A stretch of DNA of 64,000 nucleotides from NCBI GenBank assembly GCA_950295325.1, contig OX485804.1:48100429-48164428 (forward strand). The letters are read 5' to 3'. The notes beneath the pieces were generated by a model. The model had not been told where the DNA came from. It did no database searches and was given only the letters and a program-made list of their open reading frames with translations. Position numbers and translations under genes: made by a program. The DNA comes from Polytrichum commune. Lineage: Eukaryota; Streptophyta; Polytrichopsida; Polytrichales; Polytrichaceae. Within the stretch, counting starts at the first letter, position 1. Every line of letters begins with the position of its first letter. This document shows positions 1-64,000 of the stretch, in pieces.

Positions 1-152
1 ACACTGCTAGCACAATACTTCCATTGTCATGCCAGCTGTTTACCATTGCCAACAAATAGTAGAGTAATAAGCCCACTCTCACTTTGTAGACACAGTGCTA
101 CAACAAGGTGTCATGCACATGAAACTTAACCAGCCTGCCCACATCAGCTTAC

Positions 153-2517
153 CTGAGCAACAAAGTTGCTTACAACTCTGCCATCATCAATGCACATCCT
201 TGGTCCGTACGTGTTGAAAATACGAGCAATTCGGACCTGCAGAGCCAAACATAAGAGTAACTGTGCTGAAGCCTCTAGCCATAGACATCTAATCAAAATG
301 TCTGCATGTCAACCATCTATAAAGAGGAAATTCTTCAAGGTGATGCTAGTGCACATGCTCCAATTCCATCATCCTGTGCAATTTTCAGGTTCTCAAATAT
401 TCACAATTAAATTACAATACAATACAACGAATAATACCTGCACATCTGCTCCTCTGTGGTAATCCATGGCCAAGGTTTCAGCAGTACGCTTTCCTTCATC
501 GTAACAGCTCCTAACACCTGCTTGGTAATCACACCAACAATGTGCTTCATTCAAGTCATCGCACTTCCAAACTAATTACAGCTTCTAAAATTGGCATTCA
601 AACTCCACCAAACCATATGCACGATTCTCTATCACAAACAATACCAATGCATCAAAATTCGATAATAGTTATGCCTGATTCAAAACACTTCACATCCAGT
701 CACTCCTTCACTATATTAACATCATTTGCAATACTTCCAAAACATGAGTGCTGCTTCTGCATACAGGTTTCTGAAATTACCGATAGGGTTCACATTTCCC
801 CAGTACGACTCTGCTCATCCACATGATCACAATTGTTCGCCAACCGCCAACAACACACCACACAAAATGTCAGAGAACCGAGATGAGAGAAAGGACAGAC
901 CGAATATCAGAGAACCAGAGTCAGCATCTACAACATGGAGTCACAATTACATGCACATGCATGCATACCTTTTTGGGGATGTTCCAATGGATCGCCGTAA
1001 ACCTCGCTGGTACTGGTCAGCAAGAACCGTGCGCCAACTCGCTTTGCAAGCCCAAGCATGTTCAATGTCCCGACCACATTGGTCTTGTAACCCAAGGTCA
1101 AGGAGCTACCACGATGAGATAATTACATGCAACCAGGAAAACCATCCCCACTTCCTTTTTCCAGTAATCTGATGTTTACATTATGATAATGGCCTCCGAT
1201 ACCAGGGATCCATCTCTTCGACGAACACAATCTCTTCCAGACTAAAATATGCGGGTGGATCTCATACACACGCATAAACTACGTATCTGGTACACGAACC
1301 CTTCCTTTCATCCAACTACTAACCTTTCGCTTACGTTCAACCTGCAGGGCACATTCACAGCAAATACTGTTCCTGCCAATGTAAGAGCTAACCACTTCAA
1401 CTACACTCTGCAAATGAGACCACAAACTTGCCCGCGGAAGTCATCAACTTCACATAAATGATCGTAGTAGTCACGTGCAATGCAGACAGGATGTTCTATA
1501 AAGCGATGGCGCATTGTTCAAAAGAATCCTGGGTGATGTTTTCAGAGTTCCAAAACATCACAAGCCTCACTGGATTTCCACGACTACCCCAAACAATCAT
1601 TCCCGGCTCAGAACCACTACTACACGGTAACAACAAGTTGCCCATGGAAGTCGTAAAATTGACGTAAATGATCGTAGTGATCACATGCACGGCAGACAGG
1701 ATGTCCTATAAAGCGCGGAGCTACTCTTAACAAAAGCCTGCAGAATGTGTTCAGCATTGCAGAATCTGATGGGGGCTCACTGCATCTCGACACCTACTAC
1801 AGAGAAATCCTGCCAGCTCAGGATCGCAATTAAGCCGCTACCACAACGAAATAACAAATTGCCTCATCAACAAAGAGAGGATATGATGGTCTTGATGGGG
1901 TTGAACTTGTAGTGCACGGGTGAAGCCGGACACGCCAAATGGTAAATATGATCCACTTCCAAAAGAAGAGGCTCCACGACATCATGTCGAATCAGCTCGA
2001 ACCGGGGGTTACCGAAGTGATGCATAACATTCTCCTTCCTTCCGGTGAAGAAATTGTCCACCACGATCACACTGTCGCCCCTCGCAATCAACTTATCCAC
2101 CAGATGGCTCCCAACGAAACCTGCCCCGCCGGTCACCACCACACGCAACCCCTTCCTCGGCAGCCCCAGCGGGATCTTCCCTCCCGGACTCACGATCGCC
2201 GAATGCTGATTCCTGTAAGGCGCGCTCTCGAATGCCCTCACGGATCCTAGGGTTTCCTCGTCGGACTCGTACGCGACCACTCCCGGAAACGTCGTTGATG
2301 CCTCCGAATGTGCTCTTGTGAACTGAAATTCGGGCCGAAGGAACAAGAAAAACACCGAAGCTATGCCCATCCCTACCAACACGAACATGAACCGTTGCTC
2401 TCGAAGGACGTACTCCACTGATCGTGACACCGACCATTGTTTCTGCGGCTTCGATGTGTACACCGCGGAGTCGGGCTCTCCCCCGCCCCGCCGATGATTC
2501 AAGCTGGAGCTCATCAT
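153..2517 (-). CDS. UXS: UDP-glucuronate decarboxylase (UDP-xylose synthase), left inverted copy, 3' part outside window
   Basis: Converts UDP-glucuronate to UDP-xylose for cell-wall and glycoprotein synthesis; the type II, membrane-anchored form acts in the Golgi. Visible exons on the minus strand are 1885-2517, 969-1086, 781-810, 438-517 and 153-236. Exons 6-8 must lie left of the window. All exon lengths and phases equal those of the complete copy at 20995-24568. The start is the ATG at 2517 (ATGATGAGC); the open frame upstream of it begins only with TTG. Exon 1 holds an N-terminal transmembrane segment (about residues 43-60) and the NAD-binding GGAGFVGS loop (about 130-137). The two exon-1 products differ at two residues (D16/E and G51/A, numbered from this ATG). 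No frameshift or stop is seen in the visible exons, so both copies may be functional. The first intron has AT-AC U12 signals. Confidence 0.88.
1087..1884 (-). other. U12-type AT-AC intron 1 of left UXS copy
   Basis: Read on the minus strand, the intron starts ATATCCTC right after the ATC codon and ends with branch-like TCCTTGAC followed by CTTGGGTTAC. No GT-AG pair gives the conserved reading NPIKTIKTNVVG. Same signals as in the right copy. Confidence 0.8.
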
Positions 2518-3006
2518 CGTGTTCCAATCCAATCGCCCACAGCAACCTGGGAACCACGACCCCGATGTGCAAAACCTACCTGCTTGCCACTATCTGTATC
2601 ATCGACGTCAATGTGCGTGTGGGGGCTCTTAAGAAAGCTGGTTTGAAGGCGTTGATGCTACATCATGTTGCACACCACCTGCACATGACGACGCGATGCA
2701 ATGTAAGTGAATGTGAAGCACGCACCACGTCTGCCTGTGGCGATGGCCAGCGAGTGACGCCTTCCCTTCCCTTTCCCTTTTCCTTCCCCTTCCCTTTGCG
2801 GCCGGGGACTCACTTGGCTACGCTGGCTTTCGCAAAACTTTCCCTTGCTCGCCTTCCTCCGTCTCGCCTCTTGCCAAATCTCTCTCTCTCTCTCTAGCCT
2901 AATACTTTCCCTTTCATTTTGCTTCCTACCATAACCATAACTACGACTTACCTATCTACACTCCGACCTCCGTAATATCACACCATTGGCAACCAAAGCG
3001 CACGTG
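2518..3006 (-). promoter_or_regulatory. UXS 5' region, left copy
   Basis: Upstream sequence within the duplicated arm. It has a CCCTT-type pyrimidine run (about 2760-2800), a (TC)n tract at 2880-2898 that would be GA on the gene strand, and a CACGTG G-box at 3001-3006 at the arm boundary. These are typical plant 5' UTR/promoter composition features; no TATA box was assigned. Confidence 0.4.
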
Positions 3007-3693
3007 ATGTCAGTTCTAACACATTGTAGATTTTCTTACTTTTCATAAATGCAAACCCTAAAGCTCCCCTAAACCCTACTGAACATAGTTTTAGCCTCGG
3101 GTAAACAAAGCATGAATTTTTTTTTTTAAATCCTTGTATTGTACAAAAGTTTGATCCTTACGGCAATAATGGATACTGACATATCAACGCAGTTGGTCTC
3201 ACTAGAAGCTTATAAGAAAAAACTTGTATTAAGGAATTACCATCTTCAACTACCATCATTGGCTCACACAAGGGTTTGGTCCCAAAGGTATAGTTCTACA
3301 ACTTCTTGTGACATAAAAAAAACCATGATATATGGAAGAGAAATGTGATAGCAAGGAGAGAGGCTTAAATTAAGAACATATTATCCCTAGGGTTTTAGGA
3401 TATAAGAGAAGGAGTGACATTGAGGAGGTTGGTATAACGGATTTTAGAGTGTGTATATACAATGGACAATATGGTGGTGAGGTCATCGCCCCATCCTTCC
3501 GCATTGTTCTAGAAAGGTGGGGAGAGTGATGTGTCATATGTATAGGTGCAAAAAGGTTGGGTGGCATGGGTCCATACTAGTTAAGGTACATGGTCCTCAA
3601 TGGTTATTTTTTTGTACTATCACACTTTATAGTTGAGATTAGGACATCATCTCTTTGAGCCCCGATTTCTCCTATGACATGAACACACAATTA
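3007..3693. other. Intergenic, no gene seen
   Basis: AT-rich sequence without a convincing coding frame. From about 3586 it resembles the older dispersed repeat also present at 11149-11275 and, inverted, at 37300-37520. TTA at 3691-3693 is the left target-site copy of the element that follows. Confidence 0.5.
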
Positions 3694-4637
3694 GGGCCGG
3701 TTTGCACCATGGACAAGGAAGTCGTCCCATGGCATTGTAAGAGCGTTCATTGGTTGCTAAACTCATCCTAGGACCACTTCGGTTTACACCAAGGAAAAAA
3801 TGGCATATAGTGATCATGGAGGTTGAGGTCCCCAAAAAACATATTTGAAGGCCTAATCAATACACTGACATGGTCCAACGGGTTTTGTGATGAGAGAGGC
3901 AAGAGAGGTGGTCTGGTTGGAAAAGGCAAGGGCCCATGGCAAAGAAATGCCGTTATAATCTTTTTTTTAATGAATTTTTTTGGGGGGGCTTTATATACAA
4001 CTTTCCCCATCATGTAAGGCTCACAAGGCACATTTTTCAACATCTATGTGATATAATGGATATTGAGAAGCAAATCCGCCCTCTATGTGCCTTGATCATA
4101 TCATAGCCCATGAGACATACCAATTCTTCCATGCCCTACCCCTTAAACCGGCTCCCACATGATTCACCAAACATTGTGGGATGTCTATAACTCAAGAATT
4201 TGAGTACACATGGTGAAGCAGGTTGCAAATAATGCTCAATGCACAACACAAGGTACATGTCACATGTAAATTACATTGAACATGTACAAATGAAATCACT
4301 CCTTTTTTTTTGTAAAAATTGTTGTGAGAAAATTTGCAGCCACATCTTTGACACATTTAACAAGAAGTGAAGATAAGTGAACACAAGTGAAGCCGAAGAG
4401 AAGAAAAATGAGAATTGTCAAACTTGAAGAAAAAAATTAAAATGCCTTTTTTGGGCATATATTAAAAAAAATCATCACAATCACTTTTGGGTGCATGGTC
4501 ATTATTCTTGGTCCACATTCGGTTTACACCTAGTGAGGGGCCCAAAGGCTTTGTAAACCGAATTTTTAAGAAATCAAACCATGGACAAAGGCCATCTTCC
4601 ATGGTCCGACTCCATGGTCCATGGTGTAAACCGGCCC
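3694..4637. mobile_element. PIF/Harbinger-like non-autonomous TIR element
   Basis: 944 bp bounded by inverted ends: GGGCCGGTTTGCACCATGG at the left and, on the other strand, GGGCCGGTTTACACCATGG at the right, about 21 bp with one mismatch. It is flanked by TTA on both sides (3691-3693, 4638-4640), the target duplication typical of PIF/Harbinger. Subterminal copies of CGGTTTACACC occur near 3780 and 4516. There is no transposase frame, so it would depend on a partner. Confidence 0.75.
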
Positions 4638-4849
4638 TTAGAGCATCCTTAGTCGGTCTAGGTAAAGCTCACTACAAACCAAAACCTATCTTTTGACTGA
4701 CCTAAAATTAGAAACTGAAATTACCATCATTAGAAGCACACCTAAATAAACGTGAGATATTTCTCAAGAAAAAAGAATTGTAAAAATTTGACGTAGGTGA
4801 AATCCCTCATTGAAAACACCACATTTTCAAAATTTAGAGGGAGTACACC

Positions 4850-5652
4850 TGTAATGTAACTAGAATTATTAAGGAATATTCTAACTACATGTGCCAGTGT
4901 GTAAGCAGAAAAAGATGAGAGCTAGACAACTCTCGGTTGAGGATGAATGGAAAGGAGTAAGACAACTCCAGATTGACAACATGTGCACTGGAGTTAGACA
5001 GCTCCGCATTTAGTACATTGGAACTAGACCATTCCAAGTGAGAACAAGTGCACATGAGTTAGACAACTCTCGATGAGGTGCACAGGAGTTAGACCACTCC
5101 ATGGATAAAGCTAGTTGGAATTAGACAGTTCCAACTAGAAGATTGACTAGTTGGAATTAGACAATTCCAACTAAGAGAAAGGTTGGATGAACCAAGTTGG
5201 AATTAGACAGTTCCAACTGGAATGAAGGATGAATGTATTTAGTTGGAATTAGACAGTTCCAACTAGAAAGAAGAATGGATGAATCCAATTGGAATTAGAC
5301 AGTTCCAATTGGAAGAATGGAATTGAGATAAGAGATGAAAGAAGGTTCTAGAAGAACCATAGATAGAAGATTCATAGTAGAACTATGAGATAGAGCTATG
5401 AATAGAATACTTTTACTATATGTAAATATAGAAAGTAAAAGTAGTGCTTCGGCATAAAAGGAAGCTCGGGGGAGGAGAGAGGATCTTTTTTGTCTCTCTC
5501 CTATGGTCGGGTGGTAGAGCTTCGTTGACCAAACTTTATTTGGTTGCGGTTTGTACTTAGAGGAAGAAATAAAATTGGTGTTGGTTTCAATTCTTTACTT
5601 TGAGATTTTGTGGTCAAGACACAAATTGCCAACCGGTGAGAGGTTCGTAATA
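4850..5652 (+). repeat. 5' LTR
   Basis: 803 bp, starting TGTAATGTAACTAG and ending GGTTCGTAATA, with an exact partner 5302 bp downstream. It contains an array of small hairpins (4917-5312) and a possible TATA-like ATAAAAGG near 5454. Confidence 0.95.
4917..5312. repeat. Array of about 11 small hairpins with a shared TAGAC loop (repeated at 10219-10614)
   Basis: Eleven units of the form stem - (C/T)(T/A)AGACnn - complementary stem. Stems vary while remaining paired: GAGAG/CTCTC, GGAG/CTCC, TTGGAA/TTCCAA, AGTTGGAA/TTCCAACT, CCAATTGGAA/TTCCAATTGG. The last five stems are 8-10 bp. Loop core and length (8 nt) are conserved. The same array sits in the 3' LTR. Confidence 0.85.
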
Positions 5653-5655
5653 AAT

Positions 5656-5667
5656 TGGTATCAGAGC
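5656..5667 (+). other. Primer binding site (initiator Met-tRNA type)
   Basis: TGGTATCAGAGC, the usual complement to the 3' end of plant initiator methionine tRNA, starting 3 nt after the 5' LTR. Confidence 0.9.
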
Positions 5668-5679
5668 AGGTTGGATGCC

Positions 5680-8600
5680 ATGGAGAGTTTGGAAGAAAGA
5701 GTTACGAGAGCGGTGTTGATAGCATTGAGAGAAAATCAAGGTGTTCCATTACAAGAGGTCCCACCTCTTCCTAGGGATCCTCCTCCCAATACTCCACCTC
5801 CTCCAAGAGAGGATCATGTAGCTACACCACTTGTCTCGAGGGAGGAGGAGTCTAGTTCAACATCATCTCCAAGGAGGCTATCTCATGGAGATGTGGATAT
5901 TTTGAAAGATGTAAAAAAATATCCAATTAAGCCGAGTTTTGGAGGCCGAAACTGCAAACCGGAAGAAGTCATGTCGTTCATTTCAATAGTGGAGGATTTC
6001 TTTCCTTCAAAATACACAGATGCAGATAAAATCAAAGTCACAGTAATTTTCCTCAAGGACAAGGCACGGGTTTGGTTTGACACACTGAAGAGGGACCGAG
6101 AGAATAGGGGACTGGGACCTATTGCAGAGTGGAACACGTTCAAAGAACTTTTTCTTCATCAATTTCTCCCTGGCAATTACGGGGAAGACATGCGCCAAAA
6201 GCTATACGACTTGAAACAGGGAAATTTTTCTGTAACCCAGTTCAAGTTAGAATTCGATGAACACATTGTTTACTTTCCCAATTGGGGTGAGAGTGATAGA
6301 ATTGAATTCTTTATCCGCAACTTAAAGGATTCAATAAGGTACAAAGTTAGTACTCATAACCCACGGACTTTAGATGAAGCTTATGGGTTGGCTATGAACT
6401 TTGAGAGAGAAGTCAATAGCAGGATGGAGAGGACAAAAGGTCAATTGGGAAAAAGAACTTCAGAATTTAAATACCCTGCCAATCAAAGCTCCAAGTTTGC
6501 GAAATTTTCCAAGAGTTCTAAACCATCTCAATTTTCAAAGTTCAACCAAGGAAACAAGACGTTGATACTGAGCAAGGAAGAGCAAGAGGAGCACGTCAAG
6601 AAGGGTTTATGCTTCAGATGTCACAAGCCTGGGCACCGGAGTTTTGAATGCCCAACAGTCAAGAGGAAGATAGCAGCAATCGAAGTAGAACACGAAGACG
6701 GTGATGAGTCAGATGGTGAGCCAACCAAGGAAGGAGTTCCGAGCATCTCAACAGCAGTCATGAACATGGAGGTGGAACAAGAGCCAACAGTGCTACAAAT
6801 CAAGGGATTTCTAAATTCTACCTTTTCTTCGATGATCTTGATTGACTCTGGCAGCACTCATAACATGATGTCAGTTTCATTTGCTCATAAGTTAGGACTT
6901 CCCTTAATTCCTATCAAACCATGTTCAGTATGGTTGCCGAACAATCAACCAAGTTTTATTACTCACCGCGTGTTGAGAGTGCCTGTAAACATCCAAGGAG
7001 TGGACACTGAAGCGGATTTTGAGGTTTGGAATGGAGCGCGATATGAGGTGATACTAGGGATGGCGTGGCTTAAAGAAGTCGATGCATGGATCGCATGCAA
7101 AGAAGGAGAAGTGCACGGGAAGCTTCTGAACGGTAAATATTTTTCTATCAAAGATAAGAGATCTTTGCCGAACACTCCTACTCTTTCACATCTACAAATG
7201 AAAAGATGTGGTAGAAAAGGTCATCAAGTATTTTTGATACATATAAGCGAAGTTGAGAATGAATCTAAAGATGACGCTTTGAGTAATAACGGAGTGAAGA
7301 TATTCTTGGATGATTTTAAAGATTTATTTCCTGAAGAGTTAAATGAGCTACCACCTACTAGAGAGGTTGATCATGCTATTGACCTCGTTGCCAATGCTGC
7401 TCCTGTGGCTAAGGCACCATATCGTCATTCTTTAGCTCAAAATGTTGAGCTTGAAAATCAATTAAAGGATTTGTTAAACAAAGGATATATTAGGCCAAGT
7501 AAATCACCTTGGGGAGCTCCTGTTCTTTTTACTAAGAAGAAGGATGGATCTTTAAGATTGTGTGTAGATTATCGGGGTCTCAACAAACTAACTATAAAGA
7601 ACAAGTTTCCTTTGTCCCGCGTTGATGATATTTTTGATCATCTATATGGATCAAAAATATTTTCCAAAATAGATTTGAGAAGTGGATATCACCAAATTCG
7701 AATAAAAGAATCTGATATTGCGAAAACTGGATTTAGGTCATGTTTGGGTCATTACGAGTATGTGGTAATGCCTTTTGGTCTTACAAATGCTTCTGCTACA
7801 TTTATGACTTTAATGAATTCAATATTTCGTGATTATTTGGGTAAGTTTGTACTTGTGTTTATTGATGATATCCTTATATATTCTAAAAGTGAGGAAGAAC
7901 ACAAACAACACCTTAAACAAGTTTTTGAAATTTTGAGAGAACATAAGTTATACGCTAAACTAAGTAAATGTGTTTTCTTTACTTCGCGTGTTGAGTTTCT
8001 GGGTCACGTTATCTCTGATGAGGGAGTCTCCGTTGACCCTAGAAAGGTTACGGCCGTTGCTGAGTGGCCAATACCAAAAGATAAGACTGAGGTTAGAAGT
8101 TTTTTAGGTCTTGCAAGCTATTATAGAAGATTTGTAAAAGGATTTTCTAAAATAGCTGCGCCTATGACCAACTTGCTAAAAGGCAAAAGTAATGCGATAG
8201 ATTGGACCCCGGAATGTGATTCAAGTTTTCAGACTTTAAAATCATTGTTAACCCAAACTCCTGTTTTAACTATTATGGATCCTTTGAAAGGAAACATAAT
8301 ACTATGTACCGACGCTAGCGATTTAGCTATTGGTGCAGTTTTGATGCAAGATAAGAAAATAATTGCTTACGAATCTCGTAAATTGAATTCTGCTGAGTTG
8401 AATTATCCGGTACATGAAAAGGAATTACTAGCAGTAATCCATTCGCTAAAGGTTTGGAGACATTACTTACTAGGGGTAAGGTTTAAGATTCAAACAGACC
8501 ATGAGTCTTTAAAATATTTGTCAACTCAACCTCATTTGAGTAGAAGACAATGTAGATGGATGGAATTTTTACAAGAATTTGATTTTGACATAGAGTATAT

Positions 8601-10137
8601 TAAAGGAAAAGAAAATGTGGTTGCTGACGCTTTGTCTAGAAGACCGTTAGCAAATGCCATCTCATGCATTAGAAATCCTTTAATGGATGAAATTAAAGGA
8701 CATTATGCTACTGATGATTTCTTTAATCTTTCATTTGAAAGTTTGTCTAAGGAAGCTAGGACCGCAGATGAAATTGAAAAATTTAAATGTTTTGAAGTGA
8801 AAGATGAAATTTTATATTATAATGGTAAAGTTTGTGTTCCCAAGTTTGGAGAACACAGACTCAACATTATAAATAACCTTCATGACATTCTAATAGCAGG
8901 TCATCCAGGGTTTCAAAAGACTTACATGGCGGTTAAGCGTCATTACTATTGGCCAGGAATGAAAAAAGATATTAAAGAATATGTTGAGAGATGTTTAAAA
9001 TGTCAAGTCACTAAAACAGAACAAGTGAAGGACCCTGGATTGCTCCAACCACTTGGTGTGCCTAACTTAAAGTTTGAATCAGTCAGTATGGATTTCATTG
9101 TAGGATTGCCAAAGACTCAAAGAAATTTTGATAGTATCATGGTAGTTGTGGATAGGTTGACAAAGATTGCTCATTTTATTCCTACAGTTACTACTGTTAC
9201 TGCTTATGGAGTTGCTGAACTATTCATGAGAGAAATTTTTAAGCATCATGGAATTCCACGAGAAATTATAAGTGATAGAGATCGTAAGTTTGTGAGTGAG
9301 TTTTGGACTACTCTATTTAAATTGTGTGGAACTAAGATTAAGTTAAGCAGTGCATATCATCCTGAGACGGATGGACAAACTGAACGGACAAACAGAACTC
9401 TTGAGGATATGTTAAGGATGTATGTTGGCCAGAGACAACAATCATGGGATAAGTGGTTGCATATGATTGAATTTGCTTATAATGATCATATTCATAGTAG
9501 TATTGGGGTAAGTCCATTTTATGTTCTATATGGTCAGGAATGTAGAACCCCAATTACACTTTCTACTCCTAATACGAGATTTGAAAGCATTAATGCTATG
9601 ATTAGGGAGATGAATGAAATTAGAGAAACGGCAAAGTTGGCTATGAAAAGTGCTCAGGATAGAGCTAAGCATTATGCTGATAACAAAAGAATTTTTCGTG
9701 AATTTGAAGTTGGTGATAAGGTGTTTTTAAAGGTAGCACCTAATCGATCTGGACTTAAGCTTGGCAAGTCAAGAAAGTTATCACCTAGATTTTGTGGTCC
9801 ATTTGAAATTTTGAAACGGATAGGCAAAGTAGCTTATGAGTTAAAATTACCAGAGGATTGGAAGATCCATAATGTTTTTCATGTGGGTTTATTAAGAAAA
9901 TATGTGTCTGATCCTAACCATATTTTGCCTGACCTTCCCAAAGTTGCTCCAGAGGGAGAACTTCTTGCAGAACCTGAGAAGATTTTGAAAATAGAAAATC
10001 AATATCTAAGGAATAAGACTTTCCGTAGATTTTATGTGAAGTGGAAAGATTATCCTGAAGAAGAAGCTTCTTGGGAAAGAGAAGTTGATTTCAGAAAGGA
10101 CTATCCTAATTTTGTCATTGAGGACAATGACTTTTAA
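5680..10137 (+). CDS. Gag-Pol polyprotein with C-terminal chromodomain (Ty3/gypsy chromovirus)
   Basis: A single 1485-aa frame without stops. The frame is open back to 5551 inside the LTR, but that start is TTG; the first in-frame ATG after the PBS is at 5680. Domains in order: Gag (about residues 80-260); CCHC zinc knuckle C311-C324 ([14 protein letters not shown]); aspartic protease with DSG at 389; reverse transcriptase with FIDD at 727-730; RNase H with TDAS near 878; integrase with HHCC zinc site (H1068 to C1105/C1108) and a DD35E core (D1138, D1199, E1235); GPF-type region; chromodomain (about 1432-1480). Every catalytic residue checked is present. Chromodomain integrases usually direct insertion to heterochromatin; this copy lies in repeats. 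The exact clade was not resolved. Confidence 0.93.
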
Positions 10138-10138
10138 T

Positions 10139-10150
10139 GGAAGGGGGAGA
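10139..10150 (+). other. Polypurine tract
   Basis: GGAAGGGGGAGA just after the stop codon, one base before the 3' LTR; it would prime plus-strand DNA. Confidence 0.85.
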
Positions 10151-10151
10151 T

Positions 10152-10954
10152 TGTAATGTAACTAGAATTATTAAGGAATATTCTAACTACATGTGCCAGT
10201 GTGTAAGCAGAAAAAGATGAGAGCTAGACAACTCTCGGTTGAGGATGAATGGAAAGGAGTAAGACAACTCCAGATTGACAACATGTGCACTGGAGTTAGA
10301 CAGCTCCGCATTTAGTACATTGGAACTAGACCATTCCAAGTGAGAACAAGTGCACATGAGTTAGACAACTCTCGATGAGGTGCACAGGAGTTAGACCACT
10401 CCATGGATAAAGCTAGTTGGAATTAGACAGTTCCAACTAGAAGATTGACTAGTTGGAATTAGACAATTCCAACTAAGAGAAAGGTTGGATGAACCAAGTT
10501 GGAATTAGACAGTTCCAACTGGAATGAAGGATGAATGTATTTAGTTGGAATTAGACAGTTCCAACTAGAAAGAAGAATGGATGAATCCAATTGGAATTAG
10601 ACAGTTCCAATTGGAAGAATGGAATTGAGATAAGAGATGAAAGAAGGTTCTAGAAGAACCATAGATAGAAGATTCATAGTAGAACTATGAGATAGAGCTA
10701 TGAATAGAATACTTTTACTATATGTAAATATAGAAAGTAAAAGTAGTGCTTCGGCATAAAAGGAAGCTCGGGGGAGGAGAGAGGATCTTTTTTGTCTCTC
10801 TCCTATGGTCGGGTGGTAGAGCTTCGTTGACCAAACTTTATTTGGTTGCGGTTTGTACTTAGAGGAAGAAATAAAATTGGTGTTGGTTTCAATTCTTTAC
10901 TTTGAGATTTTGTGGTCAAGACACAAATTGCCAACCGGTGAGAGGTTCGTAATA
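10152..10954 (+). repeat. 3' LTR
   Basis: 803 bp, same sequence as 4850-5652 as far as I can see by eye. Followed by ACACC, the second copy of the target duplication. Confidence 0.95.
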
Positions 10955-10971
10955 ACACCAAATCTTGCTTT

Positions 10972-11047
10972 AAAATGGAAAGATCCTCCCACACTCCCTC
11001 CAAATTTTTGACATTTAGAGGGAGTGTGGGAGGATCTGTCCATTTTT
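10972..11047. repeat. Long hairpin in the split MITE
   Basis: AAAATGGAAAGATCCTCCCA... pairs with ...TGGGAGGATCTGTCCATTTT around a loop of a few nt, a stem of about 34 bp with few mismatches. A shorter related CACTCCCTC motif follows near 11064. Confidence 0.8.
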
Positions 11048-11148
11048 AAGCAATATTTGGTGCACTCCCTCTAAATTTTGAGCAATTTTAAGCAAGATAG
11101 GTCTTGGTTTGCAGTGAGCTTTACCTAGACCGACTGAGGATGCTCTTA

Positions 11149-11275
11149 GTATGAGATGGTTGGTAAATCCAAATTGAGGCCGTAGCCACTTTCCTCGTAC
11201 TTTTTGGAGCTCATATGAATAAATTATTCATTACTAAAGTGAAGATTCATGTGCTCATTAATTGGTCATAGAGAC
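11149..11275. repeat. Older dispersed repeat, right flank of the nest
   Basis: Reads on from the TTA target and matches, inverted, 37300-37430 (shared GGAGCTCATATGA and TTGTGCTCATTAA-like blocks). With the left flank (about 3586-3693) it reconstructs a repeat that was interrupted by the nested insertions. Confidence 0.6.
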
Positions 11276-11320
11276 CCCTTCAATTAAGTTGACTATTGAG
11301 TCTATAATGGTTAACATATT

Positions 11321-11326
<6 letters not shown>

Positions 11327-11361
<35 letters not shown>
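11327..11361. repeat. (TC)n microsatellite
   Basis: About 35 bp of uninterrupted CT/TC dinucleotides. Confidence 0.95.
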
Positions 11362-11362
<1 letters not shown>

Positions 11363-11421
11363 CATAGCCTGTCATAAGGTACATGGATCTTAAATGACTA
11401 CTTTTCCAACTAAAAATCTAC

Positions 11422-11450
11422 GTATGTGGCCCTATTTTAGGGCCACATAC
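11422..11450. repeat. Short perfect hairpin
   Basis: GTATGTGGCCCT, a 5-nt spacer, then AGGGCCACATAC, a 12-bp perfect inverted repeat. Context suggests a small transposon end rather than a gene signal. Confidence 0.6.
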
Positions 11451-12273
11451 CTTAAGGTTGGTTTTTTCTTCTTCCTTTTGTTTCCTACTTACCATATGTA
11501 GAGGTTAGTTTCAACCAATATTAGAGGATTGGTACATAAGATACGTGGCTCGATCGTGGACACTTCCAACTCCACAAACAATTTAGAGATAGAAAAATAT
11601 GTCTCATATGGTTAGCAATTGCGACGAATCACAAGGACTATCATTTGAAGTTTCAAAATTGGACTTGAGATGCAAAACTTAGAACATGTCAAATTGCCCT
11701 CTTGGCGATTCTTTATCTTTCTTTCTCTCTAGACTTCTTTCATTTTCCTTTGCTTCATACCATATATGGAAGCAGTTTCAATCAAAGTCGGGTATATGTA
11801 TAAAACACACGACCCTCAACGTGGACACTTGCAAATCCATGACAATTTTGATTGTTGGATCAAAATGTGAATTTTCTAATGTTTTTAGCAATCACAAAAA
11901 TGTCATTTCAAGTTTCATAATCGGATTTGAGATGCAATCTCATTGCAACATGTGTCTTTTGGGTGCCCGGTTTAACAACAAGCCCGTTCTCTTACACTTG
12001 ATTAGCCAAGTTAGATTCTCTTACTACTTTAGCAAGCCCAAAAGTATTATAGGCACACGAGACCTCCTCACCTACCACTTTTGAATCATGTACATTGCGT
12101 AAGTATGTTGAATAGGTATGGAGCCCATGGCTTTATTCCCAAGACACTTATCTACCACCGTCAACGATGCTTGCCACTAATATATTAAAGATTATAGAGG
12201 AGACTTTCTAACAAATGCAACAAGGCGAACTTAGAGCATCTCAAATAGAAGCCGCAAACCAAGGGCCTCTAAA
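11451..12273. other. Intergenic, no gene seen
   Basis: AT-rich sequence. The 132-codon frame at 11686-12084 resembles no family I know and has simple T-rich composition; I do not call it a gene. Confidence 0.4.
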
Positions 12274-12630
12274 GCCCGGTTCACACGGGATACTAAGTCC
12301 AAGTTCACTTCAAGCCAATCCATGCAATTTCATCGGTTGAGAGCATGGAAGTTGGGACTTATCATTTCACAAGGGGTCCCGAGTTCTAAATCCCCATTAT
12401 GATATGAATGTCTACATGGCAAAAAAACTTGGAGGTGAGATTCATGACTTGTGTTGCAAGTTGGGTCTAGCTTTTTGCTCGACCCAACTTGCAACACAAG
12501 TCTTGAAACTTTTTTGCATAGAATATCTAAGATACAACTTTGATGAATACAAGCCATGCTTTAATAATTTCTCGAGGTTCAAAAGTTGGGACTTTGCCTT
12601 CACATTGGGACTTGGGACCCCATGTGAGCC
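12274..12630. mobile_element. MITE with long central hairpin (family also at 48420-48780)
   Basis: The left end CCCGGTTCACACGGGATAC and the right end, read on the other strand, ACGGGCTCACATGGGGTCC are imperfect inverted repeats, extended by AAGTCC. The centre (12446-12467 and 12481-12502) is a perfect 22-bp inverted repeat with a 13-nt loop. Blocks such as GAGAGCATGGAAGTTGGGAC and TTCAAAAGTTGGGACTTTGCC recur in the 48.4-kb copy. Confidence 0.7.
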
Positions 12631-13019
12631 CGTCCTCATTTACCACTGATTTGTTTTCCCTTTATTTAGAGCAAGACTCCATGTTATGCCCCACCTTGAA
12701 AATCCATGCATAATCAAAACTCTTATTTGCCCACTAGATATGTCATAAAGGCGTTCACTCAAGGACCCTTTGATGCATCATACTTGGTGAAGCAAGTGAG
12801 GGTGTCTATGATATAACCAGTGGACAATGACAATTTTAGATGTATGATTTGAGGCTTATGGATCGGACATATCATGCTAGTTTGCCTTAATAGGTCTTAA
12901 TAGTCAACGATAGTGGCCCAATTATGGTTATATGCATGGAGGCGCCCTTCCAGTAGAGTTTGAGGCTTTGTGACCATTGAAAACTAAAACCTTTCATTGT
13001 GGACAAGGTGAAGAGTGTC

Positions 13020-13330
13020 TTTGTTCATTGTACACTGGAGCTCAAGGACCTAATGAACCAACAAAGTTTGGATTGGGGGAAAAAAATATGTATTCCTTCA
13101 TGTCATACAATGGATGACGTATCTCAGTCTATCAGAAGTTAATGTAAGTCCATCTCAAAGAGGGTGGGTCTAACACAAAACCAAGAAATCATGATACTTC
13201 AAAACCTCACAACACTTGTATTATTAAAACATATTGTGTGGAAGAACCCTTGTGAGTAGGGGGGGTGATGTTTTAAATATCATTTGGTTGAGAATATGGT
13301 CTTCACACTACCATTGAAGGCTCATACCCT
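13020..13330. repeat. Dispersed repeat (diverged copy at 26020-26310)
   Basis: Shares ordered blocks with 26020-26310, for example GTGGGTCTAACACAAAACC and later ATTTGGTTGAGAATATGGTC against CAATTGGTTGAGGGCCTGGTC. No coding capacity; class unknown. A C-rich run follows at about 13369-13380. Confidence 0.5.
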
Positions 13331-14169
13331 CGCCACACTGGGGCAAGCAAGCCCAACCAACCAACGCCCCCCCCCCCGCCTGGGAAGCAGCGGTTGGGTT
13401 GCCCCGGTGTGGCAGCTTACTAGCCTACCATGCAGTTGGGCCTCTAGGCGCTCCAAAGACCATGACCAAGGAACTCCACATCACAATTTGAAAGCCTTGG
13501 TTACATGACACACTGTAACACGAACTTAGACCATGCTTTAGTGTTTCTAGCAAAAATAAAAAGAATAAAGAATAAAATATAAGATAATACATTTGTTTCT
13601 TCTAACATGGCCATCTTTTTTTTTTTGCTAAGATAACCTATTTGAGTGCTCTTGCCACAAAATCCGGGTGGTATCAAACAATATCCATTTCAGGACATGT
13701 AAGATTTCATGTCACTTTCTCATCCATTTTCTAAGATGATCACCCATTATCACTTCTATTATTGGTGACCGTGTGTAAAACAAAGTGGTTTGAACACAAA
13801 TAAATTTACTTTAAAATGGCAAATGAAGTGGGAGTGAAGGGGGGGGCGCATGGGTTGTACCCAATGACTTATTTTCAAACTCTCAAGAGAACAACGTTGG
13901 CTACATTCATTGGAGTGATGAATCCACATTTAAATGATAATACTTTTTTTCATTCCAATTTGGACATATGAATCTCATATTTGACAATTTCATCCAATTT
14001 CTATGATTTTTGGGATTTTGTATCAATTTCATCCATGAGATAACATCAAAAAAACCGCAAATCTTAATGGTCTCGAGGTTCTAAGGCTTGAATTTCCACA
14101 AGTTGAAATTCTTTTGGACCACATGAATAATGAACTAAGAGAATTGACAAGTGTGAGTTGCAAGCCAAC

Positions 14170-14435
14170 CACTAGTAGAAAACTACTAGAGATTTGTTTT
14201 ATTTGGTTTAGCAACTAACTTATTAGGAATTTGGAGGCGTGTAATATGCTGTTGGAAAGGTCTTGAAATTACCTTTCCAACAGTATATTACACAATCCAA
14301 ATTTCTTTAAGGTTGTAGTTGAAAAATGAGAAGAAAAAAAGTATAGTCGCTCAATGATTGCAGATGAGGTTGGTCAAAAGAATCGCAACCAATTTCGATT
14401 ACTGCAATTTTTTTTAGCATACTTTTCTACTAGTG
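14170..14435. mobile_element. CACTA-type foldback MITE
   Basis: 266 bp. Ends CACTAGTAGAAAA and TTTTCTACTAGTG are inverted, as in plant CACTA elements. The 3-bp target duplication is AAC (14167-14169, 14436-14438). The centre (about 14240-14292) folds as a hairpin of 22 bp with one mismatch, part of a longer imperfect foldback. No transposase. Confidence 0.8.
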
Positions 14436-14550
14436 AACTGAGTGAAATGACAATCGAATGGATTTCCAAGTATTGAGGAATGAAACAAATCAATTCTAAA
14501 AAATAGCATTACATATCATCAAAGAGTTGATAGTCTACTGCAAAATTTAA

Positions 14551-14914
14551 CTACACTAAATATCATATTTAGTGTCACATGGTATTTAATGTTACTATGG
14601 TATCTTTCTGGATGACACTTATTATGAATAAGTTTATTGTCATGGATGATGGATGAGTTCATCCATTGCCAGAACCCTACCTTCTCTTGTCAACAACTTG
14701 CAATGAAATATTGTCATGGATGATTGAATTTTGGATCACTTGGTAAGTGACAGTAATTGCAACACTATAAATCTATAATCCCCCAAAATTTTTACAACAA
14801 ATGACAAATCATCTCGGGTTCACATTTAGTGTTGGCGACGCTACACTGCGGTTTACAATTAATATTGAGCAAGACAATCATAATTGGTGACACCAAATAT
14901 GACATTTAGTGAAG
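14551..14914 (-). mobile_element. MITE family X, copy 1 (CTACACTAAATAT ends)
   Basis: Starts CTACACTAAATATCATATTT and ends near ...GACATTTAGTGAAG, inverted. Inner blocks (GGATGACACTTATTATGAATAAG, ATCCATTGCCAGAACCC) match copy 4 at 63760. Copies 2 (26454) and 3 (39991) are in the opposite orientation. No coding capacity. Superfamily uncertain, since no clear target duplication was found. Confidence 0.75.
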
Positions 14915-14983
14915 CTTAAACAAACTTAGGAACTTGATCAATTGTTTGTTGCTTGCTCAAAACCTACGAACTCGGTAGAAAGT

Positions 14984-15110
14984 AAGGTTTGCGGGCCTTA
15001 TGTGATGACACTCTGCTTAACTTGACATCTATAACACATTATAAGGTTTATAGTTACGAACATGCATCAAAAAGACATGTGTTACAATGAGATAGGATTA
15101 ATAACATGCA
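14984..15110. repeat. Dispersed repeat (copy at about 41993-42125)
   Basis: Shared blocks AAGGTTTG(C/T)GGGCCTTATGTG and AGACATGTGTT occur in the same order at both places. No coding capacity. Confidence 0.5.
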
Positions 15111-15367
15111 CAAATTATCGTAACGGTTCTAGGTTCAATAGGTAACACAATTGGGAGGGTGTATGTGAAGCACACAAGGAGAAAGAGACCTTCACTTTGA
15201 CCTCTAAGTTGGTTTTGCATCTCAAGTTTGCTCTCGAAGCTTGAAAGGACCATCTTATCGATTTGTTGTTTCAATCCCATGAACAGATCCGCAGATACAC
15301 CTAAATGCGTGAATCCTTGGCGATTGCTTGAATGTCATACTATCAAAACACGAAGCTTGTTTTTCTT

Positions 15368-15433
15368 CCATCATTCAACGTTTGATTGTATAGATTTAAC
15401 ATCATAAAAACAACATCAAACGTTGAATGATGG
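15368..15433. repeat. Perfect 19-bp inverted repeat with 28-nt loop
   Basis: CCATCATTCAACGTTTGAT at 15368-15386 and its exact reverse complement at 15415-15433. Outer flanks do not pair. Could be a small foldback element; miRNA-like size, but no known miRNA was recognised. Confidence 0.85.
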
Positions 15434-16024
15434 AATTATAATAAGAGTCGCATGTTCTATCGACGGATCCTATGATAGAATTCAACATGTTGTAATCATG
15501 GAGTTGGACTTGGTCCAATTGTCTTACCTTGGGTGGAAAGTGGAAACATAGTGGGAGTCAAAACTTACTTGCATTGCAGGCGAATAATTCCATGTGTAGA
15601 TCGATGCACCAAGTGAAGGTACGTGTAACAGAACATAAGTTAGTTTGTGGCAGAGACTGGAAGTAGCTTGTGAGTCGTGAAGGGCTGGTCAATGATCGGG
15701 AGTCACAGTGGGCCAATTAATAATTCATGCATGAAAAGGTCACCTGAACCACGAAGGCTTAAAAGGAAGGACAATTAAGTGAGGTTCTTGATGAACAATA
15801 AACAACTAACAAACTTTGACTGTCACGCACATGCTCGTATTGTATGTATATAACTTATGTCCTTATTATTGGCCACTGCATTTACTGTGTGTGGTGCACT
15901 TCAGTTATGTGTGAGAGAGAGAGAGAGAATTATTGCATATGAGCGTAAGTGTAAGTGTATGTGTAAGCGTAAGCATATGTGCTTCTCATTCATCCAACAT
16001 AAATCTTTGACCTCTTAGAGCTAT

Positions 16025-16242
16025 GATTGGGGAGAATTGGCAGTTAGTTATAGATGAACCAATTGAGTTTGAGAAATAACTGGTTGAAGTTCAAGACTTC
16101 AGAAGAATTGCCGATCATTTTAGAAGAATATGTGGAATATACCTCGAATTAATATAGAAACACCGAAGAATGTCAACATGTAACTGGTTGGACTTGCAAA
16201 CACTAGGATCTCAGCCGATTATGTCCAAAAATCTCCCCAATC
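16025..16242. mobile_element. MITE with GATTGGGGAGA ends (diverged copy at 25716-25945)
   Basis: 218 bp, with GATTGGGGAGA at the left and TCTCCCCAATC at the right as exact inverted ends. The interior (GTTTGAGAAATAACTGGTTG, AACACTAGGATCTCAGCCGA) matches 25716-25945. No coding frame. Confidence 0.75.
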
Positions 16243-16659
16243 ACTGCCCTGTAGGTTTAGGGCCGGTTCATTGCAAATGGTTTCAAGTACGTTAGTTCAT
16301 GGGTCTTTAAAGCTAAATTATGGTGTCAAATCAACTCCCAACAAATCCTTGTCCAACTCAAAAGTTTGAAATAGTATGCTACTCCGAGGTTATTGAAAAC
16401 CCATGCGATTACCGTAGGTTGATAGTCGGTATGGCACAACCGTGTTGGATGATTGTTTTATTGTGTCAACTTTTAGTCTAGCACTTCAAAACAATAATTT
16501 CAAGAAAATTGACGGTTTTCCTAGGACATTTTCACAGTTCTGGCTAGTTCACAAGTATCCAATCAATGGGCGTAAGGTGTTCACATCACACATTCCACAT
16601 TACACTAGCAATACATTTGAGTATGTAACTCCATCCCTACGAGGTGTCCACAATCCACG

Positions 16660-18500
16660 TGGGATATAAACCATGACATCTACCTATTATATATAGACTT
16701 AAAAAATGCCTTTAGCTTTATTGATCATGCAAGACTCCTTGCTATCATGGAAGATCTTGGGTAACTACAAGATGCCGTAGCCCTAATAGGAAACATCTAC
16801 TCACAATCCACCACCACGTTTATTGGAGAATATTTTGGCCAAACAAAACCAATCCCCATACAAAGAGGAGCCATACATGGAGACGTACTAAGCCCGTACC
16901 TCTTTATTGTATTCCTTGAACCACCCCTCAAATGGCTACAAAGTAGAAACAATGGATACTCTTTCAAAACCTCGTATACTAAATCAAGCTCGGTAGCTTA
17001 TGCAAATGATCTAGTTGTCATAGCCAATAAACTAACCGGTCAATTCCAACTAAACAAGCTAGATAAATATTGTGAATGGGCATGGATGGACCTTGGCATC
17101 TCCAAATGCGCAATTATCAGCTGCCCCAATAGATCCAAAATGAACCCACAAACCTTCAAAAATATCAACTTCAAAAACCGATTAATACCAACACAAACCA
17201 TATGCTTATCTCGGAATTAACCTAGTTCCTTCGCTACAATGGAAAACACAAACCCACGTAACCATGACCAAATTCATAAAACAATGTAAATTTTGGTCAC
17301 ATGCCCTGCCACCATAAAAAAAAGATGAACATGGTTGATATAGTCATATGAGATGGTATCATATATAGTTTCTACACTCTTCCGTACCTACTTCCAACTA
17401 TCAAAAAACCAAACAAAGAAATGATTGCCCTACACAAACCATACGTGGCCTCCCAAAATGCATATCAAATGATGTCACACAACTACCGCACGACATGTTC
17501 GGCATACAATCATTCTCATTGATAAATGCGTACATTAGAGGCATGGGCAAACTACTTATCAAACACCCTCAATGACAATGGTGGACTCAATAAAATATAT
17601 AAAGGACTAATACAATACATATTTGCTAAGTCTCGAGGGGTGCAAAATCTAACATGCATTTCACACCATGCCTATACAAGATCACCAATCACATGAACCC
17701 TATTCCTATTGAAAACAATTGGGGGTCCACCTAAGATGCACACTCGAAGACTTCCTCCTCCTCCCCCTACACCACTAGAGACACAATGGATGCTACAAAC
17801 AAGAAATATACCAATACTAACACATCTAATGACGAATGACGAATTTACACACTATTATACCACACCCAACAAAATAGGAACAAATTGCACTAGGCTATGA
17901 CAAACTACTCTTTTATGAACCGGCATGCCTCAACCAATGCACTGATCCGTGCCTAATACACACTGCACCAAACACCTTGACAAATGATTACACAAACCAA
18001 AACCAACACATCCACCCAAGACCACAACAACACACCGACCATCCCCTACACCCAACACATCTAGAGCACCCAAAACCACCCCTTGCACCACTAGACACCG
18101 GAGTAAACCGTAGTACAAGATGGTCTAAACTCACATCCCCGCCCCCCCCCCCCCCCCGTTGCTCCCTTGTCAAACACTTACACCCCAAACACCCCACTAA
18201 TGGCCAATATAGAATACCCGTTAAACACTCACAACAATGTGTTATTACATAGATGGGTCATTCAAACCACTTAAATAAATAACCCGTGTACACTAGAAGA
18301 GTGAACAAAACATGTCATGGCCATGAAAATTGCCGAAAGACTCCCAGGGTTACAAAACATCCTACGAGCATAAATAATGGCCATTCATCACACCCTCCAA
18401 CTCCTCACTACTACATACCGTGACGAACTAGCCTGCATCTTTACAATTGTTTTAATGTCCTATACCGAATAAACACCCAAATCAAACACCCCACTATACA
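16660..18500 (+). pseudogene. Decayed LINE: reverse transcriptase and RNase H remnants
   Basis: About 16675-17220 translates, with stops and shifts, as a LINE reverse transcriptase: YIDLKNAF, then a Q-R-G-x-x-x-G-D-V-L-S-P-Y-L-F block near 16860-16910, then YANDLVVIA near 17000, where the catalytic Y-x-D-D box has lost one Asp. About 18247-18480 carries an RNase H remnant: IDGSF, then LPGLQNILRA with a stop where the catalytic Glu is expected. The ORF is broken in many places and has a C run at about 18143-18159. Non-functional. Confidence 0.7.
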
Positions 18501-20502
18501 TAATAGCCACCCATACAAACTTCTCAAATGTCAACATATTACAAAGGTAACAAAAACATTTGTTGATGCTCAAGTGATTATATGGTTGAACACCAAGCAT
18601 TGTACAAATTGAGATTTGTGTGAATAGGTAAGTGCCCATGGTTTGCATTTTTGTTATGCCCCCTTCCCACACGACTTTACCAAATACCCAAAGTCTATCC
18701 TAAAAACCAGGTAAGCTCTTTTGGTTATAGCGGAGGCATCTGGCTATCCCAATGCATCTACAAGAACTTGCTCCGGAACTTTTTTGAGTAGCTTTTAGTT
18801 GAGTAGTTTTCACACACGACATTGTTTTATCTGTCAATCAATGACATGTTGGATAGTTTTTGTCCCATCCCCATATTCCTTACTACTCACTCATCTATCT
18901 TACCATCGGTTTTCTTTTTATGGAGCACCTCATGCCCTCATAGCTAAGACCAAAAGCAACCAATCACAAGGGCAAGAGGCGACAATTCTAAAGGCCCTAC
19001 ATTCTTGCCTCATGTCTAGGTACCAATGAGAGGGTTGGTATGCCACGTCATTTGCCAACTAGACTTGGGACTAGATAGTGTCGATGGTGTGAAGGCTGTG
19101 TTTTTAGAACCAACTTTTAGGCTTAGCTAAAGTCAGGTGGGAAGGGGGCATTAGTGTATTTTGGAAGTGCAAGTATTGTAGGACACATTAATTCGGACTT
19201 GTTTTACTGTAGTTTTCATAGAGAGTAGGGGCACATCAAGATACTTTGCAATTTGTAAATCAAATGGCAACCATGCATTCCACGTTGAAATTTGAGAATG
19301 TTTGACCCCAAAAACAACAAAAATAGGAACTATGAAACCTAACGTAGATTTATTTCAATTGAGTATAACCGAAGCATGAGCTTAACCAAATTCTAACTGA
19401 GATCAAGTTTGATGTTGCTTGCTTTGAAACTCATCTAAAGGCCAGAAAGTGTAAATTTGAAATGAATTATCTGTGATATAGGGCCTTCGATTGTAGTGTA
19501 AAGACCAAATTCTCAACTGAATGTTATTTCAATGTTATCCTTCCTATTTGTGTGGCTCTTCCACACAATATGCTATTTATAATGTGAGATTGGTGAGATA
19601 TTGAAGTATCATTGTCTCTTGGTTTTGTGTTAGACTCCCCATCCTCTATGAGATGGACATGAAGCAATGTTCAATAACCAAGATACATTATCCATTGTAT
19701 GCCATGTACGACTACACATGTAGAAAAGAAAAGAAAGTAATGCATGTAGCCAAGTAGCGGCATGAATGTGTATTTTATGTTGATCATGGAATTTTGAGTT
19801 CAATGAGTTGTATGGCACTTTTGATTCCAGCCGTGATGGTGATGAAGGGGTTTACTTTCCAACCGTTGTTTTGGTGGTCATATATTAGTGTGTTTATGTG
19901 TGAGGGCTTGGACATGGAATCTATCTGTTTTCTTATGGAATGATATTCGGAGGCCTTTTATGTGTTGGTTCTCACATGTGCATAAGAGGTGGGGCCATGT
20001 GTCTTTGGCATTGTTGGGGCATAGGGTGCAGTTGGGGTTTGGGTGGGTGAGGGGCAGGAAATCTTATTTAGGTTTGCAATTTGGAAGAATGCAAACTTTA
20101 ACCTCATTGAGTGCAACACCTTCAAGAAATTAAGGTCGTGGGTTTAAGTCAACGCTCTTGCAACTTTATAATTCCACTCCAAAAGAAGGATGTACTCCAG
20201 AAAAACATTTGTCTTTTTAGAATGCCAATCTAGGCCTACTTCCTACCTCCTATGTGTTTTGAAGTTGTCTCCAAAGCTACCAAATGAATGGTATGTATTG
20301 TTATGAAACTTTGAACAAACATATCCTCGAAATTTTGAGCTTTGTGCATGTGTTTAGGGTTGGGAAAGTATACATGTCCCATGTATGAAATCATTGACTT
20401 TAGCATTGCAATGTTGCACTTTGTGTTATTCCCTAATGTCACATGCTACACTAATTCTCTGTTATCAGGCATTCATGTTAACACTACAAGATTCCTTAAT
20501 AC
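18501..20502. other. Intergenic, no gene seen
   Basis: AT-rich sequence between the LINE remnant and the right arm of the inverted duplication. Short frames only, none with recognisable domains. Confidence 0.5.
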
Positions 20503-20508
20503 CACGTG

Positions 20509-20994
20509 CGCTTTGGTTGCCAATGGTGTGATATTACGGAGTTCGGAGTGTGGATAGGTATGTCGTAGTTATAGTTGTGGTAGGAAGCAAAATGAAAGGG
20601 AAAGTATTAGGCTAGAGAGAGAGAGAGAGAGAGATTTGGCAAGAGGCGAGACGGAGGAAGGCGAGCAAGGGAAAGTTTTGCGAAAGCCAGCGTAGCCAAG
20701 TGAGTCCCCGGACGCAAAGGGAAGGCAAAGGAAAAGGGAAGGGAAGGCAAGGCGTCACTCGCTGGCCATCGCCACAGGCAGACGTGGTGCGTGCTTCACA
20801 TTCACTTACATTGCATCGCGTCGTCATGTGCAGGTGGTGTGCGACATGGTGTAGCATCAACGCCTTCAAACCAGCTTTCTTAAGAGCCCCCACACGCACA
20901 TTGACGTCGATGATACAGATAGTGGCAAGCAGGTAGGTTTTGCACATCGGGGTCGTGGTTCCCAGGTTGCTGTGGGCGATTGGATTGGAGCACG
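20509..20994 (+). promoter_or_regulatory. UXS 5' region, right copy
   Basis: Contains a (GA)n tract at about 20616-20634, purine-rich AAAGGGAAGG blocks at 20716-20750, and the G-box at 20503-20508. It matches the left copy, so both genes should start with nearly the same proximal promoter. Confidence 0.45.
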
Positions 20995-23900
20995 ATGATG
21001 AGCTCCAGCTTGAATCATCGGCGGGGCGGGGGAGAGCCCGAATCCGCGGTGTACACATCGAAGCCGCAGAAACAATGGTCGGTGTCACGATCAGTGGAGT
21101 ACGTCCTTCGAGAGCAACGGTTCATGTTCGTGTTGGTAGGGATGGCCATAGCTTCGGTGTTTTTCTTGTTCCTTCGGCCCGAATTTCAGTTCACAAGAGC
21201 ACATTCGGAGGCATCAACGACGTTTCCGGGAGTGGTCGCGTACGAGTCCGACGAGGAAACCCTAGGATCCGTGAGGGCATTCGAGAGCGCGCCTTACAGG
21301 AATCAGCATTCGGCGATCGTGAGTCCGGGAGGGAAGATCCCGCTGGGGCTGCCGAGGAAGGGGTTGCGTGTGGTGGTGACCGGCGGGGCAGGTTTCGTTG
21401 GGAGCCATCTGGTGGATAAGTTGATTGCGAGGGGCGACAGTGTGATCGTGGTGGACAATTTCTTCACCGGAAGGAAGGAGAATGTTATGCATCACTTCGG
21501 TAACCCCCGGTTCGAGCTGATTCGACATGATGTCGTGGAGCCTCTTCTTTTGGAAGTGGATCATATTTACCATTTGGCGTGTCCGGCTTCACCCGTGCAC
21601 TACAAGTTCAACCCCATCAAGACCATCATATCCTCTCTTTGTTGATGAGGCAATTTGTTATTTCGTTGTGGTAGCGGCTTAATTGCGATCCTGAGCTGGC
21701 AGGATTTCTCTGTAGTAGTTGTCGAGATGCAGTGAGCCCCCATGACATTCTGCAATGCTGAACACATCATGCAGGCTTTTGTTAAAAGTAGCTCCGCGCT
21801 TTATATGACATCCTGTCTGCCATGCATGTGATCACTACGATCATTTACGTCAATTTTACGACTTCCATGGGCAACTTGTTACCGTGTAGTAGTGGTCCTG
21901 AGCTGGGAATGATTGTTTGGGGTAGTCGTGGAAATCCAGTGAGGCTTGTGATGTTTTGGAACTCTGAAAACATCACCCAGGATTCTTTTGAACAATGCGC
22001 CATCGCTTTATAGAACATCCTGTCTGCATTGCACGTGACTACTATGATCATTTATGTGAAGTTGATGACTTCCGCGGTCAAGTTTGAGGTCTCATTTGCA
22101 GAGTGTAGTTGAAGTGGTTAGCTCTTACATTGGCAGGAACAATATTTGCTGTGAATGTGCCCTGCAGGTTGAACGGAAGCGAAGGTTAGTAGTTGGATAA
22201 AAGGAAGGGTTCGTGTACCAGATACGTAGTTTATGCGTGTGTATGAGATCCACCCGCATATTTTAGTCTGGAAGAGATTGTGTTCGTCGAAGAGATGGAT
22301 CCCTGGTATCGGAGGTCATTATTAGAATGTCAAAATCAGGTTACTGAAAAAGGAAGTGGGGATGGTTTTCATGCTTGCATGTAATTATCTCATCGTGGTA
22401 GCTCCTTGACCTTGGGTTACAAGACCAATGTGGTTGGGACATTGAACATGCTCGGGCTTGCAAAGCGAGTTGGCGCACGGTTCTTGCTGACCAGTACCAG
22501 CGAGGTTTACGGCGATCCATTGGAACATCCCCAAAAAGGTATGCATGCATGTGCATGTAATTGCGACTCCATGTTGTAGATGTTGACTCTGGTGCTCTGA
22601 TATTTGGTCTGTCCTTTCTCTCATCTCGGTTCTCTGACATTTTGTGTGGTGTGTTGTTGGCGGTTGGCGAACAATTGTGATCATGTGGATGAGCAGAGTC
22701 GTACTGGGGAAATGTGAACCCTATCGGTAATTTCAGAAACCTGTATGCAGAAGCAGCACTCATGTTTTGGAAGTATTGCAAATGATGTTAATATAGTGGA
22801 GGAGTGACTGGATGTGAAGTGTTTTGAATCAGGCATAACTATTATCGAATTTTGATGCATTGGTATTGTTTGTGATAGAGAATCGTGCATATGGTTTGGT
22901 GGAGTTTGAATGCCGATTTTAGAAGCTGTAATTAGTTTGGAAGTGCGATGACTTGAATGAAGCACATTGTTGGTGTGATTACCAAGCAGGTGTTAGGAGC
23001 TGTTACGATGAAGGAAAGCGCACTGCTGAAACCTTGGCCATGGATTACCACAGAGGAGCAGATGTGCAGGTATTATTTGTTGTATTGTATTGTAATTTAA
23101 TTGTGAATATTTGAGAAACTGGAAATTGCACAGGATGATGGAATTGGAGCATGTGCACTAGCATCACCTTGAAGAATTTCCTCTTTATAGATGGTTGACA
23201 TGCAGACATTTTGATGAAGTATCTATGGCTAGAGGCTTTGGCACAGTTACTGTTATGTTATGTTTGGCTCTGCAGGTCCGAATTGCTCGTATTTTCAACA
23301 CGTATGGACCAAGGATGTGCATTGATGATGGCAGAGTTGTGAGCAACTTTGTTGCTCAGGTAAGCTGATGTGGGCAGGCTGGTTAAGTTTCATGTGCATG
23401 ACACCTTGTTGTAGCACCGTGTGTGCAAAGTGAGAGTGGGCTTATTACTCTACTATTTGTTGGCAATGGTAAACAGCTGGCATGACAATGGAAGTATTGT
23501 GCTAGCAGTGTAACAGTATAATTGCATTTGTGAACTTTTAGGCTTTGCGAAAGGAGCCTATGACTGTCTATGGTGATGGAAAGCAAACAAGGAGTTTCCA
23601 ATACGTCGCTGATTTGGTACAGTGCCTACTGAATTTATTTACCTGTGTATGTTGGTCTCTCAAACACACTTTGTAGGAGGCTTTTGTGATACGAGCCACT
23701 TTGGAATGTGTATATCTGCCTTGTTTGATGTGCTAATTTTGATGGAGATGACTGTGGATGTAAACTCTACTCAGAAGGATCTCAGTGGGATAAATGCTTC
23801 CATTTGAAACGTATATTCGTGTGGCTGTATCCTTGAAGCGGATGGCTTGAATGGCTGTGTGACCTTCCTGTAATGTGACACTAGAGCATTGTTAGGTTCT

Positions 23901-24568
23901 GCAGGCCTTCCCCTGGACCTGGTACAACACATGTTGTCTCATTGCATTTGGTTAAGGTGCAGTATGTCTTGGATTTGTAGGTTGATGGACTGGTGCGATT
24001 GATGGAGGGTGAGCATGTTGGACCGTTCAACTTGGGTAATCCAGGCGAATTCACGATGCTGGAGCTTGCAGAGGTTTGCACCTGTTGTTTGTGGTGTTTG
24101 TCTATTTTACCGCAAGGGCTTATGGACTGGAATTTGGAATTTGAAGTGTGAATATAACATGACTATGAGGCTCAAGCCTGTCGCAGAAATAGGAAAATGG
24201 TGTGTTGATGACCTGAGACTTGTTCATGACCCAAACTTGTTAAATAACACGGAGACATCCAATGAGATTTATGATCCTAAGCAACCATTTGATATGCTCT
24301 TAGCACCTTGGAGCACCTGGTTGTGGACTCATAATTGTTGTACATTGGTCAGGTGGTTAAGGAAGTCATTGATCCTGCTGCAAGAATAGAGTTCAAGGAA
24401 AACACATCCGACGACCCTCACAAGCGAAAGCCTGACATCTCAAAAGCGAAGGAGTTGCTTGGATGGGAGCCAAAGATTGCATTGAGGGACGGTCTTCCTC
24501 GTATGGTGGAAGATTTCCGGAAGCGTATCTTTGGCGACCGCAAGGAAAAGAATTCAGGTTCGGAGTAG
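20995..24568 (+). CDS. UXS: UDP-glucuronate decarboxylase (UDP-xylose synthase), complete right copy
   Basis: NAD-dependent short-chain dehydrogenase-like enzyme making UDP-xylose from UDP-glucuronate. Exons: 20995-21627, 22421-22538, 22697-22726, 22990-23069, 23276-23359, 23542-23616, 23981-24073, 24353-24568. They join in frame to 442 aa, close to plant type II UXS (about 440). ATG at 20995, with a second at 20998; the frame extends back to a TTG only. Features: transmembrane anchor (about 43-60, Golgi type II), GGAGFVGS at 130-137, TSTSEVYGD at 235-243 and catalytic YxxxK (Y266, K270). The C-terminus has [21 protein letters not shown]. Intron 1 is AT-AC U12 type; the other introns are GT-AG. 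Exon 3 is only 30 nt. Confidence 0.96.
21628..22420 (+). other. U12-type AT-AC intron 1 of right UXS copy
   Basis: Begins ATATCCTC, branch TCCTTGAC at 22403-22410, ends GGTTAC. The branch A lies 11 nt before the end. Splicing here joins ATC to AAG and restores the conserved KTIKTNVVG; no GT-AG choice does so. Confidence 0.85.
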
Positions 24569-25120
24569 GGGGTTAGGGAGGATAATTGTTTAGAGAATGT
24601 ACGTTAGCAGTGGAGTGTTTCTGTATTGCATAACAGCAGTTGAGGTAATGTTGACTGGCATGGCTGTTGAGCAAATAAGCAACCCACAGGAAAGAAAGTA
24701 GTCTAGGATTACAATCAGTTGCGGCTGAGACAGACATGTACAAAGGAATAATTCTTTTGTAACAGAGCATAGAGGGTATTGTAGATTGGACAGTCTTCTC
24801 CACTATCTTTGCATGAATTTTGTACTCTTTTAGCATGAAGCATGTTCTAAATTATGGTTGTTTGGAAGAGTGAGGTGGGGAGGAGTTTAGGATTGTGCTT
24901 GGGTTGAGGTGAAATCCAGGCTGGGATATCAACTTGGAAGTAGGATCAATCATGCATATGCAAGGCAAAAGTTTTCATCGGTGACGGAGCACCTATTTAT
25001 TTGTGTCCCCTTGGAGTTGGTCATTATCGTAAGGTAATTGACCCTAAGCAAATACCCTAGAACCAAATATCCTCTGCATACTAGGAGTGCATAACAACAG
25101 TCAAACACCAATACTCCCTC
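24569..25120 (+). other. UXS 3' UTR and downstream region
   Basis: AT-rich sequence after the TAG at 24566; no frame of note. The polyadenylation site was not determined; TTTTGTA-type motifs lie near 24820. Confidence 0.35.
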
Positions 25121-25134
25121 CCCTGCCCACACTA

Positions 25135-25400
25135 CAATTCATCGAATTTACATACTGTCACGACATATACCCGCAAACAACTATCTAGCACAAACAAACC
25201 AAATATGACCTAATCAACACAATACAAAATAACGGCTGGCAAGTAGTCCCCCTCATAGCCATATCCGCCGGGGTACAAGGCGTCGTACATGAACAATCCA
25301 TAAGAAAGCTTCATAAAATTAACGTCCCAAAATCCAGTACTAAAAAACTCATGAAAATACCATCAAGTACCTCACATACTCAATCCTCAACGAAAGATAA
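25135..25400 (+). pseudogene. Probable LINE ORF2 C-terminal fragment
   Basis: One frame reads ...YCHDIYPQTT, a stop, then KYDLINTIQNNGWQVVPLI...HEQSIRKLHKI..., resembling the C-terminal tail of plant LINE ORF2 proteins as I recall them. Short, isolated and with a stop, so a dead fragment. It could belong to the same family as the remnant at 16.7-18.5 kb. Confidence 0.4.
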
Positions 25401-25715
25401 TTAGATAATAGATAGGCACCTCCTCCCCCTTCCCCCCCTCAAAAGTATAACTGATAGCACTAGTTGATACCTATATTACACCAATAGAGCCCACCTCCTG
25501 AAAGGAAGGCAAAACATCTTATCATACATCCTAAGTAACTATGATCAATATAAGACTAACGAGCTCACGTGCACTCCAATTATAAACTTAATGGGTGTTT
25601 TCTTTTCTTTTCTTTATTGCAAAGCATGGACTCTTTGAACTTATTCTGAAGTTATATATATGAAGCTTATGCACGAATAACTGGTAGGTATGCACTATGT
25701 CTTTGTAGCTGGATC

Positions 25716-25945
25716 AATGAATGGGAAGAACTGACTGCTAGTTACAGATGATCCGGTTGAGTTTGAGAATGAACCGGTTGATGTTCAAGGCTTCAGGAAA
25801 ATTACCCATCATTTTAGAGAAATTTAGAGAATATACCTCAAACTAATAAAGAAAGACCAAAAGGTGTCAACATGTTATTGCTTGGACTTGGAAACACTAG
25901 GGGTCTCAACCGATTATGTTCAAAAAACTCCCCAGAGACTAAGGG
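25716..25945. mobile_element. MITE, diverged second copy of the 16025-16242 family
   Basis: Aligns end to end with 16025-16242 (GGTTGAGTTTGAGAATGAACC; GGACTTGGAAACACTAGGGG; CCGATTATGTTCAAAAA), but the terminal GATTGGGGAGA has decayed. Confidence 0.7.
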
Positions 25946-26019
25946 CCCGTGACCTTTTCATTTCAAGCACTCTCATTGGTGGAAAAGACAGAGCCAGTCC
26001 AAGTTTGCTTCACACTATG

Positions 26020-26310
26020 CTTGAGGGACCAACGGAATAAGTGAATGCAAGATGGATGCAAAGTCTACATGGATTCGTACATGACATCAAATGAATTGTG
26101 TTTCATGGTCACTTGGACTATTTTCAAAAGCCACCTCTTGAAGGTGGGCCTAACACAAAACCGGGAAACCATGGCACTCTGAAATCTCATAACCATTGGT
26201 TTATTGAAATTTTAATCATGTGTGAGGACCTCGCATGAATAGATCTTCATTGAAATAGCAATTGGTTGAGGGCCTGGTCACATATGACTTCACACTATAA
26301 TTGAGGGCCT
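26020..26310. repeat. Dispersed repeat, second copy of 13020-13330
   Basis: Collinear with 13020-13330, sharing AGGTGGGCCTAACACAAAACC and CTTCACACTA blocks. Confidence 0.5.
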
Positions 26311-26453
26311 TCGACCACACTACATGATTTTGGAAGTGTCTTGGGACGGCCTTTGGACACTCATAGTTTCATAGTCACAACTCTTGGCTTGTGTGTGAAG
26401 TGGGCTTGAGCTTGATGGGTGAGTAACTCCTCAACAATATTGCTATGTGGAGA

Positions 26454-26851
26454 CTACACTAAATATTGTATTTAGTGTCACCAATTCATTATGTCTTGCT
26501 CAATACTAAATGTAAACCGCATGTGTAGTGTCACCAACACTAAATGTAAACCTAACATTATTTGTCGTTTCTTGTAAGTTTTTTTGGGCATTATAGATTT
26601 ACAATGTTGCAAATAATGTCACTTACAAAGTGATTCCTCATCCAAATTTTCATCACCCATGAAAACATTTCATTACAAAACTTTGAGGATGCATAATACA
26701 CCAAACTTCGTTTCAATAATTGGCATTTGAATGAACTAAAAGTAAGTTGGGATGATAGTACTTGTAAAATTATTCCTACAAAGCGTCCCTTAGAAAAGTT
26801 ACCACAATGACATAAACTACCATATGACACTAAATACAATAGTTAGTGTAG
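26454..26851 (+). mobile_element. MITE family X, copy 2
   Basis: 398 bp from CTACACTAAATATTGTATTT to ...ATAGTTAGTGTAG. The ends are inverted (CTACACTAA / TTAGTGTAG). Shares CAACACTAAATGTAA and TTTACAATGTTGCAA with copies 1 and 3. Confidence 0.8.
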
Positions 26852-27294
26852 AATATGCGGTAAATATGGAATCTACAATAGATGTAGACGTCAATAGGCC
26901 TTTTCAAAATTGGAATATACAAAAGATCTTACAGAAGGTAGCCTGAGCCCTTTGGGACATTGCCTAAACCCTAAACCCTAAGTTACAAGCTCAAATTTGT
27001 GTCGGACAAATGTGAGAAACTACTTAACTTAGTGCAATGCAATACACTCGAGAGGATCACCATGCACCACTTTCCACCTCTATATACAACATAGTATGTC
27101 TCCCATTTGATTATTGCAACGCCTACAATGCTCCAACGAGACCACTTGGCAATTGCCGACCGCTAGATGTAGATAGTTGACCCACCTTCCACATGCGAGA
27201 TTCAGCAAAACCGAGGGCGGGGGTTTCGGGGATCAGGCAAAACCCTAAAACTCCCATTATTCCAAGCCGACAACGCACCATGAAGCTTGCTTGC

Positions 27295-30200
27295 CTAGGG
27301 GCTAGGATGACGTGGGAAATTGGAGTCTCCATTCCGCATGGTTTGGTCCGGGGTGAGCAAAATCCCCACAACTTCGTCGTTGGGGAATAAGCCCCCGGTG
27401 ATGCTATGGGCGGCTGAAAATAGAAACACAAACATAACCGTGGCCGCTGATAAGAAGGCTAGCCCCACCGCAAGCACTTCCGCAAATGCGGAGTGGGAAG
27501 CTCTTGAATATGCCATGGTGGCCATGGCCACCGCACCCATGGGGAACGTGTACGCCCACCATGCCAAGGAAAATCTGCACATGAATCAACCACCGGAAGC
27601 TTGAGAGATCATGGGATCGTGTTTGGAAAAAAGTAATGGTGGATTGCATCAATTTTTTTTGACAATGATGTAAACCTCATCTGATTCAAATGGTTTCCTC
27701 TCGATGCCACCCTCTCTCCAAGCATGTTGTTGTTGTTGTTGTTGTTATTGTGAAATAACAAATGGAAAACATTCAGAAGGGAAGTGGACATCATCGCAAT
27801 TCTCTGAGATTCTTATATCATGCGCATTGATTCAATCGCACGAAACTTACAACATTGAACCAGTGCCTACCAGACACAGGGTTTGCATTTCTTTATTTTA
27901 TGGTTGCCTGACGTAAAAGGTTGAAGTATGAGTTGAATCGATGTTGAATCAATCAGTAGTACAAAATGATATTAAACCTCCAAAAGAAGTGCATGTACTA
28001 ACCCTGACTTGCATTTTGAGATGATGGGTTGTAAAAGTTACCTCACTCCTCGAAAAAGCAAAGCTGCTCTAGATATCTGCAATTGTAAACCCAACCCGAT
28101 ATTTTTTTAATAGTGGGAAAAATCAAAGACCTTTTTATATTCTCTTGACAGTCAGTCCATTTTTATGGAACTATAAGGATACTCTCATCACATGAAACCT
28201 CTAGATTCATATATCATCAACACTGATTGCCCATTGAATCAATCACATTAAAGTACAAAAAAGTTTAGTCAATGCCTACTAAAAAATATAGGGCTGCAAG
28301 TTTAATCTTCTGTTTCAATATTTTATAGTTGCAAGACCTAAAAAGGCTGCATTATGAGTTGAATCAATGTTAAATTGATCAATAGCTAGATTGTTGAGGT
28401 ACCATTGAAAAGATATCAATACTGACTACATCAACATTAAATGCTGGACATTTACATTTTGAGATGCTTTTGGAATCCTGTTTGGGCCTCTCATACATAC
28501 AAGACTTTGAAAATTGTACAACGCAAAAATTTAAATTGTTGGTGTGACTTTTTGGTAGATACTGATAGCTTGTTGCCTTCCAAGGTTATTCATCTTGACA
28601 CTTGGACACAAAGTAACTTGGAAAGAGTTTGATCAAGATTTCATATCATCAATGTAGAAGTAGAGAATACACAATTAGTATGAACATGCTAAAAGCGTTG
28701 AAGGGTTAAGTTGCTCACCAAGAGGAGGTACAAGAACAAGCCCACAAATGTGAGGAATTTAGAGAATTGGTCAGTTCCACCATTAATTTCTATCCAAGCT
28801 GTGGCGGCTGTGCTTGGAGGCGCTACAAAGAGAAAAAGCACTGGGTGAAGTTGGGTGTGGAGCACTGTGTTGGATGGTAACCTTATGTAGATAGTCAGAA
28901 ACACGACTGTTTGGTGCAACAACCTGGAACAATCATAGCCGAAAATTCTCATATTAGTTTAGGGGTATTAAAACACCCGCTGGAACACAATATAAGGTCA
29001 CATATAATCTGTGGACCTTAAAATTACAGATTTCACAAAGTGAGTAGTGTTATAATTTTACAAATTCTTCAGAATGTTTTGAGAATTTACGTATAACTTA
29101 TAGTCCCCTTGATTTGTTGCACATGGCATGAGCAAAACATATATATAGTGTATCCCTCCAACCACAATAGAATCTGCCCAAGAATCTTCCTTATACATCT
29201 AAATGGCAACTCTCCCATTTACATCACTTGCTTCAAAACTACTAATGAATATATTGATGAGTCCTTATTTCACAAAGAGTAGGAGCAGTATGCTTGGAGA
29301 GAGGCTACATTGAGAGGAATCCCTTACATCATTATCTCTGAATTATAGAAGGTGATTTTACACTTTCTAATGTTCATGTTTTTAGTACTTAGAACCAATT
29401 CTTTTGAACCAGGGGTGGTTTACATTTATAGATGAATATTCACTTATAAGAAAACATATGAAATTTGAGTATTGAGCATCCCAGGAGCTAAAAATTGATA
29501 TGCCCAAAAGTATATCAAGAACCTGACGACATCAAAAGATGCATGAACAACGTGTATGAATGAGCTGAGCTTCTTTTGGTCCCCAATAAATTGGGGTGTG
29601 GGTTTAGGGTCAACTACGTCTCAAGCCCAGATAGGTAGCTATGGCCAATTACACCTCTACCTAAGTTAGTCTGCCACCTTCGACCTTGTAGTCTTCAAGC
29701 AAACCACTCCATTGACCCTTAGAGGAGTAAACATCCCAAAATGGAACTCGCAACTTCAAATGGATAGATCTTGCTAAAAGATGAGGCGTTCATATCTCAC
29801 AAAATATTTGAACAGTTCTACCACTTGGTGAACATGCAAGGTTCATGAATTTCCATCGTGTAGTAAAATCTTTATAATTTAAGCCAAAATATATCATGTT
29901 TCTCATCAAAACAGGAAGATATATGTTTAGATAAAAAAATTAATTCAGTATGGGAGGATCAAAAGTATGGGTTTGGATATGAATGGTATGGATGTGATCC
30001 TTTGATGATGATGCCTCGCAACTTTTCTTTTGCGATAATCATTCCTCCAAAATGACCTTTGAAAGCATGCTTTTATAACACATATTAAAATGTTCCAATT
30101 GCCCAAGGCCCTTGTCTTTTAAGGGTTAAAGATAGTGGACCCACCCCACCGAAAAGAAGAACATGCTGAGGTCTTTCCACCCCGCCATCGCAAATGCCGT

Positions 30201-33200
30201 TGCACCAATGAAGTTGCCGATGACCGAAATTTGTGTGGTTGGGTTGGCAATGGCGCTAAGTTGCCGGTTGCAACCACCCATCAGCCAATGCCCGTAAAAG
30301 TGAATCTCGATAAGTAGCACTGGCACTGCAAACACCCCATCAATTTCGATTGCTCAAAACACACACACACACACATTGCTTATATTTTTCACATTTCAAT
30401 AGCACTTCAAAATTTCTCATGAAGTTGGCCTTGCTAAAACGTTGTAAAGCATATGCATTAGTTTGGAGCTTCTTTCATGCTCTAAGCATTTTTAACACTA
30501 CAGAATTCTAGTAAAAACTATATATTTTCTTAGAAGTGAAAGACAATACCTAGTGGGTCTAGATGATGACCCCTGCTTTAGAAAAAAATGGTTCTGATGA
30601 ATGCTAGTAACGACATTGATAAGTGTAAAATTACCTTTTCTAATTCAGACACAAATGGTATCAATGGATATTGGTGAATGTCTTTCAAGCATATTTATTT
30701 GTGAAATAAAAAATTATCAATTCATTAGAAGCATTAGAAATGGTTTACCACTAAAAATGAAGGCGCCCACAACGTTGAGCGTCTTATCCCCGCCATCATT
30801 CACCAATGCTGGCGTCCCAAGAAGCAAGAGGAGGGCAGCTAGAAATGGCCCTATGAAGAAATTCGAACGCACCGGGTGCACAAATTCCCGGTATACAGCC
30901 TGCAACAGGGAAGCGAAACCCATCTCAAAACTGCGAGTGGCCAAATCTTTATGTAGCTTATGATTCATTTGACATTGATTCAACTTACAGTTTATACTCT
31001 TAGATTTGCAACTCTCAAACTTGAAAACGAACGATTAAAGTTGCAAGATCCTGTTTGAAAGACATTGATTCAGTGTTGTAGATTGATGTGTTTGAATCAA
31101 TGTGAAATCAGTGTGGTTTACATCCCCTCCTTCAGGGTTTATTATCTTTACAATGCTAATTCAACATTAGCTAACAACTCATTCGACATTGAATTGACTC
31201 AAATTTTCATCCTTTTAGATTTTGCAACTAACACATCTAGAAACATCAGATTAAAATTGCAGACCTGTGTTTGATAAGCATTGACTCAATGGTGCAGGTT
31301 GCCATGTAAAATCCAATGTCATTTACTTCGAGTGAGATTGGCTCATCCATGAGATTGATTTACATGGAGGTACTTCACAAGAAAAGATGTTGGTGGCTTT
31401 GGAGTTACCTTGGGCCAGTAGCAAGCTTTCAGGCCATAAAGAATTGAGGCCACTACTAGGACGACAATTCCTGCGACCCAAATCACGGCACCAATCGTTG
31501 CAGGAACGTGAATAATCCGAATTGGCATGTGAGTTGCGAGGGCTTTCCACACAATGGACTGGCTGCCAATCCCCATGGGCACTCCAAAAATATTCGCAGG
31601 CAAGCGAAGGAGAAATGGCCATCGCTTGTCGAGCGGAAACATCGAATCTCGTTCATCCTACATGTCAAAATTGGAGAACAAGACCATGTAATTTTAGTAG
31701 AACATCACGTCGCAATCTTATACGATAGATAGAAGATAGATAGATAAGAACACTGGAAGCAACGAGTATGAATGAAGAGTCTCTCGCTTGCGGGCTACTG
31801 CCACCTTTCCATGGGGACCTTTAAAGAAGGACTACAGCATAGAAACATATGTCAGTTCTTGAAGATTGTAATATATATCAAATTAAGAGCCAGTTTACAT
31901 TATAACCAAGGGCCATGACCATGAGTTTGTGTCCTATAGTAACATCACGATTAAATGTAGACATATATTAAAGTTCTGTGTGTTGCCAATTCAGGTGAGG
32001 TGTTCAATGCTCTGATTTTTATAGTTTTTGGCATCCCACCCTTTCCTTCTTCTGGATTCATATTTGATTCATGAATTTCAATGTTTCAAATCGGTGTGGC
32101 AGGTAGGTTAAGAAGAATAATCAAGATCACCTTCATACGATCGAGTTCCATCCCATCCATGCGGTTGATGTATGCCTCAGAGTAATGAGTCATGTCACCG
32201 CCTTCATCGAGGTTGTAACGGCGGTGGAACTCCTGGTACTGATCCGCATCCAAATTGCTCTGATCTCGCGACGGAGGACGTCTGTGCAACCCTGCTTCGT
32301 GATGACGAGCACTTCCTGCTTGCAATTTCAAGTTCAATTTCAATGTCTCCCAACAACTCAAAGTGCAAACCTTCAAACCTTTTCAGGGGTGGCAACTATA
32401 TGTAGCACCGGCCAGCAGTAAGGGTGATCATCGTGTTTACAGCAACTCCTATGGTCACTGTAAATTGGTTCTCTCCAAAGTCGGCTTCCAAAGGTTTTTT
32501 GGGCCAATGGCGCAAGCTCATCTCACATGAATCTTCATTTCCCACCAATTATTGAGCGAGAGAGAGACGACCTTCTGAAATCCACTGGCCCTCAAGAATT
32601 GAGGGTGGGAAGGGGTTTAGAGGATTGACTCTTTGTCAATAATTGGTGGGCAGTAAGGATATAAAAGAAACATGTAAGCTTTGTGGGTGAAATGAGCTGA
32701 TTATTGAGAGTGCATCATTTAATAGTGACGGTAGTAGTTGCTCTTGGAACCTAGTTTGGAGCTGCTAAAATATCATCTATAAGCAGAAGCACTTTAAAGT
32801 TAGGTATTATAAATCTTCTGCTTTTGTACTATAAAACATCATTTTTAGTACTATAGATTCTAAGAATTGATGTGATTTTTATAAGAAGTGAAAGAAAATG
32901 AGATGCCTACTAGCCTGGGGTCTGGATAGTGACCATATGATACCTTGTCCTAGAACACAGATACATAACATAGATGCAAAGCAGATTCACAATGCACGAT
33001 GCAATGTCTCAATGTTGTGTAGTACACTAACATCACCAAGAATAACCGTGTTGCATTGATTAAGTTCTGTGTATCGCATATTCAAATGAGGTGTTCAATA
33101 ACTCTACTTGTTGAAGTACTTGGAATCATATTCTTTTTCTTCTTCAATAGAAAGTTCTTGGATTCTCTTTGTTGCTTCTAAAAACATAGACATGTGAAAG

Positions 33201-33720
33201 GGTAGAGCTTTTCTACTGATTCATCCAGACACAGATAGTGGTCTCCTTCACTGCATTCCTCTCCATGCCTTCAACTTTCCAAGCATGTTGCTCTAACTTT
33301 ATGTGAAATACCAAAGCATCTATTCATTTATTGCTTCTAAAAGCATCGACATGTGAAAGTATAGAGCTTCTCTACTGATTCATCCAGATACAAATATTGG
33401 TATTCTTCATTGGACCCCTCTCTAAGCCTTCAACTTTCCAAGCATGATGCTCTGGCTCAATGTGAAATCAGAAATCATCAAATTCATTCGAAGCAAAGGG
33501 CGAGAGAATCCTGACCTAAGTGCATGACCGTGTCGGAATCGGCCTGCCTTGGGAATCCGTGGTTTGTTGTTGTTGTTGTTTTGGTGTCCATGTTGAGCTG
33601 GGCATTGCATCCCTCGCATCTGTGTCGGACAGCTGCGGCAGGAGGAGGAGCAGGAGCATCTAGAGGCCAATGCTGCAACCCCGACTCCAGGTCGTGGGGG
33701 ATCTGCGGCAGGGCCGACAT
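27295..33720 (-). CDS. SLAC1/SLAH-type slow anion channel
   Basis: Plasma-membrane anion channel of the tellurite-resistance/dicarboxylate-transporter fold; relatives release chloride, nitrate or malate. Minus-strand exons: 33516-33720, 32131-32315, 31409-31657, 30749-30899, 30145-30325, 28719-28923, 27676-27713, 27295-27574. Phases agree throughout, giving about 497 aa. A soluble N-terminus (about 130 aa) is followed by about ten membrane segments. Family blocks: LLRLPANIFGVPMGIGSQ, VYREFVHPVRSNFF, IHFYGHWLMGG, NPTTQISVIGNFIGA, LHPVLFLFVAPPSTAATAW, FSLAWWAYTFPMGAVAMAT, LFPND. The start is the ATG at 33720. The 38-nt exon 7 rests only on phase and a weak GTTTAC donor. The C-terminus after LFPND is short and not conserved. 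SLAC1 and SLAH types cannot be separated here. Confidence 0.88.
27725..27747. repeat. (TTG)n microsatellite in SLAC intron
   Basis: About seven TGT/TTG units immediately upstream (on the gene strand) of the proposed small exon 7, where a pyrimidine tract would be expected. Confidence 0.9.
27805..28400. repeat. Duplicated intronic repeat (two copies)
   Basis: 27805-27960 and 28205-28400 align (CATTGATTCAATCGCA / CATTGAATCAATCACA; TTTATTTTATGGTTGC / ATATTTTATAGTTGC; TATGAGTTGAATC(G/A)ATGTT). Inverted relatives lie at 30965-31110, 31185-31300 and 50990-51110, so this is a dispersed family sitting in introns. Confidence 0.65.
30965..31300. repeat. Intronic dispersed repeats, inverted copies
   Basis: ACATTGATTCAGTGTTGTAG...GAATCAATGTGAAAT (31062-31110) and a second, weaker unit at 31185-31300 lie in the SLAC intron between exons 3 and 4. 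Same family as 27805-28400 and 50990-51110. Confidence 0.6.
31725..31750. repeat. (GATA)n microsatellite
   Basis: Interrupted GATAGATAGAAGATAGATAGATAAG in the SLAC intron between exons 2 and 3. Confidence 0.85.
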
Positions 33721-34434
33721 CTGCGAAAAGAATTGTTGGGATTTTGCATTACGAAAATTGTCGGATCCGAGGTTTCCTCATCTGCCAGCGCAGGATCAAT
33801 GTTGCAATAGGAAACAAAGAGGGAAGAGATTTTGTGATTCCAGTTAGTTACCTGAAGGCTTGGAATTGAGTCCAGCGACCGACCAATGCCTGTCTATGTT
33901 GTTCCGCTCATGCAATGTTCCCCTTCATGTCACCTGCTATTTGATCCCCCGCGCAAACAAAATGTAGAGGGTAAGCGACCTCTTGTTCTTGTTCTTGTTC
34001 TTGTTCTTGTTCTTCTTGAGTGTGGTATTGTCTCGCTTAGATGGCAGCTGCAAGAGTGTGTAGGAAGAGGACAGACAACACTGGGTGCAATCTATCTAGC
34101 ATGAAATGGCAATTTGGTGAAAAGAATCGAAATCTTTAAACTGAGCAGGGTTGTCCATGTCGAGGTTTGAGCTTGACGATGGTAGGCGGAGGTTGGGTTG
34201 GAGATGGGGAATGAAGAAGGAGCCATAGAGAGGTGAAGACCCGAGGAATGATGGGTTGGTTCATCTCCGAACCCCCAAAATTGACACGAACCCAGTTCAA
34301 AACAAAACAACAAACCATGTTCGTAGCATCCCGACTCGTGTGGGTAGGAGACGACAAAGGGTCTAAAATTCAGATAGAGTCGGGTTTAGGCAGCACCATC
34401 AGCTCACCAGATCGACAGCAACACACACACGCAC

Positions 34435-34468
<34 letters not shown>

Positions 34469-34710
34469 GACTCACCACCCGGTCGACTCCGACAAAACCA
34501 AACCAAACCCAAACACGCTCAACCCCACAAAAACAAATACAGATGTGAACCCAAACCCAGTCGAATTGTGTCTGCACCCATCATTCACCCACAGCTAATT
34601 CCTCCCGAGCTCTCGAAAATCACGAAGCTCGCACTCACAGACACACATACGCAGACTTAATTGTAGGAAGCTGGAGAGAAAGAGAGAATGTACCCACCCA
34701 GCCAACTCGC
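33721..34710 (-). promoter_or_regulatory. SLAC gene 5' region
   Basis: Upstream of the SLAC ATG. Contains a (TTCTTG)n hexamer tract at 33981-34019 and a (TC)n tract at 34440-34468, which would be GA on the other strand. No TATA box could be assigned. Open frames here are simple-repeat translations and are not called. Confidence 0.35.
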
Positions 34711-34959
34711 ATGAACACCCGGCCTATTTCGTCTTTGAGCTTCACCCCACTCCGGAACCCTCGACACACGTCCGAGATGACTACCACCACTCTCACTCTT
34801 GGGATAACCATCCTCTCAGTCGCGTCCATCACTCTTCTCTTCAAATTAACAACAACAACAACAGCAGCAGCAGCAGCTGCTTGGCGGGGCACGGATGATG
34901 AAAACCGTCGTTTCTACATGGATCCGAGTTTGACTCAAAGTATTGTAGCAGCAAATTGA
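34711..34959 (+). CDS. Small ORF with one hydrophobic segment, unknown
   Basis: 82 codons from a true ATG; divergent from the SLAC gene and about 1 kb upstream of it. Thr-rich N-terminus, hydrophobic LTLGITILSVASITLLF (about residues 28-44), then a (T)n(A)n run coded by AAC/AGC trinucleotide repeats and a charged RGTDDENRRFYMDP tail. No family recognised. It may be part of a real short membrane protein or chance; the sequence could equally be 5' flank. Confidence 0.2.
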   Translation: MNTRPISSLSFTPLRNPRHTSEMTTTTLTLGITILSVASITLLFKLTTTTTAAAAAAWRGTDDENRRFYMDPSLTQSIVAAN

Positions 34960-35829
34960 AAATGTTGGTGGCCCGGCTGAAGCTAGCCCCCAGCTCCTCA
35001 CCTAAGCTTAGATAGCAGCGGCGGGGAGGTTTTTGGGCATAGTCGGTCGAGAATCCTAGTGTTTCCAAAGGCCAACCAAGTACATGTTGACATCTATATT
35101 GAATGGAGGAAACATTCTATAAATTCTTCTAAATGGATCGGCAATTTCCCGTAAGTCTTAAATTTGAGCTCAAACTCAACCGCTTCATATGCAACTAGCG
35201 GTCGGTTCTCCAGTTCAGTGAAGTCTATTTAGTCCTACTTATTAATGACAAGCTCAGTCACAGCCAGCACCTCTTTGAGCTGGCTCCCACCACTATTATA
35301 TTACCAAGATGAAAGAATTCTAGTAAAAACATGACCCCCCCCCCCAAAGGTTTGTGGCTTATTCATCTCAAGTAGGTCACTCTAGAGTAATTTGGGACCT
35401 CGGAAAATAATCTTGGAATGCAAATTGTTCCGAAAAAAACTCACATTCTATAATAGTATTGCCTTGCGTGCAGTTTCCACCTCATGTAATAACGATAGGG
35501 GCCCAGCTCAAAGAGGTGGTCTTGCAAGTTAAGTTATTGGCTTTTTGGTGTAGCTTGGCATGGCACAGTGAATGGAAGAGAGTGGCGAATCATTAAAGTT
35601 AGCACACTCCCCTTGTCGTCTGGGACCACCATGGAGGCATTGTTCTTGCCATGAATGCCACAAAATTCAAAGCAACTTTAAATTAAGGTCAAGATTGACA
35701 GAGTCCCTAACCTTCCTTTTGAATCGAGCATGCGAAATGTTTGGGTATATCCCCAATTGCACTTATGGTGGAGATTTGAAACAACTAAGTATGTAGCTAG
35801 TGGGTTAGTAGATTTCTTGCCTCTCTGCA

Positions 35830-35894
<65 letters not shown>

Positions 35895-37299
35895 AAAGAA
35901 GCTCATGTGCTAATTCATCTAGGAAACCCTCAGGGTGAACATTAATGGTAATTGTTTCCAACCAAGCCTCAATATCTCTTATCATGTCTATCATCAGGCC
36001 ATAGAAAGAAATATGATGCTTAATATGGATTTTTTTTGAGTTGTTGCATTAATGGCAAATTTTCATTGGCAAAACCATGAGTGTTCCTATGTTGAACTTG
36101 AGAGAGAAACCATGAGAACATATCCACACAATGACCAAATCATATGTATAAACTAACCTAAAGATACAAAACCAATAATTAAAACCAAACATTGGACCAA
36201 AGGGAAATTGTCACAATGGCAAGGGACAACAATTCCTTCACAACATGGTCACGATGCATGAAATTTGCAAGCAATTTGGAATAGCAAGGACATTAGTACC
36301 ATCATAGTATTCACTTCCCGAGTCCCAACGAAACATACAACACTTTTCACTAGTCCCTAGATGAGATTAAAGGACTTTTCATGGAGTGGAGGCAATGGTG
36401 ATTGTTCCTTTCAAGCATTGTCACACCACCCACATAAAAAGGAAAAACCAAGAACCAAAGTAACCCACCATCCAAGGACAACCTCTAAACCACCAATACA
36501 CCAAGGCATACCTACTCAAAGGAGATTTTTCAATTCCGTCTAACCATAAGCTGATCCTTACGACAACAATATCTCTAACACCCCACGAATGATCAAAATT
36601 CTCAAGGAAACCAACTTCTTCCAACATAAGACTGATAGTGATGAGCTTCATAAACAACTTTCTAAATAATCCTTATCCCTATGTCAAGGTAAACATGTGC
36701 ATAACTTATGCACACAACGGTGTCAAGAAGGATACATGAATCAAACCACCGCATGTTATCGAGTGGACCATCCTAGCTAGGAGTTTTGGTGAGTTTATCG
36801 GAGGGTACAACCTATGCATTCATTAGAAAAGCTTAGCTAGCGTGTCTCTTTTGGGAAGTGTTCATACAACATGTAAAATGTGAAATATGCACAACATGAC
36901 TATCTCTTGTTCATGGCATGTATCACATTTTATACAGCAACCAAGTACCACAACAGTGAACTGTGTGTCCATCATGACTCCGTACTTTGCTTATTAGTTC
37001 CGCTCATCAATGAACATGCAAATCACTTACCTCTAAGTAAGCCTGCTTAACTTAGTACTAATCACATCAAGCTTCCACATTCTGATTACCACTTCCAGGA
37101 CTCTCGATAAGGTAGACGTGCTGAACTCAGTTGCTGATCTTATTCGGACACCTGTATATTTTGATTGATATGTGGCCAGGCGAGGCTCCAAGATCAAATA
37201 TCCAAACAACATGTGTTTAAAGAGAGATTGGACTACGTGCTCAAATGATGATAACCGTTTAAAACTCAATAGTCAACATAATAAATAATTGGAGAAGAC
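34960..37299. other. Intergenic, no gene seen
   Basis: Contains a C run (35336-35345) and a long (TC)n tract (35832-35892). Short frames only; none carries a recognisable domain. Confidence 0.45.
35832..35892. repeat. (TC)n microsatellite
   Basis: About 61 bp of uninterrupted TC dinucleotides, the longest in the window. Confidence 0.97.
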
Positions 37300-37520
37300 C
37301 TATATGACCATTTAATGAGCACAAGAATCTTCGCTTCAATAAAGAACAATATAGTCATATGAGCTCCGAAAACTATGAGGAGCTACAGCCTCAATTTGGG
37401 ATTTGCTCACTATCTTGTACAAATTGCGTGTTTCATATCCTAGCAGAAGTGCTATCGGAAAAAGTAACCATTTAAGACCCATCTACCGTACCTTGGCAAA
37501 AGCTGACCCTCAGATAACTA
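37300..37520 (-). repeat. Older dispersed repeat, uninterrupted copy (empty site)
   Basis: Read on the minus strand, this carries the left flank of the 3.7-11.1 kb nest (ATATGAAACACGCAATT) directly joined to its right flank (GAGCAAATCCCAAATTGAGG...GGAGCTCATATGA...), without the MITEs or the retrotransposon. Confidence 0.65.
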
Positions 37521-37999
37521 ATTAGGTCAGATAAATCATAACTGGTACTAGCTAGCCAACTCGGATAAAAGTTGAAAACTAGGACCAACTACTTGATCCC
37601 CGCCGGCGATTTGTCAAGCTAAGGGGTTTATATATCTTAAAGAAAGTTGAACCACTGCAAGTGTCTAGCCAAAAAAGAAAAAATTCACAACAAGTACATT
37701 CTCACTGTTGCTGAATGCATCCAGCAGTCCATTTCTTTAAGTTCCTGGAGATTCAAGCTCCAACTGAACAAATCAATTTATAATAACCGAAGACTCAACT
37801 GACCCCACAAAGTTGACTCACTCTACAACAACTTACTTACATGTCAGCACTAATCCCTCACTTATACCTCTGTGATCACCGATCACCAGTGAACACTTCT
37901 TCTTCGAACTTGAGGGAGGCTGATGTTCCCTTTGTTTTGTTTTTTAAAACCACAGCCCTTTTTATAATGCGTAGGACCTACAAAAAGACCGAGAATTCA
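37521..37999. other. Intergenic, no gene seen
   Basis: No coding or repeat feature recognised. Confidence 0.4.
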
Positions 38000-38182
38000 T
38001 CATATTGCCAGACTTTCATGTGAGCACTGAAAGGCACCATTTTGTGGTTGTTTTACATCGAATGGATCACTGATAGGGTCAGTTCTATCTGTAAGCTTGT
38101 ACTTCTGGTCTCCTAACCCACAAGTTAATAGAGCAACAACAAGAAACACCGCCAGTCTGTGTGCGACTCTGCAAGACTGCAT
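38000..38182 (-). CDS. Small ORF with predicted signal peptide, unknown
   Basis: 60 codons from ATG at 38182. The N-terminus MQSCRVAHRLAVFLVVALL looks like a signal peptide with a likely cut after TCGLG, followed by a hydrophilic DQKYKLTDRTDPISDP stretch. It might be a first exon of a longer protein or a fragment. The region upstream on this strand (about 39236) has TATAAAAG, a plausible TATA box for a minus-strand transcript. No homologue recognised. Confidence 0.25.
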   Translation of the reverse strand: MQSCRVAHRLAVFLVVALLTCGLGDQKYKLTDRTDPISDPFDVKQPQNGAFQCSHESLAI

Positions 38183-38279
38183 CTAGGAAAGCAAGCCAGG
38201 TGCAAGACGAAATCATCAAAATAAGTAGCATAAGTAGATAAATATGAGACATACATACATACAAGTTACATACATGAGA

Positions 38280-39245
38280 TCCTTGCACCACCAGATTTGC
38301 AACAAAATCTATACTTTGGCAACGAAAACTAAAATACCAAGGAAACCGCCAGGACAGCTAGCTAGTGCACCCTAAGTTAGTACCGGATCAGGAAGCTGGT
38401 ACTCATCAACACAGACCATCCAACAGGCAAGCTAGCTGGCTGGCTAGCATATCCCCCAGCAATTTCACACAGCACAATCCGGCACTAGTACTACAAGTAT
38501 ATTACACCACTGAGATGTATATATTGCACTGAAATGAAAATCTGCAGTTTGAAGCTGCTGATGAAGTTTTCGTTCCAAGGAATCTCTGACCAAGCAGACC
38601 AAGCAGTACTAGACCACCAGATTTGCAACCCAATTCTGTCTATACGTACTCCCGAAACAACTTAGACCAAAAGATCAAGAAAAACCAGTCCTGAAGAGTA
38701 CCAGATCATCAGGTTAACCTGCTTGCTGGGACGACAGGCAAGCAAGCAAACTCCACACACAATCCAGTCACAAGCTTTAGTATATATATACCAGTGATAT
38801 TGCATTGGGAATGAAGAAAACCAGCTCCTGCTGAAGTTTCTGTTTGGTAGCTGATGAGCAGCAGGCTCTTGATCACCAACGATGCAGATAAACCGCTTGA
38901 CCTGCTTCTGAAACCTCCTCGGTCGATCGGTCGGTCGCCTGGTGGGTTCTCCACCCGACCACTCCACTTACAACTTTGCAGTGAGGGATTAAGAAGATCA
39001 TTGGCACAAAAACAATATATGCTAATATTGATGCAGGGAACTCAAGCACTCATGAGGAGGAGATTGATGGAAGATGACGAACCCACGACGAAGAAGAAGC
39101 TCTAAGATCACTCGCCAGCTGATGGACTAGTTGCCGATACAATTAGTGCGTGCAGAGTTGCAGAGTTGCAGACAGCTAAGCTGCGTGCATGGCCATTCCG
39201 ATCGAGAGCCGCCCTTCCGTGCTGCTTGCTTTTATACACACGTAC
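38280..39245 (-). other. Possible minus-strand transcription unit, function unknown
   Basis: TATAAAAG on the minus strand near 39236, followed by moderately GC-rich sequence with many CTAGCTAGC-type motifs and an internal duplication (ACCACCAGATTTGCAAC at about 38287 and 38615). Frames of 80-100 codons on both strands show no known domain. Could be a non-coding RNA or a young gene; evidence is thin. Confidence 0.2.
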
Positions 39246-39990
39246 CACCAATATTCTTTGACAATTACAAGAAATCCACCTTCACTCTACAGGTACTATA
39301 CTAACTTTTTACTGCCTAATATTTAAATACATACTTATCTGGTGATTTTTCTGTGCAGATTCCATATCCAGCATGTATGCGGACGCTATCCTACGGTGGA
39401 AGAGCGATGCTGGAGCCATATTGTGGATTCATGTAAACTTTGTAGCTGAGTTTGGGGTGATGAGGCAACATGAATTGGTGTAACTTGTGCTTGTGCAGCG
39501 GTCGAATTTGCAATGATTCGGTGACGGTGTGATGCAATTAATGTGGGTTGAGTCGATCTGCTTGCTACTTCGTTTCTGTAGCATATAATTTCTTCTGTTT
39601 AATGTGCGCGGCTCATGAGGACTTCAAGGGTGATGATGCAGTGATGATCTGGAGTGAGTTGATTAACTTAGTAAATTAGCGGAGGACATTCGTGGAATCC
39701 ATTTGAGTTTGGGGAGTTGGGTGAGGAATTTTCTACGTAAACGAAGAAAGTGGAGCCTGGAGGAAAGCATTAATTAAATAATGCTGGCCCTTCGGGCGGT
39801 GAAAGGCCACGCTCCCCCCGCCGTTGACCTTCCGGCCTTGCTGAAACAACGATGGCAGTTAGGCAGTTGAAAATCCCATGGATGAACATCCGATGGATGG
39901 ATGGACTCAGCAGCCCCCCCCCCCCTCAGAAGCAGCGTTCATCCAGGTGTCCAAAATAGTCCAATGGCCAGGCACCCAGACTGTAAATCA
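39246..39990. other. Intergenic, no gene seen
   Basis: No feature beyond a short C run at 39915-39925. Confidence 0.4.
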
Positions 39991-40374
39991 CTACACTATA
40001 TATGTATATGCATTGTGTTTAGTGTCACCAGTTCTATTTGTCTTGCTCAATACTACTTGTAAACCGTTCATGTAGTGTCACCAACACTAAATGTAAGCCT
40101 AACCTTGTTTGTCATTCCTTGTAACAAATTTTGGGTTTATAGATTTACAGTGTTGCAAGATTGCCACTTACTGAGTGGTTTTTCATCCAAATTTCAATCA
40201 TCTATGACAATATTTCATCATCGAAATGTTAGGATGCAAAATATATCCAAAGTCGATGAATTAAAGTAAGTTGGACTGAAAATAGTTGTAAACTTATTCA
40301 TAAGAAGTGTTATTAGAAAAGTTACTACATTGACATAAAATATTGTATGACACTAAATACAATATACAATGTAG
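39991..40374 (+). mobile_element. MITE family X, copy 3
   Basis: 384 bp from CTACACTATATATGTATATG to ...CAATGTAG, same orientation as copy 2, sharing GTCACCAACACTAAATGTAA and ATCTATGACAATATTTCAT blocks. Its right end touches the ATATG target duplication of the next element. Confidence 0.8.
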
Positions 40375-40379
40375 ATATG

Positions 40380-40631
40380 TGTAACATGGGCCACTATTGG
40401 TACATGTTGACTAGAATTAAGATAACGGTAGTCTAGAATGAGTTTAAAGTAAAAGCATAGAGTTCATTATAGTTGAACTTGCTTTTTATTTTATTTAAAC
40501 TTAAGACAACCGGGCATGGTGGGGAGGTATATAAAGAGCTCTTGCACAAGGGTGAAGGTTCTTTATCTTATCTCGTGGTTGGGTGGTTCATGCCAAAGTA
40601 ACTTCCAACGAAGAATTAGAGTTTTGTTAGA
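40380..40631 (+). repeat. LTR copy, inverted relative to the internal gag
   Basis: 252 bp with a TATATAAAG box at about 40530. Followed by a PBS, then joined directly to the interior of gag. Confidence 0.85.
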
Positions 40632-40639
40632 TTTTGGTA

Positions 40640-41505
40640 TCAGAGCGAGATCGTATCACTCTTTTGTAACCAATCTCCCTACCATTAGTGAACTTCATGG
40701 TAGATTTCTTCTGATTCTTGATTGGACCACCTACCCCTATAGAAGGAGTCTTTTTCTCACCGTTCTTAGTAGTTGCAATTCCCAACCCTGCCTTAACTTG
40801 TTGGAGATTAAAATCTATAGAAACGGCATAGGTATTTAGCCTCTGAAAATCCTCCCAAGGTTGGGCATCATTCAATGAATCCACCGCTACCTTTAATCTT
40901 ATTTTTGGCTTCAATCCATCAATAAAACGGTGAATCTTATCACCAACACTCATGGATAAAGTCATCATTTCTGCACATAACTTTTGAAACTCATTGGCAT
41001 AACTCTCAACTGATGAGTGCTAAGATAATTTACTAAGTTTGGTACAGGCAACCTGTTCAGGGTTCACATTCCCATAGGCCTTTGTAAGTGCCTATTTGAA
41101 ATGTACCCACTCTTTAGGATTTTTGCCCTCTCTCTCTAAAATTTTCATCGTATTTTGCCAATTCTACGCAACTCTAACCTCAAGATAGGTTTGAGCAATA
41201 TCTACCCAAAAGTCAGGAGAGGTGTTACCAGCATGTAGGTAATTCTCCATCACACCTAACCAAGCATGGATGCGTACTCGCCTTCCTTCTTTGAATTTCT
41301 CCGGATTTGTTGGCTTGCACTTCATTGGCTCCTTCACCTTATTGGTTTCTAACATCGCCAACTTCACCTCCGTGCTCTCCTTGGCCCTCTTCAATTCCTC
41401 CATCTCTAGCATAAGATTTTGGATAGTGATACTATTCTCTAACGTGTTCTCCATCTCTGGAGGATACTGAAACATTTTTATCAAGAGATGCCATCTTCCT
41501 CTTGA
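40640..41505 (-). pseudogene. gag remnant of the inverted-LTR element
   Basis: Minus strand. 41164-41475 reads MFQYPPEMENTLENSITIQ... with KFKEGRRVRIHAWLGVMENY, a Ty3/gypsy Gag-like start. After stops, 40640-40968 continues with DKIHRFIDGLKPKIRLKVAV. The frame then runs into the inverted PBS. There is no protease, reverse transcriptase or integrase. Non-functional. Confidence 0.75.
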
Positions 41506-41532
41506 AACTAAAAACCGGCTCTGATACCAAAA

Positions 41533-41772
41533 TGTAACGAAACTCTAATTCTTCGTTGGCATGAACCACCCAACCACGAGATAAGATAAAAAACCCTCAC
41601 CCTTGCGCAAGAGCCCTTTAGATACCTCCCCACCATGCCCGGTTGTCTTAAGTTTAAATAAAATAAAAAGCAAGTTCAACTATAATGAACTCTATGCTTT
41701 TACTTTAAACTCATTCTAGACTACCGTTATCTTAGTTCTAGTCAACATGTACCAATAGTGGCCCATGTTACA
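41533..41772 (-). repeat. LTR copy in the orientation of gag
   Basis: 240 bp, minus strand, ending TTTCGTTACA before the PBS. This is the normal 5' LTR of the element. Confidence 0.85.
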
Positions 41773-41777
41773 ATATG

Positions 41778-44596
41778 TAGGTTGTGCCCATGCTTGGCCG
41801 TTAGCACATACATGTGCATATGAATTGTGAATTGGTTTGGTTCTAGCAAGTTTGTAGTGTGGTCCTTGTTATTTCATACGAGGGGCTTAAGTATGTCCTC
41901 TCCCTCATTCTAGTTTTGTTTGGATTTTTGAACAACACTCTATCAACATCCATGTGCCCTCACCACTTCAAAATTTCAATATGTGTAATAAATAAGGTTT
42001 GTGGGCCTTATGTGGTCACTCCTCTTAATTAGGCACTTGTATTTGGTATGTGGCATGCCTGTTTATTATTTGAGAATGGACTCAAACCAAAGAAGACATG
42101 TGTTGTAATATAAGATTAAATTATGTGTTCCAAATCTAGGTCCCAAAGGGTGCACTTTGTGTTTCTGTACGTAACCGCATGGGTGCACAAAAAGGGCACT
42201 TTTTGGACGTCTCTCGACATACATCGTACACATAGGGAGAGATATTTGTTAGAGTAAGTTTTGTATGTATAGGAGACTCACTTTTATGTGAGGCCTAGAA
42301 AATGTGAAGTTAAAATTAGGCTATGCTGAGCCTATGTAGGGACATGATGTGTTTGATGATTTTGTGGTAGAACAATATGGTATATCTTGCGTATGAATGC
42401 CTTAACTCTATTTTTGCACCCTATTTCTAATGTATACATGTGCGAGGCATATATTTTATTAAATTGTATTGGACATGTGCACATGCTTGAGGCTATGCTC
42501 TCTCTCGCTCGCTCGTACGTATGCCTTCACTTTCGCCACTTACCGTGGAGTCCATAATTGGTGAACCTAGCGATAATGATGAGGTGTAAAAACCAAAATT
42601 TGCTCTTCGCCACCCCTGCCATATGTTCGCCTTCCCTACAATGACCAGGTGGTGGGAACCATTGCATTGAATGCCTTAGCGAAGCATGTGTGTGTATGTG
42701 TATATAGTTGATTTTTGTTACAAAATTCTTTGCATATAGGAGTATAAAATTCAAGGTCACACATACATAATGTTTTCTATCCCAATGAAGAGTGCACCCT
42801 TGATGTTATGGGTCCAAATGTTGATAAAATTAAACTAGCAGGGGCCATTGGCATGAGGTCATTCTATTTAACTAGCCATATTGAGTGTTCCACGAAAACT
42901 GTAGATAATTTCAATCATTTCAAAGCTTGATAGTTTTTCTGTGAAGTAAATTAAGGAGGGTAAGGGGCCCATAAACATACACTCTTGGGCCCACTTCTCG
43001 TAGGATATGAAGCAAGTGGTTTTGCAAGATGATCAACAAATCCAAATCGTGCCCAAAGATTCTTTTACTTATAGAATGGTGTTATAGGTTCACCCAATTA
43101 TGTTGATTTTTAAGCCTAGAATGGTTAAGAAATTTTGCACGTAGTCCAATCGAGGTCCAATCTCTTTTGAACACACATCTTTTTGGTGTTTGTTCTTAGA
43201 TTGACACCTAACCACACACCACTCAAATATAGGTGTCAATTTAAGACAAGTAACCATATTAGGCCCACTTACCTTATAGGGTAATGCACTAGCCTAATGC
43301 CCTTTCAAATTGACGATAAATCCCAAGGGCGGGAGGTTGACATGTGGAGTGCACTAGGGATGATGTATTACACTATATATTGCATTGGTACCAATGCATT
43401 TTGTGCGATAAAATGCAATAACTGAAATCTAAGTAAAACTAGACTACATCCCAATCTAAAATTACAACATATTGTATTATATTAAAACATCCTCCAATAG
43501 GATTGCAAAGTTGATAATAATAATATTATTACAACCATTGTTTTGACTATATTTATTATTTACCATGAAAAAATATATTACATAAAAAGAAAAACAACAT
43601 TGGTGTGTCAGTGACATTGATGTGAATAGGAGCCCCAATTCTTCCTTGCCATTATATATGTTTATTATCAAAAAAAAAATTAAAATCCTATCTTATTTTA
43701 ATATCATAATATTCAAGTGTATCGACAGATCCACCCATAAGTTGACGTAACCAAAAAGTCCAGATGTTGAGAATATGTCCATATTTACTTCAATGCGAGT
43801 TCAATGGCAATCATCTCCACGAAACCAAAGTGTGCATTACAAGGTTTTGGGACAAGTTAGCTAAATCCTGCTAGGAACAATACAATTATAAAGGATGCTT
43901 GAGGGATAATCTTACAATGTATCTTGTAGAGGCTCAGGTTCTTGAGGATTCAAGGCACCCATATGTTAGGGGTTCCAAGAACAAACTACCCCCTATCGGT
44001 TTATGGGTTATAGGTGATTCATCCCAACTTATAAATTTCCCTAAACTGATCTAGTGTTGATTTTAAATACATGGGCATTACAGCAAAAAAATCATTGAAG
44101 AATAAGAACTTTGAATGGCTTGGCTTTAGCTTTTCAGGCCCTGAAGACAAAGGAGCATCAAATAGAAAAACAACAGGTCACTGCAATTCACGCCCAAAAC
44201 TTTTGCTGATTAAGGCAGTGGGGTTTGTTTTGCCTCCCTCATACTGGAACATTGGCACCTTATTCAGAAGTAACTTGAATCTCAATGCACAAATTCTACT
44301 TTGAGGAGAGGTCCGAAGACACAGGGCGGCAATGTGCATTAAGAGGTTAGCTTGCAGTTGCTTTAATTCTGAAACTTGGAAACCATAGATTGCTGTGAAA
44401 TAGCAATCTATAAATCAATCTGCATCATTACCGAGACTGATAAAATGCCTGCTAGTAAAATAACTGATTTGCTGCCTCTGAATGCTCAAAAGCCAAGGTT
44501 GCAAAATGCAATGGTAGGTGCAAAGGTGTACTTGCACCTAAGAATTGCACAATTTTATTTTTATTTTTTTAGTCATCAAACCCAAATAGCACAAGC
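41778..44596. other. Intergenic, no gene seen
   Basis: AT-rich, with a dispersed repeat at about 41993-42125 matching 14984-15110. No coding frame recognised. 3' flank of the next gene at the right end. Confidence 0.45.
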
Positions 44597-47420
44597 TTAT
44601 TCTGAGACTGACACTTTTCCACTTTTCTTTGTACATTGCCAAAAGTCCCAAGCTGCTTGACTTATAGCCTTCGCGTCCGCCCTTCCAGTCACGATTCGTA
44701 TTATACCTGTCTTCTCACCTTCTAAGTCTTCTTCCTCCTGCGAGTTTTCTTCTTCCTGCACGTCCGTAATGTCCTCACCCTCAATCTCCTCATCAACGCC
44801 CACATCTTCTTTGTCACCCTCAGTCCTTTTGTGCAACGTTGTTTGAACAACTTCATTGACTTGATCAATAAGGTTTAGTAGGATGTCACCGCTGAGTCGA
44901 AGTGGTGTGAGGTCGATGACCACTGTGTCAGACCCAGTGTGTCCCTAAGTCCACAAAAGATCAAAATCAGCATCATATTTAGTTTTCCCATTCAAGAATT
45001 CACATTTACTGTATGTGAAGGGTCAAACACCAAGATGAACCTTTCCCTCTTCTTTAAGCCTCTATAATTGAAAAAGATGAGTAACACATGTTGGATGCCT
45101 TGATCTTTCCACCAAGGTTTCCCAGAGCCATTTTCAATTCAAACAAATATCACACGAGGTCTACTTCCTCACTAACCGGTTGTCAGGTTTAATTTTTAGA
45201 TGTTCCAAGTGATTTGGCCTATGTCCATCTACATAGAGGTTATGGAAGGAATTTTTACCAAGACATAAAACAGTCCAGAATGATTATCTGGAAGCTAGCT
45301 GGCAAACAAAACACTTGATTATTGACAGCCTATGACCTAGAAAGATATAACTTATCCCAGTTCTGAGAGCCATCCTGTGTCTTCCATTGCCACTGTGTTA
45401 GAAGGGTCAGGACCATTTTACAGTCAGGGAGCTCTCTACCTTAACCCTTGTTAAGTATATGAATTTACAACGTGCACGAGTCAGGTGAGTTGTACCTGCT
45501 GGATAAAAATACAAATTTGGCTTGATGCGTCGCAGAAATTTCGGTAAGTGTTGATTAATGGATACTTTCTTGAGACTGCACGCTGAACCAAGTAGCCCTT
45601 CTTCTTGGCTAAGTCATATGCCTGCAAATTGCCCCGACCCCACCCGTCACCCACAAATTTGTAACATTAACTTCATCTTCATCACTGCGGACGCTCATGA
45701 CAGAAGTATGTTCCAATTGGATACTAGCATTCATATTTATAAGCCAAGTAAAGCAAGCAGATTGAAAACTTGGTTCCAAGACATCAGATTGTGCAACTCA
45801 TACAAAGTCTGTCTATCCTCACTCGGAGGTCCAGGAAGGTGATATCTTCATTTGCTAGGCATGACTACCAGAATGCAGAAAATCCAACAAACACTTCATG
45901 TACCAAACTACCTCAACAATGGCCTGCACAGCCTCTCCCAACTTTTCATTATGAATTGTATCTTCAATTAACATGAGTGTACTGGACACATCCTATTGCA
46001 GCATGTCAATTTGTTTAGGTCAGGCACTCAGGGGACCAGAATTGTCAGAACGCTCTAATTCCATATCATGGAGATGTGGAAGGCTATTTACTGCATGTGA
46101 ATATTTTTGCTTGCCCTGAACAAGACTTTGTTTGGGCCAAACTTGGTGTAGAAGGTAGCCTTAATGACCAGATACTACCTCAACAATTGCCTGCACATCC
46201 TCTCCAACTTTTCATTATGAAGTGTATCTTCAATCAACATGAGTGTACTGGACATACCCCATAACAGAATGTCAATGTGTTAGGTCGGGGACTCGAGAGA
46301 CAAGAATTGTCAGACCGCTCCAATTACATATCATGAAGATGTGGAAGATTATTATATATGAATCTTCTTGCATGACTATCTGTTTGTGCCAAAGTTAGTG
46401 TAAAGGTAGACTTCGTGACGAGAAATTACATCAACAAATGCATGCATAACCTCTGCAACTTTTCATCACGAAATATGTCTTCAATCAACATGAGCATACT
46501 GGACATATCCATTGAAAGAATGCCAATTTGTTAGGTCAGCAATTGAAGCATTTCTGGCAATTTAAGTCTCCTAATGTGGAAGGTTGTTACATGTGAATCT
46601 TCTTGGAAGACTCTCTGATTTGGCCAAAGTTAGTGTAGAAGGTAGACTTCGTCACCGAAAAAAGATTAGGGGATCTTGTGCTGAAATCTACACCTTATTC
46701 TTTCAAAAATGAACTCGAATTCCATCTTAGGCTAGAGTGGAAACCATTGGCGAGTACTTTACCTTCCGCTCACCAGCTTGAAGTCGGTGCGGAACAGCCC
46801 TGCTGCCTGTCTTTGCCTTACTGGCTTTACCCCTGGATATCCTCTCGACGTCATCCAGCGTCCACCTACCTTCATGCAATAAAGCCACCACACAAATAAT
46901 TATCTCTAAGACAGAAAATCGACAAGTCGACAAAACTGCATCCAGAATAATGTTAATTTCCTCCTATGTATAATTCTTCTCAAGCATATGCATGGAGGTA
47001 ATTGAGGGAGGGTAAAGATTTAGGGTTTAACATGCACCTTACAAACACAAGCGTTGGAATTCATCAAGTCCTTTCCTCTGTTAATCTTGACAGTATGTAC
47101 AGAACTTGTAGAGCATTCCAGATTGATGGAGCAGGAGAAGAATGAATGTTGGAGAAATGTTGATGAAATTACCTTTGAGGACTCGTGGCCATTGCCATTA
47201 CCGACCTCCGCCTCATCCTTGGAGATGAGCCTGTGATGGCACGATCATATCTTTGGGAGGAGCTTCCAATGAAGAATTTGAGCCCTTGATGTGTGGAAAT
47301 GGAGCTCTCAAAGGTGAGCTCAGAAACAGCTCCATGGGAGATGGAGTTGGAAAGGGGTGGGAGGAGGGTTCGACACAAACTAAGTGTGAATTTGGAGAAA
47401 GAGGGTGAATGCAATGCCAT
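44597..47420 (-). CDS. Conserved plant protein, probably plastid-targeted, function unknown
   Basis: Minus-strand exons 47173-47420, 46763-46865, 45496-45621 and 44597-44944 join in phase to 274 aa with GT-AG introns. The start is the ATG at 47420; the upstream open frame begins with TTG. The N-terminus (MALHSPSFSKFTLSLCRTLL) is Ser/Leu rich and hydroxylated with few acidic residues, like a transit peptide. The core reads RWTLDDVERISRGKASKA, TGSRAVPHRL, ERKAYDLAKKKGYL, PLINTYRNFCDA and VVIDLTPLRLSG, a pattern I associate with a plant-only family lacking known function. A Glu/Asp-rich stretch (about 190-230) follows. The intron between exons 2 and 3 carries a tandem triplication. Confidence 0.7.
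45908..46665. repeat. Tandem triplication in an intron, period about 250-267 bp
   Basis: Units start at about 45908, 46175 and 46425 (CTACCTCAACAAT, CTACCTCAACAAT, ATTACATCAACAA). Each continues with TTTTCAT...TGTATCTTCAAT(T/C)AACATGAG and ...GTTAGGTC-like blocks. They are diverged, so the array is old. Confidence 0.8.
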
Positions 47421-48419
47421 AGAATGCAAATTCCAACAGACCAAGGGACTCAAATCGATTAATGTATTTTTTCTCACAAATGCAGCAGCCAATAGCAACC
47501 CTGAGAGAAAATTTCAGGGATGGTCATAAGATAGTGGTGCGTGGTGTTCAGCTGTGTGCAATTCAGGTCTCTCACGGCTTCAATCGTCACCAAAGACTCA
47601 AATTCACTATGAAACTCGCTCCGTTTGGTTGCGCAGAGCTGGACTTCAATGTAATTGCAATGCAGAATGTAAACATGCAATTACGGAGGAATTTGGCACA
47701 GACGAAGATGAAGTTTGAAATTCATATGCTGGATCGACGTGGCTGCGTCAACACCAAATGGCCGGGATGCATGCCGGTGAGGCGACGAAGCCTTATTCGT
47801 TCGTTGGTGAATCGTTCATCGATGGACGAGAACCAAGTGTGCTCTGGTTCTTATTAGTACACTAAATAGTCCTATTAGTGTGGGTGGAGAATTAGCGTGG
47901 AAATAATTAACATAGGCCACTCTAGTTTGGTGGAAATAACATGGATCTAAGATCCAAGGTCTTCCCCTCAATCTTCCTTAAGACGTCCGACCAATGAGTT
48001 ACATAAAATGAAATAGTCCCCTTACATCAAAAGTACCATATAATAAAGTATAAAGTTGCATCAACTTCTTAGAAAAATAATTATTGTGTTCCACACTAAT
48101 TTTAAATTAGAGATTTGGTGTGGCTCAAAAATTTAAGGTGGACTTTAGAGAATTACTGTGGCCATCATCACTACTAGGATTATTTAGTTTCCCTATGAGA
48201 GCAACTCCTATGGTACATAACATTAAATAACTCTATGGTTGAGTTCATTTTCCATATATAAACTCCACCAGAGGTGCCACCATTTGAATTGGGATTAAAC
48301 TGAACCACCGGCTTATACATTTACCAACTTATTACAATTGAGCAAGTGTAAAGCTTTATACATGGCCTTTAGCACCTCACTACTAAGTTCTAACTACATG
48401 TACATGTGCAAGACACTAA
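47421..48419. other. 5' flank of the 44.6-47.4 kb gene and intergenic
   Basis: Moderately GC-rich up to about 47860 (promoter/5' UTR likely), then AT-rich with a motif series AGTGTGG/CCACACTA that suggests an old MITE. No gene. Confidence 0.35.
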
Positions 48420-48780
48420 GAGCCGGTTCATAGGGGTCCAAGTCCTAAGTCACTTGAGGTCAATCCAAGCAATCCCAACCGTTGAGAGCATGGAAGTTGG
48501 GACTCACCACTTCACATGGGATCCCAAGCCCTAAGTCTGAAGTATGACATGGTTGCCTACATAGCAACACTTTTGGGAGGTGAGGCTTGAAACTTGTGTT
48601 GTGAGTTAGGTCGAGCAAAAAGTTAAAAACCCAACTCTCAACACAAGTCCAGTGAACATTTTTTCATAAAATAAACAAGATCTGACTTTAATTGTTTTTT
48701 GAGGCTCAAAAGTTGGGACTTTGCCTCCATGTTGGGACTTACTAACATGAGTGGGACTTGGGACCCCATGTGAATGGACT
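48420..48780. mobile_element. MITE, second copy of the 12274-12630 family
   Basis: GAGCCGGTTCATAGGGGTCC at the left, GGGACCCCATGTGAATGG at the right. Interior matches 12274-12630, including GAGAGCATGGAAGTTGGGAC and a degenerate central hairpin (about 48590-48650). Confidence 0.7.
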
Positions 48781-49545
48781 GTAACAAGGCATGGTCGCAC
48801 ACTTGAGCCTTAGCATCCACATTTGTAGCACCAGCACTTTCTGCATATCATCCACCTTGCACCAAATTCTTGCTGCTAAATTGCTAATAAGCAACACAAT
48901 TACTAGAAGGTGCATCTTACCAGATACGATGGCATTGCACCTTCCCTCTAGATCAAAGAGAATATTAGTCGTGAACTTGTCAACTTTCTCAACTATATAT
49001 ATATACACACAAACACACACATAATTCCAAGGCCATAGAGAAGGTTGCAGCCTGCCCAACAAACATTGCACACTCTGTTTTCGCAAATTCCAAGTGCATT
49101 GTTCTGGTTGTTGAAGAGGCTGCAATTGCAAGTGTTGTTGTGCAACATGTTTAGACAACCTCCAACGTGCAACAGAAACTTCATCCAAAACGGACCTCCT
49201 GTAAAGCTTAGCACCCACAAGATTAATAAGAATCAAGGAACATGCAATTTATAAGAATAGAAGGAATTCAGGTAGTGTATGTGAGAATCAGGAAGAGTTT
49301 CAGTATAAAGAATTTACAAATGCCTTGGCCCATGATTCAATCCATTTAGGGCAGCAACAGAAAAATTTCTCTTCATTTACAAAGTTAAAACTGCCATAAA
49401 AATAGGTATCCAAAATACTGACATGCAAAAAGAGAGCTCAAACTAGCTGCAAATCACTTGATTTATGGTTATGCACAAGTAATATATGCACATGAGTTCG
49501 TGCCATCAAGAAACCACAAGATTGGTCCCACTTTCAGAACCACCT
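48781..49545. other. NEK downstream region
   Basis: 3' flank of the minus-strand NEK gene. TATATATATACACACAAACACACAC microsatellite near 48995-49021. The frames present have no known domain. Confidence 0.4.
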
Positions 49546-57149
<7,604 letters not shown>

Positions 57150-58560
57150 TTTTTCAAGAATTGTCTTTCCCTAATATTTTAGCTTCTCCTCAAACAAACT
57201 CCCTACCACCGTAGACATAATATTATCATCCAACTTCTGGTTTGACGACTTCAAGTACAAACCAGTTGCTTCGAATTGCTTCAAACCATAGCCTGCACTA
57301 TTGTGATAATCGATCCATGCGGTTCGAAGTTTGCCACCGCTGTAGTTAACTCCATGATCTGCAACATGTCTTTGCACAAGCTCTTCAATCAATATGACAT
57401 ATCTATATAGATATAACCTTTGCACCTTCTGATCATTTTCAAGATAGGCCAAAAATACCAGCTACATGTCAAGCCAAGTCAAGTAATTCTTTGCCAAGTA
57501 GATATGAGTAGAACATTTTAGCTTTCCAAGAGGGCACAAAAAACCCACCATAAGTGGTCAACACATTTGGGAAAACAAGAAGAAGGTGCGATCTCTTCGC
57601 TTAAGAGAGCGACAAAGAGTGATTGACACTTTGGGTGTTCTGAGTTCACTGTAGCCAAAATTGGGCGCAGAATATTCAGACTAAACAAGCCCACAGAAAG
57701 GAGCCTAACCCAACCAAAATACTCGGAAACGTTCCAACAATCAAGCCTCATGAGCTCAAATGTGTACCTCAATTTTTTTGCAAGCAACCCATATGCCACC
57801 ATTGCACATCTCAAGTAATTCGTGAGCAAAGACGAAGGCAGAGACAGACTTCAAAAGTCGCGGAGGCTAATTAGGGAGAATTCCAAATGCGATGACGATC
57901 ACAAATTTTCTCGCCTCGCACCCTTACAAGAACGTCGTAGCTCACGGAAAGGAACCTAGCCCAGCCCAAATCATCACAAAAGGAGAATTGAGGATAAAAA
58001 GCAAAGCATAACACAAACCATTCCCGGTAGTGCTCAAATTATGCAAACAAACACCATCACTACCTACTTCAGGTCCAAAAATTTGTAGGTAGTGGGGATG
58101 TGTATCTTTGCAAGCAATTCACATGCCACACACATCTCTCCAAGTAAGAAATATACCGGTCCCTTCCATACACAGATGCATCCCAAGAGGACAAGTGAGG
58201 ATGCAAAACACAACCCGAATACCATCACTTGTAGCCTTAAGTCCAACAGACACAATAACCTACTACTCCACGTCAAATTTGCAAGCAATTTGCAAGAAAG
58301 ATGCCGGTGTCTTACAATCTCCAATGCACCACAAGAGCAAAATTGAGGTAGGCAAAATATATCAACCCAAACATCTCCAGAAGTGTTGAATGCAACAAAC
58401 ACCTCACCTACAACTCGAGCTCAAATGTGCGTGTCTCTAAGTATATCTTTGCAAGCAATTCACATCCCAAGCACAAAAATATTTCAAGGAGGAAAGTTGA
58501 GAGAGGGAATATTGAACCTACTTGCAGTACAAGACTTAAGCTTATGAGAAAGGAGAGCGG
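57150..58560 (-). promoter_or_regulatory. NEK upstream region with degenerate tandem repeats
   Basis: Recurring blocks: GCAAGCAA(C/T)(C/T)CA(C/T)AT(G/C)CCA near 57780, 58109 and 58450; (G/C)(A/G)GAAAGGA(G/A)CCTA(A/G)CCCA near 57694 and 57945; GAGCTCAAATGTG near 57750 and 58420. Likely 5' UTR/promoter. A 93-codon frame at 57171-57452 lacks an ATG until near its end and is not called. Confidence 0.4.
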
Positions 58561-61500
58561 GAGGGAGATTGACGAGTGGACTTGAAGTTTGAGTTGAACT
58601 TTTGCGGATGTTGAAGGCGATGAAGGGAGAGGTGATGTTATTGTTGCTGCTGCTTTAATGGCTCATAATTTGAGGCTCGGAAATTGAAGCAACAAGAATC
58701 ATAATTAGGGGGAATAAAGAACGGCGCCTTGCTTCCACTTCAATCTTGCCCTGCCTTCAACTCACAATCTTGCGAACTTTAAGGCCGAGCGAGGTGGACA
58801 CTTATGTGATGCGCATGAGAAAATTATGGCGCAAACTTTATGGAAAGTTCTTACTTTCTGGCGCATCGTGAATTCGCGAAATGGGTTGTGAAAAAACTTT
58901 TCACCCATCGTTTCCGCATCGAACAAAAAGCCAGTGTACGAAAGTCCGCTTGTAGGTAGATGCCTTAAGTGGTAATCCCGGAAGGTCCAGAAATCTATTT
59001 TGAGACAACTAAAGATGAAAGACTTTCAATGTTCAAATGTTGTTCGAATTGAAGGGAATCTTATGATTGACTCAAAGATAACATCCATGATATCATCATG
59101 CCGTTGGAAGTTAAATTGTTATCTTGACATGTTCAAAATACGTGTATATGTAAACAAATTTCAAACGAAACATAAAATTCATGGCTATGTTTGCTAACAT
59201 TACTATGAGTTATAGGGACCCTTCATCCACATGCTATTGGCTCAAATCAAGAGGAGGACTCTTTCTAACATCCTTAACTTGGACGATTTGATTGTTCAAT
59301 GTTTCTTCTTTCTTGGCTTGCAAAGTATCTTAGTGTTCACCCAATATCCATACTTTGTAAGATGATCAGTTGACTTAGCGATCCCAGAATGATTGGGTTG
59401 GCCATAGCATGAACCCCACACCACTTGCAAGGTGGCAATGGGCCCCAAATTACTCAAGCTTTTTGGCTTGATACTTTGCACATGTCGATAAACAATCCAT
59501 GGCAAAGGTAATTTTTTAAAGGGAATTGCGTCCAAAGGCTCGAAATTAATTGATACATGCAGTGTGGTTTAAAAGATACCCAAACCACAATCATGTATAG
59601 AATCATTGGCTCAAACACCAGATATTGCAAAAATGAACATTTGAATCTTTCGCATATTTGACTATATATCCACCTCGATTTCATAATACAAAATCTTCAA
59701 TCAAAGAACCTCATTATGAGCGTACAATTATTAAGAATAGTAAAAATCTTCGAATGATTATAGTTGAAATTATCAACAACAAAATTTCGGGATTTTATTG
59801 ATATTTAAGACTACACCGTTAAAGTTTCCAAGCTACCATTGCATGATCCACATAAAAATTTGTATAAGCCCCCATTAAAATTTGTTTTGACTTTGTCTAT
59901 GAGATTGAACACAACCTCTTATATAGAGGAAATTGAAATTCATCTATCCATGAATATTGGTGACCAAATATATACTAGATGTATCCAAATCTTGATCAGT
60001 TGCACCAACCTAAAAATCCATATAAGTTTATTTTTCATACAAATTTTGACCCATTCAATAGAATAAAATCAGCTCAATTTTGATGGACTATATTTGATGG
60101 GGTCACTTTTGACATCACTAGCCATGTCAAAATAACCACAAGCAAGGGTAACCCTTGAAGACCACCGTATGACTCCTTGAGGCCGACAAAGAGTTCCTTG
60201 GGGACTTTTGAGGGTTAAAGCGTTGCAAAGTTGGGCCCATACATGGAAAATCATTTGGAATGCTACTATCAAGCTCCCATAAAGGACAAGGCTTTCTAAG
60301 TGATTGTAGTATGATGAGAATAGGATGAGAATATGCAAGTTGTTCTTTGAAGATGTGTATCTAGTAGTTCACTCAAATTGCACGCAACTCACTCATCCCA
60401 AAAACATAATGTGATAAAGACTCAAGAGAACAAAGCTCACATTGGAGTAGTGAAAATCACATTAGTTACATGGGAGTCGTACTATCATGAGCACTAACTT
60501 CATTAAATTGTAGTCCATATTGATACAATATATGCTTTTATTGTGTTGGCTTGGTTTTGATACGCACAATGGAAGTACGTTGTTTTGTCTAATTAGTATG
60601 GGCCACACTAAATCCTAATAACCCACACTATTTTTTATATTATAACTTGAAATGGCCCACTATAAATTTCAATGTGAAAAATTAGTGTGGGTTTGTTTGT
60701 TTGCATATTTGGATGAAAATTTCAAGGCAAGGAAAGTACTACAAAATTACTAATATTAACCAAGGCAAGCATTGTAGAATTGATGTGGGCCACACTAAAT
60801 TCTAACGCACATGAATTTCCCACCCACAGTAATTAGACAATAAAATGTAGCCATGTGAACCTTTTATCTTGTGTAGCATAGTGAAACTACTAAATTTTAA
60901 ATAACTTCAAATTTTCATTGTGCACAAACCAATGTCATAGTATTAGACCCTTAAAGGTCACATGGACATGGGGTTGTACACAATAATGGTCATACTTGCC
61001 ACGCGGGTGCACAAAAGGGCTATTATTTAAGGGCAGAGGATACAAAATAGACCTAGTTATAGGGTACTAATTTTCTTTATCTTCTAGATATACTATTTCG
61101 TTTTTGATGCAATAAGAGCTATAAGCATACATTAAGGGTTATAGGCAATGTGTTTCTAGGGTATATGTATGTTAGGCATTTCAAAAAAAAATCCCCAACT
61201 TGTGCAAATACTCGATGCTATTGTTTACCTCTAAGTTTGTACATACATCTATTTGTGGCCTAGAACTTTGTATATAAGGGTATTAATTTCAAGGGCAATG
61301 CATGCATGTCATTGTTGATTTCAACTATAAGTGCACACCCCCTGAGTTAAGGGGCACATGGGCTTGATGTTTAAATTATACAAACAATTTCTACGAATTC
61401 CCAACATTGAATTGTTGTATTTGTGGGGTTCAATATTTCATTTAATGCATTATCTTATGTCAGGGAGAATGTTTTTATTTTGATTTTTATTGATATGTGA

Positions 61501-61718
61501 CATTCATGATCAATGGACGTAGTAAGCATGTGAGATGTATCCACCTATTCATATCTTAGGACACTCAAGTCATGTATTTGAAGCCACGTATTCATTAAGG
61601 TATTCAAACACTCTAGCAAATGTACTTGTTGGATGAGACAATTTTTGATAGGGTCATGTCTACACAATTAGTTCAAAAGTAGTGTGTGCGTCAATACATG
61701 TATCGATGCATGCCAAGA
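58561..61718. other. Intergenic, no gene seen
   Basis: GC-richer to about 58960 (possible distal NEK promoter), then AT-rich. Copies of a CCACACTAAAT(C/T)CTAA motif at about 60604 and 60788 suggest an old small repeat. No coding features. Confidence 0.4.
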
Positions 61719-61985
61719 CCAAATTGGGGGCTTGGGGTTTGTGGCTTCTATGTGAAGGCATCCATTGTAGATGAAAGGAATTCAATACAACTCTAAAATG
61801 AAGTCCCATGTAGCTTGAGGATTGAATTATTCCAACTAGACTCCACTAAATTAATCTAAATTTTTGGTGCCATTTCCGGAGTTGAATGATCTGAATGTAA
61901 TTGATTTCATGGTATAAGGCAATTCGCTCCCTTTATATTTTCCTAAAGGACGAGGTTTTGCAAACACCATGAAACCCAAGCTTGG
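61719..61985. mobile_element. MITE, second copy of the 53821-54086 family
   Basis: CCAAATTGGGGGCTTGGGGT at the left; ACCATGAAACCCAAGCTTGG at the right, inverted. Inner blocks as in the NEK intron copy. Confidence 0.65.
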
Positions 61986-63759
61986 ATAGTTAGGGGCTAA
62001 TAAAAGTCAAAGTCTATTGCTGTAGGTTGATAGCAAGTTAAGATTAAATTGTTTTTTTATTAATCAAGCCTAATAGTTTGGAAATCAATGAGTCAAATTG
62101 CCTAAATGGAAGGGGAAAAATCATAGAAATGTCTAAATATTAGGAAATTTGGTATGTCCAGAATCTTGGGGGGTGTACTCTTCATACCACATGTGAACTA
62201 ACATGAGTGTAGGAAGGGGTATTATTTGAAGTGTTAGTGTACATAGTATACATGAGGGAGAGTATCACTTTACTCTAGTGCGTACATTTAAAAAGGTTAT
62301 TAGGAATTTCAAATAAAGGTAGATGTACAGAAGGTGCCCCTCAGGTTTAGAGGAAAATTGACTACAAATATGCCAATTTCATCCAATTTACCTTAGTTCA
62401 TCCAAATGACATGTATTCTAGGGTCATATTATTATAAGTTATATCCTATGGATGGAAAAAATGCTTAATGACTTTCTCCTTGGAATGTGAAAGTGGATTA
62501 TAAATGTAGTAAAGGCCCGTTTGTTTCATGATTTATATTTTGTGTATGTAGTCTAAGCATTTGTCACATCAAAATGAAAAGCTTAGTAGAAATACATGAG
62601 TCCATTTTCTAGCCTACTGTTAGTACGTTTACATTTGATCTTCTCTCTAAATGTTCCATTAATAGAGTTTTATTTATTTATTTCATAGGCACCCATACAT
62701 GTCATTTACGTTTCCAATCAAGAGTCCCCCCCCCCCCACCCACCCCCTACCAGGGTTTTGGAATGAGGCCAAAGTCAACAACACCTCACAAACATTGACA
62801 AACGATACCTAACACACGCATTCACTTCGACATTCACACGAAATTAAGCTGACATTCACGGGTTACAAACTAAACTTCTCAAAATGAAGAGTCCTAAAAG
62901 CTCTACAGTCTGCCTAGGTGTGGGGAAAGTCTAGAGAAGTCTGGAGACGAGGTGTTGTTGTGTGAGGGTGAAGTTACAATACATGAATTTACATGTAGGA
63001 TATGTTATGTGCCTAAATAAATAAATAGACACTTATAACATACACATTTGCCTAAAGTTTCACGAACATTTTATAGACCGCCGAAGCCCTTGTTTTGAAA
63101 TTAATGAATTATTGGACATTTTTTGCCCAACCTGCTATCAACCTACAATAGAGAAAGCAAAGAGGTGGGTCACAAATAGGTGTGGATTCAAATACGATGT
63201 TCTTGGACCTTTACACGGATGCTCTTGACACTAACGTAACTTATTTGTGAGCCTAATAAGAAGGAAGCGGTTTCACTTGCTTGGAGTCTCGAAAAGTTAC
63301 CTACCTCTAGGGTAGTTAAAACCGCCTTCCGAGACCTGCAAATAAAATACAAAGGACATCTAATTGCGGGATAAATTAAAGCCTCCATTCACCATGTAAG
63401 GGTATGGGCACGTGTAAGTGTAAGTGTAAGTGTACGTGAAGTGCAATTAATCACACAACATTGATGTTGGTTAATAAACTTCCTCGCTTGTTGGGTTTTG
63501 GGCTTTCCCACAAGGGAGATTTACGCCTTTTCCAAGTGATCTCTTAGGACTACGGGTGCTAGCTAGCTAGCTAGTAGAAGGTGATTGGAAGTAGGATCGA
63601 AATAATAATAATAATAATAATAATAATGAGGCCAACAGTCTCCGCAATTGATCCCGATGGGGGCCTCGATCGACAGCAGTAAATGACTCGGGAATTTAAT
63701 CCATATAAGGGAAACAATAAACGGGGGGAGAACTAACTTGGCTACACTATTTTGTCTAA
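61986..63759. other. Intergenic with simple repeats
   Basis: C run at 62726-62736, (GTAAGT)n at about 63412-63433, CTAGCTAGCTAG at 63560-63573 and (ATA)n at 63601-63627. No gene. Confidence 0.5.
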
Positions 63760-64000
63760 CTACACTAACTATGGTGTTTAGTGTGATATGGTATTTTATG
63801 CCACTATGGTACCTTTTCGGATGACACTTCTTATGAATAAGTGAACAAGTATCGTCGTGGATGATGGATGAGTTCATCCATCGGTCGAACCCCTACCTTC
63901 TCTTATTGGCAACTTGTGATGAAATACCGTCATGGATGGTTGAAATTTGGATGAAGAGTCACTTGGTAGGTAACAGTAATCGCAACATTGTAAATGTATA
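63760..64000 (-). mobile_element. MITE family X, copy 4, cut by window edge
   Basis: Starts CTACACTAACTATGGTGTTT and matches copy 1 (GATGACACTTCTTATGAATAAG, GGATGAGTTCATCCAT) up to the window edge; the other end is outside. Confidence 0.75.

Follow-up and report, generated by a model that had tools for sequence, protein, structure and literature searches.

Insertions with a U3 end at both termini recur in two Ty3 chromovirus families of Polytrichum commune

U3-ended, self-complementary retrotransposon cDNAs recurrently form and are integrated in the genome of Polytrichum commune, where we identified six insertions with a U3 end at each terminus, belonging to two families and flanked by 5-bp target-site duplications that are perfect in five cases and match at four of five positions in the remaining one. 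One of them lies at 40375-41777 of the window, i.e., the whole stretch of 64,000 nucleotides that was analysed (C2:48100429-48164428, in a contig of 70 Mb; the genome comprises 408 Mb in 64 contigs). Its features are as follows.

40375-40379, no strand: left copy of the target-site duplication, ATATG, read from the sequence
40380-40631, + strand: left LTR, 252 bp, beginning with TGTAAC, U3 end outward
40635-40646, + strand: left primer-binding site (PBS) TGGTATCAGAGC, 12 nt, separated from the LTR by the spacer TTT and of a type that we take to be that of the initiator Met tRNA
40647-40657, + strand: 11-nt filler at the strand-reversal junction
40658-41517, - strand: leader and broken gag running on from the right unit, spanning parent positions from about 1110 to 268
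41518-41529, - strand: PBS of the right unit, with a three-base spacer to the LTR
41533-41772, - strand: right LTR, 240 bp, U3 end outward
41773-41777, no strand: right copy of the target-site duplication, ATATG

The left unit (40380-40646, + strand) corresponds to the parent sequence up to the final base of the PBS, i.e., to LTR plus PBS exactly, and the right unit (41518-41772, - strand) belongs to an LTR-PBS-leader-gag segment retaining the normal leader, with the antisense gag lying between the two units. This gag matches PF03732 (E 3.2e-8) and PF19259 (Ty3_capsid), carries three in-frame stops as well as a frame break near its start, and breaks at about position 1110 of the parent, whose gag continues through the zinc knuckle. 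The PBS 12-mer occurs three times in the window versus 0.02 expected, twice in this element and once at 5656, in a different element. Coordinates, PBS counts and the PF03732 match thus confirmed the arrangement originally proposed from the sequence, namely opposed LTR+PBS units, a broken gag between them and a duplicated ATATG. The two arms, aligned over 243 bases, show 8 mismatches in addition to one 12-nt indel, the right LTR being devoid of a 12-nt stretch that is found in the other 31 of the 32 family LTR rows in which the segment could be located. Branch support in an LTR tree was too low to decide on a sister relationship of the two LTRs.

The left flank of the element (40012-40379) is a dispersed MITE-like repeat, of which other copies occur in the window at 26465-26857, 14548-14914 and 63757-64000, and the retroelement is inserted at the right end of the repeat. 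The search for an empty-site paralogue through this flank gave none among the repeat copies, since the repeat ends at the insertion point. A tRNA scan and an Rfam search returned no matches, and no relatives were found in the collections of viral contigs and genome contigs.

The original prediction also called for a search of the genome for the parent family and further inverted copies, which yielded both. In the case of the parent family (family 1), 40 of 225 first-look candidates were scored, giving rows in 38 loci, and 36 of these loci were read wholly or partly (all except C5:41620517 and C7:19476509). The extended sequences of L043, L044, L045 and L048 contained no additional portion of the element. 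The parent is a Ty3 chromovirus of about 5.2 kb with direct LTRs, a PBS and the polypurine tract (PPT) AATGGGGAGGAG, and this PPT or near variants of it precede the 3' LTRs of the family. At locus L029, separate open pieces present the domain order zf-CCHC, aspartyl protease, RVT_1, RT_RNaseH, rve, SH3_Tf2-1 and Chromo, with the zf-CCHC, aspartyl protease and rve matches lying below the curated cut-off. In the direct copies for which both outer ends were read (L013, L017, L020, L024, L027, L029 and L034), the 5-bp duplications match at four or five of five positions, with uncertain termini at L027 and L017, where there was some choice of terminus; the terminus of L025 is unreadable. Furthermore, L016, L022, L024, L025, L027, L039 and others have the same stretch of about 260-270 bp missing from gag (from about 471 to 741-745 in the parent), and the copies with this deletion seem to represent a subfamily that has spread. 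In L024 and L025, about 160 kb apart, the 5' LTR adjoins identical host sequence (atcccaatacaa), which probably reflects a segmental duplication.

A census of family 1 with the 32-base U3 end, allowing up to 3 mismatches, gave 105 sites (46 on the + strand and 59 on the - strand; 0 in the control). Among the 100 listed of these 105 sites, pairs within 10 kb amounted to 12 same-strand rows and five U3-outward rows, the latter corresponding to four elements, while U5-outward pairs numbered 0. Two of the same-strand rows represent U3 ends 109 and 136 bp apart, and the other 10, read in part, are likely direct copies. Random placement would give 0.06 U3-outward pairs versus the four elements found (P about 5e-7). 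Besides the window element (ATATG), perfect duplications flank L022 (CATAG) and L019 (TTTAC), and L046/L049 shows TATGT/TATGC, matching at 4/5 positions. In L022, the LTR followed by TTTT is joined, with the PBS absent, to antisense sequence starting from parent position 1453. In L019, the LTR ends 7 nt short and is followed by a 17-nt filler, which is an inverted copy of the LTR/PBS boundary, and then by antisense sequence from 4579; its left end also bears a partial U3 and a PPT-like remnant. In L046/L049, the left LTR is broken at 202 and is followed by sense sequence 2844-3982 and then by antisense sequence from 1662 to 1, with a gap in gag. As a separate observation, two same-orientation family 1 U3 ends 136 bp apart (G000:C3:52138069 and 52138205) resemble the left end of L019, where U3 is likewise doubled.

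The second family is represented in the window by a chromovirus at 4850-10955, a young and complete element with 804-bp LTRs that are 100% identical and one 1528-aa frame running from gag to the chromodomain; it gave no DNA match to the LTRs and gag of the inverted-LTR element. Among the 100 listed of its 112 U3 ends, pairs within 10 kb comprised 14 same-strand rows (13 of them at 5.3-7.1 kb), two U3-outward pairs and two U5-outward rows, both of the latter deriving from one crowded C5 cluster whose three flanks mismatch. Both U3-outward pairs have perfect duplications, CCACC at L050 and CATAG at L051. The arms of L050 are identical at 726/726 bases, and two differences from the window copy are common to both of them; its fuller unit consists of LTR plus PBS and one further base, followed by a 29-nt filler, whose first 9 nt repeat the LTR end in inverted orientation, and by the antisense LTR from 726. 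In L051, LTR positions 1-450 are joined to an antisense segment beginning at 806, two bases past the LTR, and the arms match at 416 of 433 columns. The view that the window element arose by insertion of a single cDNA carrying U3 at each terminus is thus supported, and its structure recurs in three further elements of family 1 and two of the second family (four perfect duplications and one at 4/5).

The six elements are also alike in where they break. In five of them, one unit breaks within a zone of 23-24 bases, from 7 nt before the LTR end to 1 nt past the PBS; since the zone was picked after the data had been seen, its probability is descriptive only. In particular, the break lies at the PBS end in the window element and L050, slightly beyond the LTR in L022 and L051, and 7 nt short of the LTR end in L019; L046 falls outside the zone, its reversal leading from sense 3982 to antisense 1662. 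The expectation that the left unit would have the size of strong-stop DNA (LTR plus PBS) was thus borne out exactly in the window element, and the neighbourhood of the LTR/PBS boundary recurs in five of six. The PBS-end breakpoint appears in another form, as a sense-oriented 5' deletion, in 3 of 20 family 1 PBS rows from other loci: L013 and the right unit of L019 are cut exactly at the PBS end, and L028 has 7 extra bases. The junctions carry fillers of 11 nt (window element), about 1 nt (L022), 17 nt (L019) and 29 nt (L050), with little microhomology. The 11-nt filler of the window element matches neither the leader nor the gag of the family copies read, and a search for its source with up to 1 mismatch in a subset of the family loci read retrieved only the element itself and one unrelated site in the window.

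Plus-strand strong-stop mis-transfer, followed by extension on a plus-sense strand and integration of the resulting U3-ended cDNA, is in our opinion the best explanation and probably the correct one. The sequences themselves establish the anatomy, its origin in a single insertion, its recurrence in both families and the LTR/PBS breakpoints; the strand switch, its template and the succession of steps are inferred, as follows. Plus-strand strong-stop DNA, consisting of U3-R-U5 and the 12-nt PBS copied from the tRNA, would fail, during reverse transcription of the Ty3 chromovirus, to be transferred to the PBS of the minus strand; its 3' end would instead be extended on a plus-sense element strand from inside gag, traversing the leader, the PBS, U5 and R in reverse until the U3 end was reached, and second-strand synthesis would turn the product into a linear duplex that terminates in U3 on either side. 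Integrase would take this duplex, because the U3 and U5 ends both carry TGTAAC/GTTACA, and insert it with the usual 5-bp target duplication. The template must be the plus-sense strand, a point absent from the original prediction, since extension on the minus strand would produce a deletion instead of an inversion. A single intermediate could therefore have two outcomes, a deletion when its 3' end lands on the minus strand and an inversion when it lands on the plus-sense strand, and the sense-oriented 5' deletions at the PBS end are what a switch of this DNA end onto the minus strand should produce. Moreover, the lack of any established U5/U5 insertion fits the switching of plus strands, which begin with U3, although with six elements this is suggestive only. 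The inverted copies of the LTR end within the fillers of L019 and L050 suggest copying over blunt joining.

Some observations speak against this mechanism. The earlier proposal that strong-stop DNA primed ectopically inside gag agrees with the LTR/PBS breakpoints and the recurrence in two families; however, the microhomology that was to be looked for at the PBS/gag junction failed to appear, the end of the left PBS showing no convincing homology to gag and an 11-nt filler occurring in its place. Furthermore, L046 departs from the boundary rule, and L022 is without the PBS. Two parent molecules may have been involved, given that in both L022 and L019 a 51-nt tandem duplication in U3 is present in only one LTR of the pair; a similar LTR difference, of 65 nt, occurs in the direct copy L017. 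Among the sites that differ, 9 of 30 in the inverted pairs versus 31 of 127 in the direct pairs have both states common, and these similar fractions mean that base substitutions give no sign of two parents. A mosaic LTR, with U3 from one parent and R-U5 from another, was considered and dropped, because the longest difference-free stretch had P 0.077 and the site fractions were alike; a cut at base 150, picked afterwards, gave P 0.010.

Fillers of 11, about 1, 17 and 29 nt with scant microhomology are also made by end-joining, and two incompletely plus-strand-extended cDNAs, one of them double-stranded only through LTR and PBS, could have been joined tail to tail by the host, either before integration or after both U3 ends had been integrated together. 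The unequal U3 lengths in the LTR pairs of L022 and L019 fit such a joining, which we consider a possible, though clearly less probable, origin; however, the double switch within the single element L014 and the inverted LTR-end fillers look copied, and the 726/726 identity of the L050 arms, with two common differences from the window copy, is what would be expected of one parent. Truncated and interrupted family 1 copies are common, a circumstance in which one might think of two oppositely oriented elements inserted independently, or of an ordinary copy that was rearranged later. Both are very improbable: 5-bp repeats lie directly outside two U3 ends at six sites, where a perfect match would arise by chance about once in 1024, so that separate insertions, the alternative envisaged at the outset, are practically excluded, and an inversion within a direct-LTR element leaves one U3 end and one U5 end. 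Equally little credit can be given to an assembly artefact, for, even though inverted repeats are prone to misassembly, the duplications are clean, the arms of the window element have diverged at 8/243 bases, and the arrangement occurs at six loci of two families, and the contigs are long (70 Mb for that of the window).

Strand reversals were also noticed in family 1 copies that are not of the U3/U3 type. L014 (3481-4425) contains antisense gag with an LTR on one side and a partial LTR on the other, and shows a double switch from the LTR end to antisense gag and back into the LTR; L036 (3851-4862) shows a snap-back in gag, and L018 (5095-5662) a sense/antisense junction in the internal region. 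Reversal is therefore not confined to strong-stop DNA.

As regards classification, the Ty3-type gag, the domain order of the parent, the 5-bp duplication, the tRNA PBS and the PPT of the direct copies assign the window element to the Ty3/gypsy chromoviruses by origin; it differs from a canonical LTR retrotransposon, which has direct LTRs and terminates in one U3 and one U5 end, in that both termini are U3. TRIM, LARD and TR-GAG elements are non-autonomous and have direct LTRs with PBS and PPT; they were ruled out, as the LTRs here are inverted, each with a PBS, and the copy has no direct 3' LTR. DIRS/PAT elements use a tyrosine recombinase and make no target duplication, and were ruled out by the 5-bp duplication and by the rve-type integrase stretch of the parent. 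A foldback or MITE DNA transposon was likewise ruled out, the arms being LTRs of a retroelement family followed by the PBS.

Misplaced strong-stop DNA is already known from retroviruses, and what is notable here is the recurrence of the U3/U3 insertions and the natural LTR hairpins that they produce. Pulsinelli and Temin (1991) reportedly found large deletions in retroviral vectors arising from strand-transfer errors, in which strong-stop DNA likewise went to the wrong place; those deletions are reported to be sense-oriented, whereas the LTRs of the present copies are inverted, with U3 at each terminus. Olsen and Swanstrom (1985) are said to have described defective retroviral DNA derived from plus-strand strong-stop DNA, with a similar breakpoint at the PBS edge; that was reportedly unintegrated DNA of an animal virus, whereas the present copies are integrated with a target duplication and belong to two retrotransposon families. 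Autointegration yields inversion circles in which the LTRs of the cDNA are also inverted, but these are circular dead ends made by integrase, in contrast to the linear U3/U3 product found in the chromosome. In LINE-1 twin priming, an inversion similarly arises within one insertion during reverse transcription, but LINE-1 is target-primed and non-LTR. The accessible text of Sabot and Schulman 2007 (PMC1950507) explains complex LTR insertions with a 5-bp duplication by abnormal template switching; unlike the window element, the insertions presented there have three LTRs, with elements sharing an LTR in one orientation. Among the reports listed by our literature search, none was recognised as describing integrated U3/U3 LTR insertions with target duplications, a result that says little of subscription journals; passages of PMC7215508 and PMC2151762 likewise deal with other subjects.

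If strong-stop DNA was misplaced as proposed, these loci would provide sequences of what a failed second-strand transfer yields, with a legible signature in their breakpoints, and the insertions indicate that integrase can insert a two-U3-ended cDNA in a living lineage. Standard LTR finders seek direct LTRs and would presumably miss or split U3/U3 copies. Every such copy is a natural LTR hairpin, the arms measuring 240-252 bp in the window element and sharing 726 identical bases in L050; hairpins of this kind are suspected of silencing such elements. In the accessible part of a 2024 Arabidopsis EVD paper (PMC11624286), which also cites the Mu killer inverted duplication, LTR hairpins from head-to-head, tail-to-tail or nested insertions are presented as possible silencing helpers; a U3/U3 pathway would yield such hairpins in a single step, making this idea directly testable. 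It is possible to hypothesize, as an unlikely and speculative extension, that U3/U3 integration belongs, as a regular side pathway rather than an accident, to the reverse transcription of plant Ty3 elements, and that mis-extended strong-stop DNA keeps making hairpin loci with two inward promoters, whose double-stranded RNA would first trigger the in-trans silencing of a bursting family.

Two further observations concern family 1 and the window. In L028 (6342) and L041 (about 1340-1380), some 15 extra bases separate the 3' LTR from AACCAT, a match to the 5' flank; integration of a 3' end that had been extended beyond U5 is a possible cause. Finally, positions 1-3006 and 20503-23511 of the window form an inverted 3-kb duplication, 97% identical, with an NAD-epimerase-like frame in each copy.
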